Shown here piece by piece: positions 1 through 64,000 of a stretch of DNA of 64,000 bases; within the stretch, counting starts at the first letter, position 1; each line of letters opens with the position of its first letter. The stretch is from Sphingopyxis sp. H115. Its GTDB lineage: Bacteria > Pseudomonadota > Alphaproteobacteria > Sphingomonadales > Sphingomonadaceae. Where the stretch lies: contig NZ_LNSA01000004.1 in the NCBI RefSeq assembly GCF_001468465.1, forward strand, positions 1 through 64,000, read 5' to 3'. The notes below the pieces were generated by a model. It did no database searches. It had not been told where the DNA came from and saw nothing but the letters and a program-made list of their open reading frames with translations. Position numbers and translations under genes: made by a program.

Positions 1-255
1 CGCCCTGCCCGCCCGCTCATCCCGTAACAGGTTGATGCCGCATGAGGCTTGCCATGCCCTCTTCTATTCGCGACGCGGGCGCTTTCGCCCCGGCCGTCGC
101 CGGATACGAAGACCGCATGCGCGTCCAGGACCGGACGCAGGCCCCCCGCGGCAATAACGTCTTTTTCCTTTTCACCCTTTTCCGCCGCAGCAACCCTTCG
201 GGGTGGTTCGCGGGATTTTTTGATGGCGCGCCGAGGCGCGCTTGGAGTGTAACGA
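1..255 (+). promoter_or_regulatory. 5' leader region of rne
   Basis: No coding gene is supported in this stretch. It ends with an RNA-like region: a short hairpin with a UUCG-type loop (ACCC-TTCG-GGGT, 193-204), a T-rich tract (215-221) and a strong GC hairpin (226-241; arms GCGCGC around CGAG). A GGAG ribosome-binding site at 244-247 lies before the rne ATG at 256. Long structured leaders are typical of rne genes, whose product trims its own mRNA. That this leader does so here is inference. No clear -35/-10 pair was picked out. Confidence 0.45.
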
Positions 256-2880
256 ATGACCACGCGCATGTTGATCGACGCGCGGCACCGGGAAGAAACC
301 CGGGTCGCCGTCACCAAGGGAAACCGCATCGAGGAGTTTGATTTCGAGTCCGCCGAGCACAAGCAGCTCAAGGGCAATATTTATCTGGCCAAGGTAACCC
401 GCGTCGAACCGTCCCTGCAGGCGGCGTTCGTCGAATATGGCGGCAACCGCCACGGCTTCCTCGCCTTCAGCGAAATCCACCCCGACTACTACCAGATTCC
501 GAAGGAAGACCGCGAAGCGCTGTTGCGCGAAGAGGCAGAACATGCCGCCGCCGCCGCGCAGCGCGCCGAGGAGGACCTCGACGAGCTCGAGGGCGATGTC
601 GCCGACGTCGAATATCACGACGAAGACGAGAATGGCGACGCCCCCGCGCCCGAAACCATCGGTGAAGAGACCGAAGGCGACGAGGAAGAGGGTGCCGATA
701 ATGGCGATGCCGACGACGGCGAGGAAAGCGCCGAAGAAGGCAAGGACGGCCGCAGCGACCGCAAACGCCGTGGCCGCGACGGCCGCAAGGGTGGCCGGGG
801 TCGTGGACGCGGCCGCCGGGGCGACGATGAGGATGGCGAAAGCCGTATGTCGCTGCGCCGCCGTTACAAGATCCAGGACGTCATCCGCCGCCGTCAGGTG
901 ATGCTGGTGCAGGTCGTCAAGGAAGAGCGCGGCAACAAAGGCGCGGCACTCACCACCTACCTGTCGCTCGCCGGCCGCTACTGCGTGCTGATGCCGAACA
1001 CGATGCACGGCGGCGGGATCAGCCGTAAGATTTCAAACGGCGCCGATCGCCGCAAGCTGAAGGCAATGATCGACGAACTCAACCTGCCGCCGACGATGGG
1101 CTGCATCGTGCGCACTGCGGGGATGAGCCGCACCAAGGTCGAGATCAAGCGCGACTTCGACTATCTCGCGCGCCTGTGGGACGAGATTCGCGAGAATACG
1201 CTCGGTAGCTCCGCGCCGGCGCTGATCCATTCGGACAGCGACCTCGTGAAGCGCGCGATCCGCGATATCTATCACAAGGATATCGAGGAAGTGCTTGTCG
1301 AGGGCGAGGAAGGTTACAAGGCCGCCAAGCAGTTCATGAAGCTCTTGATGCCGAGCCACGCGCGGCGCGTGAAGCAATATGCCGACCCCGTCTCGCTCTA
1401 TCAGCGCTATGGCGTCGAGGACCAGCTCGCGGGGATGCTCAATCCCGTCGTCCAGCTGAAATCGGGCGGCTATCTGGTGATCAACCCGACCGAGGCGCTG
1501 GTGTCGATCGACATCAACTCGGGCCGGTCGACGCGGGAGCATAATATCGAGCAGACCGCGCTCAGCACCAACCTCGAGGCTGCGGCCGAGATCGCGCGCC
1601 AGCTGCGCCTGCGCGATATGGCCGGGCTGATCGTGATCGACTTCATCGACATGGATCATGGCTCGAACGTCCGCAAGGTCGAGCGCGCGATGAAGGACGC
1701 GCTGAAGAACGACCGCGCGCGTATCCAGGTGGGCCGCATCTCGGGCTTCGGCCTGATGGAGATGAGCCGCCAGCGCCTGCGCACCGGCGTGCTCGAAGCG
1801 TCGACGCGGCCCTGCCCGCATTGCGAGGGTACCGGGCTCGTCCGCACCGCTTCGTCGGCGGGCCTCAGCGCGCTGCGCCTGATCGAAGAGGAAGCCGCGC
1901 GCGGCAAGGGCAACAAGATCACCCTGCGCGCGAGCCAGGAGGCGACCTTCTACCTGCTCAACGAAAAGCGCCGCGAACTGCGCGAGATCGAAGAGCTTTA
2001 CGGCGTTACCGTCGAAATCCTGCCGGATGGCGAGACCGAGGGTGCGCGCATGGCGGTCGAAGTGAGCGGCCCGCCGCCGGTCGCGCGCCGCAGCTTCGCA
2101 CCGATCGCACCGATCGAGGACGACGACGACGAGGACTTCCCCGAAGAGGAGGAAGAGGAAGCCGCCGAGGAAGAGAGCGAGCGCCCGGCCCGGTCGCGCG
2201 ACCGTGAAGACGGCGAAGGCGATGGCGAGGGCCGCAAGCGCCGTCGCCGCCGTCGCCGCGGTCGCCGCGGCCGCCGCGACGAGGATGGCAACGAAATCGG
2301 CGAAGGCGGCGATGAGAGCGGAAGCGACGCCGGCGAAACCGAAGAAGGCGATGCCGCGCCGACGGAAATCGTCGAGTCGACGCCCGAAGCAGCCGAGGCT
2401 GAGGCGGACGACGCCGATGCCAAGCCGCGGCGCCGCCGTGGCGGCCGTGGTCGCAAGAAAGCCGATGCGGTAGAGGCGGCCGACGAGGCCGCGACCGAAG
2501 CCGAAGCGCCCGCAGAGGTGGTGGAAGCCCCCGAGCCTGTTGCCGAAGAAGCCCCGGCCGCAGAGGAAAAGCCGAAGCGCAAACGCGCTCCGCGCAAGAC
2601 CAAGGCGGCCGCAGCAGCCGAAGCTGCCGAAGCCTCAGAAACTGCCGAAGCCCCTGCCGCCGAAACGCCGACGGAAGAGGCCGTGGCCGAGCCTGTGGCC
2701 GAGGCCGAACCCGCCAAGCCGGCGCCGAAGAAGCGCGCGAGCCGCGCGAAGAAGGCGGTCGCCGCCGAGGCGGCAGCCGAACCCGCAACCGCGGGCGAAG
2801 CCGAGCCGGAGGCCGCCGGTGACGAAGGTGCCGATGGCGAACCGCGCCGCGGCTGGTGGCAGCGCACGTTCGGCAATTGA
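256..2880 (+). CDS. rne: Ribonuclease E/G family endoribonuclease
   Basis: This single-strand-specific endoribonuclease starts mRNA decay and matures rRNA and tRNA, normally on the inner face of the membrane as the degradosome scaffold. The 874-residue protein has an N-terminal S1-type RNA-binding region (about 35-90 and 210-260) interrupted by a highly acidic then basic insert (about 95-200), as is common in alphaproteobacteria. The catalytic magnesium ligands are visible as D419 (in SIDINSGR) and D462 (in VIDFIDM). The Zn-link cysteines are C520 and C523 (CPHC). From about residue 610 the tail is low-complexity, alternating acidic and Arg-rich blocks with Ala/Pro/Glu, and ends in RRGWWQRTFGN. 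The tail probably binds RNA and partner proteins. The ATG has a GGAG site 9 bases upstream. The last two codons and the stop lie inside the first unit of a palindromic repeat array. Confidence 0.96.
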   Translation: MTTRMLIDARHREETRVAVTKGNRIEEFDFESAEHKQLKGNIYLAKVTRVEPSLQAAFVEYGGNRHGFLAFSEIHPDYYQIPKEDREALLREEAEHAAAAAQRAEEDLDELEGDVADVEYHDEDENGDAPAPETIGEETEGDEEEGADNGDADDGEESAEEGKDGRSDRKRRGRDGRKGGRGRGRGRRGDDEDGESRMSLRRRYKIQDVIRRRQVMLVQVVKEERGNKGAALTTYLSLAGRYCVLMPNTMHGGGISRKISNGADRRKLKAMIDELNLPPTMGCIVRTAGMSRTKVEIKRDFDYLARLWDEIRENTLGSSAPALIHSDSDLVKRAIRDIYHKDIEEVLVEGEEGYKAAKQFMKLLMPSHARRVKQYADPVSLYQRYGVEDQLAGMLNPVVQLKSGGYLVINPTEALVSIDINSGRSTREHNIEQTALSTNLEAAAEIARQLRLRDMAGLIVIDFIDMDHGSNVRKVERAMKDALKNDRARIQVGRISGFGLMEMSRQRLRTGVLEASTRPCPHCEGTGLVRTASSAGLSALRLIEEEAARGKGNKITLRASQEATFYLLNEKRRELREIEELYGVTVEILPDGETEGARMAVEVSGPPPVARRSFAPIAPIEDDDDEDFPEEEEEEAAEEESERPARSRDREDGEGDGEGRKRRRRRRRGRRGRRDEDGNEIGEGGDESGSDAGETEEGDAAPTEIVESTPEAAEAEADDADAKPRRRRGGRGRKKADAVEAADEAATEAEAPAEVVEAPEPVAEEAPAAEEKPKRKRAPRKTKAAAAAEAAEASETAEAPAAETPTEEAVAEPVAEAEPAKPAPKKRASRAKKAVAAEAAAEPATAGEAEPEAAGDEGADGEPRRGWWQRTFGN

Positions 2881-3039
2881 TCGGCTAAGCCGATCGGGCG
2901 GCAATTGATCGGCTAAGCCGATCGGGCGGCAATTGATCGGCTAAGCCGATCGGGCAGCAATTGATCGGCTAAGCCGATCGGGCGGCAATTGATCGGGCAA
3001 ACCGATCGGGCAGCAATTGATCGCATAAGCGCGATCTGC
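2872..3039 (+). repeat. Six tandem 28-bp palindromic units after rne
   Basis: Units begin at 2872, 2900, 2928, 2956, 2984 and 3012. The unit reads GGCAATTGATCGGCTAAGCC followed by GATCGGGC, with G or A at its first base. Each contains a perfect dyad GATCGGCT-A-AGCCGATC in units 1 to 4. Unit 5 keeps GATCGG/CCGATC arms with a changed loop. Unit 6 has GATCGC/GCGATC arms, so the pair at arm position 6 has swapped from G-C to C-G while pairing is kept. The first unit overlaps the rne stop codon. There is no T-run, so these are not ordinary intrinsic terminators. A role in 3'-end stability of rne mRNA or as a REP-like protein-binding element is inference. Confidence 0.9.
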
Positions 3040-3173
3040 ACCTTGCGCCCGCGCGCGCTGGACCCCAATAAGCCTTGATGGCTTCACTTGGGGTTCAGGC
3101 GCGCGGCGCAAGAGACGCGGGGATGACCGCTTTCCCGCCGCAGCCCATGTTCGGCGCGCAAAGGCTGCGCGCC

Positions 3174-4526
3174 ATGTTCCGTATCCTTCTCACCTTGCTC
3201 GCGATGTTCGCCATCGCGACGCGTCCGGCCGCGGCGCAGTCGATCCTGCGCGACGCCGAAACCGAGGCGCTGTTCCAGGACATGATGGACCCGCTGCTCA
3301 TAGCGGCGGGGCTCCAGCCGGGGCAGGTGCGCGTCCACTTGCTCGGCGACCGCAGTATCAATGCGTTCGTGGCGGGAAGCCAGGACATCTATGTCTTCAG
3401 CGGGCTGATCGAAGCCGCCGACAGCGCCGAGGAAGTCCAGGGTGTGCTGGCGCACGAACTGGGCCATGTGATGGGCGGCCATGCGATCCGGGTGAACGAC
3501 GGGGCGCGCGCGGCGACGAATATCTCGCTGCTCAGCCTGCTTCTCGGCGCGGCGGCGATCGCCGCGGGCGGCGGCGAGGCGGGCATGGGCATCATGATGG
3601 CCGGCCAGCAGGCGGCGCTCGGCAAATTTCTCGCTTTCAGCCGCGTCCAGGAATCGACCGCCGACGCCGCAGGCGCACAATATCTGTCGAAGGCGGGGAT
3701 CAGCGGCCGCGGCAGCCTGGCTTTCTTCAAGAAATTGCAGAATCTCGAATTTCGCTATGCGGTGAAGCAGGACGACGATCAGGCCTATGGCCGGACCCAC
3801 CCGATGTCGGGCGACCGTATCCAGACGCTGCGCGAAGTCTATGTCATCGATCCCGCGTGGGACAAACCGGCCGACCCCGTCATCGAAAAGCGTTTCCAGC
3901 GGATCAAGGCGAAGCTTTCGGGCTATATGTCGGATCCCGAACGAACGCTGCGCCAGTTTCCCGAAAGCAACAACAGCATTCCCGCGCGCTATGCCCGCGC
4001 CTATGCCTGGCACAAGAGTGCCTATCCGCAAAAGGCGCTCACCGAAGTCGAGGGCTTGCTCGCCATCGACCCCGAAGATCCCTATTTCCTGGAACTCGAA
4101 GGACAGGTGCTGCTCGAATCGGGGCGGCCCAAGGAAGCGATTCCGGCGCTGCGCAAGGCCGTCGCGCGGTCGCGATCGCAACCGTTAATCAGCGCGACGC
4201 TGGGCCACGCGTTGATCGCGACCGAGGATCCCGCCAATTTCGCCGAAGCCGAAAAGGTGCTGAAGACGGCCGTTGCGCTCGACAATCAGAACCCGTTTGC
4301 CTGGTACCAGCTCGGCATCGTCTATGCCAACAAGGGCGATCAGGCGCGCGCCGCGCTCGCCTCGGCGGAACGCTACAGCCTTGAGGGTGGACAGGCCGGG
4401 CTGGCGCTGCGTAATGCCGAAACGGCGATGCAGGGCCTGCCCCAGGGGTCGCCCGACTGGATCCGTGCACAGGATATTTCGCTGGTTGCCCGCGCCGAGG
4501 TGGAACGGACACGCAAACGGCGCTAG
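3174..4526 (+). CDS. M48 family zinc metalloprotease with C-terminal TPR repeats (BepA/YfgC-like)
   Basis: This is a periplasmic zinc metalloprotease of the kind that checks outer-membrane protein assembly. With the start at 3174 the 450-residue protein opens with a signal peptide (MFRILLTLLAMFAIATRPAAA, cut before QSILRD). The zinc site HELGH is at about residues 94-98. A second-helix ESTADAAG motif supplies the third ligand region. The C-terminal half (about 250-440) is helical with TPR-like pairs, as in BepA (E. coli YfgC). Earlier in-frame starts at 3075 and 3123 exist, but they would put about 17 to 33 residues before the signal peptide, so 3174 is preferred. Exact start confidence is moderate. 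It is followed by the DsbA-like gene after 56 bases. Confidence 0.88.
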   Translation: MFRILLTLLAMFAIATRPAAAQSILRDAETEALFQDMMDPLLIAAGLQPGQVRVHLLGDRSINAFVAGSQDIYVFSGLIEAADSAEEVQGVLAHELGHVMGGHAIRVNDGARAATNISLLSLLLGAAAIAAGGGEAGMGIMMAGQQAALGKFLAFSRVQESTADAAGAQYLSKAGISGRGSLAFFKKLQNLEFRYAVKQDDDQAYGRTHPMSGDRIQTLREVYVIDPAWDKPADPVIEKRFQRIKAKLSGYMSDPERTLRQFPESNNSIPARYARAYAWHKSAYPQKALTEVEGLLAIDPEDPYFLELEGQVLLESGRPKEAIPALRKAVARSRSQPLISATLGHALIATEDPANFAEAEKVLKTAVALDNQNPFAWYQLGIVYANKGDQARAALASAERYSLEGGQAGLALRNAETAMQGLPQGSPDWIRAQDISLVARAEVERTRKRR

Positions 4527-4582
4527 ATTCACCGGAACAATGCGGGGACCGCATCGCCAATACCGATGCGCAAGGGCAACAA

Positions 4583-6172
4583 GTGACTGACAAAAAAGAC
4601 GATTATTACCAGCCATGGCTGCGCGACCCCGCGCCCACGCCGGGCGTGGGCGCGACCCGGCATGACGAGGGGCTGGCAAAGCCCAAGGACGAGCCGCCGG
4701 TCGGCATCGACCTATCGCGTTACACAAGCGCCGAGAAACTGCGCGATCCGCTGGTGAAGCGCGACGCGATCAAGGCCGGCGCGGCGAGCCTATGGGATCG
4801 CATCCGGGACGGCGCCGAGTCCTTTGCCGACTGGACGATCCGCGTCGGCGAGCGCGCCGACATCCCCGCGCGCGTCGAGGCGATGGAAATCCCGCGCCGT
4901 TCGCGCGAACTGGCTGCAAAGACCGGACATTTGACCGCGCGCGCGGCGCGCGCGGCCGGACGCGGTTCGGCAAAGGCCGGCCGCGTCGCCGCCAAGGCCA
5001 GCGGCGAGGCGTGGGACAGGATGGCGCTGGGCGACAAGGCGCGGAAGCTGTCGAGCGCAGCCGGGCGCGGGATCGGCCAAGTCGCGGGCAAGACCCGGGC
5101 CGGGGTCGCGGATGTCGCTCGAGCGAGCGGCGAAAGCCTTCGCGAAGGCATCGGCGATGCGGCGAGCAAGCTTCGCCCTGCTCCCCGCGAGGAACCCGCG
5201 CCGCCGCCCTCGGGACTCGAACAATTGCTCGCGCGCGAAGAGGCCGCCGCGTCAGAGGCGAAGGTGCCGACCGTGCCCGACCTGCCGCTGTTCGCGGGCG
5301 ACGCCGCGATCCCGGCAACGGCGAGTACCGCGGTCTCTCTGGAGGGCGACGACCGGTCGCCACCCCCGCCGCGGGCGAAAAAGACGGCAGGAACGAAGGC
5401 GATGTCGGCACCGCGCTTGCCGGAAACGAGGGGGACGGAAATGAATGGCGTCATAACACGCCCATGGGCTGCGGCAGCGGGCGGAATCCTCATGCTCGCC
5501 GCCGTTTTCTGGCTCGGGGGCCGCTTCGGCGGGGGAATGAGCAAGAGCGAGGTCGAAACCGTCGTCGCCGATTATATCAAGGCGAATCCGCAGATCATAC
5601 CCGAAGCGCTCGAAGCGCAGCGCGGGCGCGAAATCGCCAAGGCGATCGACGCGATCCGCCCGGCGCTTGAAAAGCCCTATGCCGGCGCATGGGCGGGCAA
5701 TGCCGACGGCGACGTGACGCTCGTGGTATTCACCGATTATGCCTGCGGATTCTGCCGCGCGAGCGTGCCCGACGTCGACCGGCTTATCCGCGAGGACAAG
5801 CGCCTGAAAGTCGTGTTCCGCGAACTGCCGATCATCGCCACGCAAAGCCGCGACGCCGCGATCATGGCGCTCGCCGCCGCGCGGCAAGGTAAATATGACG
5901 CCTTTCACCACGCAATGTTCCAGGCAAGCTCGCTCGACCGGACGGCGATCGCCGCGGCGGCGGCGAAGGCCGGCGTGGTTACCGACGGCAGCGCCGATGC
6001 GACCGCGAACGAAGCGCTGTTCCAGCGTGAACTCGACAGCAATCTGGCGATCGCGACGCAGCTCCAGCTCAACGCAACCCCGACCTGGATCGTCGGCGAC
6101 CAGCTGCTGCAGGGGCAGGTCGGCTATGACACGCTGCGGCAGGCCATCGGCAAAGCGCGGGCCGCGAGCTGA
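4583..6172 (+). CDS. Membrane-anchored DsbA/Com1-like thiol oxidoreductase with long N-terminal extension
   Basis: This is a 529-residue protein. The C-terminal third (about 320-529) is a thioredoxin-fold DsbA-like domain with active-site CGFC (C388, C391) and the typical cis-Pro region (ATPTWIVGDQ). Such proteins oxidise or isomerise disulfides in the periplasm. A single membrane segment lies at about residues 294-314. Before it is an unusual 290-residue cytoplasmic-side region rich in Ala, Arg, Lys, Glu and Gly with helical heptad character and no recognised domain. The start is GTG with a weak AAGGGC site. The long extension is the odd feature, since DsbA homologues are usually 200-250 residues. 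It may bind nucleic acid or peptidoglycan, but nothing in the sequence proves either. The next gene follows after 9 bases. Confidence 0.82.
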   Translation: MTDKKDDYYQPWLRDPAPTPGVGATRHDEGLAKPKDEPPVGIDLSRYTSAEKLRDPLVKRDAIKAGAASLWDRIRDGAESFADWTIRVGERADIPARVEAMEIPRRSRELAAKTGHLTARAARAAGRGSAKAGRVAAKASGEAWDRMALGDKARKLSSAAGRGIGQVAGKTRAGVADVARASGESLREGIGDAASKLRPAPREEPAPPPSGLEQLLAREEAAASEAKVPTVPDLPLFAGDAAIPATASTAVSLEGDDRSPPPPRAKKTAGTKAMSAPRLPETRGTEMNGVITRPWAAAAGGILMLAAVFWLGGRFGGGMSKSEVETVVADYIKANPQIIPEALEAQRGREIAKAIDAIRPALEKPYAGAWAGNADGDVTLVVFTDYACGFCRASVPDVDRLIREDKRLKVVFRELPIIATQSRDAAIMALAAARQGKYDAFHHAMFQASSLDRTAIAAAAAKAGVVTDGSADATANEALFQRELDSNLAIATQLQLNATPTWIVGDQLLQGQVGYDTLRQAIGKARAAS

Positions 6173-6181
6173 GGCGCGGCA

Positions 6182-8008
6182 TTGGCGACGGTCACCCATG
6201 ACGAAGCGCTCGCCAACGCCCGCCGGCTGCTGAACGGGCAGCCCGGCGCCGCGCTCGAGCAGGCGCGCGCGATCGTCGGTGCCGTCCCTACCTCGGCAGC
6301 GGCGCACCGGATCGCGGCAGAAGCGCTGCGCCGGCTGGGGCGCGAAGACGAGGCCGCCGAGGCCGCGCTCGCGGCGGTTGCCGCCGCGGTGCATGACGAG
6401 GCGATGATCGATACGGCGCTCGCGCTCGCCGAAAACCGCCTGCCCGATGCCGAAGCGGCACTCCGCGCGCGGCTGAAGGAAGACCCGACCGACGTCGCGG
6501 CGATCCGCATGCTCGCCGAAGTCGCCGGGCGGATCGGCCGCTATGGCGACGCCGAAAAACTGCTCACCCGCGCGCTCGAACTGGCGCCGGGGTTCGGCGC
6601 GGCGCGCGCCAATCTCGCCACCGTGCTTTACAAGCAAAACCGCTATGCCGAGGCTGTCGAAACGCTCGACGCGGTGCTGGCGGGCGACCCCGACAACCCC
6701 GCGCACGCGAATCTGAAGGCCGCCGCGCTCGGCCGGATCGGCGGCTATGACGAAGCGATCGCGCTTTATGCCGAGCTGGTCGAGCGCTTCCCCGGCCATG
6801 CGAAGCTGTGGATGAGTTACGGCCATATGCTGAAGACGGTGGGACGCCAGGAAGACAGCGTTGCCGCCTATCGCCGCGGCCTCGATGCCGAGCCGGGACT
6901 GGGCGAAATCTGGTGGAGCCTCGCCAACCTCAAAACCATTCGCTTTGGCGAAGCCGACCGGCAGGCGATGGAAGCGGCACTCGCGACCGCCGCGCCCGCC
7001 GGCACCGAGCGCGACGACGACCGGCTGCACCTGCATTTCGCGCTGGGCAAGGCCTATGACGATGCGGGCGAGCCTGCCGCTGCGTTCCGCCATTATGCCG
7101 CGGGCAATGCGATTCGCGCCGGCCAACTCGGCTATGACGCCGCCGAGACGCGCGCGATCGTCGATACGGCGATCGCGACCTGCACCGCCGGCTTCTTTGC
7201 CGAACGCGCCGGACAGGGGGACCCCAGCGGCGACCCGGTCTTCATCCTGGGGATGCCGCGCGCCGGATCGACGCTGATCGAACAGATTTTGGCTAGTCAT
7301 TCGGCGATCGAGGGGACGATGGAATTGCCCGACATCCCCGCGCTCGCGCTCGGCCTCGGCCGCGAGACGAAGGGTGACGGCCGCCACTGGATCGCCGCCC
7401 TCGCCGAGGCTTCGACCGACAAGCTCGCCGAGATGGGGGCCGCCTTCCTTCGCCGCACCGCAGTGCAGCGCAAGACCGCCAAGCCGCTCTATATCGACAA
7501 GCTGCCGAACAATTGGCTCTATACCCCGCTGATCCGGCTGATCCTGCCCAATGCTAGGATCATCGACGCGCGGCGCCACCCGCTCGATTGCTGCTGGTCG
7601 AATTTCCGCCAGCATTTCGCCAAGGGACAGGCGTTCAGTTACCGCCTGTCCGACATGGGCGCCTATTACCGCGACTATGTGCGGCTGATGGCGCATCTCG
7701 ACGCGGTGCAGCCGGGGCGCATCCACCGGGTCATCCATGAGGCGCTATTGAGCGATCCGGAGGCCGAGGTGCGCGCCCTGCTCGCTTTCCTCGGACAGCC
7801 GTTCGAGGAGGGCTGCATGGATTTCCATGCCAATGCGCGCGCGGTGCGCACGGCGTCGAGCGAACAGGTGCGTCGCCCGATCAACCGCGACGGGGTCGAC
7901 CAATGGCGACCTTATGCCCGGTGGCTCGGACCGCTGGAGGAGGCGCTGGGGCCTGTTCCGAGCGCCTATCCGGCCGTTCCGGACGAATATCGGCCAACCA
8001 CAGGGTAA
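6182..8008 (+). CDS. Tetratricopeptide-repeat sulfotransferase family protein
   Basis: This is a 608-residue protein. The N-terminal half (about 1-330) consists of TPR-like Ala/Leu/Tyr helical repeats. The C-terminal half is a PAPS-dependent sulfotransferase fold. The phosphosulfate-binding loop is visible at residues 358-365 (MPRAGSTL), followed by LIEQILASH. A second nucleotide-contacting region occurs around RHPLDCCWSNF. Bacterial proteins of this TPR-sulfotransferase type are common in sphingomonads and their substrates are mostly unknown. The start is TTG (6182), 9 bases after the previous stop and with a GAGGCG site overlapping that stop, so the gene is probably in one transcript with the DsbA-like gene. 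Confidence 0.85.
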   Translation: MATVTHDEALANARRLLNGQPGAALEQARAIVGAVPTSAAAHRIAAEALRRLGREDEAAEAALAAVAAAVHDEAMIDTALALAENRLPDAEAALRARLKEDPTDVAAIRMLAEVAGRIGRYGDAEKLLTRALELAPGFGAARANLATVLYKQNRYAEAVETLDAVLAGDPDNPAHANLKAAALGRIGGYDEAIALYAELVERFPGHAKLWMSYGHMLKTVGRQEDSVAAYRRGLDAEPGLGEIWWSLANLKTIRFGEADRQAMEAALATAAPAGTERDDDRLHLHFALGKAYDDAGEPAAAFRHYAAGNAIRAGQLGYDAAETRAIVDTAIATCTAGFFAERAGQGDPSGDPVFILGMPRAGSTLIEQILASHSAIEGTMELPDIPALALGLGRETKGDGRHWIAALAEASTDKLAEMGAAFLRRTAVQRKTAKPLYIDKLPNNWLYTPLIRLILPNARIIDARRHPLDCCWSNFRQHFAKGQAFSYRLSDMGAYYRDYVRLMAHLDAVQPGRIHRVIHEALLSDPEAEVRALLAFLGQPFEEGCMDFHANARAVRTASSEQVRRPINRDGVDQWRPYARWLGPLEEALGPVPSAYPAVPDEYRPTTG

Positions 8009-8012
8009 ATTC

Positions 8013-8028
8013 GTTGCCTTTGGGCAAC
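8013..8028 (+). terminator. Hairpin GTTGCC-TTTG-GGCAAC after the sulfotransferase gene
   Basis: A perfect 6-bp stem with a 4-base loop lies 4 bases beyond the sulfotransferase stop codon. There is no following T-run, so it is at best a weak terminator or mRNA 3'-end stabiliser. Confidence 0.35.
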
Positions 8029-8139
8029 ATCTGGCGACATTTTCGACCAACGGCCGGGCGCGCCGACGAACTAGACTTGCGCTTGCGCTGCACCGCGTCA
8101 TTCTCATGTCACATGCTTGTCATCTGTGGGGGGTCCATG

Positions 8140-10569
8140 ATGCGGAATCGGTCGGCACTTTGGGTTAAGGGCGGCGCGATGCTGCTCGGTAGCACCATCC
8201 TTGCCACGTCGGGAACGGCGTTGGCGCTGCAGTCGAATACGGGGGGTGACAGCGACATCGTCGTCACCGCCTCTAAGCGCGAGGAAAATCTTCAGGACGT
8301 GCCGCTGGCGATCACCGCGATCGGCAACGAACGGCTCGGCGAGCTTCAGGTCAAGGAATTCCAGGACGTCGTCAAATTCCTGCCGTCGGTGACGATCCAG
8401 ACGCTCGCGCCCGGGTTCAGCCAGGTCTATTTCCGCGGCGTCGCATCGGGCGAGAATGCCAACCACTCGGCATCGCTGCCGACCGTCGGCACCTATCTCG
8501 ACGAGATGCCGATCACGACGATCCAGGGCTCGCTCGACATCCACGCCTATGACCTCGCGCGCGTCGAGGCACTCGCGGGGCCGCAGGGCACGCTCTATGG
8601 CGCGAGCTCGATGGCGGGCACGATCAAGCTCGTCACCAACCAGCCCGACACCAGCGGCACCTATGGCTCGCTGGGGATCGAACTCAACAGCGTCACGAGC
8701 GGCGGTATCGGCGGCGTTGCCGAAGGCTTCATCAACGCCCCGCTGGGCGAGCGCGCCGCGCTGCGCCTCGTCGGCTGGTATCGCCACGACGCCGGCTATA
8801 TCGACAATATCGCGGGCAGCCGCATCTATCCTTCGCTGGAAGCAGAACAGGGCACCGCCGCGGCGACACAGGACAATGCCGCGCTCGTCGAAAAGGATTA
8901 TAACGACGTCGATACCTATGGCGCCCGCCTCGCGCTAGGCATCGACCTCGACGACGACTGGACGATCCGCCCGACGCTGATGGGCCAGGTGCAGAAAGCC
9001 AATGGCAGCTTTGCGCAGGAACGGTCCAGCGCGGTGACGCGCAAGCTGCAGACGGTCCAGTATAACCCCGAGGTCAGCAAGGACAAATGGATCCAGGCAG
9101 CGCTGACGATCGAGGGCAAGATCGGCAGCTGGGACCTGACCGCAACCGGCGGGCACCTGCGGCGCAAGACGACAACCGAAAGCGACTATTCGGACTATGC
9201 CTATTTTTATGACGCCCTCTATGGCTATGGCGCCTATTTCTATGACAATAACGGCGATCTCGTCAGCCCGAACCAATATATCCAGGGCATCGACCGCTAT
9301 AAGCGCAGCTTTGCCGAAGTTCGCGTCGCGTCGCCCGCCGACGCGCGTATCCGATTCATCGGCGGGGTGTTCTGGCAGCGCCAGTCGCACAATATCGAAC
9401 AGAATTATGTTATCGACAATATCGCCGATTCGATCACCGTCACCGGGACGGACAGCGATATCTGGCTGACCAAGCAGCTGCGCGTCGACCGCGACTATGC
9501 AGCGTTCGGCGAAATCAGTTTCGATATCACCGACAAGTTGACGCTGACCGGCGGCGGCCGCGTGTACAAGTTCGACAACAGCCTTGTCGGCTTTTTCGGC
9601 TATTCGGCGGGCTATTCGAGCCGCACCGGCGAGGCGGCCTGTTTTGGGGGGCCGATCGTTTCGGGTTCTCCGTGCACCAACCTCGACAAGAGCACGAGCG
9701 ACACCGATTTCATCCACAAGCTGAACCTGACGTATAAGGTCACCGACGATGTCATGATCTATGGCACCTGGTCGCGCGGCTTCCGTCCCGGCGGCATAAA
9801 TCGCCGCGGCACCTTGCCGCCTTACGGTCCCGATACGCTCGACAATTATGAGTTCGGCTGGAAGACCAGTTTTGGCCCGTTCCGCTTCAACGGCGCGGTC
9901 TATCAGGAGGACTGGAATAATATCCAGCTCTCCTTCCTCGGCGCCAACGGCCTCACCGAAATTCGCAACGCGGGTATCGCGCGCATCCGAGGGATCGAAG
10001 CCGATCTGAGCTTCCGCGAGGGCGGCTTCTCGCTGAACCTTGGCGGCAGCTACAATGACGCGACGATCCGCCGCGATTTCTGCAAATTCGCCAACCCGGA
10101 GTTCGACTGCACGATCCCGGGACCTGACGGGACCGATGCCGATACGCTGCCCGACGCCAATGCCTTGCTTGCGCCGGCGGGTTCGCGCCTGCCCGTTACC
10201 GCCAAGTTCAAGGGCAATGCGGTGGCGCGCTATGAATTCCCGATCGAGGGCATGGACGGCCATATCCAGTTCGCGGCCAACCATATCGGCAAGCGCCGGT
10301 CCGACCTGCGTCCGTTCGAGAATGGCATCGTCGGCAATTTTAAGGCCTATACGACCGTCGACTTTAGCATTGGCGTCAAGGGCGAAAGCTGGGATGCCGA
10401 GCTGTTCGCGACCAATTTGTTCAACAGCAACGGCGTCATCAACAGCGCGGTCCAGTGCGGCGAATCGATCTGCGGCGACCCCGACGGGATCAGCAACACC
10501 GGCGGCGTCTTTTACGACAATGTCATCCGCCCGCGACTGATCGGGATCAAGGTGAGCAAAGATTTCTGA
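8140..10569 (+). CDS. TonB-dependent outer-membrane receptor
   Basis: This is an outer-membrane beta-barrel receptor that imports a ligand using TonB energy. The mature protein carries a TonB-box-like start (SDIVVTASKREENLQDVPLAI), a plug domain (about residues 45-160) and a 22-strand type barrel ending in a terminal aromatic (KVSKDF). The signal peptide is near residues 1-32 (hydrophobic LLGSTILATSGTALA). Start choice: ATG 8140 has a G-rich site 6 bases upstream; ATG 8137 is equally in frame. The reading frame is open upstream to 7903, but that part overlaps the sulfotransferase gene and is not a signal peptide. The sequence resembles the large sphingomonad receptor group often near catabolic genes. 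The ligand cannot be read from the sequence. Confidence 0.9.
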   Translation: MRNRSALWVKGGAMLLGSTILATSGTALALQSNTGGDSDIVVTASKREENLQDVPLAITAIGNERLGELQVKEFQDVVKFLPSVTIQTLAPGFSQVYFRGVASGENANHSASLPTVGTYLDEMPITTIQGSLDIHAYDLARVEALAGPQGTLYGASSMAGTIKLVTNQPDTSGTYGSLGIELNSVTSGGIGGVAEGFINAPLGERAALRLVGWYRHDAGYIDNIAGSRIYPSLEAEQGTAAATQDNAALVEKDYNDVDTYGARLALGIDLDDDWTIRPTLMGQVQKANGSFAQERSSAVTRKLQTVQYNPEVSKDKWIQAALTIEGKIGSWDLTATGGHLRRKTTTESDYSDYAYFYDALYGYGAYFYDNNGDLVSPNQYIQGIDRYKRSFAEVRVASPADARIRFIGGVFWQRQSHNIEQNYVIDNIADSITVTGTDSDIWLTKQLRVDRDYAAFGEISFDITDKLTLTGGGRVYKFDNSLVGFFGYSAGYSSRTGEAACFGGPIVSGSPCTNLDKSTSDTDFIHKLNLTYKVTDDVMIYGTWSRGFRPGGINRRGTLPPYGPDTLDNYEFGWKTSFGPFRFNGAVYQEDWNNIQLSFLGANGLTEIRNAGIARIRGIEADLSFREGGFSLNLGGSYNDATIRRDFCKFANPEFDCTIPGPDGTDADTLPDANALLAPAGSRLPVTAKFKGNAVARYEFPIEGMDGHIQFAANHIGKRRSDLRPFENGIVGNFKAYTTVDFSIGVKGESWDAELFATNLFNSNGVINSAVQCGESICGDPDGISNTGGVFYDNVIRPRLIGIKVSKDF

Positions 10570-10598
10570 CCGGGTAACCGATAGGACGACCAACAGCG

Positions 10599-10627
10599 AA
10601 AGGCCGGGCCAAAAGCTCGGCCTTTTG
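10599..10627 (+). terminator. Rho-independent terminator of the TonB receptor gene
   Basis: An AAAGGCCG arm, a GGCC-AAAAGCT loop region and a CGGCCTTTT arm form a GC stem flanked by A and T tracts, about 30 bases after the receptor stop. It runs right up to the ATG of the permease gene at 10628 and overlaps what would be codons of a longer permease N-terminus. Confidence 0.7.
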
Positions 10628-11917
10628 ATGTGCGTCGCGCTCGGCATGGGCAATATGATCGGGTCGGGGGTGTTCCTGCTCCCGCGCGATCTGGCTCCGC
10701 TCGGCTGGAACGCGGTGATCGGCTGGGGCGTGTCGATCGCGGGTACGCTCTGCCTCGCGGTCGTGTTTGCGCGACTCGCGAAGCGGCTGCCCGAAGGCTG
10801 CGCCGCCTTCACCTATGGCGCCGCGGCTTTCGGCCCCGGGACGGGTTTCATCGTCGCATGGAGTTACTGGATCAGTTGCTGGACGGTGGTGGCGACGCTA
10901 GCGGTCGCGGCGATCAGCAACATGTCGATCCTGATGCCCTGGCTCGGCGACCAGGGGGCAGCGCCCGCGTGGATCGCGATCGGCTGCATCTGGTTCTTCA
11001 CCCTGGTCAACCTGTTCGGCGTCCGCCGCGCCGGCGGCGCGCAGCTCCTGACCCTCGGCCTCAAACTGATTCCCGTGATCGGCGCGGTGATCGTCGGCGC
11101 CTGGGCGCTCGGCAGTGGCGCCGCGCCGCCGCCAACGATGGCGGGGACCGAACCCCTCAGCCTGTCGGGGGTCAGCTCGGCGGCGACACTGACCCTGTTC
11201 GCGCTGCTCGGTTTCGAAAGCGCATGCGTCGTCAGCGACCGCGTCAAGGACCCAGAACGCACCGTCCCGCGCGCGACAGTGATCGCGGCAGCCGCGGTCG
11301 GCCTGCTCTACCTGTTGTCGTGCACGACGGTGACGCTGCTGGTGCCGCTCGACGTGCTGCAGCAGTCGAACGCGGCCTATGCGACCTTCTTCGGTCGCCT
11401 CGTCAGCCCCGCCGCCGGCGACATCGTCGCGCTGTTTGCAGCGATCGCGGCGCTGGGCGCGCTCAACGGCTTCGTGCTGTTACAGGGCGACATCCCGCGT
11501 GACCTCGCGCGCCGCCGCCTGCTGCCGCAGGCGTTCGGCCGCGACAATGAATATGCCTCGCCGTGGGTCACCCAGCTCGTGTCGAGCGGGCTCGCGAGCC
11601 TCATCGTCTATGCCAATTATTCGCGCGGGCTCGCCGACCTGTTCGCCTTCATGGTGAAGGTCACGACGTCGACCGCGATCATCCTTTATATCGTCGGATC
11701 GCTCGCGGCGCTGGTCCTCGAACGGCAGGGCACCCTCAAAGTCTCCGCGGGCTTCGCCGCCGCCACGATCGCGGGCTTTGCCTATAGCTGCTGGGCCTTT
11801 TACGGCGCCGGGATCGAGGCCAGCCTGTGGAGTCTCGTCATGACCGCTGCGGGTGTGCCGATCTACCTGCTGATGCGCCAACGGCGCGCCGTCGTCGCCC
11901 GACGCCTTGTGCAATAA
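10628..11917 (+). CDS. APC superfamily amino-acid permease
   Basis: This is a roughly 430-residue inner-membrane protein with 12 predicted hydrophobic segments. The first helix carries the family motif GNMIGSGVFLLP, which forms the substrate carboxylate site in APC carriers such as AdiC-type antiporters. Later helices include the GFESACVVSDRVKDPERTVPRA region typical of TM6 and its following loop. The substrate is an amino acid or polyamine by family; which one is unknown. Start problem: the ATG 10628 (or the TTG just before it at 10625) leaves almost no cytoplasmic N-terminus. The frame stays open upstream to 10556 and would encode QKLGLL just before MCVALGMGN, as relatives have, but with no ATG, GTG or TTG there (only an ATT at 10562). 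Confidence 0.85.
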   Translation: MCVALGMGNMIGSGVFLLPRDLAPLGWNAVIGWGVSIAGTLCLAVVFARLAKRLPEGCAAFTYGAAAFGPGTGFIVAWSYWISCWTVVATLAVAAISNMSILMPWLGDQGAAPAWIAIGCIWFFTLVNLFGVRRAGGAQLLTLGLKLIPVIGAVIVGAWALGSGAAPPPTMAGTEPLSLSGVSSAATLTLFALLGFESACVVSDRVKDPERTVPRATVIAAAAVGLLYLLSCTTVTLLVPLDVLQQSNAAYATFFGRLVSPAAGDIVALFAAIAALGALNGFVLLQGDIPRDLARRRLLPQAFGRDNEYASPWVTQLVSSGLASLIVYANYSRGLADLFAFMVKVTTSTAIILYIVGSLAALVLERQGTLKVSAGFAAATIAGFAYSCWAFYGAGIEASLWSLVMTAAGVPIYLLMRQRRAVVARRLVQ

Positions 11918-11918
11918 C

Positions 11919-11969
11919 AAAAAATGGCCTATCGGCCGCGCTCCACTGGCCCGGTGCCAGGCCTTTTTT
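11919..11969 (+). terminator. Probable Rho-independent terminator after the permease gene
   Basis: A-rich AAAAAATGGCCT pairs, with one bulge, with AGGCCTTTTTT about 30 bases on, and a smaller GGCC/GGCC pairing lies inside. It sits directly after the permease stop. The remaining gap to 12150 holds one small dyad (CAGGG-GTTGAAA-CCCTG, 12003-12019) and nothing else recognised. Confidence 0.6.
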
Positions 11970-12150
11970 CGGAGACGTGACGTGTCGGACCGCCGAAATA
12001 TTCAGGGGTTGAAACCCTGCGGCATCCGCCCGCTGTCGTAGCGCATTCGTCCTGAGGCGGTGCGCCACGGGCGCTGCCGCAATTTCCAACCCGCCAATCA
12101 TCACTTCTGCCGCCGGGCGCCGTGCGTCCGCCGGCTGCAGGCAGGTATTT

Positions 12151-14121
12151 ATGTTGCACGACAGCTTTTGGGCGCGCGCTCTCGCGCGCGCCATCGCCGC
12201 GGATCATCCCGGCAAGACCAGGACCGGCCGGGCGCTGCTCGGTTGGGCCCGCGCGCGCGCCGCCGCGCTCGGGTTCGAAGACAAGGCGATTGTCCGCGCG
12301 GGGTTGCTCGGGCCCTTGGCCCCGCCGCCCGAAACGCGCGGAGAGGAAAACCTGATTCAGGCGAACCGGCTGGCCGACGCGCTCGACCTCGCCGCCGAAG
12401 AGCGTGCGCTGCTGCTCTTCGCTACCGCCATGGATCGCGGGCCGCTGACGCGCAGCCTCGTCAAGCTCGTCGAAGCCGAGGCACTCGACATGGAGGCGCT
12501 GGCCGGAACGCTCACCGGCTTCGCACCGCACGCCATTCGCTCCGCCGAAGTAGTGCGGCTCGATCTCGTCGGGCGCTGGACAGGCAAGGAAGGAAAGATC
12601 GAGTTCGGCCTCTGCTGGTCGTTCGAGCGCCTGCTGGACGCCAAGGCCGGGCAGCATGAAAGCCTGCTGGACGGCCTGCTCGGGCAGCGGCAGCGTGCGC
12701 GCCATGCGCTCGCCGACTTCCCTGCGCAGCAGAGCGAAGCCAACCTGGCACTCGCGCTCCTGCGCGGCGCGCTGGCCGGCGGTGCGCGCGGGATCAATAT
12801 CCTGATCCACGGGCCGCCGGGAACGGGGAAAACCGAACTCGCGCGGACGCTCGCAGCCGCGCTCGGCGAGCCGTTGCATGCAGTGGGCGAAGCCGACAGC
12901 GACGGGGAGGAGCCGAGCCGATTCGACCGCGTCGCCGCGTTGCGGCTGGCGCTGCGCACGCTTGAGAAGCGCGGGCGCGCCCTGTTGCTGTTCGACGAGA
13001 TGGAAGATCTGCTCGGCAACGCGCAGGCCGAACCGGATGGGCGCATTCGCAACCGGGCCGGATCGAAGCTGTTCGTGAACCGACTGCTCGAGGACAATGT
13101 CGTGCCGGTCATCTGGACATCGAACTCCATCGTCGATGTCGATCCCGCCATTCTGCGCCGGTTCAGCCTGTCGGTCCGCATGGATTTTCCCGGCGTCGCG
13201 CACAGTCCGGCGATGCTGGAGCGGGTAAGCGCCGAGGAAGCGGTCGCGGTCGATCCGGCGTTGCAAGCCCTGGCGGCACGCGCACCCGAGGCGGCATCGC
13301 TGTTCCGCGTCGCTGCGCGCGCCGCCGGGCTGGCCGGCGACCCGGCGAGCGCAAGCCGCTTTGCGGGGTCTGTGCTTGGGGCCATGCACGGGCACGACAT
13401 CGAACCCCGCGCGCCGCGCGCCTTCGACGAAAGCCTGCTCGTCGCCGATACCGACCTGCCGGCCCTTTTCGCGCAGTTGACGCGCGCAGGAGCGCCGGCC
13501 GATTTCTCGCTGCTGCTCACCGGATTGCCGGGAACGGGCAAGACCGAGGCGGTGCAGGCGCTGGCCCGGCAGTTGGGGCGTCCGCTCCACGTCAAGCGCG
13601 CGTCGGATCTGATGTCGAAATGGGTCGGCGAGACCGAGAAGCGCATCGCCGGCGCGTTCGCCGAAGCAAGGCGCCAAAGAGCGATGCTATTTTTCGACGA
13701 GGTCGATTCGCTGCTCGCCGACCGGCACGGCGCGTCAGCGGGCTGGGAAGTCAGTCAGGTCAACGAACTGCTGACCTGGATGGAGGAGCATCCCCTGCCC
13801 TTCGCCGCGGCGACCAACCATGCCGCAAGGCTCGATCCCGCATCGGCGCGCCGCTTCGTCTTCAAGGTCGAGATGCGCGCACTCGACACGGCACGGGCAC
13901 GGCGGGCATTCAGCCATTTCTTCGGACGCGAAGCGCCCGCCCTACTCGACCGGGCCGACGGGCTGACGCTCGGCGACTTCGCGGTCGTTGCACGCCAGTT
14001 GCGCTTTCTGGGGGCGCAGGACGACAAGACGCTGGTCGAGCGTCTGCAGCGCGAGCAGGCGGCGCGCCCGGCGATGCTGCAAGCGATCGGTTTCTGCTCA
14101 GCGCCAGCGCGGGGCGAATAG
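12151..14121 (+). CDS. AAA family ATPase with two AAA modules
   Basis: This is a 656-residue protein with two AAA+ modules. The first has Walker A GPPGTGKT at 221-228 and Walker B LLLFDEMEDL with D282/E283. The second has Walker A GLPGTGKT at 458-465, Walker B LFFDEVDSLL with D516/E517, and a well-kept FtsH/p97-like stretch (MSKWVGETEKRI) between them, where an aromatic-containing pore loop would sit. The N-terminal 200 residues are helical and Ala/Leu/Arg rich, without a recognised domain. Members of this double-AAA group remodel proteins, but no substrate is known and no protease domain is present. The ATG start has a weak GCAGG site. The gene end overlaps the convergent oxidoreductase gene by 24 bases. 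Confidence 0.85.
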   Translation: MLHDSFWARALARAIAADHPGKTRTGRALLGWARARAAALGFEDKAIVRAGLLGPLAPPPETRGEENLIQANRLADALDLAAEERALLLFATAMDRGPLTRSLVKLVEAEALDMEALAGTLTGFAPHAIRSAEVVRLDLVGRWTGKEGKIEFGLCWSFERLLDAKAGQHESLLDGLLGQRQRARHALADFPAQQSEANLALALLRGALAGGARGINILIHGPPGTGKTELARTLAAALGEPLHAVGEADSDGEEPSRFDRVAALRLALRTLEKRGRALLLFDEMEDLLGNAQAEPDGRIRNRAGSKLFVNRLLEDNVVPVIWTSNSIVDVDPAILRRFSLSVRMDFPGVAHSPAMLERVSAEEAVAVDPALQALAARAPEAASLFRVAARAAGLAGDPASASRFAGSVLGAMHGHDIEPRAPRAFDESLLVADTDLPALFAQLTRAGAPADFSLLLTGLPGTGKTEAVQALARQLGRPLHVKRASDLMSKWVGETEKRIAGAFAEARRQRAMLFFDEVDSLLADRHGASAGWEVSQVNELLTWMEEHPLPFAAATNHAARLDPASARRFVFKVEMRALDTARARRAFSHFFGREAPALLDRADGLTLGDFAVVARQLRFLGAQDDKTLVERLQREQAARPAMLQAIGFCSAPARGE

Positions 14122-15702
14122 GCTCCGGTCGCGCAGGATCACATGCGCGGCATTGTGCCCCGGCGCGCCCGTGACACCGCCGCCGGGGTGCGTGCCCGCG
14201 CCGCAGATATAGAGCCCCTTGACCGCCCCGCGATAGCCGCCATTGCCGAGCACCGGGCGCGCGGCCCACAGCTGGTCGAGGCTCATATTGCCGTGCATGA
14301 TGTCGCCGCCGACGAGCCCGAACTTGCGTTCGAGGCCCTTGGGCGACAGCCGCGTCTGGGCGATGATGCTCGCGCGGAAACCGGGAGCGTGCTTTTCGAC
14401 GGTGTCGATAATGCAATCGGCGGCGGCTTTCTCCTCGTCGTCCCAGTTGCGGCCGTCAGGCAATTCGGGCGCGAACTGCTGACAGAAGAGGCTCGCGACA
14501 TGCTGGCCCGGAGGCGCGAGGCTGTCGTCGACGGTCGACGGGATCAGCATCTCGACGATCGGCGCCTTCGACCAGCCATATTGCTTCGCGTCGAGGAAGG
14601 CACGGTCCATATAATCGAGCGTCGGCGCGAGGATGATCCCCGACTGGTGATGCTCGCCGGGTTCCGGAAGGCAGGTGAATTTTGGGAGCTCGCTGAGCGC
14701 GACATTCATGCGGAAGGTGCCGCTGCCCGCCTTGAACCCCTTGATCCGGCGTTCGAAACCCGCGGGCAGGTCGCTTGCGTCCATCATCCGTTCGTAGAGC
14801 AGTTTCGGCCCGACGTTTGCGATGACGCGCGCCGACGCGATCTCCTCGCCGCCGACGAGCTTGACGCCGACCGCCTTGCCGCCATCGACAAGCACTTTCG
14901 CAACCGGGCTTTCGAGGCTGATCTCGACCCCCATGTCGCGGCAAACCTTCGCCATGATCTCGGTGATCTTGCCCATGCCGCCGACGCTGTGGCCCCACGC
15001 GCCCTTCTTGCCGTTCACCTCGCCAAAGACGTGGTGGAGCAGGACATAGGCGCTGCCGGGCGTGTCGGGGCTGGCATAATTGCCGACGACCGCGTCGAAG
15101 CCGAAGGCGGCCTTGACCGCTTCGCTCTCGAACCAAGCGTCGAGCATCGTCCGCGCCGACTTGGTGAAGAGGTCGAGCACGTCGCGCTGTTGTTCGAGGC
15201 TGAGCGTCGCGAAGCGCCGCCCCTGCCGCGCGCCGTCGAGCAAGGTGCGCAGCCCCTCGCCGACGTTGGGCGGTACCTTGAGCGCGAGATCGCGGAGCAA
15301 TTCGGCGACATTTTCGAGCGCGTCATAATAGGCGGGCAGCACCTCGGCGTCGCGCGCGCTGAACTTGCGAAACTCGGCCTGCGTGCGTTCGAGCCCGCCG
15401 CCGAGCTTCAAATAGCCGCCATCCTCTTGCGGCAGGAAATTGCTGATCGGCCGCTCGATCACGCGATAGCCGTGATCGGCGAGCTTCATGTCGGCGATCA
15501 CCTTCGGCTGGAGCAGGCTGACCGTGTAGCTCGCGACCGAATTGCGGAACCCCGGCGCGAACTCCTCGGTCACCGCGGCGCCGCCGACGACGTCGCGCGC
15601 CTCGACGATCCGCACTCTCAGCCCCGCCTTGGCAAGATAGAAGGCGCAGACGAGGCCGTTGTGGCCGGCGCCGATAATCAACGCGTCATAGGCTTTGGTC
15701 AT
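14098..15702 (-). CDS. FAD-dependent oxidoreductase of the phytoene desaturase/CrtI-like family
   Basis: This is a 534-residue flavoprotein. The N-terminal dinucleotide-binding motif is LIIGAGHNGLVCA (G11, G13, G16) followed by the acidic end of strand 2 (RIVEARDVVGG). A C-terminal FAD-contact motif is near the end (YICGAGTHPGGGVTGAPGHNA), typical of CrtI-like desaturases and related NAD(P)/FAD proteins. The substrate is unknown; no carotenoid genes lie nearby. The chosen ATG (15702) overlaps the stop of the upstream FAD monooxygenase by 4 bases, so the two are translationally coupled. A much longer in-frame extension to 16365 runs antisense-style through the neighbour and is rejected. Confidence 0.85.
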   Translation of the reverse strand: MTKAYDALIIGAGHNGLVCAFYLAKAGLRVRIVEARDVVGGAAVTEEFAPGFRNSVASYTVSLLQPKVIADMKLADHGYRVIERPISNFLPQEDGGYLKLGGGLERTQAEFRKFSARDAEVLPAYYDALENVAELLRDLALKVPPNVGEGLRTLLDGARQGRRFATLSLEQQRDVLDLFTKSARTMLDAWFESEAVKAAFGFDAVVGNYASPDTPGSAYVLLHHVFGEVNGKKGAWGHSVGGMGKITEIMAKVCRDMGVEISLESPVAKVLVDGGKAVGVKLVGGEEIASARVIANVGPKLLYERMMDASDLPAGFERRIKGFKAGSGTFRMNVALSELPKFTCLPEPGEHHQSGIILAPTLDYMDRAFLDAKQYGWSKAPIVEMLIPSTVDDSLAPPGQHVASLFCQQFAPELPDGRNWDDEEKAAADCIIDTVEKHAPGFRASIIAQTRLSPKGLERKFGLVGGDIMHGNMSLDQLWAARPVLGNGGYRGAVKGLYICGAGTHPGGGVTGAPGHNAAHVILRDRSLFAPRWR

Positions 15703-16919
15703 GAAAAGTCTTTCGCAAGCGGGGATTGGACATGCTGCCGGCCGAAGCCAAGGCCGAGAATGCGGCCTGGAATGCGGCGGAGCAGCGGGATGCGGTCGAG
15801 CAGGCGCACCGCGAGGGGCACGCGGGTAATTTCGCCGCGGAGCATCGGTTCGATGATATTCCGGTGCGCGAAACGCTGGAGCCCCTGCATCCGTACCGTC
15901 GGTTTCCAACGGCGCGCCTGCACGCGGGCGAGCAATGGGTCGGGATCGGCGCCCCCGGCAAGCGGTGCGGCAAGGATATTCGCCGCGGCAACGGCATCCT
16001 GCACCGCAAGGTTGATGCCGACCCCGCCGACGGGGGACATTGCGTGCGCGGCGTCGCCGATCGCGAGCAGCCCGGGACGCGACCAGCGGGTCAGCCGGTC
16101 GAGCGCGACCGAAAGCAATTTTACATCTGCAAAGCTGTGGATCGCATTGATCCCCGCGGCAAGGCCGGGGGCGATAGCAACGACCTGCTCGCGGAAGGTC
16201 GCGATGCCGCGCGCCTCGATCGCGGCAAAACCGCCCTTTTCGATGATCCGGGCACATTGCCAATAATCGCCGCGCGGGATCGCGACGACCATCCCGCGCG
16301 TGTCGACCGAGCCGAGTGCGACTTCGGACATGTCCATACCCGCAGGCACGGGGACGCGGAACCACAGCACGTCCATTGGCGCGCCCAAATCTTCGAGCGG
16401 CAATTCGGCGGCATCGCGCAGCACCGAGCGGCGCCCGTCGGCAGCGATGACGAGCCGCGCGGGCAAGACCTCGCCGTTCGCGAGCGTCACACCGCTGACG
16501 CGTCCGCCGGCGTCATAGATGAGCCCCGTCGCCTCGGTCGACATGCGCAGGTCGAAGGTCGGGTAACGCCTGCCCTGCCCCGCGATGAAATCGAGCAGGT
16601 CCCATTGCGGCATCATCGCGACGAAGCGCGCCGCGACGGGCAGATGCTTCATCGTCGCAATCGTATAGCGCCCACCCAGCAGGCCCAGCGTCATCGTGTC
16701 GATCGCGGCGTGCGGTTCCTTGAGAAGTTCTTCGAGCAGTCCGATTTCGTTGAACAGCTCGAGCGTCGAGGGGTGGACGGTGTCGCCGCGGAAATCGCGG
16801 AGGAAATCGGCGTGTTTTTCGAGCACGGTCACGCGCACCCCGGCGCGCGCGAAGAGCAGCCCCGCGACCATGCCGGCGGGTCCGCCGCCGACGATGATGA
16901 CTGGAAGGTCGCTCTTCAT
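15699..16919 (-). CDS. FAD-dependent aromatic-ring-type monooxygenase (UbiH/PHBH fold)
   Basis: This is a 406-residue flavin monooxygenase. GGGPAG at residues 11-16 binds the FAD ADP part. The mid-sequence VIAADGRRSVLRD matches the DG motif of the p-hydroxybenzoate hydroxylase family. The second FAD motif is GDAAHAMSPVGGVGINLAVQDA near residue 285. Such enzymes hydroxylate phenols or similar substrates using NAD(P)H and O2. It forms a two-gene operon with the CrtI-like oxidoreductase through a 4-base overlap. No RBS-rich alternative start is better than the ATG at 16919. The substrate is not evident; the nearby Rieske oxygenase suggests a catabolic context, but the two are separated by a palindromic element. 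Confidence 0.87.
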   Translation of the reverse strand: MKSDLPVIIVGGGPAGMVAGLLFARAGVRVTVLEKHADFLRDFRGDTVHPSTLELFNEIGLLEELLKEPHAAIDTMTLGLLGGRYTIATMKHLPVAARFVAMMPQWDLLDFIAGQGRRYPTFDLRMSTEATGLIYDAGGRVSGVTLANGEVLPARLVIAADGRRSVLRDAAELPLEDLGAPMDVLWFRVPVPAGMDMSEVALGSVDTRGMVVAIPRGDYWQCARIIEKGGFAAIEARGIATFREQVVAIAPGLAAGINAIHSFADVKLLSVALDRLTRWSRPGLLAIGDAAHAMSPVGGVGINLAVQDAVAAANILAAPLAGGADPDPLLARVQARRWKPTVRMQGLQRFAHRNIIEPMLRGEITRVPLAVRLLDRIPLLRRIPGRILGLGFGRQHVQSPLAKDFS

Positions 16920-16920
16920 T

Positions 16921-17023
16921 CTCCCCTCCCGCTTGCGGGAAGGGCCGGGGGAGGGCCTGTCCCACTGACAATCGACCGGGAGGAAACAGGCCCTCCTCTA
17001 ACCCCTCCCGCAAGCGGGAGGTG
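16921..17023. repeat. About 100-bp imperfect palindromic element (MITE/REP-like)
   Basis: The left arm (16921-16960) contains CCTCCCGCTTGCGGGA and ends GGAGGGCCTGT. The right arm (16989-17023) is its reverse complement: ACAGGCCCTCC followed by CTCCCGCAAGCGGGAGG. Each CCTCCCGC/GCGGGAGG block is also a palindrome by itself. About 28 unpaired bases (16961-16988) separate the arms. It lies between the ends of two gene units and could act as a bidirectional terminator. Its nested symmetry resembles mobile miniature repeats known as intergenic elements in sphingomonads (inference). Confidence 0.8.
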
Positions 17024-17027
17024 AATT

Positions 17028-18191
17028 TTACCGGCTCCAACCCGCCCGCGGCGCGTGCTCCAGCCGCGCCTCGGGGATGATGTCGCGCATCCGCGAACAG
17101 AAATGCTTGAGGCACACTTCCTTGTCGCTGAGCGGCCCCATCGAAAAGCTTTTCGACTGCATGCCTTGCTGGACGCGGGTGATCAGCGCCGTATCCTCGG
17201 CGTTGACCTGCCGGTTGATGCGCCAGTTGAGATAACGCGCCGCCTTCATCTCGCGCCGCTCATCGGGCAGCACGTATGAAATTTCGCGGATCAGGCAAGT
17301 CGTCGGCCCGGTCGGCAACCATTGCATGAAATCGACCTGGTCGGGATAGATGTCGAAGGCGACATTGGGCCAGAGCTTGAAATAGAGCCAGTGACGCTGC
17401 CGGTCTTCGGGCAGGTGCGGCACCGGCGGCAGCAGGCGCTGATACATGCGCTCGGACCAGTTCACCGAGGGCCGGTCGATCAGGTCGCCCCACATGCGGT
17501 CAACCCGCTCCTCGGCCTCGACGCCATAGCTTTTGCCGAACAAGCGGGTGAGGCCGGGATGGGCGACGGGAATGTGGAGGCCGTCCGAATAATTGTCGCC
17601 GACATTTTTCCAGTTCACGTCGCGCGGGCGGAGCGTGACGCGGCCGAGCGCGCCGAGGTGCTCGAAACGATAGGGTTCGACCATCGCCTCATAGGGCGCC
17701 ATCATCGCCGCGACCGACGGGCCACCGTCATTCTCGAGCCGGACGAACCAGAAGCCGCGCCATTGTTCGAGGCCGACGACGACGAGCCCCGCATTGCTCT
17801 TGTCGAGCGTGGGATAACTCGCCGAATCGGGAACGCCGCTCAGCCGGCCGTCGAGTTCGTAAGTCCAGGCGTGATAGGGACAGACGAGCTTTTTCGCGCA
17901 GCCTGCCGCGCCGTCTACGAGGCGCGAGCCGCGATGGCGGCAGACATTGGTGAAGGCGCGAACGTTGCTGTCGGTGCCACGCACCAGAATCACGCTCTCG
18001 CCGCAATAGTCGATGCTGTGCCAGTCACCGACGTTCGGGATATCGCTGTCGTGGCAGACGACCTGCCAGCTCGGGCGGAAAATCCGCTCCATTTCAGCAT
18101 TGTAGAAATCGGGGTCGCTGTAGGTCCACGCAGGTAACGACCAACCGTCGAGAGGGTCCAGATTCGAATCGCGAAGCGGTGCAGTTGCCAT
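17028..18191 (-). CDS. Rieske-type aromatic ring-hydroxylating/oxidative demethylating oxygenase, alpha subunit
   Basis: This is a 387-residue oxygenase component. The [2Fe-2S] Rieske ligands are C84, H86, C104 and H107 (CRHRG and CPYHAW). The mononuclear iron site is visible in NVGDNYSDGLHIPVAH with H206 and H211. It needs a reductase, not encoded next to it. Overall form and the BetI-like regulator next door suggest the branch that attacks quaternary amines or similar substrates (GbcA/CntA-like), but the substrate is not shown by the sequence. The chosen ATG (18191) gives MATAPLRDSN; the open frame continues upstream over the divergent regulator and is ignored. Transcription is probably controlled by the operator at 18202-18223. 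Confidence 0.88.
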   Translation of the reverse strand: MATAPLRDSNLDPLDGWSLPAWTYSDPDFYNAEMERIFRPSWQVVCHDSDIPNVGDWHSIDYCGESVILVRGTDSNVRAFTNVCRHRGSRLVDGAAGCAKKLVCPYHAWTYELDGRLSGVPDSASYPTLDKSNAGLVVVGLEQWRGFWFVRLENDGGPSVAAMMAPYEAMVEPYRFEHLGALGRVTLRPRDVNWKNVGDNYSDGLHIPVAHPGLTRLFGKSYGVEAEERVDRMWGDLIDRPSVNWSERMYQRLLPPVPHLPEDRQRHWLYFKLWPNVAFDIYPDQVDFMQWLPTGPTTCLIREISYVLPDERREMKAARYLNWRINRQVNAEDTALITRVQQGMQSKSFSMGPLSDKEVCLKHFCSRMRDIIPEARLEHAPRAGWSR

Positions 18192-18201
18192 GGCTCGTTC
18201 C

Positions 18202-18223
18202 TTGTTATACGAACGTATAACAA
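18202..18223. promoter_or_regulatory. Perfect 22-bp inverted repeat operator between Rieske gene and TetR gene
   Basis: TTGTTATACG and CGTATAACAA are exact reverse complements around a central AA. The site starts 11 bases before the Rieske ATG on one side and ends 1 base before the TetR ATG on the other, so it is placed to control both. It is the most likely binding site of the adjacent TetR protein (inference from position and symmetry). Confidence 0.85.
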
Positions 18224-18224
18224 C

Positions 18225-18818
18225 ATGCAGACCGCTCGCCAAGCCTTTACGCGCGAAAGCGCCGACGCCCGCCGCGCAGACCTGATCGAGGCAACCGCCG
18301 CGGTGCTCGCGGAACATGGCCTTGCGGGAACAAACGTCCGTGCGATCTGCGCAAAGGCGGGGGTGTCGCCGGGGCTGCTGCGCCATTATTTCGGCGGCAT
18401 CGACGATCTGGTCGCCGCGACCTATCAGGCGACGAGCGACCGGATGGACGCGATTTTCGCGGCTGCCGAGGACGCAGTCGGCGCCGATCCGCGCGCGCGG
18501 CTGACCGCCTATCTCACCGCCAGCTTCCGCCCTCCGGTCACCGACGCCGAATTGCTCGGCGCGTGGACCGCCTTTTGGGCGCTCGCGCGAAGCGACGCGC
18601 GCATGGCGGCGATCCATGCGCAAAGCTATGCGGGCTATCGCGCCCGGCTTTGCGAATTATTGGCCGCGTGCGGTGCATCGGACGCGGCGCGGCTCGCGAT
18701 CATGCTCACCGCGATGGTCGACGGCCTGTGGCTGGAACTGTCGCTCGACGCCGACAGTTTCGGCGCCGAGGCGGCGGTGACGATGATTGAAAAGGCCGTG
18801 GCGGCGCTGCTCGATTAG
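18225..18818 (+). CDS. TetR/AcrR family transcriptional regulator (BetI-like)
   Basis: This is a 197-residue one-domain-plus-ligand-pocket regulator. The N-terminal helix-turn-helix (about residues 35-62; NVRAICAKAGVSPGLLRHYFG) has the LLRHYF pattern of BetI-type repressors. The remainder is all helical, with WTAFWALARSD typical of the BetI C-terminal domain. It is divergent from the Rieske oxygenase gene, with a perfect 22-bp dyad touching its start. It probably represses that gene, and itself, until an inducer binds. The ATG at 18225 is the only sensible start, but the leader is extremely short: the operator overlaps its own RBS area, so translation may be leaderless or weak. Confidence 0.9.
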   Translation: MQTARQAFTRESADARRADLIEATAAVLAEHGLAGTNVRAICAKAGVSPGLLRHYFGGIDDLVAATYQATSDRMDAIFAAAEDAVGADPRARLTAYLTASFRPPVTDAELLGAWTAFWALARSDARMAAIHAQSYAGYRARLCELLAACGASDAARLAIMLTAMVDGLWLELSLDADSFGAEAAVTMIEKAVAALLD

Positions 18819-18837
18819 CAACGCCGCCGGCAGGGGC

Positions 18838-19572
18838 TCAGAAGCTGCCCTTGACCGGGCGCACGATGATCTCGCTGACATCGACATCGTCGGGCTGTTC
18901 GACCGCGAAGCGGATCGCGCGGGCGATCGCGTCGGGGGTGATCGCAATGCTTCGAAACTCCGCCATCGCGGCGGCGCTGCCCGGATCGGTGATATCATGG
19001 CCGAGTTCGGATTCGACCACACCGGGCGAAATGATCGTCGCGCGGACGTCGCGATGTTCCTGGCGGATGCCGTCGGTGATGGCCCACACGGCAAATTTGG
19101 TCGCGCAATAGACCGCGCCGGTCGGCACGACATAATGTGCGCCGAGCGACGCGACATTGACGAAATGCCCCGACCCTTGTGCGGTAAAGCTGGGCAGTGC
19201 TGCCGCGATGCCGTTGAGGACGCCGCGGATGTTGACGTCGATCATCGCGTCCCAATTCTGCGTCTCCAGCGCGGCGAGCGGCGACAGCGGCATGATGCCG
19301 GCATTGTTGACCAGCACATCGACGCGGCCGAAACGCGTCATGGCATGATCGACAAACGCCTGCATGTCGTCGCGGCTGGTGACATCGAGCGCGCGATAGT
19401 CCGCGGTGCCGCCGGCAGCGGCGATTTCGGCCGCGAGCGATTCGAGCCGGTCGGTGCGCCGCGCACCAAGGAGAAGCCTTGCACCGGACGCGGCGAGTTC
19501 GCGCGCCGTCGCGGCGCCGATGCCGCTGCTCGCGCCGGTGATCAGGATGACTTTTTCGGTTACACTGCTCAT
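18838..19572 (-). CDS. SDR family NAD(P)-dependent oxidoreductase
   Basis: This is a 244-residue classical short-chain dehydrogenase. The cofactor motif TGASSGIG is near residues 11-18, NNAG is at strand 4 (VLVNNAGIM), and the catalytic Ser is in VASLG with Tyr and Lys in VYCATK. An Arg after strand 2 (GARRTDRL) suggests NADP preference. The substrate is unknown. The ATG 19572 was chosen because the minus strand has GGAG 6 bases upstream. A Met four codons earlier is possible. It is divergent from the AraC-type regulator gene that starts 164 bases away, a layout common for regulator/reductase pairs. Confidence 0.9.
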   Translation of the reverse strand: MSSVTEKVILITGASSGIGAATARELAASGARLLLGARRTDRLESLAAEIAAAGGTADYRALDVTSRDDMQAFVDHAMTRFGRVDVLVNNAGIMPLSPLAALETQNWDAMIDVNIRGVLNGIAAALPSFTAQGSGHFVNVASLGAHYVVPTGAVYCATKFAVWAITDGIRQEHRDVRATIISPGVVESELGHDITDPGSAAAMAEFRSIAITPDAIARAIRFAVEQPDDVDVSEIIVRPVKGSF

Positions 19573-19735
19573 GATCGTCTCCATCGAGGCCGGGCGGCCC
19601 TTTGCCGTCCGTCGACCGGCTTTTGGACGCGTCGGGCGGGAGAGCGGTAGAACACGCCTCCGCGATAATTGCACGATCCTGCGGAAGAAAAGCTTTCCGC
19701 TTGCCGAGGCGCGGCAAGACTGCAAGATCAGCATC

Positions 19736-20635
19736 ATGACGACACTTCAGGAAATGCGGTCATTGTTCCTTCGACACCGGCCGACCGACGGGATTCACCC
19801 CTGCCCTTTGCCGCGTGTATCGCTTGTCCGTAGCTCCGAACCCAGCGCCCCCATGCCCGTCGTGTACGAACCTTCGCTTTGCTTGGCGGTCAGCGGCCGC
19901 AAACGGGTGCTGATCGGCGATGCGAGCTTCATTTACGACAGCGCGCAATTCCTGGTCGTATCGGTCGACCTGCCGGTGAACGGGATGGTCGTCGATGCCA
20001 GCGCAGACGATCCTTATCTTTGCCTGAAACTGGACCTCGACGTCGCGGTGCTGAGCGACCTGCTGCTCGCGCACGACGCGCGCGTGCCGCACAGCAACCA
20101 TGCCTCGTCGATCGCGGTTGGCGACACCGATGCGGGGTTGCTCGACGCTGCCCTCCGCCTGCTGCGGCTGCTCGACACGCCGGCCGATATTGCCGCGCTG
20201 GCGCCGCTGATCGAACGCGAGATATTGTATCGGCTGCTGACTGGACCGCAGGGTGCGATGCTGCGCCACATCGCGACCGCAGACACGCGGCTGCACCAGA
20301 TCAGCCGCGCGGTGGCCTGGATCAAGGACCATTATGCGAGCAGTTTCAGCATCGACCATCTGGCGGAGCTCGCGGGAATGAGCCCGTCATCCTTTCACGA
20401 GCATTTCAAGAGCGTGACCCGCTTCAGCCCGCTGCAATATCGTACGCGGCTGCGCTTGCTGGAGGCGCGGCGCTTGATGGTCTCGGAGGCGATGGACGCA
20501 GCGAGTGCGGGCTTCCACGTCGGCTACGAAAGCCCGTCCCAATTCAATCGCGATTACAACCGCGCCTTTGGTCTGCCGCCGCTGCGCGACGCCGCGCGAC
20601 TCCGCGCGGCGCCCGAGATCGGATTATCGGCATAG
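19736..20635 (+). CDS. AraC family transcriptional regulator
   Basis: This is a 299-residue regulator. The N-terminal cupin-like AraC_N region (about 25-190; contains YEPSLCLAVSGRKRVLIGD) is the ligand or dimer part. The C-terminal two-HTH AraC domain is about 195-290, with LAELAGMSPSSFHEHFKSVT and the second signature FHVGYESPSQFNRDYNRAFG. It is divergent from the SDR gene and probably activates it (inference from position). The ATG at 19736 is chosen. An open frame further upstream overlaps the SDR gene and looks non-coding. Its 3' end lies only 9 bases from the convergent M20 peptidase stop. Confidence 0.9.
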   Translation: MTTLQEMRSLFLRHRPTDGIHPCPLPRVSLVRSSEPSAPMPVVYEPSLCLAVSGRKRVLIGDASFIYDSAQFLVVSVDLPVNGMVVDASADDPYLCLKLDLDVAVLSDLLLAHDARVPHSNHASSIAVGDTDAGLLDAALRLLRLLDTPADIAALAPLIEREILYRLLTGPQGAMLRHIATADTRLHQISRAVAWIKDHYASSFSIDHLAELAGMSPSSFHEHFKSVTRFSPLQYRTRLRLLEARRLMVSEAMDAASAGFHVGYESPSQFNRDYNRAFGLPPLRDAARLRAAPEIGLSA

Positions 20636-20644
20636 CACCGCCGC

Positions 20645-22018
20645 CTATTTCGACAGATCGCGTAGCAGGCTGTCCCAATGCGCGAGCGCCGGGGCGATCG
20701 CATCAACGGGGACGCGCTCGTTGAGGCCGTGCGCATAGCTGTCGCTGGCCTTCGAGAAGAGGCCCGCGACGCCATAGCTCGGCACGCCCTGGATGCGGAA
20801 ATGATAGCTGTCGGTTGCGCCCGCGCTCATCGACGGGATGATTGGCAGGCCCGGCGCGCGCGCATGCACCGCCTTCGTCACCGCCGCCATTACATCGGGG
20901 CGCAGCGGCGAAGCGTCGCTGGCGCTCGCGTCGGGATCGGGGTTCACCTTGACCGCCGGGTCGGCGATCGCCTTTTCGAGTTCGGCGCGCACCGTTTCGA
21001 CCGGGACGCCGGGAAAGATGCGGCAATTGATGTTCGCGGTCGCGCGCTGGGGCAGCGCATTTTCAGCATGGCCGCCCTTGACCAAAGTCGGCACGCAGGT
21101 TGTACCGATCTGGCCGACATATTCGGGGTCGGCGCGGATCGTCGCGATCGCTTTCGTATCCGATGGGTCCGCGGCAAAGGCTTTCAGCGCCGCGCCGATG
21201 TCGCCGTCGACCTGCTCGGCGACGATCGGCATGCCGACCTTGGTCAGCTCGTTCTGCTGCGGCGCGAAGCGATAGGCGCCGACCTTGGCGAGCGCGTTCG
21301 ACAGCTGGACGATCGCATTGACGTCCGACGGTCGCGAGCTGTGTCCGCCGGGGTTGGTGACCTCGAGCGTGAAGTCGGCGTAGGTTTTCTCGCCCGCCTG
21401 AAGCCCATAATATTGCGGCTTGCCATCCTCGCCGATCAGCCCGCCGCCGCCGTCGCCATTCAATGCAAATTCGGCGTTCTTATATTTCGCCGCCAGCGCG
21501 CGCGTTGTCGCCATCTGCGTTTCCTCGTCGCCCGAAAGCAGCAGGATGATCGATCGCTTCGGCCTGAACCCGTCCTTCTTCAGCTGCGCCATCGTCGCGA
21601 CCATCATCGAAACGTCGAACTTGTTATCCTCCGACCCACGGCCGAAAATATAGCCATTCTCCTCGACCGGCACGAAGGGATCGCGCGTCCAGTCCTTGGA
21701 GTCGGCCTCGACCACGTCCATATGACCGAGCAACACGATCGGCTTTTGCTTCGTGGTACCATGGAGTGTTGCGGCGAAGGTCGCGGTCTCGCCCATCGGG
21801 GTGATCTCGATATCGGCGTCGGCATAACCGGCGGCCTTGAGCACGCCGGCATAATAGGCCGCCAGCTCGGGCACCTTGCCGCGCCCTTCGACCGTCGGGA
21901 TCGCGATACTGTCCTTCAGGATCTGCTTCGCGGCCCCCGCATCGGCGGGCTTGGCGTGGACGGGCGCGGCGGCGATCAGGGCGGCGGCGAGGGCGAGCGG
22001 GGCGTTGAGGCGGTGCAT
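20645..22018 (-). CDS. M20 family zinc metallopeptidase, exported
   Basis: This is a 457-residue protein with a signal peptide (RLNAPLALAAALIAAAPVHA). The M20 di-zinc site is visible: His and Asp in LLGHMDVVEAD, the bridging Asp in GRGSEDNKFD, and the catalytic Glu pair in LSGDEETQ. A dimerisation lid domain sits in the middle (GGHSSRPSDVNAI). Family members cut dipeptides or acylated amino acids. This exported form resembles the sphingomonad M20/M25/M40 peptidases. The substrate is not known. The gene stands alone between convergent AraC and the TetR gene, 46 bases from the latter. Confidence 0.9.
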   Translation of the reverse strand: MHRLNAPLALAAALIAAAPVHAKPADAGAAKQILKDSIAIPTVEGRGKVPELAAYYAGVLKAAGYADADIEITPMGETATFAATLHGTTKQKPIVLLGHMDVVEADSKDWTRDPFVPVEENGYIFGRGSEDNKFDVSMMVATMAQLKKDGFRPKRSIILLLSGDEETQMATTRALAAKYKNAEFALNGDGGGGLIGEDGKPQYYGLQAGEKTYADFTLEVTNPGGHSSRPSDVNAIVQLSNALAKVGAYRFAPQQNELTKVGMPIVAEQVDGDIGAALKAFAADPSDTKAIATIRADPEYVGQIGTTCVPTLVKGGHAENALPQRATANINCRIFPGVPVETVRAELEKAIADPAVKVNPDPDASASDASPLRPDVMAAVTKAVHARAPGLPIIPSMSAGATDSYHFRIQGVPSYGVAGLFSKASDSYAHGLNERVPVDAIAPALAHWDSLLRDLSK

Positions 22019-22064
22019 GACAGCGACTATGCCGCGTCTGGGCGCCTTCGCAAGAGGGCGTCAT

Positions 22065-22655
22065 TCACGCGGGCAGGATTTGCGCAAGGACCCGCCCGGC
22101 GAGGCGCGCTGTCGCGAGCAGGCGCGGCAGGTCGTACCCGGCGCGCGCCTTGGCCGACAGTCCCGACATCGTCGTGCTGACAAAATCGGCCGCCTCCTCG
22201 GCCGCCTCGGGGTGCCGCGCCGCGATATAATCGCGGATGAAGCTTTCCGCCCCGAGGTTAAGCGTCAGCGCAGCTTCGCGCGCGCCGTCATCGGTGCAGC
22301 GCGTGCCTTCGAGCACGAGGCAGCCGCCCGCAGCCGGATCGGACGCATAGCGGCGCGCGGCGTCCTCGAGCATCGCCGCAAGGGCGGTGGCGACGGGGAC
22401 ATCGGCGCGCAATATGTCGGCGAGCGGGATGGCTTCGGTATCGGTCCAGTGATCGAGAACGCGCTGGTAGAGGCCGACCTTGCTGCCGAAGGCGGCATAG
22501 AAGCTGGGTGGGTTGATGCCGAGCGCATCGGTAACGTCCGCGACGCTGACCGCGTCATAGCCGCGTGCATGGAAGAGCCGCTGCGCGGTCGCAACCGCCG
22601 CTTCGGGATCGAAACGGCGCGGGCGGCCGCGGGTTCTGGATTTATTTGTAGTCAC
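22065..22655 (-). CDS. TetR/AcrR family regulator (BdcR-like) next to bdcA
   Basis: This is a 196-residue regulator. The N-terminus is basic (SRTRGRPRRFD) and leads into an HTH (VSVADVTDALGINPPSFYAAFGSKVGLYQRVL) of the type that includes E. coli BdcR (YjgJ). The C-terminal region is helical with a Cys (GGCLVLEG) often found in such regulators. The start is GTG at 22655. A dyad TTTGTA-N8-TACAAA (22645-22664) covers this start. It is divergent from bdcA and very likely its repressor, as in E. coli, where BdcR controls bdcA. That homology is inferred from layout and family. Confidence 0.85.
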   Translation of the reverse strand: MTTNKSRTRGRPRRFDPEAAVATAQRLFHARGYDAVSVADVTDALGINPPSFYAAFGSKVGLYQRVLDHWTDTEAIPLADILRADVPVATALAAMLEDAARRYASDPAAGGCLVLEGTRCTDDGAREAALTLNLGAESFIRDYIAARHPEAAEEAADFVSTTMSGLSAKARAGYDLPRLLATARLAGRVLAQILPA

Positions 22656-22664
22656 TATTACAAA
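22645..22664. promoter_or_regulatory. Candidate TetR operator overlapping the regulator's start
   Basis: TTTGTA and TACAAA form an inverted repeat with 8 bases between, across the GTG start of the TetR gene and just upstream of the bdcA promoter. Confidence 0.5.
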
Positions 22665-22669
22665 ATACC

Positions 22670-22699
22670 TTGACGATGGCTTGTGTGATTTTATGTAAT
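22670..22699 (+). promoter_or_regulatory. Sigma-70-type promoter of bdcA
   Basis: TTGACG (22670-22675) and TGTAAT (22694-22699) are separated by 18 bases, close to the consensus. A short dyad TAATG-N7-CATTA overlaps the -10 and the transcript start, a sensible place for repressor binding. An AAGGAG site lies before the ATG at 22732. Confidence 0.65.
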
Positions 22700-22731
22700 G
22701 CTCCCTACATTAATAAGCAAGGAGTCTCCCT

Positions 22732-23445
22732 ATGTCCGAATTTCAAGGAAAATCCGTGCTCGTCCTCGGCGGCAGCCGCGGGATCGGCGCGGCGATCGTG
22801 CGCCGCTTCGCCGCCGACGGCGCAAAAGTCGTGTTCACCTACAATGGCTCGCGCGAGGCGGCCGAGCAGCTCGCAGCCGAGACCGGGACGAGCGCGGTGC
22901 CGACCGACAGCGGCGACCGCGACGCGGTAATGGCGCGCGTACGCGAGAGCGGTCCGCTCGACGTGCTGGTCGTCAATGCGGGCTTTGCGCTGTTCGGCGA
23001 TGCACTCGACCTCGACCCCGACGATGTCGACCGGCTGATCCGCGTCAATGTCACCGCCCCTTATCACGCGTCGGTCGAGGCGGCGCGGCAGATGCCCGAA
23101 GGCGGCCGCATCATCGTCATCGGATCGGTCAACGGCGACCGCATGCCGGTCCCCGGCATGGCATCCTATGCGCTCAGCAAATCGGCGCTGCAGGGCATGG
23201 CGCGCGGGCTGGCGCGCGATTTCGGGCCGCGCGGGATCGCAATCAACATCGTGCAACCAGGCCCGATCGACACCGACGCCAACCCCGAAGACGGCCCGAT
23301 GCGCGAGTTGATGCACAGCTTCATGGCGATCAAGCGCCACGGGCGACCCGAAGAGGTCGCGGGCATGGTCGCCTGGCTGGCGGGTCCCGAAGCGGGCTTC
23401 GTCACCGGCGCGATGCACACGATCGACGGGGCGTTCGGCGCCTGA
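22732..23445 (+). CDS. bdcA: SDR family oxidoreductase, BdcA-like cyclic-di-GMP-binding biofilm dispersal factor
   Basis: This is a 237-residue short-chain dehydrogenase. It has LGGSRGIGAAIVRRF as the cofactor loop, VVNAG at strand 4, Ser in GSVNGDRM and Tyr/Lys in YALSKSALQG, and it ends in AMHTIDGAFGA. From memory these stretches match E. coli BdcA (YjgI) closely, including the conserved middle DFGPRGIAINIVQPGPIDTD. BdcA lowers free cyclic-di-GMP by binding it and promotes biofilm dispersal. Whether this homologue does so is inference. It has a good RBS (AAGGAG) and its own promoter. It ends at a strong hairpin shared with convergent tadA. Confidence 0.88.
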   Translation: MSEFQGKSVLVLGGSRGIGAAIVRRFAADGAKVVFTYNGSREAAEQLAAETGTSAVPTDSGDRDAVMARVRESGPLDVLVVNAGFALFGDALDLDPDDVDRLIRVNVTAPYHASVEAARQMPEGGRIIVIGSVNGDRMPVPGMASYALSKSALQGMARGLARDFGPRGIAINIVQPGPIDTDANPEDGPMRELMHSFMAIKRHGRPEEVAGMVAWLAGPEAGFVTGAMHTIDGAFGA

Positions 23446-23453
23446 TGCGGCCG

Positions 23454-23479
23454 GGGGGACGGTCGCGAGGCCGTCCCCC
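23454..23479. terminator. Bidirectional hairpin between bdcA and tadA
   Basis: The arms GGGGGACGG and CCGTCCCCC are exact complements around an 8-base loop (TCGCGAGG). It sits between the convergent stops at 23445 and 23491. No T-run is seen on either strand. Confidence 0.55.
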
Positions 23480-23490
23480 GCCTGCCGCAG

Positions 23491-23946
23491 CTAACGCCGG
23501 ACGGCGAAGAACTCCCTCAGCAGCACCGACGCCTCATTATCGCCGATCCCGTCATAAATCTCCGGCCGGTGGTGGATCGTCGATTGGGCGAAGATACGCG
23601 GGCCGTGGACGACCGCGCCCCCTTTCGGATCGTCGGCGCCATAATAAAGCCGAGCGATTCGCGCATGGGCGATCGCCCCCGCGCACATCGCGCAGGGTTC
23701 GAGCGTGACATAGAGGTCGCATCCGTCGAGCCGCTCGTTGCCGAGCTTCGCCGCAGCCATGCGAATCGCGACGATTTCGGCGTGCGCGGTCGGGTCGTGC
23801 GATTCGCGCGGGCGGTTGTGCCCTTCGGCGACGATGACCCCATCCTTGACGATCACCGCCCCGACGGGCACTTCGCCCCATTCGGCGGCGATACGCGCAA
23901 GATCGAGCGCGCGACGCATCGGTTCGGGGAGCGGAAACGAGGGCAT
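23491..23946 (-). CDS. tadA: tRNA-specific adenosine deaminase
   Basis: The enzyme converts the wobble adenosine 34 of tRNA-Arg(ACG) to inosine. The 151-residue protein is a full-length cytidine/adenosine deaminase fold. The zinc His and catalytic Glu lie in HAE at residues 55-57, and the zinc Cys pair is in PCAMC (C85 and C88). The length fits the TadA family. It is convergent with bdcA. The gap before rpmB (23947-24099) is the divergent upstream region. Confidence 0.95.
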   Translation of the reverse strand: MPSFPLPEPMRRALDLARIAAEWGEVPVGAVIVKDGVIVAEGHNRPRESHDPTAHAEIVAIRMAAAKLGNERLDGCDLYVTLEPCAMCAGAIAHARIARLYYGADDPKGGAVVHGPRIFAQSTIHHRPEIYDGIGDNEASVLLREFFAVRR

Positions 23947-23963
23947 AAAACCGCCCTATTCGC

Positions 23964-23990
23964 TTGACGAATCTCCGGCAAGCCGATAAG
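23964..23990 (+). promoter_or_regulatory. Candidate promoter upstream of rpmB
   Basis: TTGACG at 23964-23969 with GATAAG about 15 bases on gives a weak pair upstream of rpmB. It overlaps the upstream region of tadA. Confidence 0.3.
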
Positions 23991-24099
23991 CGCGCGCCTT
24001 TCCCGGCTCACTCCGGTCCTGTTCTGCCCGTTTTGCGGGACGTGCCCGGACGCCGATCCGAAATTTTTTTGACCCAGTTATTGGACAAGGACGAAGACG

Positions 24100-24393
24100 A
24101 TGTCGCGCATCTGCGAACTGACCGGCAAGGGCCGCCAGGTTGGCCACAATGTCAGCCACGCCAACAACAAGACCAAGCGCACCTTCCTGCCCAACCTGCA
24201 GAATGTGACGTTGCTGTCGGACGCGCTCGGCAAGGGCGTGAAGCTGCGCGTGTCGACCCATGGCCTGCGTTCGGTCGAGCATAATGGCGGCCTCGACAAC
24301 TGGCTGCTGAAGGCCGGCGACGACCAGCTGTCGGCAAACGCCCGCAAGGTGAAGAAGGAAGTGGCGAAGAAGCTGGCCGAAAAGGCCGCTTAA
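24100..24393 (+). CDS. rpmB: 50S ribosomal protein L28
   Basis: This is a 97-residue ribosomal protein. It starts [20 protein letters not shown], the standard L28 opening, followed by [14 protein letters not shown] and [16 protein letters not shown]. The length is typical of the alphaproteobacterial form, longer than the 78-residue E. coli protein because of the Lys/Ala-rich tail. It stands as a single gene with its own terminator. Confidence 0.97.
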
Positions 24394-24451
24394 GCGCTTT
24401 CATCTGGTGGAGAAACGGGCTGGAACCGTTTCAAGATCACCAAAAACGCAA

Positions 24452-25462
24452 TCAGGCCGCCGGTTTCCGCGCGGCCTTTTTGCTGTCCGGCGCCTTTCGG
24501 GGCGGCAGGTCGACGAGCTCGAATTGCAGCAGCAGGCTGCGCTGCCAGACGTTGAAATTATCGTCGGAGACAAGCCACAGCCAAGTGCGGCCGCCTTCGA
24601 CCGAAACCGCCGCGCCTTCGTAATTTTCGGCGAGCGGCACGGGAACGCGGCCGATCGTCCGCGCACGAACCACCGCATCCTTGGCGATATCGGCCGGGTC
24701 GAGAACCGCGAGGATCGTCGTGAACACGGGATCGAACCCCAACCGCCGGTGGACAAGCAGGATGCGCCCGTCGGGAAGCGGCGCGGCGTCGCTGACGAGC
24801 CCGCGCCCGTCCGAATCATAGAGGAAGCGAATCGGCGCCGCCCCCGGCTCGGCGGGGTCGCCGGTAAAGAGCAGCGCCTCGCGCCCGCGCGGATCGTCAT
24901 CGGCATCTTCCGAAAAAACGACGCTGCGCGCGTCGGCCAGCCGGACCATCGCCTCCGGCCCGCGATTCGCGGGCCAGCGCGCGCCGGGCAGCTTGCGGCG
25001 CGCCTTGATCGCCGAAAGATCGGGGTCGAGCCGCCAGACCTGGTTGATCCCTTCGAGCGCGATCCACGCGCAGCCGCCCGCCGGGTCGAGCGCGAGCGCT
25101 TCCGAATCGACCATCGCCTTGCGCCGGGGACGTCCGTCGGGCGTCGGCAACGCCTCGATCCGCACGTCCGACACCGCCCCGTCCGCGCCGATGCGCAAGC
25201 GGGTCCAATACCCATTGTCGCCGATCAGCAGGAAAGCGTCCCGGCGCGTGCGGGCGAGCGCCGAAAAGCCGCCGAACCGGCTGTGCGGACTTTCGAGCCG
25301 CCACCCGCGGACGAATCGCACCGCGCCCGCATCCTGCGGCGCGAAAAGAAGCGGCCGCGCAGCAGCGTGCTGCGTCAGGTCGACCGCAGGAAAGCGAAAA
25401 GCGGTGCCCGGTACCGGACCAAGGAAAAGAAAGATCAGGGCAGCGAAAAATAGGCGGCGCAT
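24452..25462 (-). CDS. Exported esterase-like phytase-family protein
   Basis: This is a 336-residue protein with a signal peptide (MRRLFFAALIFLFLGPVPGTA). The rest shows the repeating beta-propeller-like pattern of the esterase-like activity of phytase family (PF13449 type), including FGGFSALARTRRDAFLLIGDNG, DSEALALDPAG and NYEGAAVSVEGG. The last two are the usual metal/phosphate-site neighbourhoods of this family. Homologues are common as single genes in sphingomonads and their substrate is unknown. The start at 25462 places the signal peptide at the N-terminus. A Met 24 codons earlier (25534) would spoil it. The end overlaps the rpmB terminator. Confidence 0.8.
   Translation of the reverse strand: MRRLFFAALIFLFLGPVPGTAFRFPAVDLTQHAAARPLLFAPQDAGAVRFVRGWRLESPHSRFGGFSALARTRRDAFLLIGDNGYWTRLRIGADGAVSDVRIEALPTPDGRPRRKAMVDSEALALDPAGGCAWIALEGINQVWRLDPDLSAIKARRKLPGARWPANRGPEAMVRLADARSVVFSEDADDDPRGREALLFTGDPAEPGAAPIRFLYDSDGRGLVSDAAPLPDGRILLVHRRLGFDPVFTTILAVLDPADIAKDAVVRARTIGRVPVPLAENYEGAAVSVEGGRTWLWLVSDDNFNVWQRSLLLQFELVDLPPRKAPDSKKAARKPAA
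24454..24481 (+). terminator. Rho-independent terminator of rpmB
   Basis: The AGGCCGC and GCGGCCT arms enclose a short loop, followed by TTTTT, about 60 bases after rpmB. It lies over the first bases of the convergent gene's 3' end, so it may serve both. Confidence 0.75.
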
Positions 25463-25625
25463 CGCGCGGGGGTTAGGGCCGCGCCGCTGGAAAGGGAAGC
25501 ATTTCGGTGCCGGAAGCTGAACGGCAGCCAACAAGGATGTTCAGGCTTCGCTCAATGCGATGGGCCCATAAGGGCTTCATCGACAACGCCCAGAAGGGCC
25601 CAACGACGAAAGAAGGAGAACGACG

Positions 25626-26027
25626 ATGAAAAAGATGGTGACCCTCTCGATCGCCGCCCTGATGTCCACCGCGACTCTGGGTATCGCGACCCCCGCCGCG
25701 GCGCAGAACGGCTATTATGACCGCGACGGCTATTCGAGCTATTACAGCGGTTACGACCGCGACGACCGTCGCTACGACCGTCGCGACCATCGCCGTTACG
25801 ACCGCCGCGACTACCGCAACGACCGCCGTTACTACCGGGGCGACCGCCGCAATTATCGCCAGTGCGATAAGGGCACCGGCGGGACCGTGATCGGCGCGAT
25901 CGCAGGCGGCCTTGCCGGTCATGAAATCGCCGGCCGCGGCGACAAGACCGTCGGCACGATCATCGGCGGCGCCGTCGGCGCCATTGCCGGCCGCGCGATC
26001 GACAAGGGAAATGACGGCTGCCGTTAA
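25626..26027 (+). CDS. Exported glycine-zipper (2TM) protein with Asp-Arg-Tyr repeats
   Basis: This is a 133-residue small envelope protein. The signal peptide is residues 1 to about 26 (cleavage after AAA, before QNGYY). Next is a charge-patterned stretch of about 45 residues with repeating Tyr-Asp-Arg-Arg blocks. The C-terminal half is a glycine-zipper segment (GGTVIGAIAGGLAGHEIAG and GTIIGGAVGAIAGRAID) like the Rick-17kDa/glycine-zipper 2TM outer-membrane proteins. A clear AAGGAG site lies before the ATG, followed by a terminator at 26066. The function is unknown; an envelope stability role is a guess. Confidence 0.82.
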   Translation: MKKMVTLSIAALMSTATLGIATPAAAQNGYYDRDGYSSYYSGYDRDDRRYDRRDHRRYDRRDYRNDRRYYRGDRRNYRQCDKGTGGTVIGAIAGGLAGHEIAGRGDKTVGTIIGGAVGAIAGRAIDKGNDGCR

Positions 26028-26065
26028 GAGGTAGGCCCGATCCCCAATAAGTTCATTCCCCCCTT

Positions 26066-26101
26066 CCCCCGTCCGGCCCCTTGCCGGGCGGGGTTTTTCT
26101 T
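26066..26101 (+). terminator. Rho-independent terminator after the glycine-zipper gene
   Basis: A CCCCGTCCGGC arm and a GCCGGGCGGGG arm with a short loop are followed by TTTTTCTT. Confidence 0.75.
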
Positions 26102-26218
26102 GTCCGCGAGCGGTTGCCGGGAGGAGGTCTTGCCATAAGCGCGGGGGAGGCCTAGGCTCCGCGGCAAGTGCACGTTCGCGGTCTTGCGGACGCGTGAGCA
26201 GAACAGGTTATACTAGCC

Positions 26219-27322
26219 ATGCGGCAAATGGCAGCGCCATCAGGGCGACCGCCGCGACCGGGTTCAAGGACGGCGCCGGCGGCGAAAGGACGAAACAGGG
26301 CCGGCGGCGACGCGCGCCCGATGCCTGTCATCCGTCCTCGCAGCTATGCCGCGATCGACCTTGGCACCAACAATTGCAGGCTGCTGATCGCGAGACCGCA
26401 AGACGGCGAACTTGTCGTGATCGACGCCTTTTCACGCATCGTCCGTCTCGGCGAAGGCCTGCACGGCACCGGCCGGATCAGCCAGGCAGCGATGGACCGG
26501 ACCGTCGCTGCGCTGTCGATCTGCGCCGACAAGCTGCGCCGCCGGCACGTGTCGCTGTCGCGCGCGGTGGCGACCGAAGCCTGCCGCCGCGCCAGCAACG
26601 GCCGCGAGCTGGCCGAACGCGTCCGGCGCGAAACGGGTATCGTGCTCGACATCATCTCGGCCGCCGAAGAAGCCAAGCTGGCGGTCCTCGGCTGCCACAA
26701 CCTGATGGAGCCCGGCGAAGGTCCGGCGCTGATCTTCGACATCGGCGGCGGATCGACCGAACTCATGCACGTCGATGTGACCGACCATGACGTGCAGATC
26801 CGTGACTGGGTCAGTGTGCCGTGGGGCGTCGTGTCGCTGACCGAATATGCGCCCCTGCCCGAAGACAGCCTTGTGGCGCGGCAAGTCGCCTACAGCCGCA
26901 TGCGCGACGTCACGCGCGATGCCTTTGCCGCCTTTGCCGCGCGCGCCGAACGCTTTGCCGGCCAGCCGCTGCGCCTGCTGGGCACCAGCGGCACCGTCAC
27001 GACGCTTGCCAGCGTGTTCCTGAACCTGCCGCGATACGACCGCCGCGCGGTCGACGGGCTGGTCGTGCCGGCGGACGCGATGCGCGACATCAGCCGCCGG
27101 CTCGCCGAGGCGAGCATTGCCGACCGCGCCGAAATCGCGTGCATCGGCCGCGAGCGCGCCGACCTGGTGGTCGCCGGTTGCGCGATCCTGGAGAGCATCA
27201 TCGACCTGTGGCCCGCGGCGCGCGTCGGTGTCGCCGACCGCGGCATCCGCGAAGGCATTCTCCGCACGCTGGCAATGCAGGGCCGCGACATACCCGTCAC
27301 CCGCCGCGAATATCGCAAATGA
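26219..27322 (+). CDS. Ppx/GppA family phosphatase
   Basis: This actin-like-fold enzyme cleaves polyphosphate or pppGpp; the two activities cannot be separated from sequence alone. The 367-residue form has the phosphate-1 loop AIDLGTNNCRLL, the second loop LIFDIGGGSTELMHV and the adenosine-like loop LGTSGTVTTLASV, as well as the conserved Glu in EYAPL and ATEACRRA. At about 37 to 40 kDa it is the short single-domain form. The start is uncertain: ATG 26219 adds 34 low-complexity Arg/Pro/Ala residues, while ATG 26321 begins just before the domain but lacks an RBS. The downstream rlmE start overlaps the stop by 4 bases. Confidence 0.9.
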   Translation: MRQMAAPSGRPPRPGSRTAPAAKGRNRAGGDARPMPVIRPRSYAAIDLGTNNCRLLIARPQDGELVVIDAFSRIVRLGEGLHGTGRISQAAMDRTVAALSICADKLRRRHVSLSRAVATEACRRASNGRELAERVRRETGIVLDIISAAEEAKLAVLGCHNLMEPGEGPALIFDIGGGSTELMHVDVTDHDVQIRDWVSVPWGVVSLTEYAPLPEDSLVARQVAYSRMRDVTRDAFAAFAARAERFAGQPLRLLGTSGTVTTLASVFLNLPRYDRRAVDGLVVPADAMRDISRRLAEASIADRAEIACIGRERADLVVAGCAILESIIDLWPAARVGVADRGIREGILRTLAMQGRDIPVTRREYRK

Positions 27323-28044
27323 GCGGCAGCGGCGGGAAAGGCGGCGCCAAGGGACCGGGGGCGCGCGGCGGGTTGCATGTGCGGGTCAAGACCGCGCGCA
27401 AGCGCAGCGTGTCGTCGACGCGCTGGCTGCAACGGCAATTGAACGATCCCTATGTGCGGCGTGCGCAGGCCGAAGGCTATCGATCGCGCGCGGCGTACAA
27501 GCTGATCGAGCTCGACGAGAAATTCGGCTTTCTCAAGAAAGCGCGCGCGGTCGTCGACCTGGGCATCACGCCGGGCGGCTGGTCGCAGGTCGTGCGCAAG
27601 GCAAATTCGCGCGCGCGCGTCGCGGGGATCGACCTGCTTCCCTGCGAACCGATCGAGGGCGTCGAAATCCTCGAAATGGATTTCATGGACGATGCGGCGC
27701 CGGGCGCGCTGATCGAAGCGCTGGGCAGCGCCCCCGACCTGGTCATTTCGGACATGGCGGCGAATACGGTCGGCCATCCGCAGACCGATCACCTGCGCAC
27801 CATCGGGCTGGCCGAGACCGCGGCCGATTTCGCGGTGCAGAACCTTGTGCCCGGCGGCGCGTTCGTCGCCAAGGTGTTCGCAGGCGGCGCCGACCGCGAG
27901 TTGTTGACGATCCTCAAGCAGAATTTCACGACGGTAAAACATGCCAAGCCGCCGGCGAGCCGCAAGGGATCGCCCGAACTTTACGTCATCGCGCAAGGAT
28001 TCAAGGGCCGCGTAGATCGCCACGCGGACCAATCGATGGAATGA
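27319..28044 (+). CDS. rlmE: 23S rRNA (uridine-2552-2'-O-) methyltransferase
   Basis: This enzyme methylates the 2'-OH of U2552 in the 23S A-loop (RlmE/FtsJ). The 241-residue protein begins with a short Gly/Lys-rich segment, then the Rossmann fold. The SAM loop is DLGITPGGWSQ. The KDKE set is recognisable as Lys in RAAYKL, Asp in ISDMAAN, Lys in FVAKVF and Glu in SPELY. The ATG overlaps the Ppx/GppA stop (ATGA), so it is coupled to it. The pairing of ppx/gppA with rlmE is known from other alphaproteobacteria. Confidence 0.93.
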   Translation: MSGSGGKGGAKGPGARGGLHVRVKTARKRSVSSTRWLQRQLNDPYVRRAQAEGYRSRAAYKLIELDEKFGFLKKARAVVDLGITPGGWSQVVRKANSRARVAGIDLLPCEPIEGVEILEMDFMDDAAPGALIEALGSAPDLVISDMAANTVGHPQTDHLRTIGLAETAADFAVQNLVPGGAFVAKVFAGGADRELLTILKQNFTTVKHAKPPASRKGSPELYVIAQGFKGRVDRHADQSME

Positions 28045-28057
28045 ACCGGGAGAGACT

Positions 28058-29530
28058 ATGATGGGTCGGTCGAAACAGTCGGTGGCCGCGGCGACGCTGG
28101 CCGCGCTGATGCTTGCATCGTGCGGCGGCGGGGGCGGCGGCTCGAGCGGCGGAGGCGGCGGTCCGGTGACGGTCGCCCCGACACCCTCGCCCACGCCCAC
28201 GCCGACCGCCAGGTGCAACCTGTCGACGCGTCAGGCCTTTGCCAAGGCGGTGATCGACGAATGGTATCTGTTCCCCGGCGACGTCGCGAGCGGGTTGAAC
28301 GCGGCGAACTATGGCGATGTCGAATCCTATATCGACGCGCTGGTCGCCCCGGCGCGGGCGCTCGGCAAGGATCGTTATTTCACCTACATCACCTCCATCG
28401 CCGAAGAGGACGCTTTTTTCTCGAGCGGGTCGAGCGCAGGTTTCGGGGTTCGTTTCGCCTATGATCCTGGAGCGCAGGAAATCGCGGTGATCGAAGCCTA
28501 TGAAGGCGCGCCGGCGCTGGCCGCGGGCATCGACCGCGGCACGCGGATCATCGCGATCGGGACCAGCACCGCCAATCTGCGGAGCGTCGGCGCGATCGTC
28601 GCGGCCGAGGGCACGGCGGGCCTTACCAACGCGCTCGGACCGAACGACCCCGGGGTGACCCGCGTGCTGCGCATCAGCAATGCCGGGGTGGTTAGCGACG
28701 TGACCGTCGCCAAGGCCGATTATGAACTCGACCCCGTTTCCGACCGCTATGGCGCCAAGATCATCAGCGAAGGCGGACGCAATTATGGTTATATCAACCT
28801 GCGCACCTTCATCTCGTCGGCCGACCCGCAGCTGCGCGCCGCCTTCCTGAATTTCCGTAACCAGGGCGTCACCGACATCGTCGTCGATTTCCGCTATAAC
28901 GGCGGCGGGCTGGTATCGACCGCCGAACTGATGGGCGACCTGCTCGGCCGCAATCGCAATTCGAGCGAGATATTCTCGCAAACGCGGTTCCGTCCGTCGA
29001 AGGCGGCCGACAACGACGACGTCCATTATTTCGCTGCCCGGCCCGAATCGATCGCGCCGACGCGCATCGCTTTCATCGGGACCGGTTCGACCGCCTCCGC
29101 CAGCGAACTGGTGATCAATTCGATGCTGCCCTATCTCGGCACCGACATGACGCTGGTCGGCAGCAACACCTATGGCAAGCCGGTCGGTCAGATCGCGCTC
29201 GACAAGGCCGAGTGCGACGACCGGATGCGCGTCGTCGCCTTTGCGACAGGCAACTCCACCGGCCAGAGCGATTATTACGACGGGCTGGCTTCGAAGATCC
29301 CGAACAGTTGCGCCGCCTTCGACGATCTTGCCTTTCCCCTGGGTGATCCGCGCGAATCGTCGCTGCGCACGGCGATCGATTTCCTCGCGGGCAATGCCTG
29401 CACGGTGCGGATCGCAGACGCCAGCGCCGGCGCAGCCGCGCGCAGTCGGTCGGCGGCGACGGCCGCTCCCGAAATTCTTGTGCCCGACCGACCCAGCGCG
29501 GCGCAGCGCGAATTGCCGGGGCTGTTCTAG
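28058..29530 (+). CDS. S41 family C-terminal-processing-like serine peptidase, lipoprotein
   Basis: This is a 490-residue exported lipoprotein. The N-terminus ends in the lipobox LASC followed by a poly-Gly/Ser and Pro/Thr linker. A PDZ-like segment is near residues 130-190 (containing the ALAAGIDRGTRIIAIG hydrophobic turn). The catalytic core has the Ser in GTGSTASASELVINSM and the Lys in NTYGKPVGQ, the S41 Ser/Lys pair. Such proteases trim envelope proteins. No neighbour indicates the target. It ends just before the hairpin and riboswitch of the B12 operon. Confidence 0.87.
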   Translation: MMGRSKQSVAAATLAALMLASCGGGGGGSSGGGGGPVTVAPTPSPTPTPTARCNLSTRQAFAKAVIDEWYLFPGDVASGLNAANYGDVESYIDALVAPARALGKDRYFTYITSIAEEDAFFSSGSSAGFGVRFAYDPGAQEIAVIEAYEGAPALAAGIDRGTRIIAIGTSTANLRSVGAIVAAEGTAGLTNALGPNDPGVTRVLRISNAGVVSDVTVAKADYELDPVSDRYGAKIISEGGRNYGYINLRTFISSADPQLRAAFLNFRNQGVTDIVVDFRYNGGGLVSTAELMGDLLGRNRNSSEIFSQTRFRPSKAADNDDVHYFAARPESIAPTRIAFIGTGSTASASELVINSMLPYLGTDMTLVGSNTYGKPVGQIALDKAECDDRMRVVAFATGNSTGQSDYYDGLASKIPNSCAAFDDLAFPLGDPRESSLRTAIDFLAGNACTVRIADASAGAAARSRSAATAAPEILVPDRPSAAQRELPGLF

Positions 29531-29540
29531 CGGCGATTGA

Positions 29541-29572
29541 CCGCGGCCGCCGAATGGGGCTATCGGCCGCGG
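29541..29572 (+). terminator. GC-rich hairpin between the S41 gene and the riboswitch
   Basis: CCGCGGCCG and CGGCCGCGG are exact complements with 14 bases between. It lies 10 bases past the S41 stop. No T-run follows, so it is a transcript-end hairpin rather than a canonical terminator. Confidence 0.45.
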
Positions 29573-29575
29573 CAA

Positions 29576-29737
29576 GCGACAGGTTCCCCGGCGACGGGGA
29601 TTAATAGGGAACGGGAAAACCCCGGCTGCCCCTGCAACTGTACGCGGCGAGCCATCGGCCATATGCCATTGGGACCCCAAGTCCCGAGAAGGCGGCAGAC
29701 CGGCGCTGACCCGCAAGCCAGGAGACCTGCCCGTCGC
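29576..29737 (+). ncRNA. Cobalamin (B12) riboswitch
   Basis: The core is clear: TTAATAGGGAA, then CTGCCCCTGCAACTGTA, then GACCCGCAAGCCAGGAGACC with the B12-box tail TGCC. The outer stem P1 pairs GCGACAGGT (from 29576) with ACCTG and GTCGC (to 29737). It sits upstream of btuB and the whole salvage operon and should lower their expression when adenosylcobalamin is high. The rest of the leader (29738-29892) carries a possible dyad (ACGACA/TGTCGT) that may be part of the switch platform. No clear intrinsic terminator was seen, so control may be at translation initiation. Confidence 0.95.
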
Positions 29738-29892
29738 CGTCGTCTTTCGCGCGGACAGGGTGTGCCGGGCGGACGGGGGTGAACCCGCATGACGACAAAG
29801 CTGGCTGCGCAGGTGCGCGGGCGATGTCGTGCGTCCCCAAAGGACGAGCCATCGACCGCGCGCATGGGCGGCATTGTCGATGGGTTTGTCCT

Positions 29893-31845
29893 ATGTTCAA
29901 AGTTATTTACCGAAGTTCGATCTGTCTCGCGGCCGTCGCGGCTTCCTCCACCGCCTCCGCCGACGAAGCGGCGCATGCTGTTGCCGCCGAGGCCGACAGC
30001 ATCGTCGTCACCGCAACACGCGCGCCGCTGACGCTGGACGAGATCCCGTCGTCGGTCGCGGTGCTCGACAAGGCGGCGATCGACCGCGCGCAGGATATCG
30101 GCGTCACCGAATTGCTGCTCCGCACGCCGGGGATCAGCATTTCGCGCAACGGCGGCTATGGCACCTCGACCTCGCTGCGCATCCGCGGCGCCGAGTCCGA
30201 ACATACGGTGACGGTGATCGACGGGGTCAAGCTCAACGATCCGTCGTCGACCGGCGGCGGCTTCAACTTCGCCAACCTGCTCGCGGGCGACATCGACCGG
30301 ATCGAGGTGCTGCGCGGGCCGCAATCGACCCTCTGGGGCAGCCAGGCGATCGGCGGCGTGGTCAACATTGTCACCGCGTCGCCCCAAAAGGAACTCGAAG
30401 GCAGCTTCGACCTCGAGGCGGGGTCGCGCCAGACGGTGAGCGCGCGCGCCGCGATCGGCGGTCGCACCGGACCGCTGAACTGGCGCCTCGGCGGCCAGCG
30501 CTTCACCACCGACGGCATTTCGTCGCACGCCAAGGCATTCGGCGGGGTCGAGCGCGACGGCTATCGCAATACCAACGTCTCAGGCCGCGCCGAACTGGCG
30601 CTTGCCGACAATGTCAGCGCCGAAGTGCGCGGATATTATTCGAGCGGCCGCGTCGAGTTCGACGGGTTCAACACCGACAGCAACGACTTTGGGCTCAACA
30701 AGGAGTTCGTCGGCTATGCGGGGCTCAATTTCGACCTCGTCGGCGGGCGCTTCCGCAACCGGATCGCCTACGCCTATACCGACACCAATCGCGACAATTT
30801 CAACCCCGACCGCGCGCGGCCGCGCAGCTTCGAGGCCGACGGCAAGAACAAGCGCTGGGAATATCAGGGCAGCTTCGACGTCAGCGACCGCATCACCGCG
30901 ATCTTCGGGGTCGAGAATGAGCGGTCGAACTTCCGCAGCCGTTCGCCTTCGGCGTCGCTCGCCACGCCGCTTCCCGACTTCGTGCGCGGCAAGGCCGAGA
31001 TCACCAGCGTTTACGGCCAGCTCGGCGTCGAACCGCTCGACGGGCTGACACTCAACGGCGGCGTGCGTTACGACGATCATGACCGGTACGGCGGGCAGAC
31101 CTTGTTCGCGGCGGGCGGCGTCTGGCGCCTGCCGTCGGGCACAGTGCTGCGCGCGAGCTATGGCGAGGGGTTCAAGGCGCCGGGGCTCTACCAACTGTTC
31201 AGCGAATATGGGAATGTCGGGCTCGATCCCGAGGAAGCGCATGGCTGGGAAGCGGGGGTCGAGCAGCATTTGTTCGAAAATCGGCTCGTCGTCGGGGCGA
31301 CCTGGTTCGACCGCACGACGAAGAACCAGATCATCTTCAACAGCTGCACCGACCCCGACGACCCGCTCTGCGCCATTCCGGGCAGCAATCCGCCGGCGCC
31401 GCGCTTCGGCTATTATCTCAACGTCGCGCGCAGCGAGGCGCACGGCATCGAGGGCGCCGCGGCTTTGACGCTCGGCGGGCTGACGGTGGACGGCAATTAC
31501 AGCTGGATCGTCGCCGAGGATCGCTCCGAAGATAGTGCCAACTTCGGCAACTGGCTGCCGCGGCGTCCGCGCCACAGCGCCAACGCCTCGGCAAGCTATG
31601 CCTTCGGCGCCGGGTTCGAACTCGGCGCCGCGCTGCGCTGGTCGGGAAAAAGCTATGACAATACAAGCAACGCCCAGCGGCTCGACGATTATATGCTCGT
31701 CGACCTGCGCGCCGAAGTCGCGCTGTCCGGCGAAGTGAAGCTGTTCGCACGCGCCGAGAATATCTTCGACGAGGAGTATATGACCGCCTATCGCTATGGC
31801 TCGCTCGGCCGCAGCATCTACGCCGGCATAAGGGGGCGTTTCTGA
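29893..31845 (+). CDS. btuB: TonB-dependent vitamin B12 receptor
   Basis: This is an outer-membrane receptor for cobalamins, 650 residues. It has a signal peptide (about 1-22, ending TASA), a TonB box (SIVVTATRAPL), a plug (about 40-150, with IRGAESEHTVTVIDGVKLND and the RGPQSTLWGSQAIGGVVNI block typical of BtuB) and a barrel that ends in IRGRF. The riboswitch just upstream and the cob genes downstream fix the ligand as a corrinoid. The ATG 29893 was chosen because an upstream in-frame part from 29779 has no signal sequence. The stop overlaps the next ATG (TGATG). Confidence 0.95.
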   Translation: MFKVIYRSSICLAAVAASSTASADEAAHAVAAEADSIVVTATRAPLTLDEIPSSVAVLDKAAIDRAQDIGVTELLLRTPGISISRNGGYGTSTSLRIRGAESEHTVTVIDGVKLNDPSSTGGGFNFANLLAGDIDRIEVLRGPQSTLWGSQAIGGVVNIVTASPQKELEGSFDLEAGSRQTVSARAAIGGRTGPLNWRLGGQRFTTDGISSHAKAFGGVERDGYRNTNVSGRAELALADNVSAEVRGYYSSGRVEFDGFNTDSNDFGLNKEFVGYAGLNFDLVGGRFRNRIAYAYTDTNRDNFNPDRARPRSFEADGKNKRWEYQGSFDVSDRITAIFGVENERSNFRSRSPSASLATPLPDFVRGKAEITSVYGQLGVEPLDGLTLNGGVRYDDHDRYGGQTLFAAGGVWRLPSGTVLRASYGEGFKAPGLYQLFSEYGNVGLDPEEAHGWEAGVEQHLFENRLVVGATWFDRTTKNQIIFNSCTDPDDPLCAIPGSNPPAPRFGYYLNVARSEAHGIEGAAALTLGGLTVDGNYSWIVAEDRSEDSANFGNWLPRRPRHSANASASYAFGAGFELGAALRWSGKSYDNTSNAQRLDDYMLVDLRAEVALSGEVKLFARAENIFDEEYMTAYRYGSLGRSIYAGIRGRF

Positions 31846-32387
31846 TGGCGGCGCTGTCGAACCGGGGCCGGTCGGGGCTGTGGGTCGCGCTGCTCACCGC
31901 GGCGAGTACGGCAACGACGCTCGCGCTCGGCTGTGCGACGCCTTTCCCGTCGCTCGCGGCGCTTGCGGCGGTGCATATGCGCCGCCGCGACACGCTTGCG
32001 CTGATGCTGCTCGCCTGGGCGGCCAGCCAGTTCGCCGGCTTCCTCCTGCTCGGCTATCCGCGCGACGGCAGCACGCTCGGCTGGGCGGCGGGGCTCGGAA
32101 CCGCGGCGGTCGGATCGGCGCTCGCGAGCTATGCCGCGCTCGGCGCGCTCCAATACCGATCGGTCGCGGCGCGGCTGAGCCTTGCCTATGCGGCGGGCTT
32201 CACCGCATTCAAGGCGATCATCCTCGGCTGGGCGCTCGTTCTCGGCGGGCTGCACACCGCGATGGCGCCCGACCTGCTCGCCGAACAGTTCGTGCGCAAC
32301 GCCGCAATCCTGATCGGGCTGTACGCGATTTATCGCGCGCTCGTCGCGGTGGGCGTTCCGGTGCCGCCACAAGCGGCGACCGCCTGA
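31845..32387 (+). CDS. Small integral membrane protein in the B12 operon, candidate corrinoid permease
   Basis: This is a 180-residue protein, not recognised as a named family with certainty. It has about five to six hydrophobic segments (about 11-30, 33-42, 50-70, 79-100, 106-130, 149-168) and a single Cys at residue 30, at the end of the first helix (TTLALGCATPFP). It is placed between btuB and a DUF1636 gene, with TGATG overlaps at both ends. Inner-membrane BtuCD genes are absent from the operon. It might be an ECF-type S-component like BtuM, a solitary cobalamin carrier that depends on a single Cys, but the position of the Cys differs. This is inference from context. Confidence 0.6.
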   Translation: MAALSNRGRSGLWVALLTAASTATTLALGCATPFPSLAALAAVHMRRRDTLALMLLAWAASQFAGFLLLGYPRDGSTLGWAAGLGTAAVGSALASYAALGALQYRSVAARLSLAYAAGFTAFKAIILGWALVLGGLHTAMAPDLLAEQFVRNAAILIGLYAIYRALVAVGVPVPPQAATA

Positions 32388-32794
32388 TGCTGACGCGCGT
32401 CGACCCGGGTCCAGCAGTCGTGGTATGCAATACTTGCCGCCACAGCCGCGAGGCGCAAATCGACGCCGAAGGCGTGCGCGGCGGCGCACGGCTTGTCGCC
32501 GAGCTGAAGCGGCTCAAGGATGCGGAGCCGCGCTACGCCGGAATCGCGGTGCAGGAGATGGCGTGCCTTTTTGCCTGCCAGGATCATTGCACCGTGCATC
32601 TGCGCGCGCCGGATAAGGTCGGCTATGTGCTCGGCCGCCTTCGCGGCGACGCGGAGTCGGCGCGCGCGATCCTCGACTATGCGGTCCATTATGCCGCGAG
32701 CGCGCACGGCCGCGTCGCCTATGCGCTGTGGCCCGAGGGCATCAAGGGCCATTTCATCACCCGCACCCCGCCGCCAGGATTTGTCGCAGAATGA
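32387..32794 (+). CDS. DUF1636 domain protein (2Fe-2S thioredoxin-like), B12 operon
   Basis: This is a 135-residue soluble protein of the DUF1636 type. It has a Cys pair at the start (VVCNTCRH) and a second pair (CLFACQDHC) with a further Cys, arranged like the [2Fe-2S] thioredoxin-like ferredoxins. It sits in cobalamin operons of alphaproteobacteria between the receptor and cobT. A redox or metal-handling step, for example cobalt or corrinoid reduction, is suggested but unproven. The start ATG overlaps the previous stop and its stop overlaps the cobT ATG. Confidence 0.8.
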   Translation: MLTRVDPGPAVVVCNTCRHSREAQIDAEGVRGGARLVAELKRLKDAEPRYAGIAVQEMACLFACQDHCTVHLRAPDKVGYVLGRLRGDAESARAILDYAVHYAASAHGRVAYALWPEGIKGHFITRTPPPGFVAE

Positions 32795-33807
32795 CCAGCT
32801 TCACCTCGATTGCTGCCTTCGAGGCCGCGCTTGCCAATCTTCGCGAACCCGACGCCGGTGCCGCTGCCGATGCGCGGGTGCGGCAGGCCGAACTCACCAA
32901 GCCGGCGGGATCGCTCGGCCGGCTCGAGGATCTCGCGATCTTTTTTGCCGGCTGGCAGCGCCGGGCGCGGCCGCGCATCGGCGGCGCGCGCTCTGCGATC
33001 TTCGCGGGAAATCACGGCGTCACCGTCCATGGAGTGAGCGCCTTTCCGCCGAGCGTGACCGCGCAGATGGTCGCCAATTTCGCTAGCGGGGGCGCGGCGA
33101 TCAACGCGCTGTCGGAAGCGGCGGGGCTTGAGCTGACCGTGATCGCGCTCGACCTGGACCGGCCGACCGCCGATTTCACCGTCGCACCGGCGATGAACGA
33201 AGCCGAATGCCTAGAGGCGCTGAACCGCGGCGCGGCTGTGGTCGACGCGGAGCTCGACCTGCTCGTGCTCGGCGAGATGGGGATCGGCAATTCGACCGCC
33301 GCCGCTGCGCTGTGCGCGCGCAGCTTCGCGGGCAGTGTAGGGGGATGGGCCGGGCCGGGAACGGGGGTCGACGGGCACGGGATCGTGCGCAAGATCCAAG
33401 TGATCGAGCAAGCGCTCGCCTTCCACGCCGAGGCGCCGCGGTCAGCGTTCGAAACGCTGCGCCGCGTCGGCGGTCGCGAGATCGCCGCGATTGCGGGCGC
33501 GATCCTGCACGCGCGCCAGCTTGGCGTCCCGGTGCTGCTCGACGGCTTCATCTGCACCTCGGCCATCGCCCCGCTCGCAGCGGAAAATCCCGCGATCACG
33601 GCACATTGCATCGCGGGCCATTGTTCGGCCGAACCGGGGCACAAACGCCTGCTCGACCTGCTTGGCCTCGATCCGTTGCTGTCGCTCGACATGCGGCTCG
33701 GCGAAGGCAGCGGCGCGGCGGTCGCCGCGAACATCATCCGCAGCGCGCTCGCCGCGCACGACCGTATGGCCACCTTTGCCGAGGCCGAGGTTTCGGCGTC
33801 GCTGTGA
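32791..33807 (+). CDS. cobT: Nicotinate-nucleotide--dimethylbenzimidazole phosphoribosyltransferase
   Basis: This enzyme makes alpha-ribazole phosphate from dimethylbenzimidazole and nicotinate mononucleotide for the lower ligand of B12. The 338-residue protein has the family features KPAGSLGRLE, the N-terminal GNHGVTVHGVS, GEMGIGNSTAAAAL, and the catalytic Glu in LDMRLGEGSGAA. The ATG overlaps the DUF1636 stop by 4 bases and the stop overlaps the next gene's GTG, so it is translationally coupled on both sides. Confidence 0.96.
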   Translation: MTSFTSIAAFEAALANLREPDAGAAADARVRQAELTKPAGSLGRLEDLAIFFAGWQRRARPRIGGARSAIFAGNHGVTVHGVSAFPPSVTAQMVANFASGGAAINALSEAAGLELTVIALDLDRPTADFTVAPAMNEAECLEALNRGAAVVDAELDLLVLGEMGIGNSTAAAALCARSFAGSVGGWAGPGTGVDGHGIVRKIQVIEQALAFHAEAPRSAFETLRRVGGREIAAIAGAILHARQLGVPVLLDGFICTSAIAPLAAENPAITAHCIAGHCSAEPGHKRLLDLLGLDPLLSLDMRLGEGSGAAVAANIIRSALAAHDRMATFAEAEVSASL

Positions 33808-34373
33808 CCGGCTTCGCGCTCCACCTGCTGCGCCACGGCGCACCCGCGACGCCGGGCCTGCTGATGGGACGAACCGATGGCGCGCCGACGCGCGAGGGGA
33901 TTGCGGCGTGCACAGCGCGGGCGGAAGGGCTCGGTATCGAACGCCTGATCGCATCCGACCTCTGCCGTAGCCGCGCGGCCGGCGAAGCGATCGGCGACGC
34001 GATCGGCCTGCCGCTCGCCACCGACCCGCGCTGGCGCGAGCTTGATTTCGGCGACTGGGACGGCGAGGCGGCAAGCCTGATCGACCGCGAGGCGCTGGCC
34101 CGGTTCTGGGACGACCCCGACGCCAACCCGCCGCCGGGCGGGGAGCGTTGGTCGGTGCTGGTCGCGCGCGTCGCGGCCGCCATCGCCGATCTTACGCCCG
34201 CGCCAACGCTGATCGTCACCCATGGCGGCGCAATGCGCGCGGCTTTACATATCCTGTGCGGGTTCGGGCCGCGCCAGACGTGGGCGTTCGACCTGCCCTA
34301 TGCGTCGCTGCTCTCGCTCAACGTCTGGCCCGGCGAACGGCCGAGCGCCCAGATCACAAGGCTTTGCGCATGA
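33804..34373 (+). CDS. cobC: Histidine phosphatase, probable alpha-ribazole phosphatase
   Basis: This is a 189-residue phosphoglycerate-mutase-like phosphatase. The catalytic His lies in LLRHGAP (H11), with a second His in THGGAMRA and Arg in ASDLCRSRAAGEA. In the B12 pathway it removes the phosphate from alpha-ribazole phosphate or from cobalamin-5'-phosphate. The role is fixed by position between cobT and cobS. The start is GTG (GTGA overlap with cobT). Confidence 0.88.
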   Translation: MTGFALHLLRHGAPATPGLLMGRTDGAPTREGIAACTARAEGLGIERLIASDLCRSRAAGEAIGDAIGLPLATDPRWRELDFGDWDGEAASLIDREALARFWDDPDANPPPGGERWSVLVARVAAAIADLTPAPTLIVTHGGAMRAALHILCGFGPRQTWAFDLPYASLLSLNVWPGERPSAQITRLCA

Positions 34374-35089
34374 AGGGGCTGATCGTGGCGATCCAGTTCC
34401 TGACGCGCCTGCCAACGCCGCGCATTGCGGTGTCGAGCGACGAATTCGCCGCGTCGATGCGCTGGTTTCCCGCGGTCGGGCTGATCGTCGGCGCGCTCGT
34501 TGCCGGTGCGGGCTGGGCGGGCGCACGGATCGATCCATGGACCGGCGCGCTCGCCGCGCTGATCATCTGGGTCGCGGTGACCGGTGCGCTGCACCTCGAC
34601 GGGCTCGGCGACATCGCCGATGCGAGCGGCGCGGCACACAAGGACCGCGTGCGATTGCTCGCGGTCCTTCGCGATCCCCACGTCGGCAACTTCGCGGTGG
34701 TGACGATCGGATTGCAGTTGATCGCGAAGCTCATACTGCTCCACGCGCTGATCGAGCGCGAGGCGTTCGTCGCCGCCTTGCTCGTCCCCTTTGCGGCGCG
34801 GATCGGCCCGCTGTTCTGGTCGCGCGCGCTGCCCGACCTGCACGCGGGATTGGGCTCGCGCTTTCGCCACGCGGTGCGTCCGGCCGATTTCGCGGTCTGG
34901 GGTATCGTTCTTCTCGCCGCAGCGTCGGTTTCGCCCTCGCTGCTCGCCGCGCCGTTGATCTTCCTTGTCTGGGGCTGGTGGCTGCTGCGCCGGATCGGCG
35001 GCATCTCGGGCGACGGGCATGGCGCGGGGATCGAAATCGGCGAAAGCCTGCTCCTCGCCGCCGCGCTGCTGTGGGCGCATCTGGCATGA
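34370..35089 (+). CDS. cobS: Adenosylcobinamide-GDP ribazoletransferase (cobalamin synthase)
   Basis: This is a 239-residue inner-membrane enzyme that joins adenosylcobinamide-GDP to alpha-ribazole. It opens IVAIQFLTRLPTPR, the family signature, followed by ALHLDGLGDIADA with the catalytic Asp pair, DPHVGNFAVV, and GDGHGAGIEIGESLLL at the end. There are five or six membrane segments. The ATG overlaps the previous stop (ATGA). It is the last nucleotide-loop assembly step. Confidence 0.96.
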   Translation: MKGLIVAIQFLTRLPTPRIAVSSDEFAASMRWFPAVGLIVGALVAGAGWAGARIDPWTGALAALIIWVAVTGALHLDGLGDIADASGAAHKDRVRLLAVLRDPHVGNFAVVTIGLQLIAKLILLHALIEREAFVAALLVPFAARIGPLFWSRALPDLHAGLGSRFRHAVRPADFAVWGIVLLAAASVSPSLLAAPLIFLVWGWWLLRRIGGISGDGHGAGIEIGESLLLAAALLWAHLA

Positions 35090-36054
35090 CCGAGCCGTGG
35101 ACCTGGCACGGTGGAGGCATCGAGGCCGCGACGCGCACGTTCGGCGGCGACAACTGGATCGACCTGTCGACCGGAATCAACCCGCACCCCTGGCCGGGCG
35201 CCGCGGGACTTGCGTTCGACTGGCAACGACTGCCCGACCCCGAGCATCTTGCCCGACTCGAACACGTCGCGGCGGACCATTTCGGCGTCGACCCGCGCCA
35301 TGTCTGCGCGGTGCCCGGCAGCGAGATCGGGCTCCGCCTCGTGGGGACGCTGATCGGGGGCGGTGCGCGCCATGTCGTGCCGGGCTATCGGACGCATGGC
35401 GACATGATCGCCGACAGTGTCGCGACCGGCTGGCGCGAAACGCCCGACGCGGCCGGAAGCCTGATCCTCGCCAACCCTAACAACCCCGACGGGCGCGTCC
35501 TTGCCCCCGATGCCTTGCTCGCATCGCTCGAACGCGGCGCCGGCTGGCTGCTCGTCGATGAAGCCTTTGCCGACGCCAACCCGGCACTGAGCGTCGCGGC
35601 GGCGGTCGGCGACGGCAAGAGGCTGATCGTCTTTCGCTCGTTCGGCAAATTCTTCGGCCTCGCGGGGGTGCGGCTCGGCTTCGTCCTCGCTCCGCAAGCA
35701 ATCGTCGCCGCGCTGCGCGCGTGGCTGGGCGCGTGGCCGCTATCCCAGGCGGCAATCGCGATCGGCGCCGCTGCCTATGCCGATGCCGGCTGGATCGAAG
35801 CGACGCGGCGGCGCCTGCCCGCCGAAGCCGCCGCGCTCGACGCGGTGCTGGCACGGCACGGCTATCGCGCGGCGGGCGCCTGCCCGCTGTTTCGCCTGAT
35901 CGAAGCCGATAACGGCCGCGCGCTGTTCGAGCGGCTTGCGCGACACGCAATCCTCACCCGCCCCTTTGAAGGTCAGCCGCGCTGGCTGCGCCTCGGCCTG
36001 CCCGCCGATGCCGCCGCGCTGGCACGGCTCGACGCGGCGCTTCGTCATGGCTGA
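35086..36054 (+). CDS. Threonine-phosphate decarboxylase (PLP, aminotransferase fold)
   Basis: This enzyme makes (R)-1-amino-2-propanol phosphate from L-threonine-O-3-phosphate for attachment to cobyric acid. It is called CobD in Salmonella and CobC in Pseudomonas, hence no symbol is given. The 322-residue protein has DLSTGINPHPWP at the N-terminus, substrate Asn in LANPNNPDGR, Asp in LLVDEAFAD, and the PLP Lys in FRSFGKFFGLAGVRLGF. The ATG overlaps the cobS stop (ATGA). Its own 3' end overlaps the next start by 8 bases. Confidence 0.93.
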   Translation: MTEPWTWHGGGIEAATRTFGGDNWIDLSTGINPHPWPGAAGLAFDWQRLPDPEHLARLEHVAADHFGVDPRHVCAVPGSEIGLRLVGTLIGGGARHVVPGYRTHGDMIADSVATGWRETPDAAGSLILANPNNPDGRVLAPDALLASLERGAGWLLVDEAFADANPALSVAAAVGDGKRLIVFRSFGKFFGLAGVRLGFVLAPQAIVAALRAWLGAWPLSQAAIAIGAAAYADAGWIEATRRRLPAEAAALDAVLARHGYRAAGACPLFRLIEADNGRALFERLARHAILTRPFEGQPRWLRLGLPADAAALARLDAALRHG

Positions 36055-36985
36055 ACCCGTCGCGTTCACCGCGCTCGCGCTCGACGCGGCGTTCGGCTGG
36101 CCGCGCGGCCTCTATCGCCGCATCGGCCATCCGGTCGGGCTGTTCGCGCGCATCATTGTGGGCTGCGAAGCGCGGTGGAACCGCGCAGAATATGGGTTCG
36201 GTGCGCGGCGCGCGCTTGGCATGCTGACGCTGCTCATCCTGATCTTTCTCACAGGCAGCGCCGGCTGGGCGATCCAGCGCCTGCTATTCGCACACTTCGG
36301 CACATGGGGCTGGATCGGCGTCGCGATCCTCGCCTGGCCCGCGCTTGCACAGCGCAGCCTGTTCGATCATGTCCGCGCGGTCGGCGAGCGGATCGACGCG
36401 GGCGACCTTCCCGGCGCACGCGCGGCGGTCGCGATGATCGTCGGCCGCGACACCGCCGAACTCGACGAAAGCGGCGTCGCGCGCGCCGCGATCGAAAGCC
36501 TCGCCGAAAGCTTTTGCGACGGCATCGCCGCGCCGCTTTTCTGGCTGCTGCTGTTCGGCTTGCCAGGGGTCTGGGCGTATAAGGCGGTGAACACCGCCGA
36601 CAGCCTGATCGGCCACCGCGAGGCGCGCTGGCGTGCGTTCGGCTGGGCGGCGGCGCGCATCGACGACCTTGCGAACTGGATTCCGGCGCGAGCGGCGGGC
36701 GTGCTGATCTGCCTCGCGGGCGACGGCGGATGGCGCATATTGCGGCGCGACGCGCGCAAACACGCCTCGCCCAACGCCGGCTGGCCCGAGGCGGCGATGG
36801 CGGGCGCGCTGGGGCTTCGGCTTGGCGGACCGATCGCCTATGACGGCGTGATGCGCGACAAGCCATGGATCGGCAACGGGACCAGCAAAGCGGGCGGCGA
36901 AGAAATCGACCGCGCACTCGCCGTCTATCGGCGCGCCTGCCTGTTGCTGTGGCTGGTTGCGGGGGGCGCGGCATGGCTGCTTTGA
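36047..36985 (+). CDS. cbiB: Adenosylcobinamide-phosphate synthase
   Basis: CbiB (CobD in the aerobic naming) joins aminopropanol phosphate to adenosylcobyric acid. The 312-residue membrane protein has a [10 protein letters not shown] opening, [32 protein letters not shown], and [18 protein letters not shown] plus [16 protein letters not shown], all signatures of the family. It has about five hydrophobic segments. It is coupled to the previous gene by 8 bases and to the next by 13 bases. Confidence 0.95.
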
Positions 36986-38430
36986 TGCTGCAGGGCACCG
37001 GGTCCGACGTCGGCAAGTCGGTGCTTGTCGCGGCGCTTTGCCGCGCTCTGACCAATCGCGGGCTCGCGGTGCGGCCGTTCAAGCCGCAGAATATGTCGAA
37101 CAATGCCGCGGTCACGATCGATGGCGGCGAGATCGGCCGCGCGCAGGCGCTCCAGGCCATGGCGTGCCGCGTGGAACCGCACAGCGACATGAACCCGGTG
37201 CTGCTGAAACCCCAGGCCGACCGCACCTCGCAGCTGATCGTTCATGGCCGCGTGCGCGGAACGCTGGGCAGCGGCAATTTCCGCGAAGCGCGCGGCGCGC
37301 TGATGACCGAGGTGCTCGAAAGTTACGAGCGGTTGCGGCGCCAATGCGATATCGTCATCGTCGAGGGCGCGGGATCGCCCGCCGAGATCAATTTGCGCGC
37401 CGGCGATATCGCGAACATGGGCTTTGCGCGCGCCGCCGATGTTCCCGTGATCCTGATCGGCGATATCGACCGCGGCGGGGTGATCGCCTCGATCGTCGGG
37501 ACGCGCGCGGTGATCGATCCGCAAGATGCCGCGATGATCCGCGGCTTCCTGATCAACAAGTTCCGCGGCGATCCGGCCTTGTTCGAGGACGGCTATCGCG
37601 AGATCGAGCGGCAAAGCGGCTGGCCAGGGCTGGGCGTCATTCCGTGGCTAAGTGCGGCGGCGCGGCTGCCGAGCGAGGATGCGGTGATCCTGGAGCGCCC
37701 CGCCGACCCGCGCGAAGGGCGCCGGATCATCGCGTGCCCGATTCTGCCGCGCATCGCGAATTTCGACGACCTCGACCCGCTGAAGCTCGAACCCGGGGTC
37801 GAGGTGGTGATGGTGCCGCCTGGCCGACCGATCCCCGCCGAGGCGGCGATGATCATATTGCCGGGGTCGAAGGCGACGATCGCCGACATGGCGGCACTGC
37901 GCGCCGAGGGCTGGGATATCGACATCAAGGCGCACCACCGGCGCGGCGGAATGATCGTCGGGCTGTGCGGCGGGTATCAAATGCTGGGGCGCCGGATTGC
38001 CGACCCGCTGGGGATCGAGGGCGCACCCGGCGAGATCGAGGGGCTGGGGCTGCTCGACGTCGAAACGACGCTCTTTCCGGCAAAGACCCTGCGGCATGTG
38101 CGCGGCAAGGCGCTGGGCGCCGCGGTGGAGGGATATGAAATGCATATCGGCGAAACCGGCGGCGATGCCGCAGCGCGGCCTTTCGCGCGGCTCGACGATG
38201 GTCGCGGCGACGGCGCGATCAATCGCGAGGGCAATGTCATGGGGTCCTATCTCCACGGGCTGTTCGCGTCGGCCGACCTGCGCCGCGCGCTGCTGGCGCG
38301 GGTCGGCGTCGCGGGCGGCGCGCGGGACTATGCCGCCGATGTCGATACCGCGCTCGACGAAATCGCGGCGGAATTTTCTGCGCACGCCGATCTGGGCGCG
38401 CTGCTGCGCATGGCGGAGGCAGGCGCATGA
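36973..38430 (+). CDS. cobQ: Cobyric acid synthase (glutamine-hydrolysing)
   Basis: CobQ (CbiP) amidates adenosylcobyrinic acid diamide at four positions using glutamine and ATP. The 485-residue protein has an N-terminal P-loop-like [11 protein letters not shown] domain with [14 protein letters not shown], then a C-terminal class I glutamine amidotransferase domain with Cys in [13 protein letters not shown] and the catalytic His/Glu region at GSYLHGLF. In salvage it is often kept with cbiB. The ATG at 36973 overlaps cbiB by 13 bases. The stop overlaps the next ATG. Confidence 0.95.
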
Positions 38431-38984
38431 GCGGATCGTCGCTGTTCGTCATCGGCGGCGCGCGGTCGGGGAAGAGCCGCTATGCGCAGGCGCGCGCCGA
38501 AAGGACGGGGGACCGCCTGGTCTTCGTCGCGACGGCCGAAGCCTTCGATGACGAGATGACGGCGCGTATCGCGCGGCACCGCGCCGATCGCGACGCGCGC
38601 TGGCGCACGGTCGAAGCCTCGCGCGACCTGCCGCGCGCGATCGACGCGTTGCGCGGCGACGGCGACGTCGTGCTCGTCGATTGCCTGACGCTGTGGCTGT
38701 CGAACCTGCTGCTCGCCGACGTCGACCTCGTTCGAGCGGGTGAGGAATTATGCGGCGCGATCGGTCGTTTCGGAGGCCCGATCATCCTCGTATCCAACGA
38801 AGTCGGCATGGGGGGCGTGCCCGGCAATGCGCTGGCGCGGCGCTTCGGCGACGCCGCCGGACGGCTCAACCAATCGGTTGCGGCGATCGCCGACGAGGTC
38901 GTCCTGCTCGCCGCCGGACTCCCCCTCACCCTCAAACCCCGCACCGGCGGCGCCGGGGACGCCGGGCGTCGGGCCGCGCTCTAG
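38427..38984 (+). CDS. cobU: Bifunctional adenosylcobinamide kinase / adenosylcobinamide-phosphate guanylyltransferase
   Basis: This enzyme phosphorylates adenosylcobinamide and then transfers GMP from GTP to give adenosylcobinamide-GDP (CobU/CobP). The 185-residue protein has the P-loop [11 protein letters not shown] near its start, [12 protein letters not shown] and the [10 protein letters not shown] motif containing the guanylyl-accepting His, followed by [12 protein letters not shown] and [10 protein letters not shown]. It is the last gene of the operon. The ATG overlaps the cobQ stop. The gene end overlaps the convergent DUF885 gene by 4 bases. Confidence 0.95.
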
Positions 38985-40792
38985 CCGCGCTTTTTCGCGG
39001 CGATGTAGCGTTCGACCTGCTCGTCGAGGATGTTCAGCGGCAACGCGCCCTCGCCCAGGATCGCCTCGTGGAATTCGCGGATATCGAACCGCGGCCCGAG
39101 TTCGCGTTCGGCGCGCGCGCGCAGTTCGGCGATGCGGAGCTGGCCGACCATGTAGCTCGTCGCCTGCCCCGGCCAGTTGAAATAACGGTCGACCTCGCGC
39201 GCGATATCGGTGTCGGACACCGAACTGTTCGCGCGGAAATAGGCGATCGCCTGCTCGCGCGTCCAGCGTTTCGAATGGATGCCGGTGTCGAGCACCAGCC
39301 GGATCGCACGCCACACCTGGAGCGACAACATGCCGAACCGGTCATAGGGGGTCTTGTACACGCCCATCTCGTTCGCCAGCCGCTCCGAATAGAGCCCCCA
39401 GCCTTCGACATAGGCGCCATAGCCCCCGAATTTGCGGAATTTCGGAATGCCGGCCAGTTCCTGCTGGCGGGCGATCTGGAAATGATGGCCGGGCGCGCCT
39501 TCGTGCGCGGCGATCGCGGCAACCTGCACCTTATGCGTCTGGTTCATGTCGACAAGATTGACATAATAGATGCCGGGGCGCGTCCCGTCGGCCGACGGCT
39601 GGTTGTAAAAGGCCGTCGATGCGGTTGCCTCGCGCCATTTTTCGACCGCGCGCACCTCGAGCGCCGCCTTGGGCAGGACGCTGAAATAGCGGGGCGCCGC
39701 CGCCATCGCGCCCGCGATCACCGCGCGGGCGTCCTGTAGATATTGTTCGCGCCCCGCCTCGCTATTCGGATATTTGAACTGCGGGTCGGTGCGGATATGG
39801 TCGAAAAACTGCTCGAGTGTGCCTTCGAAGCCGACCTCGCGCTTGATCGCTTCCATTTCCTGCCGGATCGCCGCCACCTGCGTAAGGCCGATGTCGTGGA
39901 TCTGGTCGGCGGTCAGGTCGGTCGTCGTCGACGCCTTCAACCGGTCGGCATAATAGGCCGCGCCATCGGGCAGGTTCCACACGCCGAAATTGCCCTTCGA
40001 TTGCGGCTCGATCTCGTCGAGCGCCGCGATCAGGGCGCCATAACCGCGCCGGAACGGCCCCGTCAGCGCCGCCCGCGCGTCGGCGAGCAGCCTCTCCTTC
40101 GTTGCGGCGGGCGCGTCGAGCGCGCCGACCTTCTTGCGAAAATCCGCCATCAGCGTCGAATCGGGGCCATCATCGAACGGCGCGCCGACGAGTATCTTTT
40201 TGGCATCGTTGCGCGCCGGCGCGAAGTTGACCTTGTTGGGGATGACGCCCGCTGCCGCCTGATCGCGCATCGTCGCCGCGACCTCGCGCATCACGCGATC
40301 GGTGTCGCGCAGGCGCGCGATATAGGCCTCGGCATCGGCATCGGTGTCGATCTTATGGTTGTTGATGAGCAATACCGGGATCGCGCCCGCCGGACTGCCG
40401 TTGGTCGTAACGGGAAAACGCAGCTTGCGGAACGCAAAGGCCTCGCGCCGACGCTCGGCATCATATTCGAACAGGCGGTAGCTCACGCGCGCGTTTTCGC
40501 CCAGCTTTCCGGGCTCGAAACGCGCGCGCATGTCCCTGAGCTGGCGTTCGACGAGTTTCTGCTCGCGGACATCGGCGGCGTCGGTGTAATCGTCGAGCCG
40601 GTCATAGCCGGTCTTGAAACCGAGCCGCGTCAACGCCTCGGGATGCAGCATCACCCGCGCATCGAAGGCCTGATCCATAAACACGAGCAAGGCCGCGTCC
40701 TGCGCATTCGCAAGCGCCACCTGCGCCGCCGCGGGCGCGGCAAGGGCAAGCGGCAAGGCCGGGGTCAACAACAGAGCAAGGGCGAGGCGCAT
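38981..40792 (-). CDS. DUF885 family exported metalloprotein
   Basis: This is a 603-residue protein with a signal peptide (RLALALLLTPALPLALAAPAAA). A probable zinc site HEGAPGHHFQ is near residue 470 (HEGxPGHH is the constant motif of DUF885), and YVEGWGLYSERLANEM follows as the second ligand region. The family is regarded as a membrane- or periplasm-bound metallopeptidase, often in sphingomonads, with unknown substrates. It stands alone, convergent with cobU and separated from the next minus-strand gene by 49 bases. Confidence 0.87.
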   Translation of the reverse strand: MRLALALLLTPALPLALAAPAAAQVALANAQDAALLVFMDQAFDARVMLHPEALTRLGFKTGYDRLDDYTDAADVREQKLVERQLRDMRARFEPGKLGENARVSYRLFEYDAERRREAFAFRKLRFPVTTNGSPAGAIPVLLINNHKIDTDADAEAYIARLRDTDRVMREVAATMRDQAAAGVIPNKVNFAPARNDAKKILVGAPFDDGPDSTLMADFRKKVGALDAPAATKERLLADARAALTGPFRRGYGALIAALDEIEPQSKGNFGVWNLPDGAAYYADRLKASTTTDLTADQIHDIGLTQVAAIRQEMEAIKREVGFEGTLEQFFDHIRTDPQFKYPNSEAGREQYLQDARAVIAGAMAAAPRYFSVLPKAALEVRAVEKWREATASTAFYNQPSADGTRPGIYYVNLVDMNQTHKVQVAAIAAHEGAPGHHFQIARQQELAGIPKFRKFGGYGAYVEGWGLYSERLANEMGVYKTPYDRFGMLSLQVWRAIRLVLDTGIHSKRWTREQAIAYFRANSSVSDTDIAREVDRYFNWPGQATSYMVGQLRIAELRARAERELGPRFDIREFHEAILGEGALPLNILDEQVERYIAAKKRG

Positions 40793-40841
40793 GACATTCT
40801 CCTATCGGAGCGCCGCTTGTCGCCCACCGCCGCCACCGGCG

Positions 40842-42644
40842 CTAGCGATATTCGTCCTCCACCCCCAAGGCAGGGCCGGCGCTGCTGCCGAAACCCATAA
40901 GGCATTCGAGTGAGTTGGCGGGATTTTTGCATAGCCGGCGACACGGGTACAGGTTGGCCATCGGCTTGGCATTTGCCGCCGCCACGCAGGCGTCCTTGAG
41001 TTGATCGTCGGTGGCATTGGCATATCGAATCTGGTTTTCGGCCGCCCCGGCAAAGCGGCTCGGCCAGCCAAAATGCCATGATGCATATAGGGCGGCAACC
41101 GCGACGGCGAAGGCGGTACAGATGCTCAAACTCGTCCCCCATGTCGTCCAGCCATGACGCGGGGCGCCGAGCATGTTGGTGAGATCCAGCTTCCGGCTCA
41201 GCTGTCTGAGTTGCCGTCGCAGGAGCAGCCGAGCAGTCAAGGCCCAGGCTATCGAAACAACGAAGAGTACGCCGACATATATCAACGCGGTTTCTCGCCA
41301 GTCTGCCCCGCGCGCGTCCTGATATGGGAAATGAACGAGGATGACGATGCCCACCACCAGACCGAGCAGCGCGGCGATGCCCAAATTCTTGCGCCAACTC
41401 TTGCCCGCGACCCGATCCTTGAGCGGCTCGATGCCTTTCATCACCATATTGCCGAGAGACGCCGCACCCTCCGCGCCGATCAACGCGCCATACCGGCCGA
41501 TCATCTCGTCGCGGACCTCGGCGATCTGCGCGGCCTGGTAGGCATCTTTCGATTGTCCCTTGTGATCGGCCGCCTTTTCTTCGGTCACATCGATCGCTTC
41601 ACGAAGCAGGCGCTTGCCCGCGAGCCCTGCGGTCAAGGCGACCCAGTCGGCGTCGCCATCGGGGTCGGGAAGATCAAGCGCGCGTGCCAGAAGCGGTTCG
41701 CCACCGACGATCGGCCAATCCGAGCCGACGGAATAGAGTTGGGCCGCGGTGTCGCCGCTTCGAACCGTCGCGCGCGCGGCATCGGCGGCGGCGGAGAAAT
41801 TGATCCTCAGAACGTCGCTCGCCTGTTCGTCCTTGGCCTCGACGCCCGAAAATTCGATGGCGCCCTTCGTCACGAGCGCGTTCCAGTGGTCGCGCAGGAT
41901 GCCCGCCCAACCTGCGAACCCGATCTCGTCCAGCGCGAGACCGCTGCGGCCGGACACCAGGGCGCGGCGGATATAGATATAGAGGCGGCTTCCGCGTCCC
42001 TGACAGTCCGAACAGGTAAGCTGGCCCGACCCCCGACAGCGACCGCAGGTGACGCGGCCCGATCCGCCACATGAACCGCATCGTTCGTTGATACGTCCGC
42101 CGCCGCCGCAGCCCCAGCAGGTGTCGCGATAATGTTCGGTCTGGTTGTTGGGGCCCATCCGGGTGCGGGAAAAATAGCCCATCCCGCCGCAGCTGCGGCA
42201 CATGACCCGGTCGGTGCCGCTTCCCGAACAATTTCCGCAGGGGACGCGACCGCTCGCGCCGCAGCCGCCGCAGTCCACCGTTCTTTTGCCGGCGCAGCTG
42301 TCGCAGGTTTCCACGCGGGTATGCCGAAACTCATGGCCCGGCAGCGCCTTACGCGAGACTGGCAGGAGCCAATCTTGCGGCCGGGAACACACGCATTCGG
42401 TCAGCGCCAAATGAATCGGGCGCGCATCCAGCGCCGCCTTGACCTGCTCGTCGATTGGGGGATTCGATAGGGCAGCGTTGGCCCGCGACCGCTCTTCGTC
42501 CCAGGCGAATGTGAAACCCGCCTGCCCGCGGAACGATATCCGTCGGGCCTCCATATCGTCGAGATGCCAGTCGTCGAGATTGCCGTCCAATCGCGTCCGG
42601 ACCCACGCCTCTAGCGCGCTCGATGCCGATTTCGTTTCCTGCAC
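40842..42644 (-). CDS. Membrane protein with eight CXXCXGXG zinc-finger motifs (DnaJ-like)
   Basis: This is a 600-residue protein with no recognised name. Residues 114-219 hold eight CXXC motifs of the DnaJ zinc-binding type, in order CDSC, CGGC, CGNC, CRSC, CWGC, CGSC, CGRC and CSDC, most followed by G-x-G. No J-domain HPD is seen. The middle part (about 230-430) looks globular. Three hydrophobic segments lie near 441-462, 475-499 and 525-545, then a short Cys-containing tail. It starts with GTG (42644). A disulfide/chaperone or envelope role for such proteins is only inference. It is at the edge of the mobile region. Confidence 0.7.
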   Translation of the reverse strand: MQETKSASSALEAWVRTRLDGNLDDWHLDDMEARRISFRGQAGFTFAWDEERSRANAALSNPPIDEQVKAALDARPIHLALTECVCSRPQDWLLPVSRKALPGHEFRHTRVETCDSCAGKRTVDCGGCGASGRVPCGNCSGSGTDRVMCRSCGGMGYFSRTRMGPNNQTEHYRDTCWGCGGGGRINERCGSCGGSGRVTCGRCRGSGQLTCSDCQGRGSRLYIYIRRALVSGRSGLALDEIGFAGWAGILRDHWNALVTKGAIEFSGVEAKDEQASDVLRINFSAAADAARATVRSGDTAAQLYSVGSDWPIVGGEPLLARALDLPDPDGDADWVALTAGLAGKRLLREAIDVTEEKAADHKGQSKDAYQAAQIAEVRDEMIGRYGALIGAEGAASLGNMVMKGIEPLKDRVAGKSWRKNLGIAALLGLVVGIVILVHFPYQDARGADWRETALIYVGVLFVVSIAWALTARLLLRRQLRQLSRKLDLTNMLGAPRHGWTTWGTSLSICTAFAVAVAALYASWHFGWPSRFAGAAENQIRYANATDDQLKDACVAAANAKPMANLYPCRRLCKNPANSLECLMGFGSSAGPALGVEDEYR

Positions 42645-43223
42645 GTCGCCCGTCTCCCCGATCCAATGCCGAGCGGGCTACGCCTTTCGCGCGCCGGAAT
42701 CTTCAAATCATCCTCAAGTTTTTCTCAAGCCGAGCAACGATCTGCTCTTGGCGCCGAAAGCGGGGATCCCGGGCCAAAACCGGTCACTTGCCCGCGACCG
42801 CCGCGCTGACTCGCCGCGAGCCGGTTCGGGAGACACCAAATTGTAGGGATGGAGCGGTGAAGGGAGTCGAATAGAGCCAAGAATTGGCTAAAAACCGGCC
42901 TATTTCTGAAGCATCGTCTATCAGGCCCCCAAATAAGCCCCCGAAGGCGCGGCTTCACCTCGGGATCGGGCACCCGTCTGGGGAAAATGACCGCGAAGAA
43001 TCGAGGTTAGCGGTCCAATCTACGACGGGGAAATTTTTATTTAGGGGCTGCTCAGAGGTCAACATCTATAGCGCTGGCTGCGCGCCTTGAAAGGCAACGC
43101 ACACTGAAATTCGGATCATTTTGACGGCAGCATAGCCCGCTGTCGAACTCTGCCTTTCAATATTTTCAGATTATTATAGGGCGCTCAGCCCACCTCTAAA
43201 CCCGGAAAGAAGAACCAAATTTC
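42645..43223. other. Gap at the boundary of the mobile region
   Basis: No gene is supported. The stretch is richer in A and T than both sides. It contains a dyad AGCCAA-GAA-TTGGCT (42875-42889) followed by five A residues. An AT-rich stretch (about 43150-43190) precedes the recombinase-like gene and could hold its promoter. The GGAAAG sequence at about 43204 is a plausible RBS for the ATG at 43224. No tRNA gene or long direct repeat could be seen to name the attachment site. Confidence 0.45.
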
Positions 43224-45224
43224 ATGACGTTGAAGAGCTCTAGCTTTTCGACGGCCGCTGCCGTTGCGCCGTCGGAAAACCAATCGATGCAACCTCGCAA
43301 GCGCGGCCGCAAACCAAAGCCCGTCGTTGAGTTTCCCCAAGCGGTCATATCTGAATGGACGGACGTCCCATGCTTCCACGAAGCCTTTGCCTTGCACCTC
43401 GAACGACACGCCGATTCCATTGGGCACCTGCACAAGGCACTCAGCTATTTCGGCGCGAAGATCGAACGCTCGACGTTCGTCCAATGGGCAGCCGGGAAGA
43501 AAGCTCCGACTTCCGTAAAGAGCATCGCGATCCTAGCGATGATCGAGCGACGATATCGTCTCCCGGCTGGTTACTTCAAAGCCAAGTTGACCAACAATAT
43601 GCGAGCCGCGAGCGGGCACACACGGCTATGCGGCGTCACTCGCTCCGAGCGGCGGAGGCTCGCATGGCATCTGCCCGAAGATTTCGATGACCGGCCTGCG
43701 CGAGAACGGCAGGAAATATTGCAGTGGGTACGATCGGTCATCATCTCCGGCACGACGGATTACCGACGCTATCAGGCAGAGGCAGCAAAGCACCGGTTTG
43801 CAATACGCTTCCCTTCGCTGACACACCGCCGGCGTCTGCGTGATTTCGATCCAGCGAACGAGGGCGAGATTCAATCAGCCGATGAAGCAGACCTGGAACT
43901 AGCCGTGGCCCGCGCAGATGCGCCACCGCCGTTGGAAGCGGAGATGGCGGACCTCGTGAGGTTCAAGACAGCTACGTTGACGGACATTGGGTTCCACAGG
44001 AACGGTGTCTGGAATGAAGCCACGGCCTTTCAGAAAATCGAGCACTTGGGGCTTCTCTTCGGCGCTCTCGCGGCGTCGCCGCGTAGCGTGGTCAAGGGAT
44101 ACGGTGTTCCGACCGAAAGGCTGGCGATGGGACTGCTGGTCTTTCCTGCCATCCTAGATTGGTACGTCCAGTGGCGCGAACGCCGCCGCGGCTTCTACAC
44201 GGTCTGGGAAGCGAACATGTTCCAACTCGCGCTCGCTTTTTGCCGTGTCGAAACCGGCTGGCTACGCCAGTCGCCTGGCTTGGCCTCGCGTCTTCAACCG
44301 ATCGCCGGGTTGGTGTCGAGCGCTGACATCGAAGAGGTACGGTCGGATTGGGATGGGGCGTGTGACAGGCTTTACAGGCATGGCCTTTCCCGCGTGAAGG
44401 AGATCGAGCGCGTTGCTCGCGTACACCGCGACCCGTTCGAGCCTATCATGCCCGTCCTTGAGGCCGACAGCCCGGTGGGCGAGTATCGCAAGATCACCGA
44501 CGAGATCCTCAAGCTGATGCCGAACGCCCTTCGCTATCCTCGCGCCGCAGCGGAAGCCTCCCGATCCTTCCTAATGCTTCGCCTCGGTCTGCACTTGGGC
44601 GTGCGACAGAAGAATCTTCGCCAATTGCTAATCTGCCCCAAAGGGCGACTGCCGACCGCAGAACGCCATCTCGAAATGCGGAAACGCGGCGAACTCAGAT
44701 GGAACGTCAAGGAGCATGGCTGGGAAGTCTTGATCCCAGCGTCGGCCTTCAAGAACGCTAGCTCATCCTTTTTCGGGAACAAGCCCTTTCGTTTGGTGCT
44801 GCCAAACCTCGGCGGTCTCTATGAGCATATCGAGGCTTATATCGACCGGCATCGCCGCGTCCTTCTCGGTCGTGCCAAAGACCCCGGAACATTCTTTGTG
44901 AAGACGGTCAAGACGAAGACCCGCGATGCCTCATATAATCAGACGACCTTCTACGAGGCTTGGCGACAGATCATTCAAAGATATGGCATCCGGAACCCCT
45001 ATACCGAACGCGGCGCGATAGAAGGCCTCTTGCCTCATGGACCGCATAATGTCCGGGACGTGCTGGCTACTCATATCCTCAAGCAGACCGGGTCATATGA
45101 ACAGGCCAGCTATGCGATCCAAGACACGCCCGACACGGTCGCCGCACATTACGGACGTTTTTTGCCACAGGACAAGGCCGCTCTGGCGGCTCAAATTCTG
45201 AACAGAGTCTGGGACGCGGCTTAG
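43224..45224 (+). CDS. Large tyrosine-recombinase-like (integrase) protein
   Basis: This is a 666-residue protein. The C-terminal part (about 430-660) has the layout of a tyrosine recombinase: R461 in LRLGLHLGVRQK, H608 and R611 in HGPHNVRDVLATH, and Y643 in AAHYGRF, close to the C-terminus as in site-specific recombinases. The usual LGH third His is replaced by QD (IQDTPDTVAAHY). The N-terminal 400 residues carry a basic start (RKRGRKPKPV), two helical stretches and no known domain. It is far larger than phage integrases (about 350-450). It probably moves the element but could also be a domesticated recombinase. The codon use is less GC-rich than the core genes. Confidence 0.65.
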   Translation: MTLKSSSFSTAAAVAPSENQSMQPRKRGRKPKPVVEFPQAVISEWTDVPCFHEAFALHLERHADSIGHLHKALSYFGAKIERSTFVQWAAGKKAPTSVKSIAILAMIERRYRLPAGYFKAKLTNNMRAASGHTRLCGVTRSERRRLAWHLPEDFDDRPARERQEILQWVRSVIISGTTDYRRYQAEAAKHRFAIRFPSLTHRRRLRDFDPANEGEIQSADEADLELAVARADAPPPLEAEMADLVRFKTATLTDIGFHRNGVWNEATAFQKIEHLGLLFGALAASPRSVVKGYGVPTERLAMGLLVFPAILDWYVQWRERRRGFYTVWEANMFQLALAFCRVETGWLRQSPGLASRLQPIAGLVSSADIEEVRSDWDGACDRLYRHGLSRVKEIERVARVHRDPFEPIMPVLEADSPVGEYRKITDEILKLMPNALRYPRAAAEASRSFLMLRLGLHLGVRQKNLRQLLICPKGRLPTAERHLEMRKRGELRWNVKEHGWEVLIPASAFKNASSSFFGNKPFRLVLPNLGGLYEHIEAYIDRHRRVLLGRAKDPGTFFVKTVKTKTRDASYNQTTFYEAWRQIIQRYGIRNPYTERGAIEGLLPHGPHNVRDVLATHILKQTGSYEQASYAIQDTPDTVAAHYGRFLPQDKAALAAQILNRVWDAA

Positions 45225-45387
45225 GCGATGGGCGATCCCATTTCGTTCTCTGACTTACTGCCCAATTGTCCGGCCATGACTATTTGATCGGCCATACAAT
45301 TTGCCGCGAGCCCGGACCGGGCGAGCGGCGCGCGATTTTTCGGACCTAAGGCGTAGGGGCGGCGACATGACATCGCCGCCCTCAGCT

Positions 45388-47121
45388 TTACGCGGCTTTA
45401 CGCTGCGGTTTTTCCTCCGCTCCCTGAGGGGCCGCTTCGCTAAGTGCGACCACGGCACCGATCCCGCCGCGCTCGGTGTAGCCGGCGGGCGGGAAGGCCA
45501 TCCACCTCGGCACCCACCCCTCGACCTTAGTGCGACCATTGTTGCCGTCCAGATGATCGCGGACGATCGCCTTCAAGGTCACGCCCTTCTCTTTGGCGTT
45601 CGCCGCTGCAGTGTCGTCTCCGCCGACCTCGGCAACCAGCGCGGTCAGCACCTCCTTGTCGCGAAGACCGGCGAAGAACGCATCGTCGGCGTTCCACCAT
45701 GCGGCCATGTCGATACCGATGTGGAGGCCCACCGCTTCGACCGCCGCGCTCCCGGCGAACAGCGTTTCGCCCATGACGATGGCGATCACGTCCGTCACCG
45801 CACGTTCGGGCAGGTCGAGCAGCCGCTGGAACAGGTCCGCGAGCGGCATCGAATTGCCGCCCGTCACGGTCGGTTCCTCGGTATCGAAGCCGAGCAGCGC
45901 CAGCACCGCGCGCCGCTTTTCGTCGAACACCGCCTCGGCGCGACAAACCTCGACGCTCTCGCGCACATCGTCGTCCTTCGCCGATTGCGGCTCGACCCGC
46001 ACATTCCAGAGCGGCGACCCCGCGATGGCGTGGGCAACCATCAAGCGCAACGCGACCGCCGGATGGCCGGTCATTTCGGCGCGCACGGCGGCATGGCGAT
46101 GAAGATCGACATAGGTCTGCATCCGCGAAGTCAGTTCCGGACGCGACACCTTGGGCCCGGTTTCGATCTTCCTGCCCTTTTCAAGCCGCGCCGCTTCCTT
46201 CGCGGTGACATAGCCCTCGTGGATATCGACCTCGCCGCTATCGCGGACCTCGAAATAGACACGCCCGCCCTTGCGCTTGGCGGCGTGGCGATGCTCCCAT
46301 TCGCGGAAGTAATCACCCTTGGGCAGTACGACGACCTCGCGCCACCCGTCGTCCAGAAAACGCGCCCGCCGTTCCTCGACGGCGGCAAGCTGGGCGGTCC
46401 AGAAAGCATCGCTGTCCGCGAAATAGCGTTCGTCCCCGAACAGGTCGGCAATGATCGCAAGGCCGCTCGCTTCTACATCGAAGAGGGCATGGGCCGCACT
46501 GATTGCGCCGCCGCCAAACAGCCAGTTCTTGAGCTGCTGACCCTGCGGGCAATAGGCGTCCGCGTCATCGAACAGTGTCAGCCATGCGCGCTGCTGCGAT
46601 TTGGAGGCCATCGTCAGGTGCCGGACCGTGCCCGCGCTGATCTTCTCTTTCGCATAAAGCGAACGAATGCGCGGCAACAGATTGCCGAGCGCGAGGATGC
46701 GCTTCACCATCGCCTCGGGCATTCCGAACGTATCGGAAATATCGGCGATGCTCCGCCCCTCGCGGACCAGCCGCGTGTAGGTGACCCATTGGGTGACCTC
46801 GTCGGCATCGCGCCGCGCCACATTCTCGATCAACGAGGCTTCGAGCGCGGCGGCATCGTCGCCATCTTCGAGGATAGCGCAAGGAAGCGGCTCGGCCTCG
46901 GCCCTTTCGCCCGCGACGATGGTCGCCGCTGTGAAGCGACGCGCGCCCGCCACGATCTCGAATGCGCCCTCGGCGCAGTTCGGACGGACGATGAGCGGAA
47001 CGAGGATGCCCCGCGCGCGGACGGTCGGCAGTATATCCGCCACATCCGGCGCCTTCTTGGCGTAGCGCATGTTGGTCTTGCTGATCGACAGCTTGCCAAG
47101 GTCGATAAAGTCGAGTTTCAT
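45388..47121 (-). CDS. ParB/RepB-like partition/nuclease-domain protein
   Basis: This is a 577-residue protein. The N-terminal ParB domain (about 10-95) shows the ParB box I/II patterns RGILVPLIVRPN and IVAGARRFTAA, followed by an HTH-type region (IADISDTFGMPEAMVKRILAL). The large C-terminal part (about 230-577) has no known fold. Such large ParB-type proteins are typical for plasmids and ICEs of sphingomonads and other alphaproteobacteria. The ATG 47121 is preferred (AAAGG, 8 bases upstream) over GTG 47130. It stands with the DUF2958 gene as a mobile-element backbone. Confidence 0.86.
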   Translation of the reverse strand: MKLDFIDLGKLSISKTNMRYAKKAPDVADILPTVRARGILVPLIVRPNCAEGAFEIVAGARRFTAATIVAGERAEAEPLPCAILEDGDDAAALEASLIENVARRDADEVTQWVTYTRLVREGRSIADISDTFGMPEAMVKRILALGNLLPRIRSLYAKEKISAGTVRHLTMASKSQQRAWLTLFDDADAYCPQGQQLKNWLFGGGAISAAHALFDVEASGLAIIADLFGDERYFADSDAFWTAQLAAVEERRARFLDDGWREVVVLPKGDYFREWEHRHAAKRKGGRVYFEVRDSGEVDIHEGYVTAKEAARLEKGRKIETGPKVSRPELTSRMQTYVDLHRHAAVRAEMTGHPAVALRLMVAHAIAGSPLWNVRVEPQSAKDDDVRESVEVCRAEAVFDEKRRAVLALLGFDTEEPTVTGGNSMPLADLFQRLLDLPERAVTDVIAIVMGETLFAGSAAVEAVGLHIGIDMAAWWNADDAFFAGLRDKEVLTALVAEVGGDDTAAANAKEKGVTLKAIVRDHLDGNNGRTKVEGWVPRWMAFPPAGYTERGGIGAVVALSEAAPQGAEEKPQRKAA

Positions 47122-47220
47122 TGTCTTCACCTTTCTTTGTGGAAGGTGCCGGTCCGTCGAGTTTCGCGATTGGGCGGACCGGCTTAGGTTTGGCGGCGAG
47201 ACGCGCCGCCCGCGTCTGCC

Positions 47221-47664
47221 TCAGCCCTCGGACTTCGGAAGTTCTTCGCCACGCGCGGCACGGCGGAAATTCTGTTCGGCAGTGATGATCGATGCCGCAC
47301 GGCGACCAGCGGCGGTCCAACTCGACAGCGGAACCTCGGAGGTAAAACCTAGATCGCGCTCGATGCCGAGACCGAAGGGCAGCCGCACCGACGCGAGTTC
47401 GGACAGGCTGAACGAACCGATTTCGGGGCAACCGAACCCAAGGTCGGCCAACCCGAAAAGCGTATCGCCATCCTCGCCCAATTCGGTCGCGAGCCATGTC
47501 GCAGCACCGACCGGCGAGAAGAATTTGGCAACCGGCACGAAGTCCGGCTCTACCGCACCCGCCATCACGGCAGCACGTCGCGCCTCGTCATTCGCGCGCA
47601 AGGCAGCATGTAAATCAGCGGACAGGAGCTTGCCCCCATCGCGGCGCTCTTTGGTCTTTCCCAT
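47221..47664 (-). CDS. DUF2958 domain protein
   Basis: This is a 147-residue protein of the DUF2958 family, seen mainly on plasmids and integrative elements. LRANDEARRAAVM and PVAKFFSPVGAATWLATEL are the recognisable blocks, with FGLADLGFGCPEIGSFSLSEL and a RDLGFT motif near the C-terminus. The start at 47664 (MGKTKERR) has GGAGG 5-6 bases before it; a Met at 47676 and an upstream one at 47694 are less likely. The function is unknown; it probably belongs to the conjugative or maintenance module. Confidence 0.82.
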   Translation of the reverse strand: MGKTKERRDGGKLLSADLHAALRANDEARRAAVMAGAVEPDFVPVAKFFSPVGAATWLATELGEDGDTLFGLADLGFGCPEIGSFSLSELASVRLPFGLGIERDLGFTSEVPLSSWTAAGRRAASIITAEQNFRRAARGEELPKSEG

Positions 47665-48264
47665 GTCATCCTCCATTTCCCGCCCCCTAACCATCAGGCC
47701 CCCGGCGGAGCGGGGGTGGGCGGCGAGAGCGACCTGCCGGGCGCGGCCAGAAAGGCGGCCCGCACCCGAAGGGCTGGAACGAAGAGGAAGAGCCGCGCAG
47801 CGGCTTGCGGGACGGCGGGACGCGCCCAGAGGGGAGAGCCGGCCAACCCAGCGACAGACGGGAGGCCGATCGACAACGCCGCCGCGCTCCGCGCGGCGCC
47901 AACATGATCGTCAAATCTAACGATCTATCGCCGCACCTGCGGATTTAAACAAAGATCGCGCTCTCGGACCGGCCGCAGGCGGTGCGGCGTGCGTGCGCAG
48001 ATGTGCTTAGCCGCCGCACCGCCAAGATAGCCGGGCCGGGTGCGCAGCGCGGTCAGGACAGACGCGCGATCCCTGTCGGCGCCTGCCGCCGGCAGCGAGC
48101 GCCCATTTTCAACCGCGCACCATATCGGGGGTGTGCGGAGGCGGCCAGCCCCTGCGAAAGATGTACGTGCGGACCAAGGACCAGCGGCTCACGCGCCTTG
48201 CCGAATGGTAGGGTCGGATGTCTGCGAACGCGAAGTCAGGCGGAAGCGTCCAACTGCCTCGGCC
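47665..48264. other. Non-coding region with inverted repeats
   Basis: A gap of 600 bases with no supported gene. Two dyads stand out. The first is GATCGT-N8-ACGATC at 47906-47925. The second is GGCGGTGCGG paired with CCGCACCGCC at 47978-47987 and 48014-48023, 26 bases apart and followed by no T-run. A further GC hairpin (CCCCC/GGGGG) sits at about 47699-47716. The layout suits operator sites or a plasmid control or transfer region, but no function is proven. Confidence 0.5.
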
Positions 48265-51200
48265 CTAGCCCGCGCGACTTCGCTGCTCGTCGGCGAAGCG
48301 CCGTGCCCAGCAGAGACCGTTGACGAGCTCCATCTCCGTAATCGTATGGCAGGGAATTTCGAGCAGCCGCGGGTTCGCATAGATCACTGCGAGACAGCGG
48401 GCGCGGCTGATTGCGACGTTGAGCCGGTTGCGACTGTAAAGAAATTCGATGTTGCGCGGCAGGTCGTCGCCACTCGACGTCGCCATGGAAACCAGCACAA
48501 CGGCCGCCTCCTGGCCTTGGAACTTATCGACCGTGCCCACGCGCGCGCCCTCCGGGAGCACGCGCTTGAGCAGCTCGACCTGCATATTATAAGGGCTGAC
48601 GACGAGAATATCGTCGCGGCAGATCTCATGTTCGACGCCTTTATTGTCACGCCAGCGCTGTCCGAGGAGCGCCCTGTAGGTCCGCTCGACGCGCTCGGCC
48701 TCGGCTGGCGACCGCTGGGTGCAGCCGATCGTATCGACGGGCACGAAGCGCAGGCCCGCCGCCGCAATCGCTTCGGGGTCGGACGAGGGATCGGCGAGGA
48801 TCTGCTGAGCCTTCGTCTCCTCGGTCGAACGGAGACGTCCCTCATAGACGGCGGCCGAGACGAACCCGCAAAGATCGGGATGCATGCGGCGAGTTTCGGA
48901 AAGGAAAATGCCGCGATCCGGTGGGACCGTCGCATGGCCCTTAAGCAGATGCTCGAGCGCCGACACGCCGCTGCCGCGCGGGTGGCTGCCTTGGATCGGC
49001 TGCGATAGCTGCATCTGGTCGCCGATCAGAATGATGTTGCGCGCCGCGACTCCCATCGCCACCGCGTTGGCGAGGCCGACTTGTCCCGCCTCGTCGACGA
49101 ACAGATAGTCGAAGGCCTGGTCGTGCTCGTCGCGCGCGAAGAGCCATGCGGTGCCGGCCACAAGCCGGTAGGACCCAGTCACCGCCTCGTTCTTGAGCGT
49201 GTCCTCAATCCACCCGCCGGTCCCGAGCATCTGATCCTCGCGGCTGCTCTTCTTGATCGCCGTGCAGCGGAATCCCCGCTCGGCACCGAGCGTTTCGATC
49301 TCGCGCAGGAGCTGGTTGATCGCTTTGTGGCCGTTCGAAGCGACGCCGACCCGCATCCCCCGCTCGAGAAGCGCGACGATCGCCCGCGACGCCGTATAGG
49401 TCTTGCCAGCGCCGGGCGGCCCCTGGATCAGCAGGTGACTGCGGTCGAGCGCGAGAAGCGCATCTACCGTCGCTGCGAGCGTATCGGTCCCGTTCCCGAC
49501 GATACTCTGGCCCGCTTTCCGCCCGGAAAGACGCGGCAGTTCGCCGCGCAGGATCGACCCCACGGCAGCATAATGCTCCTCGTGCCCGTCGCGCACTGCC
49601 TCGGCATAGCGATAGACCGCAGCGCGAAGTTCCCTGTCGCCGACGGGGCCCGGCGGAATCAACGACGTTCCGGCCTCGACCGGGCTGCGGCTCGGGCCGA
49701 TCTTGAGCTCGATCGTCCGGGCATCGTCGTCGATGGCGACAACATCGCCCGCGGGTTCGAGCGTGCCGGCGCGTTTAGGCTTATCGCCGATCTTGAGCTT
49801 GAAGTCCTGTGCGGGGAACCGGAAGCTGTGGATCATCGACTTCTTTTCGGGGCGCGGCGCAACGTCGGGATTGGCTTCGAGCCCGGCCATGCACTCGGCA
49901 TCTTCGAGAAGCTGGATATAGGGCAGATCCTGCCGCGAGAAGACCGCCCACCAAGCGGGCTTGCTTTCCCGGCGGTGGAACTCGAGGAGGTCGACGAGAA
50001 GCTGTCGCCATGGCTCTCGGGCATGATCCCCCGCAAGCAGCGCCAGCGACATGGCCGCGACCCGTTCTTCGGCCTCTGCCCGCTCCGCTGCCTGCTTGGC
50101 GTCATCCTCTCCCGGCTCCCATTCCGCCCAAGCGAGGCCTGCGGGACGCATCCCTACAAGCCAGTCGCGGCATTGCAGCGTGGAGCTGCAGTCGATTCGG
50201 TTATAGTCGGCGATGTCCTCGAGGAGCTTCGGCTCGTCGAGACGGCGCCAGCGCTCGTATATAACGATACTGTCGCCCGCGGTTGTCACTTCGCCCTCAC
50301 GCGCTTCGGCGAGATAGAATTTTTCCATATTCTTAATCGAATAAGCGGGCTCCGAAGTGCGTACCGCTTCGCGCACAACGCGATAAAGATCGACGAGCCG
50401 GTGCTGGCGAAGAAAATCATCGACCGCGGCCTCGCGCGTTCCGTGCAGCATCGCGAGACGTTTGAGCGCCGATTCCTCATAGGACGCATAATGATAGATG
50501 TGCGCGCGGGGATAGCGCGCGAGCCGCGCGGTCATAAAATCGACCGCGTCCTGAAAGGCCGCTTTTTCCTGCTCGCGGTCATGTGCCCAGAAGGCATGGA
50601 AGTTCTCTCGGCCGCCGTCGACGGTCACTACCCCGAAAAGATATTCGAGCCCGCCTTCGAACAGTGGATCGCCCTCCATATCAAAGAACATGTCGCCCGC
50701 ATCGGGGCGGGGCAGGCGGGCGAGCCCGCGGCCTGGCTCGACCTCGAGACGCTCAACCTGGCGCTCGCCCGTCGCACGCTGGTGCGCTTGGAGCCGTGCC
50801 TGTTCCCGCAGACGCCAGAGGGTTTCGGGCTGGATGCCCTCGACCCGGGTGCCCTGGGGCATCGCCGCGAGAGCAAGGAGATCGCCGATCCCGGCGCTCG
50901 TCAGCGCTTCGGCCTGACCGCGACCGAGCCCGGCGACAAGGCTGAGGTGATGCGCGGCATCCCACTCGGCATGGCAGGTCTCGGCCCAGTGGCAGTAACT
51001 GCAATGGCCGCACGGCGCGCTCGCCGAGACTGCCGGCGGTGCACCGGCGAAGTCGAGGAAGCGCGCGCGTGCGAATTCGAAATAATGGATGATCGCATCG
51101 ACGCGGACGCTTGCAATGCTGCCGTCGCCGAGGACAACATGCATGCGCTCGGGCATCAGGCCCTGCTCGCGCGCTAGGATATCCGAATAGATGCACATCT

Positions 51201-51639
51201 GGATGAGATGCTTGGGCTTTGCCGATCTCGCGAGCTTGGTGTCGGCGACTTCGTAGGAATGGTCGCCGAGCAGGTCCGATTTGCGGTCGACCTTGAGGAG
51301 GAAATCCGAATAGCCCTGCCAGGGCCCCTCGAGAAAGGCGCCCTGATAGATGACGTCGGCGCCGGATCGCAGCGCGGCGCGGGTCCGTTCGGCCTTAGCC
51401 TCGATGCCGTCTTCGCCATCGATCTCGACGACTGTCCGGCCTTCGGCTTTAAGCCGTTCGAGATAGGCGCGCTCGTGCGCGATCCCCATCTCTTGGAGGA
51501 GCTTCGTCTGCTCGTTGTCGGGCGCGAACACCACTGGCGTGTCGAGGCGACCGAGATCGAGCATGGTCGCGTGCATGCAGCCCATGAAATTGACGAGATC
51601 GCTCGCCGAAAAGAGCGTGCCGCCGCCATGCTTCTGCAT
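48265..51639 (-). CDS. TM0106/RecB-like nuclease fused to an SF1-type helicase
   Basis: This is a 1124-residue protein. The N-terminal RecB/Cas4-type nuclease (about 10-230) has the metal-ligand block YEVADTK. Its Fe-S cysteines are C21 (FMGCMH) and CGHCSYCHWAETC, as in AddB/Cas4. Next (about 300-500) is an RNase-H-like 3'-5' exonuclease region (DMFFDMEGDP, YHYASYEESAL). The C-terminal part is a DNA2/UPF1-type SF1 helicase, Walker A GPPGAGKT (K746) and Walker B FVDEAGQ. The family is poorly known and often occurs in defence-gene neighbourhoods. It follows the DUF6527 gene by 62 bases on the same strand, so it may be the last gene of the Ubl operon. The ATG has a GGGAGAGAG site. Confidence 0.85.
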   Translation of the reverse strand: MQKHGGGTLFSASDLVNFMGCMHATMLDLGRLDTPVVFAPDNEQTKLLQEMGIAHERAYLERLKAEGRTVVEIDGEDGIEAKAERTRAALRSGADVIYQGAFLEGPWQGYSDFLLKVDRKSDLLGDHSYEVADTKLARSAKPKHLIQMCIYSDILAREQGLMPERMHVVLGDGSIASVRVDAIIHYFEFARARFLDFAGAPPAVSASAPCGHCSYCHWAETCHAEWDAAHHLSLVAGLGRGQAEALTSAGIGDLLALAAMPQGTRVEGIQPETLWRLREQARLQAHQRATGERQVERLEVEPGRGLARLPRPDAGDMFFDMEGDPLFEGGLEYLFGVVTVDGGRENFHAFWAHDREQEKAAFQDAVDFMTARLARYPRAHIYHYASYEESALKRLAMLHGTREAAVDDFLRQHRLVDLYRVVREAVRTSEPAYSIKNMEKFYLAEAREGEVTTAGDSIVIYERWRRLDEPKLLEDIADYNRIDCSSTLQCRDWLVGMRPAGLAWAEWEPGEDDAKQAAERAEAEERVAAMSLALLAGDHAREPWRQLLVDLLEFHRRESKPAWWAVFSRQDLPYIQLLEDAECMAGLEANPDVAPRPEKKSMIHSFRFPAQDFKLKIGDKPKRAGTLEPAGDVVAIDDDARTIELKIGPSRSPVEAGTSLIPPGPVGDRELRAAVYRYAEAVRDGHEEHYAAVGSILRGELPRLSGRKAGQSIVGNGTDTLAATVDALLALDRSHLLIQGPPGAGKTYTASRAIVALLERGMRVGVASNGHKAINQLLREIETLGAERGFRCTAIKKSSREDQMLGTGGWIEDTLKNEAVTGSYRLVAGTAWLFARDEHDQAFDYLFVDEAGQVGLANAVAMGVAARNIILIGDQMQLSQPIQGSHPRGSGVSALEHLLKGHATVPPDRGIFLSETRRMHPDLCGFVSAAVYEGRLRSTEETKAQQILADPSSDPEAIAAAGLRFVPVDTIGCTQRSPAEAERVERTYRALLGQRWRDNKGVEHEICRDDILVVSPYNMQVELLKRVLPEGARVGTVDKFQGQEAAVVLVSMATSSGDDLPRNIEFLYSRNRLNVAISRARCLAVIYANPRLLEIPCHTITEMELVNGLCWARRFADEQRSRAG

Positions 51640-51701
51640 TTCTCTCTCCCCCTCTTAGCCGTCATGCTCAGACGAAGCTTGTTTTTGCCGATCTTAGCCG
51701 A

Positions 51702-52169
51702 TCAGGTCCGGCCGAACCATCGCGCGACCCGGTGGCGGATCCCGTCAAAGCAGGAGCGCGGCGGTGCGGCGCGGACAGTCGTCTCCGAAACGGCGCTATC
51801 GGCCTCTTGGGCTGGCTTCATCGCCGGCGCCGCGCGGGACTGTTTGCGCGCGAGGTCGAGCGCCCGACCCGCCGCGATCTGCTTGTCGGTCCACGCCCCT
51901 GCCCAGCGAATCTGGCCTTTGTCGATGATATAATGTGAGCGACAGGGCAGACTCCAATTCCCCACCGATGGCCAGACCGAGATCGTCTCGCCGTCATAGC
52001 GCAGCGACCAGTCGAGCGGCGTCAAGGGCAGCACGACCTCGCCGCCGCAGCCGCACGCGCAGCCATGGATCATCGAGCCATATTCAAGCGAGACATAAAG
52101 GATGCCCGGCTCGATCGTGTCGGGCATCGTTTCGACGAAGCGCGGATCGAGCTGCTTGACCCGGCTCAC
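51702..52169 (-). CDS. DUF6527 family protein of the ubiquitin-like operon
   Basis: This is a 155-residue protein. A compact N-terminal domain (about 1-95) has a metal-binding-type cluster: C37, C39 and C41 (CACGCGG), then C76 and H79 (PCRSHYII) and a tail W in RWAG. These are hallmarks of DUF6527, which is found with multi-ubiquitin and E1-like genes. The C-terminal 60 residues are low-complexity and Arg-rich. The chemical role is unknown; a peptidase or metal-binding adaptor are possibilities. The GTG start overlaps the E1 stop by 4 bases (GTGA). Confidence 0.82.
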   Translation of the reverse strand: MSRVKQLDPRFVETMPDTIEPGILYVSLEYGSMIHGCACGCGGEVVLPLTPLDWSLRYDGETISVWPSVGNWSLPCRSHYIIDKGQIRWAGAWTDKQIAAGRALDLARKQSRAAPAMKPAQEADSAVSETTVRAAPPRSCFDGIRHRVARWFGRT

Positions 52170-53362
52170 GCCGCCTCTCCGCGTCGATCCTCGTTCAGCA
52201 GATGATTGCCGTCGAGCGTGAACAGCGAAAAATGCTCATCCTCGAGATCGGCATAAAAACCGCGAAGGCGCTTCCACCGGATTACCGCGAAAGCGGCATT
52301 GGCCATGTTGAGATCGGCAACCTGGATGTTGCGCGCATATAGATCGTCGAGTCCCGCGCCTTCGAGCGGAATACGCCCCTTCGTACGCACCTGCTCGCGC
52401 ATCCCGGGGGTGCTCGTGGTGACACGTAGCTGCCCGACGAGCGCGCCGTCGACGAGATGCAGCCCCATGCCGACATCGATGAAGGGCAAATCGCGGCGCT
52501 CAAGCTCGGCGATGATCGCCGCCTTCGCTTCGCCGGCATCGAGGCAGAGAAACACGAAGCTCGCACTGCCTAAAAGGTCGAGGTTGCTCGGGCAGAGCCG
52601 GACCGCATGCGGCACGATATGGCGGTGCATCTGCGAATAGATGGCGGCGAGATAATCGACCTTCTTCGGCCGTTCGCGCAGTGTATCGAGCGCCGCCGCG
52701 CCCGGCGACCGGAAGGCATTATGCTGGAGGAAGTCGTCGTCGTCGAAAAGATCGATGCGCTCGACTGGAGTCTTGGCGATCTGGTCGAGCACATAGGAAC
52801 CGGTCCCGCCAAGACCGATGATCGCGACCCGCTCGCCGACCAGCTTCTGCGTCACCTCGCCGATCCCGGCGCGCGACGTCGCCGTGTCGAGATAGACAAA
52901 AGGTGAAAGATCGTCGTCGTTCGCGACGACGCGGCGCGTTCGCGCGGTCGCTTCAGGATCGATCGCCGCAGCTTCATTGGCGAGGATGGCAGCGTAGGTT
53001 GTCATCTTTTCGTGATAGTCGGCATAATGGCCAACTGCGGGCTTGCTAGAGAAACTATGGTCGATCACCAGCCCCTCGCCGAGCGGTTGCCGGGCGCTGC
53101 TGTTGATGATCCGGGCGAGCGGGTGCCCCCGGACATCGCAAGGCGTTTCGCCGGCGAACATCGCGACATGCGTTTTCGGGCGCTGGGTGCGATCGCCGGC
53201 CAGAGTTAGCTCCGAGACGAGCTTGCCGCGCGCAACAAGCCCTCCCGGCGTCACATAGGGAATGTTGGACAGGACGAGATGGCCGGCCTCGACGGCCACC
53301 TCATAGCCTTCCTCCTGCAGGCGGAGGAGGTCGGGATTACGACTTATCAGTTGCTGTGACAT
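52166..53362 (-). CDS. E1-like ThiF-family adenylyltransferase with N-terminal E2-like/DUF6791-type domain
   Basis: This is a 398-residue protein. The C-terminal half (about 175-398) is an E1/ThiF fold: ATP loop G183-L-G-G-T-G-S189, Asp cluster 207-210, Arg finger R218, Lys 234 and the Mg-site Asp 275 in FLCLDAGEAK. The N-terminal 170 residues form a separate domain (THVAMFAGETPCDV, KMTTYAAILA) probably of DUF6791 type, predicted as E2-like. The only Cys are C75, C257 and C273, so no Cys lies in the loop after the Asp where E1 enzymes carry the catalytic one; it is Ser/Thr-rich (T315-T318). It overlaps the Ubl gene by 26 bases and the DUF6527 gene by 4. Confidence 0.85.
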   Translation of the reverse strand: MSQQLISRNPDLLRLQEEGYEVAVEAGHLVLSNIPYVTPGGLVARGKLVSELTLAGDRTQRPKTHVAMFAGETPCDVRGHPLARIINSSARQPLGEGLVIDHSFSSKPAVGHYADYHEKMTTYAAILANEAAAIDPEATARTRRVVANDDDLSPFVYLDTATSRAGIGEVTQKLVGERVAIIGLGGTGSYVLDQIAKTPVERIDLFDDDDFLQHNAFRSPGAAALDTLRERPKKVDYLAAIYSQMHRHIVPHAVRLCPSNLDLLGSASFVFLCLDAGEAKAAIIAELERRDLPFIDVGMGLHLVDGALVGQLRVTTSTPGMREQVRTKGRIPLEGAGLDDLYARNIQVADLNMANAAFAVIRWKRLRGFYADLEDEHFSLFTLDGNHLLNEDRRGEAA

Positions 53363-53999
53363 GGAACGTCATCCCTTCGATCAAATGGACGCTCTGGCCG
53401 GGCAGGAGCGAGCCTTCGGGGTGGGGTTTGGGGCCTTTGCGATAGCTCACGGTGAAGCAGACGTTGGGGCCGCTCGGCGCCGAGGCGAACGCCAGCACGA
53501 GCAACTCCTCGAAGCTGATTGTGCCCGTCTTCACTTGATGCTTGCGCGCATTGACGATGATCGTGATCGTCTTCGGTGCAGCCTTGCGCGAGCGGATATG
53601 CTCGACGCCCTTGCCCGAAAGAGGGACCGCGCTCCCACGCTCGATCAGGCGATCGGCATCGGAATCGAGGTAGAGGTCGTGATCGTCCGGGATGCCCGCG
53701 ATGTCGCGAACCTCCGCTTCACCGATTTCATCGGCACCCCATTCCCAACCGCGTTCGTTTACCGTGAACATGTTTGTATGATCGGCTTCGAAGGTACGAA
53801 AGCGAAGACGTTTGCCCTTCTCAAGCTGGACGGCCTCCTCGAGCCCGACCGACTGGGCGATTCCGCCGTCGATCTGGATGAGCACAAAAGCGCTCGCGGG
53901 ATTACGGCCGGCCGAAACGCGCACCGCGCGCCCGTCAATGAGGTCATCGGTGGCACGAATGACGGCGCCATCGACTTGATATTCAAAATAGGCGGACAT
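53337..53999 (-). CDS. Multi-ubiquitin domain protein (three Ubl-like repeats)
   Basis: This is a 220-residue protein with three beta-grasp ubiquitin-like repeats: about 2-71, 76-138 and 143-217. Each starts with a short extended strand and ends with a pattern like G-x-x-V-x-L-x-x-G-x-x-F. It is the Multi_ubiq (PF14452-like) protein that belongs with E1-like and DUF6527 genes. The C-terminus is ATDKS, so there is no Gly-Gly tail. The start ATG 53999 has GGAG 7 bases upstream; an earlier Met at 54032 is less likely. It is the first gene of the operon. Confidence 0.85.
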   Translation of the reverse strand: MSAYFEYQVDGAVIRATDDLIDGRAVRVSAGRNPASAFVLIQIDGGIAQSVGLEEAVQLEKGKRLRFRTFEADHTNMFTVNERGWEWGADEIGEAEVRDIAGIPDDHDLYLDSDADRLIERGSAVPLSGKGVEHIRSRKAAPKTITIIVNARKHQVKTGTISFEELLVLAFASAPSGPNVCFTVSYRKGPKPHPEGSLLPGQSVHLIEGMTFHVTATDKS

Positions 54000-54151
54000 C
54001 AGGCTTCTCCAATTTGCCCCCGAAAGCAACACGCCCGGGACTCTTGCGAGCGAGTCTCAAATGGACTAGAACGTCAATCGAGTCTCGCTGTGGACTGTCT
54101 ATATCGAGACTTAATACACTTGCAAGTCCAAATCTGGAGAAGGGGAAAATT
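54000..54151. promoter_or_regulatory. Divergent promoter region between the Ubl operon and the RES-Xre pair
   Basis: The region has CGAGTCTCAAATGGACT (54051-54067) and CGAGTCTCGCTGTGGACT (54079-54096) as imperfect direct repeats about 28 bases apart, plus GAGACT at 54106-54111, which pairs with AGTCTC. These are sensible operator sites for the Xre antitoxin. A GGAGAAGGGG site precedes the antitoxin ATG. No clear consensus promoter could be fixed. Confidence 0.55.
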
Positions 54152-54541
54152 ATGACTGCGCTATCCGTCGCCTGGGAGGGCGGGGGACGATCAGCGATTC
54201 CCGTAGCGCTGGACGTCTTCACCCCACTCGCGGAAGCTTGGGGCCTTTCGACCGACGAGCAGATGCGTTTGCTAGGATCGCCGCCGCGTTCGACATTCTT
54301 CAAATGGAAGAAAGACGGAGGCACACTTCCCCGCGATACTATCGAGCGAATTTCGAACCTGCTTGCGATATGGAAGGCATTGGAGATATTATTCACCGAT
54401 CCTGCGGAATCGGAGGGGTGGGTGAGAAAACCCAATGCGTTTTTCGGCGGGGCGTCAGCGCTTGACGTCATGCTGGACGAAGGAAACTTCTTCGACATTG
54501 TTCGAGTAAGGCAATATCTCGATGCACAGCGAGGCGGCTAA
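54152..54541 (+). CDS. Xre/MbcA/ParS-type antitoxin of a RES toxin-antitoxin pair
   Basis: This is a 129-residue protein. The N-terminal part (about 20-90) is an Xre-like HTH (PLAEAWGLSTDEQMRLLG...STFFKWKK). The C-terminal part (about 95-129; KPNAFFGGASALDVML, RQYLDAQRGG) is the DUF2384/toxin-binding segment common to the antitoxins of RES toxins. It is divergent from the Ubl operon. Its end overlaps the toxin start by 20 bases. It probably binds the repeats in the divergent region and silences its own operon. Confidence 0.88.
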   Translation: MTALSVAWEGGGRSAIPVALDVFTPLAEAWGLSTDEQMRLLGSPPRSTFFKWKKDGGTLPRDTIERISNLLAIWKALEILFTDPAESEGWVRKPNAFFGGASALDVMLDEGNFFDIVRVRQYLDAQRGG

Positions 54542-55241
54542 ACTGCCCATCATCGCGATCGATGATGACAAGTTCCACAACATCATTCCGTCGCGTTTTC
54601 CGACGGTGCGCCTCTACGAGCGCATTGCGGACGGACGCGACGAGCTTTTTGCCAAGATCGAGGAAATCACGAACCCGCGTGTTCGTGAAAAGGATCGGCT
54701 GACCCGTGGCATGGCGGCTGTCGACCAAGACCAGCCGCGTTTCAAAAACTGGAATCACGCACCGTTTGTTTATCCTAATCCCGAGGGAAGCCGTTTTTTC
54801 GGTGCGAACCGCAATGTTCTGGAACTGGCTGGCTGCCTTCAGACCGCTCTTGCCATCTCAGTCGCTAAACGCGAGCTCTTCCTCTCTCGTACTGCCCAAG
54901 CCGCGACCTATGTAGAAATGCGTCAATTCGTGCGGCCCGTCCGCGGTACGTTCATCGACGCGCGCGGATGGGATGGTCAGGATGATCGCGAACGCTGCCT
55001 CGCGCTCGGCAAGGAAGTTGACGAGGCGGGTCGTGACGGGCTGCTCTTCAGTCCCCGCGAACGCCGCTCGGCGACCGGAATCACGGTCCTCAAACCCGAA
55101 TGCCTCGGCCGCCCAATCCAAGCCGAGCATTTCAAATATATGTGGAACGGCGAACGGATCACGCTGCTCTACGCGTTTGGTACTGGCCAGGAATATGATC
55201 CGCAGGACCTTTCCGAGCAGGCCCAGATCCTCGCCGCCTGA
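54522..55241 (+). CDS. RES family NAD+ phosphorylase-type toxin
   Basis: This is a 239-residue protein recognised as a RES-domain toxin by its partner and by fold signs. Arg/Tyr in RLYERI near the start match the active-site Arg region; GSRFFGANRNV and AISVAKREL follow, then VEMRQF. RES toxins degrade NAD+ and stall cell growth. The catalytic Arg, Glu and Ser could not be fixed with certainty from memory. It starts 20 bases before the antitoxin stop. The gene may act as an abortive-infection or stability module on the mobile region. Confidence 0.8.
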   Translation: MHSEAAKLPIIAIDDDKFHNIIPSRFPTVRLYERIADGRDELFAKIEEITNPRVREKDRLTRGMAAVDQDQPRFKNWNHAPFVYPNPEGSRFFGANRNVLELAGCLQTALAISVAKRELFLSRTAQAATYVEMRQFVRPVRGTFIDARGWDGQDDRERCLALGKEVDEAGRDGLLFSPRERRSATGITVLKPECLGRPIQAEHFKYMWNGERITLLYAFGTGQEYDPQDLSEQAQILAA

Positions 55242-55255
55242 GACACATCAGACGA

Positions 55256-55657
55256 TCACGCGCGAATTCGCAGATCTTCAAGTACCCGGAAGTCGCCGTC
55301 GCCCGGGCGCTTCACTTTCCAGAAGCGCCATCCGTTTACGTTACCTTTGGTGATGGCGCAGGCTGCGTCTGAAGGGCTGTTTCGGCGAATGCCATCTTCG
55401 CCGATCCACGCGCCCTCCTTGATTGCTGCGGCGTAGGTACGTCCCTTATAGGTCACCCGGAACTCGGTGCCATCGGGCAGGAAGACGCCTTTGAACTCGC
55501 ACCCCGCGAGCCCGGTTCCACTCGCGGTGAGAGGAACTTCCGCCCTAGCGTCGAGGTGCAGCAGCTTGCGGAGCACGTCGTTAATCGTTGTGGCCTCGTT
55601 GGGCCGCATGACGGTGAGAGCCTTATACACCTCAAAATCCACATCGATAACTGCCAC
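55256..55657 (-). CDS. Small RAMA/DUF4357-like domain protein
   Basis: This is a 133-residue protein. An N-terminal segment resembles the SeqA dimerisation end (DFEVYKALTVMRPNEATTIN then DVLRKLLHL). The C-terminal half (about 68-115) has the RAMA/DUF4357-type pattern GRTYAAAIKEGAWIG ... SPSDAACAI ... NGWRFWKV, often joined to or located near DNA methyltransferases. The function is unknown; DNA-methylation-related binding is likely from context. It is divergent from the PLD nuclease. Confidence 0.72.
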   Translation of the reverse strand: MAVIDVDFEVYKALTVMRPNEATTINDVLRKLLHLDARAEVPLTASGTGLAGCEFKGVFLPDGTEFRVTYKGRTYAAAIKEGAWIGEDGIRRNSPSDAACAITKGNVNGWRFWKVKRPGDGDFRVLEDLRIRA

Positions 55658-55686
55658 CCGAACCTCCTCAAGCTATCGAATCACGT

Positions 55687-55713
55687 AATAGCAGAAATAG
55701 TAGAAATAGCGAA
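55687..55713. repeat. Three 9-bp tandem repeats upstream of the PLD nuclease gene
   Basis: AATAGCAGA, AATAGTAGA and AATAGCGAA are three consecutive 9-bp units in an AT-rich part of the divergent region between the RAMA-like gene and the PLD nuclease. Confidence 0.75.
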
Positions 55714-55821
55714 AGTGAATTTTATTCGAACGTGCAGCGTGGCACGAGCCTGCCTTGCCCCTAAGCGGCGACCCATTGCGCTCGCTGCGTCTTTGAATGT
55801 AGTCCGGGTGCAGGGGGAACC

Positions 55822-56979
55822 ATGTCGCGTGAACTGATTCTGCAAGGTCTGACTAAACGGACCCATGCGGACGCCTTGAAAGAAATGTTCGGCGGAAGCG
55901 TATCGCGCGCGATCATGAGCGTAGCGTTTGTCTCGGAAAGCGGCGTCGAATTGGTGGAGCCATTCGTGCAGCCGCACGCCGCGAACGTTTTGGTATTCGC
56001 TGGCATTCGCAACGAAATCACTTCGGCGCAGGCGTTGAAGAAATTACTGGCGGCCGGCGTATCGTTATTTGTCGTAGATACAGGCTCGCGCTCACTGCTT
56101 TTCCACCCGAAGCTCTATTACGTCCGGGGCGACGATGGCGGGAGACTGTCGATCGGCAGTGCCAACCTGACGCTCGGCGGCCTGAACAACAATGTCGAAG
56201 CCGGGGTTTTGCTGCGCCTTGCCCCGGATGCCGATGTAGACATCGCCTTTGCAACCGAGCTCGAGGAGTTGTTCGACGGACTGGCTGCGGCGCACCCCGA
56301 GAATGTGTTTTCGATTCCAGATAATGCGGCAGTGGATGCACTGCTCGCTGCCGGTCGCGTGATCGACGAAACGCTGCGACCACCTCCCAGGCCTGCAACC
56401 GTCGCCAAACCGGGTAGCGCTGATCCCACTCCGCGAATGAAAATGGCGCCGCCGCCGATCTACAAGAAGAAGGCGGCCGCTGCCCCGGCAGCGCCCGTTG
56501 CTGCGCCTCTTGCTGCGCCCCCTCAAGTTGCTGCGGCTGCAACGGTTGAGCCGGAATTGCTGCTCGTGTGGGAGAGCAAGCCCCTGACCCGCCGGTCGCT
56601 TGGCATACCGACCGGACCGAACTCGAATCCGACAGGGTCGACTACCCTCGGTTCGGGTACCTTCGATCATATCGATCGGGTGACCTATTTCCGCAATCAG
56701 CTTTTCGGTCATTTGCTCTGGGCGAAGAAGGGAACGATCGAAACGGCCGAACAGGCTTTCGACTTAGTCATCAAAGGGGTCTTGCTTGGCACATTCCCCC
56801 TCACTCTGCGCCACAGCCTGACACGCGCCGCCGCGGCGCCTGTCGACCATAATTCGCCATCGGGACTAAGCTGGAATCAGGCGCGACCCTTAGTAGCTCG
56901 GGAAGACTTGCTGGGGCGTACAATGCGAATTTGGCAGTCGACTGTGGACAATTCGAAATTCCGCATCGACATCGATTAA
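55822..56979 (+). CDS. PLD-family nuclease, probable restriction endonuclease
   Basis: This is a 385-residue protein. The N-terminal part (about 1-180) has a single HKD-type catalytic motif: H95, K97 (FHPKLYY) and GSANLTLGG (Ser/Asn). It resembles the catalytic half of BfiI/NgoFVII-type endonucleases, which work as dimers without a metal. A Pro/Ala/Lys linker (about 190-250) joins a C-terminal domain (about 255-385) that may contact DNA. It overlaps the convergent DNA methyltransferase by 4 bases, which strongly suggests a restriction-modification pair. The exact sequence cut is unknown. Confidence 0.75.
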   Translation: MSRELILQGLTKRTHADALKEMFGGSVSRAIMSVAFVSESGVELVEPFVQPHAANVLVFAGIRNEITSAQALKKLLAAGVSLFVVDTGSRSLLFHPKLYYVRGDDGGRLSIGSANLTLGGLNNNVEAGVLLRLAPDADVDIAFATELEELFDGLAAAHPENVFSIPDNAAVDALLAAGRVIDETLRPPPRPATVAKPGSADPTPRMKMAPPPIYKKKAAAAPAAPVAAPLAAPPQVAAAATVEPELLLVWESKPLTRRSLGIPTGPNSNPTGSTTLGSGTFDHIDRVTYFRNQLFGHLLWAKKGTIETAEQAFDLVIKGVLLGTFPLTLRHSLTRAAAAPVDHNSPSGLSWNQARPLVAREDLLGRTMRIWQSTVDNSKFRIDID

Positions 56980-58631
56980 ACCTTCGCCTCGGGCAGATCC
57001 TCGGTCGAGGTGCGTTGCCTGCGATCGCGCAGTTTCCGCCACCCTTCCAACGCACTCAGCTGGCTCGCTTTCGATATACCGAGCGCGCCGAGAACCTGCT
57101 TGCCCTGCTTCTCCAGCGTCTCGTGCGTGGGCCGATTCCGGATCGAGGCGTCGAGTGCTTCAAGGTCGATGTCGGCATCCTTGGGGAGAGGGATCAGTAG
57201 GCGCTGGATCTCGGATGGGATCAGCTCGAGCACGCCTCCCCCATAGTGGCGACCCTCAAGTTCGGCGCTGAGCGCGGTCATTGGGTTGAGAAAGCAGCCG
57301 ACCAGTCGTTCGCCCGCTATGTCGCGCGTGCGAATGCGGTAGGCGGTGTCCGTCGTGTAGGCGCCTACCCTATTGAGGATCAGGCGCGGCGTGTCGTGTG
57401 ATCGCTTGAGCATGCCCACCTCGGTCGCATAGACTGACGGCACCTTGAACCAAGGCGCGCGGGTCCGGCATTTGAACCGCGTATGAAGCATTTCGCGTTC
57501 GCCGCTCTCGATGTAACGCTTAGGCCCGCTTTGCATGCTCGCGGGGGCATCGTCGAACCAGAGGAAGTTCGTCGGACTTCCCTTCTCGGCATTGGCGGCA
57601 TGCTGCCGCTCGTCGTAGATCACGCCTGGACAATGCTCGCTGCGCCCGAACATCGGATGGGCATATTTGGCGAGGCCATAGGTTTCGACGGTCTCGTCGG
57701 ATACGAGGAAGAATTTGTTCGCACCGGTGACGATGCCGACGTCGACGCGCGCGATATCGTCGAAGCGATGAACGTCGGGATGGGCCTCGAGCTCGTCGAA
57801 AAGGTCTCGCGTTTCGAGATCGAGCAGCGCGCGGGTCCATTTACCTGCGACGGTCTTACCGTTAATCGCCTGCGGTGCGGCGAACAGCTCCGCCGGCGCG
57901 CGGCGAATGAACTCGCGGCCACGAACCGGCACCATGCCCAGCCCCTCGGCCTTGTCGCTAGGGCCGTGGCGCTTCTCAGCCATGAGAATCACGGCACCCT
58001 GGAGAGTGCCGTCGAACCAGAGCTCTTCGGGATCGATGATGACGAGGCGTCGGCACTCCTTGCCCAGATAGCTGCGCAGCGACTGGGCATGGGTGACGTG
58101 GATGATTTCGGCGGGGACAACCATCGCGAGCCGCCCGCCGGGGCGCAACAGCGACATCGACGCGAGGATGAACGGAACCCAGGCATTTGTGTGCTTCGTG
58201 AACTTGAGATCGAGCTCGTCAAAAATGCGTGCTGCGCGGGTCTGGAATGTCGGCGGAAGGAACTGGTACCGGACGAAGGGGGGATTACCGACGACCGCGT
58301 CGAAGCGCTTGCCACCTTTTCCCATATTGTCGATGGCCCAAGCTAGGAAGTCCTCGGACCGGATATCCGCATTGGGGAGGCCGAGGCTTTTCGCTCTCTG
58401 CGCGGCTTTGCGCGCTTCAGTCGGATCTAGTTCGAACCCCGTTATCTTAGCGCTTTTGAAACTTCCTACATCTGCCAAAGCTTGAAGGAACGCACCGTCG
58501 CCGCAGCTTGGTTCCAGAATATGATCGGGATCGAGATCCTTCACCCACCGCGAAATATACGCGGCAAGATCCAACGGTGTATAGTAACCGCCGCGCAGCT
58601 TTTGCTCGGTCTGATCTTCGATGAATTTCAC
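56976..58631 (-). CDS. N6-adenine DNA methyltransferase
   Basis: This is a 551-residue m6A methyltransferase. The SAM motif I (LEPSCGDGAFL, about 39-49) and the catalytic NPPF (116-119, in VVGNPPFVRY) are clear. The C-terminal half is the target recognition part of the Eco57I/HsdM-like form. The GTG start has GGAGG 4 bases upstream. It is convergent with the PLD nuclease (4-base overlap), so it should protect the host from that enzyme. The methylated sequence is unknown. Confidence 0.9.
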   Translation of the reverse strand: MKFIEDQTEQKLRGGYYTPLDLAAYISRWVKDLDPDHILEPSCGDGAFLQALADVGSFKSAKITGFELDPTEARKAAQRAKSLGLPNADIRSEDFLAWAIDNMGKGGKRFDAVVGNPPFVRYQFLPPTFQTRAARIFDELDLKFTKHTNAWVPFILASMSLLRPGGRLAMVVPAEIIHVTHAQSLRSYLGKECRRLVIIDPEELWFDGTLQGAVILMAEKRHGPSDKAEGLGMVPVRGREFIRRAPAELFAAPQAINGKTVAGKWTRALLDLETRDLFDELEAHPDVHRFDDIARVDVGIVTGANKFFLVSDETVETYGLAKYAHPMFGRSEHCPGVIYDERQHAANAEKGSPTNFLWFDDAPASMQSGPKRYIESGEREMLHTRFKCRTRAPWFKVPSVYATEVGMLKRSHDTPRLILNRVGAYTTDTAYRIRTRDIAGERLVGCFLNPMTALSAELEGRHYGGGVLELIPSEIQRLLIPLPKDADIDLEALDASIRNRPTHETLEKQGKQVLGALGISKASQLSALEGWRKLRDRRQRTSTEDLPEAKV

Positions 58632-58962
58632 GTTGCCTCCGATGGGAAGAACCTACCCCGTACCTCCGGAATCAGCAACGGAAATCGAGAAACTTCAGAG
58701 ACTCAAGAGACTCTATTGCTACCTGTCGAGGAAGAACCTCTGGATGTGACGCCCGATTCTTTCCCGTGATCCATATCTTAGACAAGCGGTCCGGGTCCGG
58801 AAAGCGCCGCTGCGATTGATGGATAAAAATCATCCATCCCGGATGAGTTTCAATCGCTTTGAGCGGACCTTCCTCTGCCGCGCTCAACGTACATCTCAGG
58901 CTACCTTTTTTGTCTTCTTTTTGCCCAAACCCTCGAACCGAACCTTGGCACGACATTTAAGG
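58632..58962. other. Gap upstream of the methyltransferase gene
   Basis: No gene is supported; a 94-codon open frame on the minus strand (58672-58956) has no recognised content. There is one dyad-like region at 58813-58855, with GATTGA and TCAATC arms flanking two GGAT/ATCC pairs, perhaps part of the methyltransferase promoter or operator. The ECF sigma gene ends just after. Confidence 0.4.
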
Positions 58963-59472
58963 TTAGTCCCACCGCGCAGTCGCCCGCCGGCACCGAGCCA
59001 AGGCTCGCATCATATGATACTCGACCCCCTTTTCGCCGACACCAATATGTTCCGAAATCTGCCGATAGGACATGCCCTTTAAACGATGCATCAGGAATAT
59101 CCGCCGCGTCCGTCGCGGCAGGGCAAGTAGCGCGCGCCGATATGCCGCTCGAAGCTCCCGCCCCTCAATCTTCCATTCCTGTTCCGGCGGGAGAGGGGCA
59201 TCGCGCGCTTCGTCGAGTGGATAAAGCACGCACCCTTTCCGGTGCCACGTCCGCGCCCGGTTGATCACCAGATTGCGAGCCGTCCGCGTCAAATAGCCAT
59301 TGGGATTTTCGAGCCTATCGAAAGCCCCGCTTCGCAGCACACAGGTAAATGCCTCCTGCACGAGGTCCGGAGCTTCATCACGCCCAACTTTCCTCCGGAA
59401 GAAATGGAACATCCGATCGTGCTGCGCCCGGTAGAAGGCGTCGAATGTGGGGTAGGGTCCAGCGGTAGTCAT
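58963..59472 (-). CDS. ECF-type RNA polymerase sigma factor
   Basis: This is a 169-residue sigma factor. Region 2 (FHFFRRKVGRDEAPDLVQEAF...TRTARNLVINRAR) and region 4 (LPRRTRRIFLMHRLKGMSYRQISEHIGVGEKGVEYHM) are the two parts, as in FecI-like ECF factors. There is no FecR or other anti-sigma gene beside it. It overlaps the upstream nucleotidyltransferase by 4 bases (ATGA), so the two are co-translated. The regulon is unknown. Confidence 0.9.
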   Translation of the reverse strand: MTTAGPYPTFDAFYRAQHDRMFHFFRRKVGRDEAPDLVQEAFTCVLRSGAFDRLENPNGYLTRTARNLVINRARTWHRKGCVLYPLDEARDAPLPPEQEWKIEGRELRAAYRRALLALPRRTRRIFLMHRLKGMSYRQISEHIGVGEKGVEYHMMRALARCRRATARWD

Positions 59473-59960
59473 AGCCGGTCTCCCCGGCGCTCACCCATGG
59501 GCAGCGACGCATCGCGCGACGCACGATAGAGGGCGATCCCGCCCTCGATCCGGTCGAGGATGAAAGTGTCGCGCTCCGCCTTCGCGGTACGAATGTCGGA
59601 CTTCGAGTAAACCTCGATATCGACCGCGCAGCGATTGCCCAGCTCGCGGTCAATGGTTGCACGCGCGCGCCGCCAACAACGCTCGTCGGTGTAGAGCGGA
59701 TGATTGATGACGACCCAGAATTCATAATCGGAAAATTCGATCGTCCGGCTGTCTTCGTACCAGGATCGCCGTGCGTAGGGACCGATGAGGATGATCCGCT
59801 TGATCCGTCCCGGCTCGGGCGCTTGGATCTGCGACGGGTCGAACAGGCCGCGCAGGATGCGCGTGATGCGCTCGATTTCGCGCTGCTTGCGCCGGATGAG
59901 ATGGCCAACGCGCGCCATCACGACCTCGCGCGCGTAAACGTCGGTGGTTGGGGGTGTCAT
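59469..59960 (-). CDS. Degenerate nucleotidyltransferase-like protein coupled to the ECF sigma gene
   Basis: This is a 163-residue protein resembling the MNT (minimal nucleotidyltransferase) fold. LIGPYARRSW takes the place of the GSxxxGxx loop, with Pro61 instead of Ser. SDYE (78-80) replaces the SDYD pair, and VDIEVYSK supplies a third acidic strand (D114). The fold is kept but the catalytic Ser is lost. It has no HEPN domain. It is coupled to the ECF sigma gene (4-base overlap) and so may modify or sense something for that factor (inference). The ATG at 59960 is preferred; a Met at 59918 is possible. Confidence 0.62.
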   Translation of the reverse strand: MTPPTTDVYAREVVMARVGHLIRRKQREIERITRILRGLFDPSQIQAPEPGRIKRIILIGPYARRSWYEDSRTIEFSDYEFWVVINHPLYTDERCWRRARATIDRELGNRCAVDIEVYSKSDIRTAKAERDTFILDRIEGGIALYRASRDASLPMGERRGDRL

Positions 59961-60179
59961 TTGCAGCTCGTACCGCGGCGGTCCGCGCGATTGCGCGCGG
60001 ATGGGCAAGCGGTGTTCGCTGTGGTGCCGCCGAAGCGGCGATCAGCAACTGTCCGACACGCGGCCGGACCTACATGATGCCTGGCAGGATTATCCCCGGA
60101 ATGGCCGCCAGTCGTTCCATTCCGTGCCGACGACTATACCAGAATCCGGGAGTCCCGGCAAGCGGCGGCACTCAAACGC

Positions 60180-61100
60180 CTATTGGCGCGCCGCCGTCTC
60201 GAGCTCGGCGATCTTGTCCAAGCAGACCTGGTGGACCACGCGGCCGAGTTCCTCGACGCGATCGGTAAGCCAGTACAGCTCTTCTTCGCTAATTTTGTAG
60301 TGCTTCGCGTATCTGGCCTTCGTGTAAGCTTCCTTCAGCTTCTGGAACATCGCTCGCTCGCGATGCGTCGCTTCGGGCCAGATGCCGTAGAGACGACGGT
60401 CAAGTCCTTCGGCGAGTGACCGCAGGAACGCGAGGTTATGATTGTACGGCGTGTAGAAGGTCAGGGTAAGCAATAAGCATCCGTAAAGACGTTCAGTCGC
60501 TTGGTGCAGTTGGAAAGCAGATTCCTTAAGTCTGCCGCGGCTACGCGCATATTTCGAGGTGTCGAGAAAACCGGCTGCGCTCGGCATCCATTCCTCAAAA
60601 TATTCTCGTGCCGTTTCGAGCGCCTGTTCCGGCGTCTTTGGCTTCGGCGTAGCCAGCTCTCGGTCATCGGCTTCATAAAGTGCGATCCCGTCCTTCGCGA
60701 CCTCCATGAAGAAGACGCGACCATGCGAGAGCCCGTCATTCACCTCATGCAGGCTGTGGACGATGAAGTTGACCGGCGTGTGGAGCGTCTTCTCGATCGT
60801 GTAGGCGCGAATGAGACGTTCCTCGGCGGTCGCCCAATAGGCGGCGCGGTCGGTCATCTCCTTCTGGCTGACGATGACGAGAATGTCATAGTCCGATTTA
60901 TACTGGTTCGCCGACAGCGGCGCATCGACCCAGTCGCCGCGCGCGTGGCTGCCGAACAGGATAATCTTGAGGATACGCGCACCCTTGCGCGGTCCCGTCG
61001 CATTCTCGGTCGCGCCCCGAAACTCCTCGAAGATCGTCTCGACGATCCGTTCGAGTTCGCGCTGCTTGGCGGCGGGAAGATGGGTAAGATCGGTACGCAT
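60180..61100 (-). CDS. MNT-HEPN fused nucleotidyltransferase (toxin-antitoxin-like)
   Basis: This is a 306-residue protein. The N-terminal nucleotidyltransferase has the full motif GSHARGDW (50-57) and SDYD (69-72). The C-terminal half (about 170-290) is a HEPN-type four-helix domain (LHQATERLYGCL..., with RYAKHY near 270). In classic pairs the MNT protein adenylylates a HEPN RNase toxin to silence it; here the two are joined in one chain. The Met at 61100 is chosen. A weaker open frame runs to 61295. It precedes the relaxase on the same strand. Confidence 0.82.
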   Translation of the reverse strand: MRTDLTHLPAAKQRELERIVETIFEEFRGATENATGPRKGARILKIILFGSHARGDWVDAPLSANQYKSDYDILVIVSQKEMTDRAAYWATAEERLIRAYTIEKTLHTPVNFIVHSLHEVNDGLSHGRVFFMEVAKDGIALYEADDRELATPKPKTPEQALETAREYFEEWMPSAAGFLDTSKYARSRGRLKESAFQLHQATERLYGCLLLTLTFYTPYNHNLAFLRSLAEGLDRRLYGIWPEATHRERAMFQKLKEAYTKARYAKHYKISEEELYWLTDRVEELGRVVHQVCLDKIAELETAARQ

Positions 61101-61140
61101 GTAGCGGAATCTTCGGGAAGATCGCATGCTTTGGCAAGAG

Positions 61141-63951
61141 CTAAAGCCCCATGCCGGGCAGCGAGGCCGCCGCTTGCGAGACCGCCGCGCTGATCGCCTT
61201 GTCGGCGGCGGGCGCGGCGATGGCGGCTTGCACCATGGCGGCCCCCGCCGCAGGTGCCTGTGAAAGTGCAGTCTGGACGACCCCGGCGCGTGCATTGATC
61301 GCCGATGTCAGTTTCGCGCGATCATCAGTAAGGATTGTCGCCGACTCCTTCGCGCGCGAAATGCCGACGTAGAAGCTTTTCTGGTCGACCAGATTGGTCG
61401 CCTTGCTGTCGGCGTGGATGATCACATGATCGGCGGTGCGCCCCTGCGCGGCGAAGGCGGTGTCGACATAGGCATGGGCGATATGCCGGTCGCGCGCCGC
61501 GTCGAGGTCGAGAGTCTGCACCTGACCGCGAGCGCTAAGCACCGTCGCCGTCCGCGCCTTCTCGTCGATCGCGGTGACTTCGCCGCGCGCCCCATTGATC
61601 CGCCCGGCCTCGCGATCATTGCGGGTAAAGCGGATGCTGTCGCCGGTCCTGACGTCCATATTCTGGGGCGCGAACACCTGCACCTTGCCGGCGCCCCATT
61701 GGCGAAGCCGCCAATCGACCTCACGTCCGTCTTCGGACCTCAGCGCAATGGCGGCCTTGGCTGGATCGACCGCCTCGACACGATAGGCTTCGCCCCGCGC
61801 GACACCCTTGTCGGCATAATCGCTGGTGAACCGCACAACGTCGCCCCGGTCGTAGCTGAGCGGGTCACGTGCCTCAGCGCGGGTGAGCCCCTTGTTGACG
61901 AGGCTTTCGATGGCGACGGCGGGACCGGAAAGCGCGCCCGACCTGACAAGCGCCGTGCGGATGTCGGCCGTCAGCACATCGCGGCCCTCGCGCGAGGGCT
62001 CGATGACAAGCGTGCGGGACCGCGCCGCCTTGTCGAGTTCGGCATAGCGTTCGGCGATGGCGGCGAAGCGGTCTGCGCGGTCGGCATGTTCGACGATCTG
62101 GCCGCCGCCGCGATCGAGCGCGGCGAGCGCCTTCCTCGCATCGCCCTCAATCGACGCGAGCACCGCTTCTTTGGTCGCCGCGTTGCTCTGCCGGACGATC
62201 TCGCCGAGCGTGGTGGTTTCCATGCCGGCGCCTTGGAGTTGCGCGAATGCCGCGCCGGCCTCGACCGATCCGAGCTGCTTAACATCACCCACAAGGATGA
62301 CGCGCGCATCATGCTGCTCGGCCAGATCGAACAGACGCGCGGTATCGCGCGCCGACAAGAGCGAAGCCTCATCGACGATCCATGCGACCGGCTGACCGGG
62401 CGCCGAAACTTCCGGCACGAGCAAATGACGCGCCACAGTATCGCCGCGCGTGCCGAGCGCCTCGCCAAGCGTCATCGCCGCCGATGCGGTCGGCGCCAGC
62501 GCGACAACCGTTACGCCGCGTGCTTCGGCTTCGCGCGCGAAGGTGGCGAGCACGGTCGTGGTCTTCGCCGTTCCGGCATAACCCTGCACTGCGGTGACCC
62601 GATTGCGGCTGGTAAGGAGCTGTTCGGTCGCGGCCTTCTGGTCAGCATTCCAGCCAAAGCCGGACCGCTCCGCCTTTGCAGCCGCACCTGCTACTGCCTT
62701 GGCGGCGGCTAGCGGTGATGCGATGGGAGCGAACGCGCCGCGCCCGTGCGTTTCAATCCGAAGCAGTGTCTTCTCGGCGGCTATATTCTGCCGCGTCGTG
62801 AACCCGGCGAACGCGGCGCCGCGCCGATCGAGGAAAGTACGGTCGACCAACTCGCCCTCCTTTGCAGCCCGCCCTATCGCTTCGCCGATCTCGGCATAGC
62901 CGACCTTCCCAAGGCCAACCCGCCCGGCTTCCTCGTGGAGCGACGCGACCGAGAACACCGACTGCCGCTCGCCAAGCTTGTCGGCGGCATGAGCGACGGC
63001 GCGATCGGCGATCGATGGATAGGGAAGATGAATCCCGTCCGCCGCTCTGGCTTGGGCCTCGCGCACCAACGCCAGTCGGATCTCTGCATCGAATCCCGCC
63101 CGGTCGGCGGTCTCGCGCCAGTCGGCGACAAGCGCGCCATGATCGGTCGCGACCTTCACTTGCCGAGTATCGAGCGCGGCGACCTGCTTCTCAGCGGCGC
63201 TGGCTTCTTCGCGCGAAGTTCCGCGCTCGCCGAGTGCCGCTTCGATCTCGGCGCTGCGCGTGCTGAACGCCGCCATCACATCCGCCGACACGCCATTGAT
63301 CTCGAACATCGATTCCTTGCCCGGTGCAATCTCATAGCCGAGCTCGCGGACCTTCAAGGCCAGCTCCTGCCGATAGATGGCGCCGATCTGCTTCTGGAGC
63401 TGATAGATCGCGCGTGGTTCGAGACTCCGCCACGAGCCATCCTCGCCCTGCGTCGCATTCATCATGACATTGTGCGTGTGTAGCTGCGGGTCCTGCGCTC
63501 GGCTCGTCCCGTGCTGAAAGCTCGCGATAACGAGATTGCCGGTGGCTTCGCGGGTCACGCTGCCGCCATGCCGAACGCGGGTCGCGGCCATATGCGCCTC
63601 AACATGCGCGAGCGCGGTCTTCACCGCTTGGCTATGCGCTCCGATCAACCGCCGGTCGCCCGCAACCTCGGCCATGATCGACACCGACTTGGGCGCACTC
63701 AGCGTCACATCCCAGCCGGGGCGATGTTCGAGATGACCGTCTCGGACCGTGCCGAGCTGCTGACCCGCGACCTTGCCATCGAGCAATTCCCGAAATCGGT
63801 CGCGATCGACATCGCCCGATAGTCCAAGTTCCTCGGCACCCTTGCCGTGCCATTCGGACGGCGACAGCCCGCCCTCGGCGTAATAATCGTCAGCCTCATA
63901 ATAGCTGCTCGCCTGCGCTGAGTTCGTCAGCGCCGATACCGACGCGACCAT
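61141..63951 (-). CDS. MobF family conjugative relaxase/helicase
   Basis: This is a 936-residue relaxase of the TrwC/TraI type. The N-terminal relaxase part (about 1-300) starts with tyrosines (YYEADDYYAEGG) and has the HUH-type pair H-T-H in DPQLHTHNVMMN. The C-terminal part is an SF1 helicase with Walker A GYAGTAKTTT, WIVDEASLL as Walker B, and VGDVKQLGSVE. It nicks oriT and drives transfer of a conjugative element. The ATG 63951 overlaps the stop of an upstream gene (TGATG), so it is coupled to it. It gives the strongest evidence that the region is conjugative. Confidence 0.93.
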   Translation of the reverse strand: MVASVSALTNSAQASSYYEADDYYAEGGLSPSEWHGKGAEELGLSGDVDRDRFRELLDGKVAGQQLGTVRDGHLEHRPGWDVTLSAPKSVSIMAEVAGDRRLIGAHSQAVKTALAHVEAHMAATRVRHGGSVTREATGNLVIASFQHGTSRAQDPQLHTHNVMMNATQGEDGSWRSLEPRAIYQLQKQIGAIYRQELALKVRELGYEIAPGKESMFEINGVSADVMAAFSTRSAEIEAALGERGTSREEASAAEKQVAALDTRQVKVATDHGALVADWRETADRAGFDAEIRLALVREAQARAADGIHLPYPSIADRAVAHAADKLGERQSVFSVASLHEEAGRVGLGKVGYAEIGEAIGRAAKEGELVDRTFLDRRGAAFAGFTTRQNIAAEKTLLRIETHGRGAFAPIASPLAAAKAVAGAAAKAERSGFGWNADQKAATEQLLTSRNRVTAVQGYAGTAKTTTVLATFAREAEARGVTVVALAPTASAAMTLGEALGTRGDTVARHLLVPEVSAPGQPVAWIVDEASLLSARDTARLFDLAEQHDARVILVGDVKQLGSVEAGAAFAQLQGAGMETTTLGEIVRQSNAATKEAVLASIEGDARKALAALDRGGGQIVEHADRADRFAAIAERYAELDKAARSRTLVIEPSREGRDVLTADIRTALVRSGALSGPAVAIESLVNKGLTRAEARDPLSYDRGDVVRFTSDYADKGVARGEAYRVEAVDPAKAAIALRSEDGREVDWRLRQWGAGKVQVFAPQNMDVRTGDSIRFTRNDREAGRINGARGEVTAIDEKARTATVLSARGQVQTLDLDAARDRHIAHAYVDTAFAAQGRTADHVIIHADSKATNLVDQKSFYVGISRAKESATILTDDRAKLTSAINARAGVVQTALSQAPAAGAAMVQAAIAAPAADKAISAAVSQAAASLPGMGL

Positions 63952-64000
63952 CAGATCGGTCCACCGTCGTCTGCGGGCGGGGATGCCGGCGGCTTCTTCC
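63951..64000 (-). CDS. C-terminal end of a conjugative-transfer gene (partial at window edge)
   Basis: The 49 bases before the relaxase ATG are open in the frame that ends in TGA at 63953-63951 and encode ...KKPPASPPADDGGPI. The stop overlaps the relaxase start, which indicates coupling. By position a TraD-like coupling protein is the best guess, since it commonly precedes a MobF relaxase, but the short piece has no motif to prove it. Confidence 0.4.
   Translation of the reverse strand, partial: KKPPASPPADDGGPI

Follow-up and report, generated by a model that had tools for sequence, protein, structure and literature searches.

Results

The three genes at positions 51702-53999 of the Sphingopyxis sp. 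H115 window (the whole 64,000-nucleotide stretch of DNA that was analyzed) do form an intact operon, one of an already known type, encoding a ubiquitin-like protein (Ubl), an E1-like protein and a DUF6527 protein. The reading that we favor, tentatively, is that of a JAB-less Bub-like system that would attach a serine-ended Ubl to protein targets without an E1 cysteine and under stress control.

A conserved three-gene operon

All three genes lie on the reverse strand. The Ubl gene (53337-53999, ATG at 53999) encodes 220 residues with three beta-grasp repeats, matched by Pfam Multi_ubiq in three stretches (E = 3.1e-27). The E1-like gene (52166-53362, 398 residues) encodes DUF6791 (Pfam, E = 5.8e-53) and ThiF (E = 8.4e-12) and belongs to NCBI family PRK06153, with the NCBIfam model PRK06153.1-4 scoring 504 bits against a cut-off of 352, and the third gene (51702-52169, GTG start) encodes 155 residues matched by Pfam DUF6527 (E = 1.9e-23). 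These assignments bear out the triad of three-repeat Ubl, E1-type protein and DUF6527 protein that had been proposed in the sequence-only reading, and the overlaps given there, 26 bases between the Ubl and E1-like genes (53337-53362) and 4 bases between the E1-like and DUF6527 genes (52166-52169), are exact. In PADLOC the E1-like protein gave only partial E1-E2 matches, with no model for the Ubl or the DUF6527 protein.

Searching genome contigs with a profile built from four E1-like proteins gave 320 relatives, and the best 80 loci were retained; a profile of E1-like proteins matched 2 viral-contig loci. Among 95 loci with an E1-like gene, the Ubl gene is present in 92 and the DUF6527 gene in 91, with order and strand conserved, and for this reason the linkage of the triad exceeds chance. 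The three loci without a Ubl gene (L096, L099, L100) all begin at a contig edge. Two of the four loci without a DUF6527 gene (L006, L081) stop at one, and the other two (L033, L088) have no DUF6527 match in 7.9 and 5.7 kb downstream, respectively. The overlap itself is a conserved feature, since 86 of 88 distinct sequences have a start codon (ATG in 84, GTG in 2) exactly where a 26-base overlap requires it. If each E1-like gene is instead begun at its earliest possible start codon, 51 of 95 loci show a 26-base overlap, and nearly all remaining lengths reflect in-frame upstream starts.

The operon is widespread, with relatives in many phyla; the record titles name Proteobacteria, Nitrospira, Acidobacteria, Bacteroidota (Hymenobacter), Cyanobacteria and Akkermansia, among others. 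Of 60 related genomes, 7 have a DUF6791 match, and so do 8 of 398 genomes drawn from the phylum; both counts include the genome under study, and one other genome is counted in both. Among 72,556 plasmid records, 115 had a match to the E1-like protein, 40 of them conjugative and 43 mobilizable; among 50,697 phage records there were 0. Bub-like E1 relatives were also seen on haloarchaeal plasmids of Haloarcula, Halorubrum and Halobacterium (H61, H92 and H106).

An invariant serine at the Ubl C terminus

The last Ubl codons are T-D-K-S and stop (53337-53351). The terminal residue is serine in all 88 distinct Ubls, with a codon that is always TCN; T stands at position -4 in 86 (S in the other 2), K, Q or R at position -2 in all 88, and V at position -7 in 84. 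By an eye count from the last strand, the serine occupies the place of ubiquitin Gly76. A full-length relative of the Ubl family with the same TDKS end has been solved (PDB 9cd2, ZDHYS365 multi-ubiquitin domain protein). Since the codon is always TCN, the terminal serine may be held in place partly by the E1 frame that overlaps it; in L012, the sole locus in which the Ubl and E1-like genes do not overlap, the Ubl end TGQS retains the pattern. Of 92 loci, counted by first start, 34 encode a Ubl of at most 134 residues, 6 one of 135-195 residues and 52 a longer one; the Ubl thus comes both in a short form, probably with a single domain, and in a three-domain form.

Is the serine end tied to the absence of a JAB-type domain? 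Seven of the 17 Ubls from comparison operons also end in serine (five DDNS, two SS), 3 end in EG and 1 in FG, and the other 6 continue into an E2-type part, mostly after [ND]G or EG. The serine end is thus universal in the JAB-less branch yet also occurs outside it, and because it is the last residue in those seven Ubls it does not track JAB absence. Passages of Iyer 2006 (PMC1779556) describe the newly detected Ubls, except for Gly-ended ones, as having no highly conserved C-terminal residue, in contrast to the serine that ends 88 of 88 Ubls of JAB-less loci. No matching paper on the terminal serine was found in the library searched.

The E1-like protein and its DUF6791 domain

The ThiF-profile part of the E1-like protein (residues 170-299, 52466-52855) has an intact E1-type ATP site: G183, G185, G186, G188, D207, D209, H214, R218 and K234 are identical in all 89 distinct sequences, and D275 is Asp in 86 and Glu in 3. 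No cysteine is strongly conserved within this domain, its best column being C273 (65 of 89 distinct sequences), and C75 and C273 are the only cysteine columns above 70% in the whole protein. A JAB-type profile gave 0 matches in the listed ORFs of the 95 loci, with all 18 of its source sequences matching themselves; its putative JAB identity comes from Iyer 2006 and a weak Pfam Prok-JAB match under cut-off (E = 0.0065) in L103 only, not in L105. The operon had earlier been described as a Ubl activation system of eukaryote-like design. The first part holds as to compactness, an intact ATP site and a solved full-length Ubl relative, with adenylation being predicted from the ATP-site residues. The second part does not agree with a Ubl that ends in Ser rather than Gly-Gly, a ThiF domain without a strongly conserved Cys and no JAB-type domain found.

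An alternative hypothesis, somewhat unlikely in our judgment, is a relay of the canonical type, in which DUF6791 (52883-53335) would be a true E2-like domain, C75 would carry the Ubl as a thioester and a lysine would receive it. The domain holds C75 within a conserved F-x-G-x-x-P-C-x-x-x-G stretch, as well as an F-S-x-K-P motif; C75 is Cys in 86 of 89 distinct sequences and could carry a thioester. The predicted order of helix, strands and helix in the model of the E1-like protein is a topology that we take to resemble the E2/RWD fold, and by eye both the succession of motifs and this order resemble E2-type proteins of Bub-like operons. However, C75 is replaced by His in L009 and L010 and by Tyr in L012, all of which have Ubl and DUF6527 genes. 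Moreover, the sequence comparisons do not uphold the E2-like label that DUF6791 had been given. Comparison by hhalign with the E2-type proteins of Bub-like operons was not significant (probabilities 3.6, 0.3 and 0.4%; the 3.6% alignment covers 27 columns with E = 0.012), whereas two subgroups of those E2-type proteins find each other at 97%. At E up to 1, a profile of E2-type proteins matched none of the E1-like ORFs and Pfam found no E2 family in the E1-like protein. The fold search with the E1-like model barely probed the DUF6791 part. No paper naming DUF6791 or DUF6527 was found in the library searched.

Structural matches of the ThiF part and the place of Tyr342

In the model of the E1-like protein (mean pLDDT 89.6), the ThiF part best matches Citrobacter BubCD, with Z = 24.1 and an rmsd of 2.2 over 218 residues. 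This lead is small, since ThiF, UBA5, SUMO E1 and MccB reach Z of 21-23, and PaaA also matches the domain. MccB activates a non-glycine C terminus. Such matches bear on a further hypothesis, which we consider unlikely, that the Ubl has no protein target and is a carrier or a self-assembling sensor, adenylated without being conjugated, in the manner of ThiF carriers or MccB peptides. The matches to ThiF, MccB and PaaA are in keeping with it, as is the title of Gong 2025, which is said to concern the oligomerization of bacterial Ubls. Against it, the top structural match is BubCD, although with a Z lead over ThiF of only 1.4, and the title of Ye 2026 reportedly describes the Bub pathway as protein conjugation.

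Tyr342 (codon at 52337-52339) is invariant in 89 of 89 distinct E1-like sequences. PDB titles name the BubCD variants D104A and Y370F, and a Citrobacter freundii relative of BubCD has Tyr at residue 370 and Asp at residue 104. A BubCD-type Tyr was found by pattern in 17 of 18 E1s of Bub-like or Bil-like operons and by eye in the 18th (L117). By motif position, Tyr342 is a putative counterpart of BubCD Tyr370. The loop is shorter here, with 10 residues from the Tyr to a helix Asn against 13-15 by an eye count; no program aligned the E1-like protein and BubCD through the Tyr loop, and MAFFT did not place the Tyr of all E1s in a single column.

The DUF6527 protein

Across 84 distinct DUF6527 sequences, P16, H35, C37, C39, G40, C41, P67, S68, G70, C76, S78, H79 and Y80 are invariant, giving the motif C-x3-C...PS...C-x2-H, in which PS is P67-S68. 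Judged from this pattern, C37, C41, C76 and H79 probably form a zinc site; a role as a hydrolase via an S68-H79 pair is only suggestive. All 13 additional DUF6527 proteins, 8 of them from annotated plasmid loci and 5 from genome matches, have the PS and the His, and 12 have the Cys before the His. One DUF6527 protein, at 4380-4748 of L122, is without two of the four probable zinc ligands and keeps the PS and the His. For the model of the protein (mean pLDDT 85.6), Foldseek gave nothing below E = 0.001 and VIA-align 2 reached Z = 2.6 at best; the missing match is no evidence of a new fold. The spacing C37-x3-C41-x34-C76-x2-H79 comes near to the motif given for the metal-binding protein in a passage of Iyer 2006 (C-x3-C-x(35-38)-H-x2-C; PMC1779556), but with the last pair ordered C..H.

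Exchangeable modules upstream of the operon

Upstream sequence of 2.8 kb or more before the E1-like gene was available for 70 loci, and 65 of these have a regulator- or stress-type module there. There are 34 loci of an ImmA/IrrE (M78) class, counted on the ImmA/IrrE gene alone and on either strand, 22 with a same-strand ImmA/IrrE-UvrD-PDDEXK protein, 5 with divergent Xre-RES, 4 with a CapK-like module and 5 others; one M78 representative scores as CapP. The divergent Xre-RES pair is found in the window and in L019, L025, L029 and L037. L018 has the Xre gene, with the RES side beyond the available sequence, and in L069 and L071 an Xre-RES pair lies downstream of the triad. HipA-type and HTH genes were observed upstream of the triad in six loci (L038, L046, L047, L050, L052, L065).

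The ImmA/IrrE-UvrD-PDDEXK protein of L040 (3791-7183) is encoded on the same strand upstream of the triad, has a matching gene in 22 other loci and resembles the DRT RTasHel and GajB helicases in PADLOC. It could be a controller or a separate defense gene. Loci of this type also carry another two conserved genes, each in about 20 loci, and Pfam matches none of their representatives.

In the window, the proposed controller is an Xre/MbcA/ParS-type antitoxin gene (54152-54541, forward strand), divergent from the operon, common to related loci and overlapping the gene of a RES-domain toxin (54522-55241, forward strand) that is one of three RES matches in the genome. Two palindromic operator-like sites of the form AGTCYN6RGACT, one exact and one with a mismatch, lie between the divergent starts at 54081-54111 and have one base in common. 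With at most one mismatch allowed, the six divergent-Xre loci have 12 copies of the pattern (8 exact) around the Ubl start, and 86 other loci have 3 (0 exact); 500 shuffles of the six loci, keeping base composition only, gave a mean of 0.24 and a maximum of 3. The pattern was written after five of the six loci had been viewed, and L018, with three sites, is the only independent check. Over the whole window it is not above chance (2 found, 2.48 expected), and the weight of the sites comes from their place and recurrence rather than from their window-wide frequency. PMC11535050 concerns a RES-type toxin and NAD depletion, and PMC12457610 and PMC12204516 concern Xre-RES and palindromes.

One possible extension, which we regard as rather improbable, is that the operon belongs to a separate Cys- and JAB-free branch with a Ser-ended Ubl and a Tyr oxyester, which in an alphaproteobacterial subgroup would be turned on when the RES antitoxin is lost, so that toxin and tagging are freed together. 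That the operon is mainly an extension of the adjacent Xre-RES toxin-antitoxin unit, a maintenance module, is very improbable: the divergent pair with its operator-like sites and the 83 of 115 plasmid records that are mobilizable or conjugative would suit it, but the pair stands at only 5 of 70 loci.

Genomic surroundings

A gene of the RNase_H_2/AAA helicase type (48265-51639, reverse strand) lies 62 bases downstream on the same strand. Its membership in the operon is doubtful; of the loci searched, L019 alone has a strong relative, and L039 has a weaker match. To the right of the triad, Xre-RES is followed by a protein whose RAMA/DUF4357 matches are sub-threshold, a PLD-domain protein and an Eco57I-type methyltransferase; further right lie a sigma-70-type factor, a HEPN protein and a TrwC relaxase. 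The neighborhood had been called a cluster of other defense genes, and some defense-type genes are indeed there, but the setting, with its TrwC relaxase, is that of a mobile element. The adjacent weak RAMA-type, PLD-domain and Eco57I-type methyltransferase genes (55256-58631) are perhaps a restriction-modification set. The HEPN-domain protein (60180-61295) has sub-threshold nucleotidyltransferase matches, and a 179-residue ORF, at 59469-60008 by length and place, scores as its relative (E = 1.3e-08).

The same genome contains a second polyUbl operon on contig C44 (L005, 7331-9796), with an HTH-type ORF upstream. It is Bil-like and differs from the triad in that two small genes separate the Ubl gene from that of a stand-alone ThiF protein. 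Our reading of these two genes is E2-like and JAB-like; Pfam found neither an E2 nor a JAB family in them.

Discussion

How would such an operon tag a target without an E1 cysteine? We infer adenylation, tyrosine chemistry, conjugation and regulation as the parts of a JAB-less Bub-like system. The ThiF domain would bind ATP and adenylate the C terminus of a Ubl that is apparently encoded in its final form. The activated Ubl would then be passed on without a ThiF Cys, likeliest via Tyr342 as an oxyester, or by direct attack of the acceptor; the Bub pathway is reported to use oxyester chemistry. DUF6791 and the zinc-type DUF6527 protein might position or choose the acceptor. Since no JAB-type peptidase is nearby, the modification is possibly long-lived, or it might be undone by another factor, possibly DUF6527. 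Expression would follow the stress-linked upstream module, here probably Xre-RES via the sites at 54081-54111.

If a Ser-ended Ubl indeed works with an E1 that has no conserved Cys, ubiquitin-type tagging would be possible without thioester chemistry. Candidate key residues are the terminal Ser of the Ubl, Tyr342 and C75 of the E1-like protein, and C37, C41, S68, C76 and H79 of the DUF6527 protein. The swapping of upstream modules (CapP-like, CapK-like, Xre-RES) hints at the kind of stress signal that possibly switches the operon on. In the library searched, no direct evidence of phage defense and no report of targets was found for the JAB-less subtype.

Among known systems, the Bil operon has E2, E1 and JAB proteins beside the Ubl. 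The triad shares its Ubl and ThiF-type proteins but differs in being three genes without a match to the JAB profile. The likeness to Bub goes further, to a Multi_ubiq Ubl, a DUF6527 gene, a conserved Tyr that by motif position may correspond, the E1 part whose model has BubCD as its top structural match (Z = 24.1), and ImmA/IrrE- or CapK-type genes, which lie upstream in many triad loci. A DUF6527 gene is annotated beside a BubCD relative in L121, and L120 has an unnamed gene of DUF6527 length in the DUF6527 position; in the incomplete tables of PLSDB, DUF6527 is annotated near a JAB-E1-type gene in 8 plasmid loci and not in 9. Unlike Citrobacter Bub (BubA, BubB, BubCD), the triad is without a JAB-type domain, DUF6791 standing in its place. 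No separate BubB-type gene was recognized in triad loci, and the E2-type profile found among the ORFs of the 95 loci one unrelated-looking ORF (E = 0.041). The ends of the Ubls differ as well, TDKS here against the Gly of VNNG at residue 229 in the C. freundii BubA relative; the deposited BubA construct 155-229 ends at the same residue number.

The closest correspondence is with Iyer 2006 (PMC1779556), where footnote b to Table row 6e lists a polyUbl, an E1 in which a "domain X" replaces JAB, and a metal-binding protein Y. The triad has this make-up: its Ubl fits the two or three tandem domains given there, and its E1 carries another domain where JAB would stand; domain X would be DUF6791 and Y would be DUF6527. 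The same source names mlr6139, a protein with three tandem Ub-like repeats, and its passages on the row 6e systems do not include control by Xre-RES. As far as that footnote goes, the evidence fits a gene set that is not new, having been catalogued in 2006 and as NCBI PRK06153.
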